A DNA stretch of 9,711 bases, taken from positions 1 to 9,711 of the forward strand of contig NZ_QTWS01000063.1 in the NCBI RefSeq assembly GCF_003461245.1. The letters are read 5' to 3'. Source of the stretch: Blautia sp. AF19-10LB (lineage in GTDB: Bacteria; Bacillota; Clostridia; Lachnospirales; Lachnospiraceae). This document shows, piece by piece, positions 1-9,711 of this stretch; the first letter of the stretch is position 1, and every line of letters starts with the position of its first letter. The translations under genes and the position numbers were made by a program. A model generated the notes under the pieces. It did no database searches. It saw only the letters and a program-made list of their open reading frames with translations, and was not told the origin of the DNA.

Positions 1-470
1 CACGGTAATCGCCAGTGAGCCGTGTAGCTAAACTCGGTGCGTTGCAGTAATGCAGGGTACTAAGCGAGTGGATAAAGTAACCTCGGTAAGAGGGGCGAGC
101 AATTATGCAGACCGTAACATAAAGTGAATTCTGCCGTATCGTTAAAAAGGTCTCTGAAAAGAGAGCAAAGGGAAGCTGAACCTTGTGCATATGGGTGAAA
201 GCCATGGAACGTGTGAAGAAACTGGAAAGCAGCACGGAGGAATCCCTCGGTATAGAGGAAACGGTATGTATGAAAAGTGTGGTTCGGAACTGGAGAGACC
301 CTACCCATCACCGAAAGGTAAAAAGAAAGCGTATAAGCTTGGCGAAATCGTATTTCTGATGGGAGGGAGTCGGAGAGGAACATAGTACCGATAATGACTG
401 TGCAAGAAAACGCAGTCTATGGGAAGGTTCCTTGCTTCATTCACGTTTGTAGAGAGGGTAAGAGTGAGAG
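1..470 (+). ncRNA. Group II intron ribozyme, 5' domains (D1 to start of D4)
   Basis: No convincing coding sequence is present here; the short open frames look like shadows. The stretch holds many short complementary segments, for example CACGG at 1-5 with CCGTG at 20-24 and TGCA-gtaa-TGCA near 44-55. It leads directly into the reverse-transcriptase start at 477, as the domain I to IV part of a bacterial group II intron does. The intron class and the exon-binding sites cannot be assigned by eye. Confidence 0.7.
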
Positions 471-761
471 AATGTCATGCAGACTAACAACTCCAAAGAA
501 AAAGTTCGACAACTTCAAAACAAACTATATCTGACAGCCAAGAAATGTGATAGCCGAAGATTTCATGCACTTTACGATAAGGTATATCGGGATGATATAC
601 TTTTTGAAGCATGGAAAAGGGTAAAAGCTAACAAAGGTTCCAGTGGTGTAGATGGTATCAGAATCGAAGATATTGAAGAGATGGGAATTGAAAAACACCT
701 GTCAGAAATCAAATCGGAACTGATGGATGGAAAGTACAAACCATCCCCAGTAAAGCGAGTT

Positions 762-820
762 ATGATACCAAAACCAGACGGAAGTGAAAGACCTCTTGGA
801 ATACCAACAGTCAAGGACAG
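762..820 (+). repeat. 59-nt donor segment, copied at 1606-1664
   Basis: By eye, this segment of the RT gene (encoding MIPKPDGSERPL... of RT block 1) is identical over 59 nt to 1606-1664. The copy sits about 840 nt downstream inside the C-terminal coding region, where it has no protein-level role. Confidence 0.93.
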
Positions 821-1501
821 AATTGTGCAGATGGCTACCAAGATAGCAATAGAGCCAGTATTCGAAGCTGACTTTAGAGATTGTTCCTATGGATTCCGAC
901 CGAAAAGAAGTGCCAAGCAAGCACTGGAAGTGGTAAGGAAAGCGTGTAACAACAAGGGCTATTATGTAGTAGACGCAGATATTGAGAAGTTCTTTGATAA
1001 CGTAAACCAGGATAAGCTGATGAAACTGGTAGAGCAGAGAATATCAGACCGTAGGATATTGAAGCTGATAAGACAATGGCTAGTATCAGGAGTATTATAC
1101 GGAAATGTACTGACAATTTCTGAACTGGGAACAAGCCAAGGTTCAGTTATATCTCCGTTATTGGCAAACATCTACTTAAATACACTGGACAGACTGTGGG
1201 AAAAGTATGGACTTACTCACGGTATTCTTGTAAGGTACGCAGATGATACAGTAATCATCTGCAAGAATAAGAAAAGTGCAAATCACGCACTGAACTTATT
1301 GCAGTACATCATGGCAAAACTGGATTTAAAGCTACACCCAGTAAAAACAAAGATTGTCAGCATGTGGGACGGAAAAGAGGGATTTGACTTTCTTGGAATG
1401 CACCACAGAAGAATGACAACGGAAACAAGCAAAGGACAATTGTATAAAGAAACTTATCAGTACCCGAGCAGGAAAGCCATGAAGAAGATGAAAGCAGAAA
1501 T

Positions 1502-1769
1502 CAAAAAGAATGTAAACGGTCGAAGCCTGTTAGTTGCAAAGGAAGAGGATTTAATAAAGAATCTAAATCCGAAAATCACAGGTTGGAAGAATTATTATTC
1601 CACCAATGATACCAAAACCAGACGGAAGTGAAAGACCTCTTGGAATACCAACAGTCAAGGACAGCAAAAAGAATGTAAACGGTCGAAGCCTGTTAGTTGC
1701 AAAGGAAAAGGATTTAATAAAGAATCTAAATCCGAAAATCACAGGTTGGAAGAATTATTATTCCACCAA
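1502..1769 (+). repeat. 105-nt direct repeat (1502-1606 and 1665-1769) flanking the 59-nt displaced copy
   Basis: The two 105-nt copies encode the segment KKNVNGRSLLVAKE through GWKNYYST. They differ at one base (G1545 versus A1708, changing Glu to Lys). The 59-nt copy of 762-820 sits between them at 1606-1664. The offset between copies is 163 nt, which is not a multiple of three, so this arrangement is what breaks the reverse transcriptase frame. Confidence 0.93.
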
Positions 1770-1957
1770 AACAAATGAGAAATGGATGCAGGCACTAGAC
1801 TGGTACATTATCTGTACCTTTACAAGATGGTATAACAAGAAACACCAAAGGCGTAAACATATGTCAAGAGTGGGATTTGTTAGAAATAGCATTTACGAAA
1901 AAGGATTAAAGAAAATGGCTAGAGCATGACGTAATGCTGTAGAAAGAAGAATGTCGG

Positions 1958-2029
1958 AAAGCCGTGTGAGGGAGAACCTCATGCACGGTTTGATGAGGGG
2001 CGGATGAAATTTTCATCCGCCTACTCTAC
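1958..2029 (+). ncRNA. Group II intron domains V and VI
   Basis: Domain V is a 33-34 nt hairpin. The lower stem AAGCCGTG (1959-1966) pairs with CACGGTTT (1984-1991). There is a two-base bulge TG (1982-1983), then the upper stem TGAGG (1967-1971) with CCTCA (1977-1981), and loop GAGAA. The AGC near the base of the stem is the usual catalytic triad. Domain VI follows: GGCGGATGAAA (1999-2009) pairs with TTTCATCCGCC (2011-2021), and GAG (1995-1997) can pair with CTC (2024-2026). That leaves A2023 bulged as the likely branch point, 6-7 nt from the intron end. Confidence 0.88.
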
Positions 2030-2064
2030 CAGACCTAGACATAAAGTTTCCGGGAGTGAGAAAA

Positions 2065-2451
2065 GTGACAAAAGACGAATGGTACAAACAGCTTTTTGAA
2101 AATCTGGGGAAGTCGACATTCCGAAGCAGATTTCATCTGAAGCAGGTGGACATTGATTATATCAACAGCAAAGGGCTGGACAAAATAGAAGAACATGCGC
2201 GCGATTTTATTGTAAAGCGCGAAGCACCGGCAGTGATTCCAAACGATGGAAAACAGACCCCAATGCGCGGTCATCCTGTATTCATCGCACAGCACGCAAC
2301 AGCGACATGCTGCCGTGGCTGCATTAAGAAATGGCACAAGATCCAGCCAGGGAAACAATTGAGCCAGGTGCAGCAGGACTACCTCGTGGACGTGATCATG
2401 ACCTGGATTCGGCAGGAGATGGAACTGTTTCAGGACAGACTGATAAGGTAA
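2065..2451 (+). CDS. DUF4186 family protein
   Basis: This 128-aa soluble protein has no known function. The family is recognised from its conserved core: NDGKQTPMRGHPVFIAQHAT, then ATCCRGC with clustered cysteines, then a helical tail (DYLVDVIMTWIRQEM). The Cys/His content suggests metal binding, but that is inference. I chose GTG 2065 because GGGAG at 2052-2056 lies 8 nt upstream. An in-frame GTG at 2056 would add three residues (MRK) but has no ribosome site. The stop falls 11 nt before the start of the hydrolase, whose ribosome site overlaps this stop, so the two are probably co-transcribed. A group II intron ends about 35 nt upstream, so the original promoter may have been separated from the gene. 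Confidence 0.82.
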   Translation: MTKDEWYKQLFENLGKSTFRSRFHLKQVDIDYINSKGLDKIEEHARDFIVKREAPAVIPNDGKQTPMRGHPVFIAQHATATCCRGCIKKWHKIQPGKQLSQVQQDYLVDVIMTWIRQEMELFQDRLIR

Positions 2452-2462
2452 GGAGTGCAGAC

Positions 2463-3300
2463 ATGCGATCAATGAAACCCGACAGGGATATTTGCGTAAG
2501 AAAAATCAAGATACCTTCTGAGGGCAGAAATATTCCGGCACTTGTCCTTTCGCCGAAGAAAAAGACGGATAAAACGCCGGGGATTTTGTGGATTCATGGT
2601 GGCGGATATATCGCCGGAATGAAAGAAATGGTTCATATGTCAAGAGCGGTGGATCTTGTCAAAAAATACGGAGCAGTGGTCTTTTCCCCTGGCTACAGAA
2701 TGGCTTTCGAGACTCCGTATCCGGCGGCACTGGATGACTGCTATGATGCACTTTTGTATTTGAAAAATCATGCAGATGAGCTGGGAATCAGAACGGATCA
2801 GATCATGGTCGGTGGAGAAAGTGCCGGCGGCGGGCTGTGTGTCGCTGTATGCATGAAAGCGAGAGATACAGGGGATGTGAAGATTGCTTTTCAGATGCCA
2901 TTGTATCCAATGCTGGATGACCGGGATACGGAAACATCCCGGGACAATCACGGCAAAGTCTGGAATACACGGAAAAAATCATTTCGCCTGGAAAATGTAT
3001 CTGCGAAATACTGACAAAACCAAGGTACCGATCTATGCTGCTCCGGCAAGGTGCACAGACTTTTCTGGTCTGCCGCCGGCCTACACGTTTGTAGGAGATG
3101 GAGAGCCGTTTTTTGCAGAAGCCGTGCGATACATACATAAACTGAAGAAAAACAACATCCACGCAGAACTGGACATTTACCACAGCAACATCCACGCCTT
3201 CGACATGATGTACCCGGAACTGGAAATCAGCCACCAGGCAGCAGAAAAGTTCAACCGACAGTTTACATATGCGAAGGGGCATTTTTTCGCAGAGCAATAG
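2463..3300 (+). pseudogene. Alpha/beta hydrolase (HSL/esterase type), one-base frameshift
   Basis: The family consists of carboxylesterases that cleave acyl esters with a Ser-Asp-His triad. The start ATG 2463 is set by AAGGAG at 2450-2455. Residues 45-49 are HGGGY (oxyanion hole) and 118-123 are GESAGG, with nucleophile Ser120. The first frame stops at 3014. The expected continuation lies one base on: RKNHFAWKMYLRN, then PPAYTFVGDGEPF (likely catalytic Asp) and YHSNIHAFDMM (likely catalytic His), ending at 3300. Dropping one A from the A6 run at 2973-2978 joins the two into a 278-aa protein with a complete triad, which fits the usual family length. The frameshift may be a true mutation, a sequencing error in the homopolymer, or a slippage site. 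As read, the product lacks Asp and His and would be inactive. Confidence 0.85.
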
Positions 3301-3389
3301 AAAATGAAGAGAGGTAGCTTTGAGGTGTATTAAAAGGAATAAGAAAGGTGCTGGAAGAGTGAAACCATGACTGAGACCATGTTCATGTA
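3301..3389. other. Left boundary zone of the TnpB element
   Basis: This 89-bp stretch lies between the hydrolase stop and the surviving tnpB frame. It is A/G-rich and contains two ACCATG repeats (3365-3382 region) but no open frame with a ribosome site. It probably holds the left end of the element and remnants of the deleted tnpB N-terminus. I could not define a left-end hairpin or a target-adjacent motif. Confidence 0.35.
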
Positions 3390-4219
3390 ATGTTCCGGGC
3401 ACAACCCAGGTCAGAACTAAGTAAGTTTATTAATGCGTATAAAAGTGCCAGTAGCAGACTGTTGAAAAAAGAATATCCACAGATAAAAGAAAAACTGTGG
3501 AAAGAAGCAGATTCTCTTGCACTGGCAAATGTGCAGAGGAACCTGGAAGGAGCCTTCTGGAAATTTTTTCGGGAACCGAAAGTGGGATTTCCAAATTATA
3601 AATCAAAAAAACATTCCCGGAAATCTTATACAACGAATATGGTAAATGGAAATATCTGCCTGCAGGAAAAGTCTCTGAAACTGCCAAAGATGACACCCAT
3701 AAAAATAAAACTTCATCGTTCGATACCGGAGTGCTGAGAAAAAGCTTGCCCGGGAACAGAGAAAACTTTCCAGATGCGAAAAGGGCAGCAGGAACTATCA
3801 GAAACAGAGGAAAAGGGTTGCATTATGTGATGAAAAGGATAAAGAACCAGAGGAAAGATTTCCATCATAAGCTCAGTCATGACCTTGCGGAGAAGTATGA
3901 TGCGGTATGTGTGGAAGATCTGAACCTGAAAGGGATAGCCGGAGGTCTGCACTTTGGAAAAAGGATACAGGATAACGGATATGGGCAGTTCCTTTCGATG
4001 CTTGGATATAAGCTGGAAGAACGTGGGAAATATCTTATAAAAGTAGACCGTTATTTTGCATCCAGTAAGATATGCAGCGTATGTGGGAACAGGAAGAAAG
4101 AACTGGCTTTGTCAGAACGGACATACATATGTGAATGTGGAAACTGGATGGATCGGGATGTGAATGCAGCTGTCAATATCCTGAAAGAAGGAAAAAAGGT
4201 ATATAAAAAGTGTGCGTAG
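3390..4219 (+). pseudogene. tnpB: Degenerate IS200/IS605-type TnpB (OrfB), deleted and frameshifted
   Basis: TnpB proteins are omega-RNA-guided DNA nucleases of IS605/IS1341-type elements. Three pieces survive. Frame one (3390 on) carries KEADSLALANVQRNLEGAF, then FFREPKVGFPNYKSKKHSRK, then TPIKIKLHRSIPE. The second piece (from 3733, another frame) reads AEKKLAREQRKLSRCEKGSR. The third (from about 3839) reads IKNQRKDFHHKLSHDLAEKY, then VCVEDLNL (RuvC-II Glu), CSVCG...CECG (zinc ribbon) and DRDVNAAVNI (RuvC-III Asp), ending at 4219. The first about 50-60 residues are missing. The segment between LHRSIPE and AEKKL, where the RuvC-I Asp normally sits, is deleted. An extra G near 3838 shifts frame. 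No tnpA is nearby, so the element was of the TnpB-only kind. A working nuclease cannot be made. Confidence 0.9.
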
Positions 4220-4256
4220 CGGCACATAGAAAAATCTGTAACCAGATAAAAAAGAA

Positions 4257-4353
4257 CCGCGGGACACGCGGGGATAGCCTGTTTTAGCTTTGCCCTGAAG
4301 GGCAATCGAGCAGGAAGCCCCCACTTCAAAATCTGTAAGATTTAAGTGGTGGG
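4257..4353 (+). ncRNA. Candidate omega-RNA scaffold and right-end hairpin of the TnpB element
   Basis: Three consecutive hairpins lie just after tnpB. The first is CCGCG (4257-4261) with CGCGG (4267-4271). The second is CCTG (4278-4281) with CAGG (4311-4314), enclosing a perfect TTGCCCT/AGGGCAA stem (4290-4305). The third is CCC-CCACTT (4318-4326) with AAGTGG-T-GGG (4344-4353), with inner stem AAATCT/AGATTT. In known TnpB elements the omega-RNA covers the 3' part of tnpB and the right end, and the guide is the sequence just outside. The position and folding fit. Expression is not shown, and the cognate TnpB is dead here. Confidence 0.6.
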
Positions 4354-4360
4354 AGCATGT

Positions 4361-4556
4361 CACAATCATCCTCTGACCATTGAACATTTCCTGATTTTCT
4401 GTTGATACGATAGATGCGCTTAACAAAAGAAAGATACAACCAGGACGGATCGTGTTTTAATGAAAATTTGGCTATCATTGTGTCCTGGTCATATTGCAGG
4501 AAAACATTCGCCATAGAAAGTTTCGTCTTTTCGTAATTACTAACAGCGTTTATCAT
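4361..4556 (-). pseudogene. DUF3786-like protein, 3' part cut off by the TnpB element
   Basis: The leftward frame reads NYEKTKLSMANVFLQYDQ, then MIAKFSLKHDPSWLYLSFV, then YRINRKSGNVQWSEDD. This resembles the N-terminal half of the DUF3786 family of uncharacterised clostridial proteins; the match is from memory and moderate. ATG 4556 is chosen because GGAGG (4562-4566) lies 5 nt upstream of it; an in-frame ATG at 4574 has no such site. After SEDD the frame runs into the right-end hairpin of the TnpB element and stops at 4326 with foreign residues. No remainder is found on the other side of the element, so the C-terminal half has been lost. The junction is uncertain by about 10 nt. Confidence 0.6.
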
Positions 4557-4594
4557 ATCAGCCTCCAGGTGCATGTACTTTACAATTTATTTAC

Positions 4595-4623
4595 AGAATA
4601 GACTATTCGGTCTATAAAGTTAA
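4595..4623 (-). promoter_or_regulatory. Promoter of the DUF3786-like gene with TetR-style operator
   Basis: On the minus strand TTAACT (4623-4618) and TATTCT (4600-4595) are separated by 17 nt, each matching 4 of 6 consensus bases. The spacer holds the inverted repeat ATAGAC-TATTCG-GTCTAT (4598-4615, plus-strand reading). This is the size and style of a TetR-family dimer operator, and binding there would block polymerase. The sequence differs from the operator at tetR in this window, so another regulator is expected. Confidence 0.6.
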
Positions 4624-4651
4624 ATATGGTTAGCTTTTTATAGAAAATCTG

Positions 4652-4682
4652 TTCACCAGGCTACATTTATTTGTGTTATACT
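4652..4682 (+). promoter_or_regulatory. Possible promoter for the membrane protein/tdk genes
   Basis: TTCACC (4652-4657) and TATACT (4677-4682) are spaced by 19 nt, longer than ideal. The -10 is good and lies 55 nt before the ATG at 4737. It diverges from the DUF3786-like promoter. Confidence 0.45.
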
Positions 4683-4736
4683 GTTCGTGAAAGGGCATGA
4701 GGAATGATAAAAAATCCGAGAGAAAGGTGAAATTCT

Positions 4737-5060
4737 ATGGAAAATTTGATCTGGTACATCATAATGATCCCATGCAGTGCATTACTCACAGGAATTGGAA
4801 TTTACGCATGGAACAGGAAAAAACCTATGTGGTTCTGGTCTGGAAAGACTGTTAAAGAGACAGAGATTTCAGATATTACTGCTTACAATCATGCCAATGG
4901 AATTATGTGGATCGTATACTCCATTATTTATTGGATGGCGACATTTGCCGGGATTTGGAATTCTATAGCAGCATTGGACCTGATCATAGTAGGCTGTGTA
5001 ATTGGGATTCCGGTGCTGGTAGTTGTATATAATCGAATATATGCAAGATATAAGGTCTGA
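4737..5060 (+). CDS. Small three-helix membrane protein of unknown function
   Basis: I do not recognise this 107-aa protein with certainty. It shows three hydrophobic segments at about residues 4-25, 54-73 and 79-100. The loop between the first and second is polar (WNRKKPMWFWSGKTVKETEI) with an Asn-His-Ala-Asn motif just before helix two. The tail RIYARYKV is basic, suggesting a cytoplasmic C-terminus. The pattern is loosely like small SdpI-type immunity or permease-like proteins, but no diagnostic motif supports that. The start is set by GAAAGGTG a few nt upstream. tdk follows 69 nt later with no terminator between, so the two may share a transcript. Confidence 0.75.
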   Translation: MENLIWYIIMIPCSALLTGIGIYAWNRKKPMWFWSGKTVKETEISDITAYNHANGIMWIVYSIIYWMATFAGIWNSIAALDLIIVGCVIGIPVLVVVYNRIYARYKV

Positions 5061-5129
5061 CCAGATCGGGCGATAATAAAAATACAGAGCAGGATTTTTC
5101 AGTATGGAAAATCGGGGAAAGGTTAAAAA

Positions 5130-5726
5130 ATGGCAAAATTATATTTCAGATACGGAGCAATGGGCAGTTCGAAGTCTGCCAATATTCTGATGGTCCGTTA
5201 TAATTATGAAGAACGTGGTCAGTATGCGGTATTATTAAAACCAAGGACTGATAACCGGGATGGGGAACATGAGATCAAGTCCCGGATAGGGCTGTCTGCA
5301 CCGGCTGAATATGTGGATGATTTTTTGCGGGAGATCTCGAAATGCTGGAATGCTGAAACTTCAGAATATATCTACCATGAAAAAAGGGTAGCAGCAGTTC
5401 TGGTGGACGAAGCACAGTTTCTTTCGCCCGAAGAAGTAGACAGATTATCGGATATCGTGGATTTTTATGATATTTCGGTTCTCTGCTATGGGCTTCGCAC
5501 CGACTTTTTGAACCATCTCTTTCCGGGCTCCAGGCGGCTTATGGAGATTGCAGACGTGATAGAAGAAGTCCCTACCGTATGCTGGTGTGGAAGAAGAGCA
5601 CAGTGCAACACCAGATATGCTAATGGCAAAATCGTCCGCGAAGGCGCACAGATCATGCTTGGTTCAAATGAAAGTTATGTGGCACTTTGCAGAAAGCACT
5701 ACAAAGAAGGAAAATTGTGGAAGTAG
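5130..5726 (+). CDS. tdk: Thymidine kinase
   Basis: This enzyme phosphorylates thymidine with ATP to give dTMP in the pyrimidine salvage pathway, in the cytoplasm. At 198 aa it has the usual length of class II bacterial thymidine kinase. The phosphate loop is GAMGSSKSA (residues 9-17), with Ser in place of the usual Gly before Lys, a variation tolerated in this family. VLVDEAQFL (about 90-98) is the Walker B/DEAQF motif, with the catalytic Glu. The C-terminal part has Cys pairs (CWCGRRAQC and ALCRKH) that form the structural zinc site, with the substrate-binding lasso between them. GGGGAAAGG lies 8 nt before the ATG. It ends 49 nt before tetR, which has its own promoter. Confidence 0.93.
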   Translation: MAKLYFRYGAMGSSKSANILMVRYNYEERGQYAVLLKPRTDNRDGEHEIKSRIGLSAPAEYVDDFLREISKCWNAETSEYIYHEKRVAAVLVDEAQFLSPEEVDRLSDIVDFYDISVLCYGLRTDFLNHLFPGSRRLMEIADVIEEVPTVCWCGRRAQCNTRYANGKIVREGAQIMLGSNESYVALCRKHYKEGKLWK

Positions 5727-5736
5727 AATAGTAACG

Positions 5737-5765
5737 TTGACAAAACGGTTAGTGCGTGCTAACAC
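5737..5765 (+). promoter_or_regulatory. tetR promoter with operator O1 in its spacer
   Basis: TTGACA (5737-5742) is a perfect -35. TAACAC (5760-5765) sits at exactly 17 nt as a weak -10. The spacer and -10 hold AAACGGTTAG-TGCGTG-CTAAC (5743-5763), whose arms GTTAG/CTAAC form an inverted repeat. The same pattern recurs at 7953-7972. A repressor bound here would cover the whole promoter, so autoregulation by the downstream TetR protein is the simplest reading. Confidence 0.8.
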
Positions 5766-5775
5766 AACAAGTGTT

Positions 5776-6384
5776 ATGAATGATGAGCGAAGAAAACAAA
5801 CCGAACAAAAATTAATCAGATCCGGCAGAGCAGAGTTCCTTGAGAAAGGTTATGCCAAGGCAAATCTTCGGGATATCTGTAAGGCGGCGAGGGTTACGAC
5901 CGGTGCATTTTATTTTTCTTTTGAAAACAAAGAAGCACTGTTGGCGGCGATCCTGGATCCTGTGATCACAGATTATCAGAGGATGTGCAGTGTATTTGCA
6001 AAGAGAGAAGAGGACGATCCTGGTACTGCAGATGACAATGAACGGCAGATGATGGAATATCTGTCAGCACATCGGACAGAGGCGATCATTCTGATGGAGA
6101 AATCCGCGGGCAGCCGGTACGAAGGATTTAAGAGCCAGATTGACATGCAGATGCAATCAGCATTTACCAGCTATTTTTCCAAATTTATGGGTGTCAGCCC
6201 CGATGCGGAACTTATCAGGATTCTGGTTTCCATGAGGCTTCAGGGATACATGGAACTGATCAAAGGAGATTATACCGTGGAAGAAAGAATAAGGCTTGCA
6301 AGAGAGATCGGCATCCACGCGGATGCAGGGTCGATGGCGTTAATTAAATATCTGAACGGACAAAAAGAAGTCTATCGCAAATAA
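5776..6384 (+). CDS. TetR/AcrR family transcriptional regulator
   Basis: This is a 202-aa one-component repressor. The N-terminal DNA-binding domain (about residues 5-55) shows the TetR pattern: AEFLEKGYAKANLRDICKAA, a turn, and VTTGAFYFSFENKEALL. The variable all-helical C-terminus (about 60-202) is the ligand and dimer domain; its ligand is unknown. I chose ATG 5776 because it begins just before the conserved helix 1; the same open frame extends upstream only through tdk. The start has no Shine-Dalgarno sequence and lies about 10 nt after the predicted -10, so the mRNA may be nearly leaderless. An operator fills its promoter, and an identical pattern lies in the promoter of the minus-strand methyltransferase, pointing to both as targets. 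A terminator overlaps its stop codon. Confidence 0.92.
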   Translation: MNDERRKQTEQKLIRSGRAEFLEKGYAKANLRDICKAARVTTGAFYFSFENKEALLAAILDPVITDYQRMCSVFAKREEDDPGTADDNERQMMEYLSAHRTEAIILMEKSAGSRYEGFKSQIDMQMQSAFTSYFSKFMGVSPDAELIRILVSMRLQGYMELIKGDYTVEERIRLAREIGIHADAGSMALIKYLNGQKEVYRK

Positions 6385-6399
6385 TGCGGTAGGCTTTTT
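6372..6399 (+). terminator. Rho-independent terminator after tetR
   Basis: CTATCGCA (6372-6379) pairs with TGCGGTAG (6385-6392) with one G-U pair and loop AATAA, followed by GCTTTTT. The stem includes the last codons and stop of tetR. It separates tetR from the next gene. Confidence 0.75.
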
Positions 6400-6477
6400 C
6401 TATTGCAAAACATAATTTTTTTCGGATTTGTTATGTGATCGCACAGATTTGATTTGAAATGTGAGGAGGAAAGAATC

Positions 6478-7266
6478 ATGAACGAAAAAGCAAACTATGG
6501 AAACTGGGTACCTGAGAAAGCTCTGTATATGTTGTTTGGAGCAGCAGTTGTTTTGGGCGCGATTGCGGTGATCGTACAGGTAGTATTGAGCAAGCCTGTG
6601 ATCACGGCAGCAGCAGGAGTACTCTGTGTACTGGCACTTATCATGGCTGTCTACATGCTGATTTGCCATGAGACATTTGCATTTGGAAAGGGAAATATGA
6701 TGGCGGGTGTGCATGAGCACCTGGTCGAGCATCTTGACTGGAACGGGGAAGGCAGACTGCTCGACATTGGATGCGGGGCAGCCGCACTTACGGTTCGCTG
6801 TGCCAAAGCTTTTCCAAAAGCACAGATCACCGCAATGGACTATTGGGGCGCAGAATGGAATTACGCCAAAGAACAGTGTGAAAAAAATGCACAGATAGAA
6901 GGCGTTGCGGACCGCACATCCTTTCAGAAAGGGGATGCTGCGAAGCTGGATTTTCCAGACGAATCGTTTGATGCGGCAGTAAGTAACTTTGTATTCCATG
7001 AAGTACGCACAGCAAAAGACAAACGGGATGTTGTAAGAGAAGCACTCCGGATAGTAAAAAAAGGCGGCGTATTTTCTTTCCAGGATATGTTTTCCCAGAA
7101 AGCACTGTACGGAGATATGGAGCAGTTCGTCCGTGAACTGAAGGCGGAAGGCATCTCAGAAGTACATTACATAGGAAATCTGGAAAAGAAACTCGACTTT
7201 ATCCCGGGGGTTGTAACAACACCATGGATGATCAGTGGAATGGGGATTATTTATGGAAAAAAATAA
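6478..7266 (+). CDS. Membrane-anchored class I SAM-dependent methyltransferase
   Basis: This 262-aa protein transfers a methyl group from S-adenosylmethionine to an unknown substrate. Two hydrophobic helices at about residues 14-35 and 40-62 anchor the N-terminus, with the catalytic domain on the cytoplasmic side by inference. Motif I is RLLDIGCGAAALTV, with Ala where a third Gly is usual. Other marks are ITAMDYWG (acidic residue for the SAM ribose, in a region slightly unlike the norm), a GDAAKLDFPDESFDAAVSNF-type block and IVKKGGVFSFQDMF. ATG 6478 is chosen because GAGGAGGA lies about 8 nt upstream; an in-frame TTG at 6454 is unlikely. No copy of the tetR operator is visible upstream and no clear promoter was found. 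It converges with the next methyltransferase, 15 bp apart. Confidence 0.88.
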   Translation: MNEKANYGNWVPEKALYMLFGAAVVLGAIAVIVQVVLSKPVITAAAGVLCVLALIMAVYMLICHETFAFGKGNMMAGVHEHLVEHLDWNGEGRLLDIGCGAAALTVRCAKAFPKAQITAMDYWGAEWNYAKEQCEKNAQIEGVADRTSFQKGDAAKLDFPDESFDAAVSNFVFHEVRTAKDKRDVVREALRIVKKGGVFSFQDMFSQKALYGDMEQFVRELKAEGISEVHYIGNLEKKLDFIPGVVTTPWMISGMGIIYGKK

Positions 7267-7281
7267 TTGATGGGTTCACTG

Positions 7282-7917
7282 TTATTTCCGTGCAACGAGG
7301 TGTGCGCGGAACCCTTTCTGTTTCTCCATAGTCAGTACAGTGAAGCCGGCTTTTTCTGCCATGGCGATGAATTCTGTGACTTTGTGTATCTTCACATCGC
7401 CGTGGCCAGCCAGATTTGCCAGAGGCATTTCCAGATGGTTCATCAGCCAGACGATAAAATCTGAAGAGGTATAGTCACGTAAAACGAGTCGGCCGCCTTT
7501 TCGCAGAACACGGTAAGTACTGTTAAAAAATGCCTGAGGATTCGGATAGTGATGGAAGCTGTTGGAACAGATCACCGCATCAAAAGAATCCTCAGCAAAA
7601 GGAAGATTTTCGCTGTCGCCTACGATAAATTCCGTGTTGGAAAGCTTCTTTGCCTGAGCGACCTTGATCATTTCAGGAGTGAGGTCGAGACCGATATAAT
7701 GTTTATCCGGGTATTTTTGATGGAGCAATTCAAGCATCGGTCCGGTTCCACAGCCACAGTCGAGCACATCGTGGAAAGGCTCCTTTTCCAGTTCTGCCAG
7801 GATCGGCGGGTAATCATCCTTACACATTTCATAAATACCGGAATGTTCACTGTCGTAAATCTTGGCTGCCTGTGTGAATTCTTTGATAGAAAGCTGTTTA
7901 TATTTTTCAGGTGTCAT
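7282..7917 (-). CDS. Class I SAM-dependent methyltransferase (Methyltransf_11 type)
   Basis: This is a soluble 211-aa methyltransferase of the UbiE-like fold; the substrate is unknown. SAM-binding motif I is VLDCGCGTGPMLELL (about residues 50-64), followed by HYIGLDLTPEMI (acidic residue binding the ribose). Then come the VGDSENLPF block, FDAVICSNSFHHYPNP (motif IV region) and VLRKGGRLVLRDY. The C-terminal part (AEKAGFTVLTMEKQKGFRAH) completes the fold. ATG 7917 is preceded by a strong AGGAGG (7924-7929). The promoter region carries a perfect inverted repeat, GGTTAG-N6-CTAACC, shared with the tetR promoter, which makes repression by that TetR likely. It runs toward the membrane-anchored methyltransferase and away from the NUDIX operon. 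Confidence 0.9.
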   Translation of the reverse strand: MTPEKYKQLSIKEFTQAAKIYDSEHSGIYEMCKDDYPPILAELEKEPFHDVLDCGCGTGPMLELLHQKYPDKHYIGLDLTPEMIKVAQAKKLSNTEFIVGDSENLPFAEDSFDAVICSNSFHHYPNPQAFFNSTYRVLRKGGRLVLRDYTSSDFIVWLMNHLEMPLANLAGHGDVKIHKVTEFIAMAEKAGFTVLTMEKQKGFRAHLVARK

Positions 7918-7952
7918 AAAAAAGGCCTCCTAAACTTGAAATTTTTTTGATA

Positions 7953-7973
7953 AACGGTTAGGTTATACTAACC
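7953..7973. promoter_or_regulatory. Operator O2 of the minus-strand methyltransferase
   Basis: GGTTAG-GTTATA-CTAACC (7956-7973) is a perfect 6-bp-arm inverted repeat. With AAAC to its left it matches the tetR operator O1 at all fixed positions of AAACGGTTAG-N6-CTAAC. On the minus strand its core gives TATAAC (7967-7962), a good -10, about 45 nt before the start codon. No strong -35 was found at the expected distance. Binding would overlap the -10. Confidence 0.75.
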
Positions 7974-8042
7974 AGACATTACCATAAATGCACAGAAAAG
8001 TCAATTAAACGGGGCGTGTCTGTGTATTTTGGTTTGGGAGTA

Positions 8043-8051
8043 TGCTATAGT
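8043..8051 (+). promoter_or_regulatory. Extended -10 promoter for the NUDIX operon
   Basis: TG-C-TATAGT (8043-8051) is an extended -10, 40 nt before the ATG at 8091. No good -35 is seen, which is acceptable for extended -10 promoters. Confidence 0.5.
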
Positions 8052-8090
8052 TATTAGAGATAGGAATGTATGAAAGAAAGGAAAACTGAA

Positions 8091-8552
8091 ATGACGACAA
8101 CTACGTTGTGTTACATAGAAAATGATAATAAATATCTGATGCTTCACAGAGTAAAAAAGAAAAACGACATGAACGAAGGCAAATGGATCGGCGTCGGCGG
8201 GCATGTGGAAAGCCAGGAAACTCCTGAGGAATGTCTCGTGCGTGAAGTGAAGGAAGAAACAGGACTTACACTCACCTCGTATAAATTTCGCGGGCTGGTA
8301 ACGTTTATAAACAGCGAATGTGAATCCGAGCTTATGTGCGTGTTTACAGCGGACGGATATACAGGTGAACTGATTGAATGCAATGAGGGTGAGCTTTGCT
8401 GGATCGACAAAGCCAGGGTATCGGAACTTCCTGCATGGGAGGGGGATAAAGTGTTTCTTGATCTGCTTCTTTCGGGCGAAGAACGTTTTTTCTCTGTGAA
8501 ACTGCAGTATGAAGGCGACAGACTTGTCGAAACGAAGATCAATTTGTATTGA
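8091..8552 (+). CDS. NUDIX hydrolase, MutT / 8-oxo-dGTP diphosphatase type
   Basis: This 153-aa enzyme hydrolyses a nucleoside diphosphate linked to another moiety. The relatives it most resembles by length and N-terminus (MTTTTLCYIENDNKYLMLHR) are annotated as 8-oxo-dGTP diphosphatases that cleanse the nucleotide pool, but exact specificity cannot be read here. The Nudix box is complete: G37, E43, then R51-E52-V-K-E55-E56-T-G58-L59, with the metal-binding glutamates kept. The start ATG 8091 is chosen over the in-frame ATG 8070 because AAAGGAAA precedes it at a good distance and it matches the usual family N-terminus. The next NUDIX gene starts 17 nt after its stop, so the two form an operon. 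Confidence 0.9.
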   Translation: MTTTTLCYIENDNKYLMLHRVKKKNDMNEGKWIGVGGHVESQETPEECLVREVKEETGLTLTSYKFRGLVTFINSECESELMCVFTADGYTGELIECNEGELCWIDKARVSELPAWEGDKVFLDLLLSGEERFFSVKLQYEGDRLVETKINLY

Positions 8553-8569
8553 GAAGGGAACTTACAAGA

Positions 8570-9192
8570 TGGATAAAAATAAACAATGGATCGATCTGAT
8601 CGTGGAACTGCAGGGTCTTGCACAGGCAGGACTTACCTATGGAAAAGATGTTTATGACAAAGAACGTTATGAACGCATCCGGGATATTTCTGCTGAAATG
8701 ATGGCTGAGCTTTCAGGTGTGCCAGTGGAAAAAGTAAAAGATCTTTTCTGTAATGAAACCGGCTACCAGACACCAAAAATCGATACCCGCGCAGCGATAT
8801 TTGAAGAGGGAAAAATCCTGCTCGTTCACGAAAACAACGGAACCTGGTCACTGCCGGGTGGATGGTGTGATGTAAATGTATCCGTGACAGAAAATACAAT
8901 AAAAGAAGTGAAAGAAGAAGCAGGTCTTGATGTTTCTGTCAAAAGCGTGATCGCCATTCAGGACAGGGAAAAGCATAATCTTCCGGTCTATGCATACAGA
9001 GTCTGCAAGATATTCATGCTCTGCGCGGCGACTGGCGGAGGTTTTGAAGAGAATATTGAGACTACAGGTTTTGACTATTTTGCAGAGGACGAACTTCCTG
9101 AACTTGCAGGCGAAAAGAACAATGAAGAACAGATCAGAATGTGTTTTGATGCGTACCGCGCAGGTGATAAATGGAAGACATTTTTTGATTGA
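8570..9192 (+). CDS. NUDIX hydrolase with N-terminal Nudix_N domain
   Basis: At 207 aa it has two parts. An N-terminal helical domain (about 1-65; WIDLIVELQGLAQAGLTYGK and YDKERYERIRDI) is typical of the Nudix_N family. The catalytic domain (about 70-200) has a Nudix box variant: LPGGWCDVNVSVTENTIKEV followed by KEEAGL. The first Glu of the classic box is Val104 and the Arg is Lys112, while Glu113, Glu116 and Glu117 remain; this GGWCDVN form is normal for the subfamily as I recall it. Relatives are annotated as ADP-ribose or CDP-choline pyrophosphatases; the substrate here is not determined. GAGAAGGGA lies about 9 nt before the ATG. It is the second gene of the NUDIX operon and is closed by a strong terminator. 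Confidence 0.9.
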
Positions 9193-9197
9193 ATAAC

Positions 9198-9252
9198 TGC
9201 GTGTCGCATTCTCGTTACTTTCAGTGATGAGTTAGACACGCAAATTTTTTAT
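9198..9252 (+). terminator. Long rho-independent terminator after the NUDIX operon
   Basis: The outer stem TGCGTGTC (9198-9205) pairs with GACACGCA (9235-9242). The inner stem CTCGTTACT (9211-9219) pairs with AGTGATGAG (9223-9231) using two G-U pairs and loop TTC. AAATTTTTTAT follows. The two-storey stem is longer than most simple terminators. Confidence 0.85.
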
Positions 9253-9365
9253 AAAAAAATAGAAATAGGGAGTTTTATTGGACTTAATAAGGAGTATAAT
9301 AGAAAACACAAGAACAAATAGGACTTATTTGCATCAGTACAAGATAGAAAGGTTAAGAAACAGAT
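9253..9365 (+). promoter_or_regulatory. Leader and promoter region of the TnpB-related gene
   Basis: TATAAT (9295-9300) is a perfect -10, 65 nt before the ATG at 9366. No convincing -35 lies at 16-18 nt. GGACTTA occurs at 9280-9286 and again at 9321-9327, on either side of the -10. AAAGG about 12-14 nt before the ATG is the likely ribosome site. The stretch is otherwise A/T-rich with no gene. Confidence 0.45.
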
Positions 9366-9711
9366 ATGAAGATTACATCCAGCTATGGTGTGGAATTACG
9401 AAAACAGAATATCCCAATCCGCCAGACGCTGGATGTCTACAGGTCTGCTGTTAGTTATCTGGTAAAAATTTATGCGCAGGTATGGGAAGAGCTGGAAGGG
9501 ATTCTGGAAGCGAAGAAACGTTTCAATGAAGCAGAACATCTGATACATACAACGAAAAAGAATCAGGCCCGTTTTGATTTTGACATCCGTTTTCCAAAGA
9601 TGCCTTCTTATCTGAGAAGGGCAGCCATCCAGCATGCGCTGGGAAGCGTATTCTCTTACAAAACTCGACTGGGATTGTGGGAAAAAACAGGTCAGAGAGA
9701 AAGTAAACCGA
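9366..9711 (+). CDS. TnpB-related protein of IS200/IS605-type elements, N-terminal part
   Basis: The frame starts at ATG 9366 and is open to the window edge, so only 115 residues are visible. They read MKITSSYGVELRKQNIPIRQ, VYRSAVSYLVKIYAQVWEEL, then HTTKKNQARFDFDIRFPKMP and SYLRRAAIQHALGSVFSYKT. This matches, from memory, the N-terminal region of proteins labelled IS200/IS605 accessory TnpB-related, which carry a divergent TnpB fold. The catalytic RuvC part lies beyond the window, so activity cannot be judged. It is unrelated in frame and sequence to the tnpB pseudogene at 3390-4219. It follows a strong terminator and has its own -10. Confidence 0.65.
   Translation, partial: MKITSSYGVELRKQNIPIRQTLDVYRSAVSYLVKIYAQVWEELEGILEAKKRFNEAEHLIHTTKKNQARFDFDIRFPKMPSYLRRAAIQHALGSVFSYKTRLGLWEKTGQRESKP

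Follow-up and report, generated by a model that had tools for sequence, protein, structure and literature searches.

A palindrome shared by a tetR promoter and a methyltransferase promoter in Blautia is probably the operator of an EqbA-type DtxR-family iron repressor

In a 9,711-nt stretch of DNA from Blautia sp. AF19-10LB (the window), the palindrome GTTAG-N6-CTAAC, here called site B, was found in the promoters of both a TetR-family regulator gene and a 211-aa methyltransferase gene. With a probability of about 0.8, site B is the operator of a short EqbA-type DtxR-family iron repressor encoded elsewhere, and TetR uses a second palindrome, site A. The evidence comes from the sites themselves, their conservation, the adjacent genes, the co-occurrence of the site with DtxR-like proteins and a published EqbA palindrome. 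Because site B matches the core of the palindrome required by EqbA, iron, and not TetR, is the likely switch for both genes. A box of this type is already known; its occurrence in Lachnospiraceae is apparently undescribed, as no report was found in the literature searched, which yielded no publication on DtxR and iron in Blautia or on an iron regulon of DtxR in Lachnospiraceae.

Three genes of the window are concerned: a 202-aa TetR-family regulator (5776..6384, plus strand; PF00440 TetR_N, 2e-12), a 262-aa membrane-anchored SAM methyltransferase (6478..7266, plus strand; PF08241, 3e-20) and the 211-aa SAM methyltransferase (7282..7917, minus strand; PF08241, 2e-27), the Pfam family of both enzymes being Methyltransf_11. 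The original prediction, that one sequence is shared by two promoters 2.2 kb apart, proved exact at both positions: the longer form AAACGGTTAG-N6-CTAAC lies at 5743-5763 (core TGCGTG) and 7952-7972 (core GTTATA), and each copy contains the inverted repeat that had been claimed, 5+5 in the first and 6+6 in the second. Only these two copies were present in the window when up to three mismatches were allowed; 200 shuffles gave a mean of 0.14 copies, with two or more in 3/200. The conserved unit is GTTAG-N6-CTAAC; the AAACG flank was also present in L001 (Blautia sp. MSJ-19, the closest relative retrieved) and missing from more distant orthologs. We therefore refer to site B1 (GTTAGTGCGTGCTAAC; 5748..5763, no strand assigned), where the tetR promoter is predicted to carry a metal box of the DtxR family (EqbA type), and site B2 (GTTAGGTTATACTAAC; 7957..7972, no strand assigned), a second predicted metal box, located at the -10/start region of the gene for the 211-aa methyltransferase.

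In the tetR promoter (plus strand), the predicted -35 TTGACA was found exactly (5737..5742); the -10 at 17-bp spacing, read by eye as TAACAC (5760-5765), is weak, matching 3/6 consensus bases, and is overlapped by the right arm of B1. If this -10 is real, the tetR mRNA would be nearly leaderless. TTGACA was kept in L001, L003 and L004, was TTGACC in L002 and was not found in L007. For the 211-aa methyltransferase, TATAAC within the second site had been proposed as the -10; it fits 5/6 bases, but by eye no -35-like hexamer stands 16-18 bp upstream, and it was tentatively set aside. A tentative alternative on the minus strand (7976..8004), also read by eye, consists of TTGACT (8004-7999), N17 and TAATGT (7981-7976; 3/6 consensus bases); it was kept in L112 and L113, and L114 and L115 retain TTGACT only. 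A promoter consensus scan of the window returned neither by-eye promoter. Under either choice for the methyltransferase gene, the palindrome covers its -10 or start region.

Promoters of orthologs of both genes were aligned. L001, whose identity to the window is 92-95% across 5731-9190, had both sites with changed core bases. B1 was exact in L001 and L003, carried one end-base change in L002, was degenerate in L004 and was absent from L007; the last two cases count against the main reading. Upstream of the 211-aa methyltransferase gene (the METHYLTRANSFERASE promoter), a strict site B lay no more than about 120 bp away in 8/12 orthologs among 64 genomes of the genus (L112-L117, L122, L123), including 5/5 orthologs at 70% identity or more; of the remaining four, L118-L120 follow a ZIP transporter gene and L121 has no site. 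An alignment of five of these promoters retained TTGACT and the site B arms, and many other bases differed. A family-wide search gave 15 matches, two already seen (L112, L121) and 13 at new loci with 58-69% identity. At the new loci the strict site stood directly upstream in L236 alone, which also counts against our reading; it was at the head of the locus in L225 and L230, a one-end-base variant was at the head of L235, L227 and L232 had the site downstream of the gene only, and seven had none. At many new loci an ORF on the same strand stands a short way upstream, and the methyltransferase gene may therefore belong to other operons there. Orthologs of both genes thus share upstream a site B whose arms are fixed and whose six core bases vary between species, as expected if one regulator acts through the shared site. 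This part of the original interpretation stands; the naming of TetR as that regulator does not.

Site B also recurred repeatedly at the loci of distant TetR relatives. Four genomes held 4 to 9 copies each, against 0 to 2 of the reversed pattern; the totals were 313 versus 97 in the 64 genus genomes and 2300 versus 727 in 397 genomes of the family. Of 106 distinct sites examined, 102 lay outside the deep interior of any ORF, compared with 22% of random positions; 93 were followed within 300 bp by an ORF start, compared with 30% of random positions, and this gene-start figure is approximate because ORFs were called by our own script without annotation. Random positions served as the positional control, as the examined loci held 0 reversed-pattern sites. 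Neighbours identified by Pfam were FeoA, an adjacent short DtxR-family gene, DUF3793, ZIP, DUF2325, ABC transporters, Trep_Strep, AraC regulators, DUF454, AhpC and methyltransferases; reading of the sequences added enolase, feoB where it follows feoA, and a flavodoxin-like gene that accompanies some DUF3793 genes. Site B thus stands at the metal-uptake genes feoA and ZIP, and also at ABC gene pairs of unproven substrate, which we label YbtPQ-like. A methyltransferase related to five queries was present in 10/94 loci fetched around sites, a raw count with no control set. Enolase genes, assigned by reading, were preceded by site B in L088, L099, L214 and L042, an unexpected target for a metal box.

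The site count followed the presence of a DtxR-family regulator. Family genomes with a match to a short DtxR-family regulator at E<=1e-15 (366/397) averaged 6.14 sites versus 1.84 reversed patterns, and the 31 genomes without one, which may partly be incomplete, averaged 1.68 versus 1.74; site counts differed between the two groups (Mann-Whitney p=4e-9), and control counts were alike (p=0.37). Sites outnumbered the reversed pattern in 282 of the DtxR-positive genomes, equalled it in 43 and were fewer in 41, the last group being evidence against our reading. The DtxR-like proteins contain PF01325 and PF02742 and match MntR and IdeR in the PDB. In seven aligned Lachnospiraceae proteins, Cys at residue 100 (numbering of the first) was invariant, and residue 9 was Asn in six and Asp in one. 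We infer from genome G001 that the genome of the window encodes such a protein.

In Streptococcus equi, an iron-acquisition locus is repressed by the DtxR-like protein EqbA (PMC3672683). The eqbB promoter palindrome holds GTTAGATGTATCTAAC, EqbA shifts no fragment without the palindrome, and a partial shift that remains after EDTA is enhanced by Fe2+ and Zn2+ and less so by Mn2+. Both window sites contain GTTAG-N6-CTAAC as the eqbB palindrome does, and the systems are further alike in having a DtxR-like regulator and iron-acquisition targets. Cys104 and Asn13 are described in EqbA (PMC3672683); Cys100 and Asn9 of the Lachnospiraceae proteins are what we take to be the corresponding metal-binding residues, going by the published description of EqbA. 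The eqbB palindrome is 36 bp long and belongs to one mobile element, whereas in Lachnospiraceae a 16-bp core occurs at many loci and its targets include methyltransferases and a TetR. The classical DtxR/IdeR box, TTAGGTTAGSCTAACCTAA (PMC10317159, PMC7762939), is comparable in its related regulators, CTAAC-like repeats and overlap with a -10 or start site. That box spans 19 bp with four CCTAA repeats bound by two dimers, whereas the sites here have two arms separated by six free bases; read against the quoted consensus, its arrangement was found in neither window site.

Several other explanations were weighed against an EqbA-type repressor. That the two copies reflect chance or a recently duplicated promoter sequence with no shared regulator would fit their being the only two in the window, but fixed arms around varying cores, and the excess of the site over the reversed pattern in 282/366 DtxR-positive genomes, make this highly improbable. 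Binding of the shared site by the TetR of the window, with autoregulation and control of the 211-aa methyltransferase, was the original prediction. Both sites lie near tetR, L001 and L003 retain the tetR copy, as does L002 apart from one end base, and a half-site of site B resembles half of site A (CTAAC versus ATAAC). Against this, 59/64 genus genomes have no TetR match at E<=1e-30 (one, G002, holds a broken tetR copy, L007) and are still enriched in site B, 4.6 versus 1.6; the methyltransferase site is kept in G042, G052, G065 and G066, which have no such TetR match; and in an alignment of five other tetR promoters, L004 and L007 kept site A with site B degraded in the former and absent from the latter, although the loss in L007 is weak evidence because its tetR is itself broken. 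Site B was thus neither confined to TetR genomes nor present in all ortholog promoters, and the DtxR family tracks it. On this distribution and the promoter comparison, TetR was rejected as the binder of the shared site, and we regard that explanation as improbable. Most likely, judging from promoter sequences, TetR instead uses site A (CACAACAAGTGTTATG; 5763..5778, no strand assigned; consensus CATAACA-NN-TGTTATG), a predicted autoregulatory operator that overlaps the tetR ATG. Site A precedes tetR in 6/7 of the closest loci (L001-L004, L006, L007; not L005) and, within 3 kb, in 0/73 other loci (L008-L080). When six tetR promoters were aligned, the majority of unchanged columns lay within site A, which sits at the start codon, and not in site B. 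The case is weakened by the one mismatch in the window copy and by the degenerate state of the second copy there.

The other candidate binder is a different TetR family, whose genes are followed by ABC transporter gene pairs. At many loci site B stands between that tetR and the ABC genes, a short way past the former; when both regulators were fitted in the 64 genus genomes, the partial correlation was 0.39 for this TetR and 0.29 for DtxR; and the eight genus genomes without DtxR also lack this TetR. Within the genus it therefore tracks the site at least as well as DtxR does, which confounds the DtxR co-occurrence there and counts against the main reading. Site count correlated with the number of DtxR-like matches in these genomes (Spearman 0.60; 0.44 after genome size), and the plain comparison of genomes with and without DtxR was only suggestive (p=0.06, eight genomes without). 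However, 33 genus genomes that have DtxR and lack this TetR are still enriched, 3.5 versus 1.0 (p=0.002), sites also occur at feoA and dtxR, and the ABC operons of this TetR family, if they are targets, would alone yield the correlation. That the ABC-linked TetR is the cognate binder thus appears unlikely, about as much so as binding by the window's TetR.

If an EqbA-type repressor is the binder, iron-loaded DtxR would bind both start regions and turn off tetR and the 211-aa methyltransferase together. In iron shortage the 211-aa methyltransferase would come on and TetR would rise; TetR would repress its own gene and the membrane methyltransferase through the predicted site A until its ligand appears, so that raised TetR would hold the membrane enzyme down unless ligand is present. 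Binding, metal response and the direction of control are predictions in this scheme. A TetR switch on a methyltransferase, as originally proposed, is still likely; the enzyme concerned would be the membrane one, through site A, and not the 211-aa one. As had been noted, the membrane methyltransferase has no copy of site B; it is preceded by a different palindrome, a degenerate site A (6411..6435, no strand assigned) with the outer CATAA and the right TGTTATG half. Fuller copies precede this gene in L002 and L125, and tetR is followed by a related membrane methyltransferase gene in L001, L002 and L125. Site A also precedes an LCM-type methyltransferase gene in L004 and, at a distance of some 330 bp, in L003, and a DUF6796 gene in L005. 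The TetR resembles local repressors such as TtgR and MtrR (among its PDB sequence matches) in its TetR_N domain and in having site A in its own promoter and, in relatives, before a neighbouring gene. It differs in that the PDB matches cover mainly the DNA-binding part and in that tetR here is predicted to lie under an iron box.

A broader and more speculative scheme, which we consider possible yet doubtful, is a family-wide EqbA-type Lachnospiraceae iron regulon that has recruited small-molecule methyltransferases. TetR would be nested within it, with iron-loaded DtxR controlling tetR and one methyltransferase and TetR controlling a second, so that iron would swap two methyltransferases; both would modify a compound that TetR senses and that is toxic or binds metal. 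Through the site, a likely iron regulon in a dominant gut family, one we did not find described, becomes accessible at the sequence level; with TetR repressors, DUF3793 and DUF2325 proteins and methyltransferases that await characterisation placed in that likely regulon, their roles can be tested by iron limitation. It also cautions that a palindrome in a tetR promoter is not necessarily the site of that TetR.

In L111 (genome G013), and also in G020, G021 and G047, a 34-35%-identical TetR gene is closely followed by a DtxR-family gene. The 211-aa protein scored 87 against a cut-off of 155 for the DVU_1556 family (NCBIfam NF045667) and was not assigned to it. PADLOC returned only methyltransferase models (mad2 and others) and, for the NUDIX proteins, PDC-S07, with no model for TetR; no relatives were found among viral contigs. 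A 13-residue N-terminal extension of TetR, starting from the TTG of the -35, was rejected: L004 has an in-frame stop there and keeps site A, so the stretch upstream of the ATG was read as promoter DNA. This TTG (5737-5776 region) is often taken as the start in databases, giving 215-aa entries. At least 12 such residues were found in at least 72 of the 120 TetR homologs listed (85 rows minus 13 all-gap rows introduced from the alignment), and L[VAGE]xAN[ITM]TxV fits 60 of the 72.

Immediately upstream of tetR is a thymidine kinase gene (5130-5726); homology between the window and L001 stops at 5055 and resumes at 5731, indicating that this gene was gained or lost between them. Sequence reading also identified a group II intron-like reverse transcriptase at 1-2030, which looks broken since its ORF ends early at 1631 and the stretch of about 1606-1750 repeats an earlier part, and an alpha/beta hydrolase-like gene at 2331-3300, split across two frames. 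By ORF reading, a TnpB/OrfB-like transposon protein occupies 3390-4219 in two pieces.
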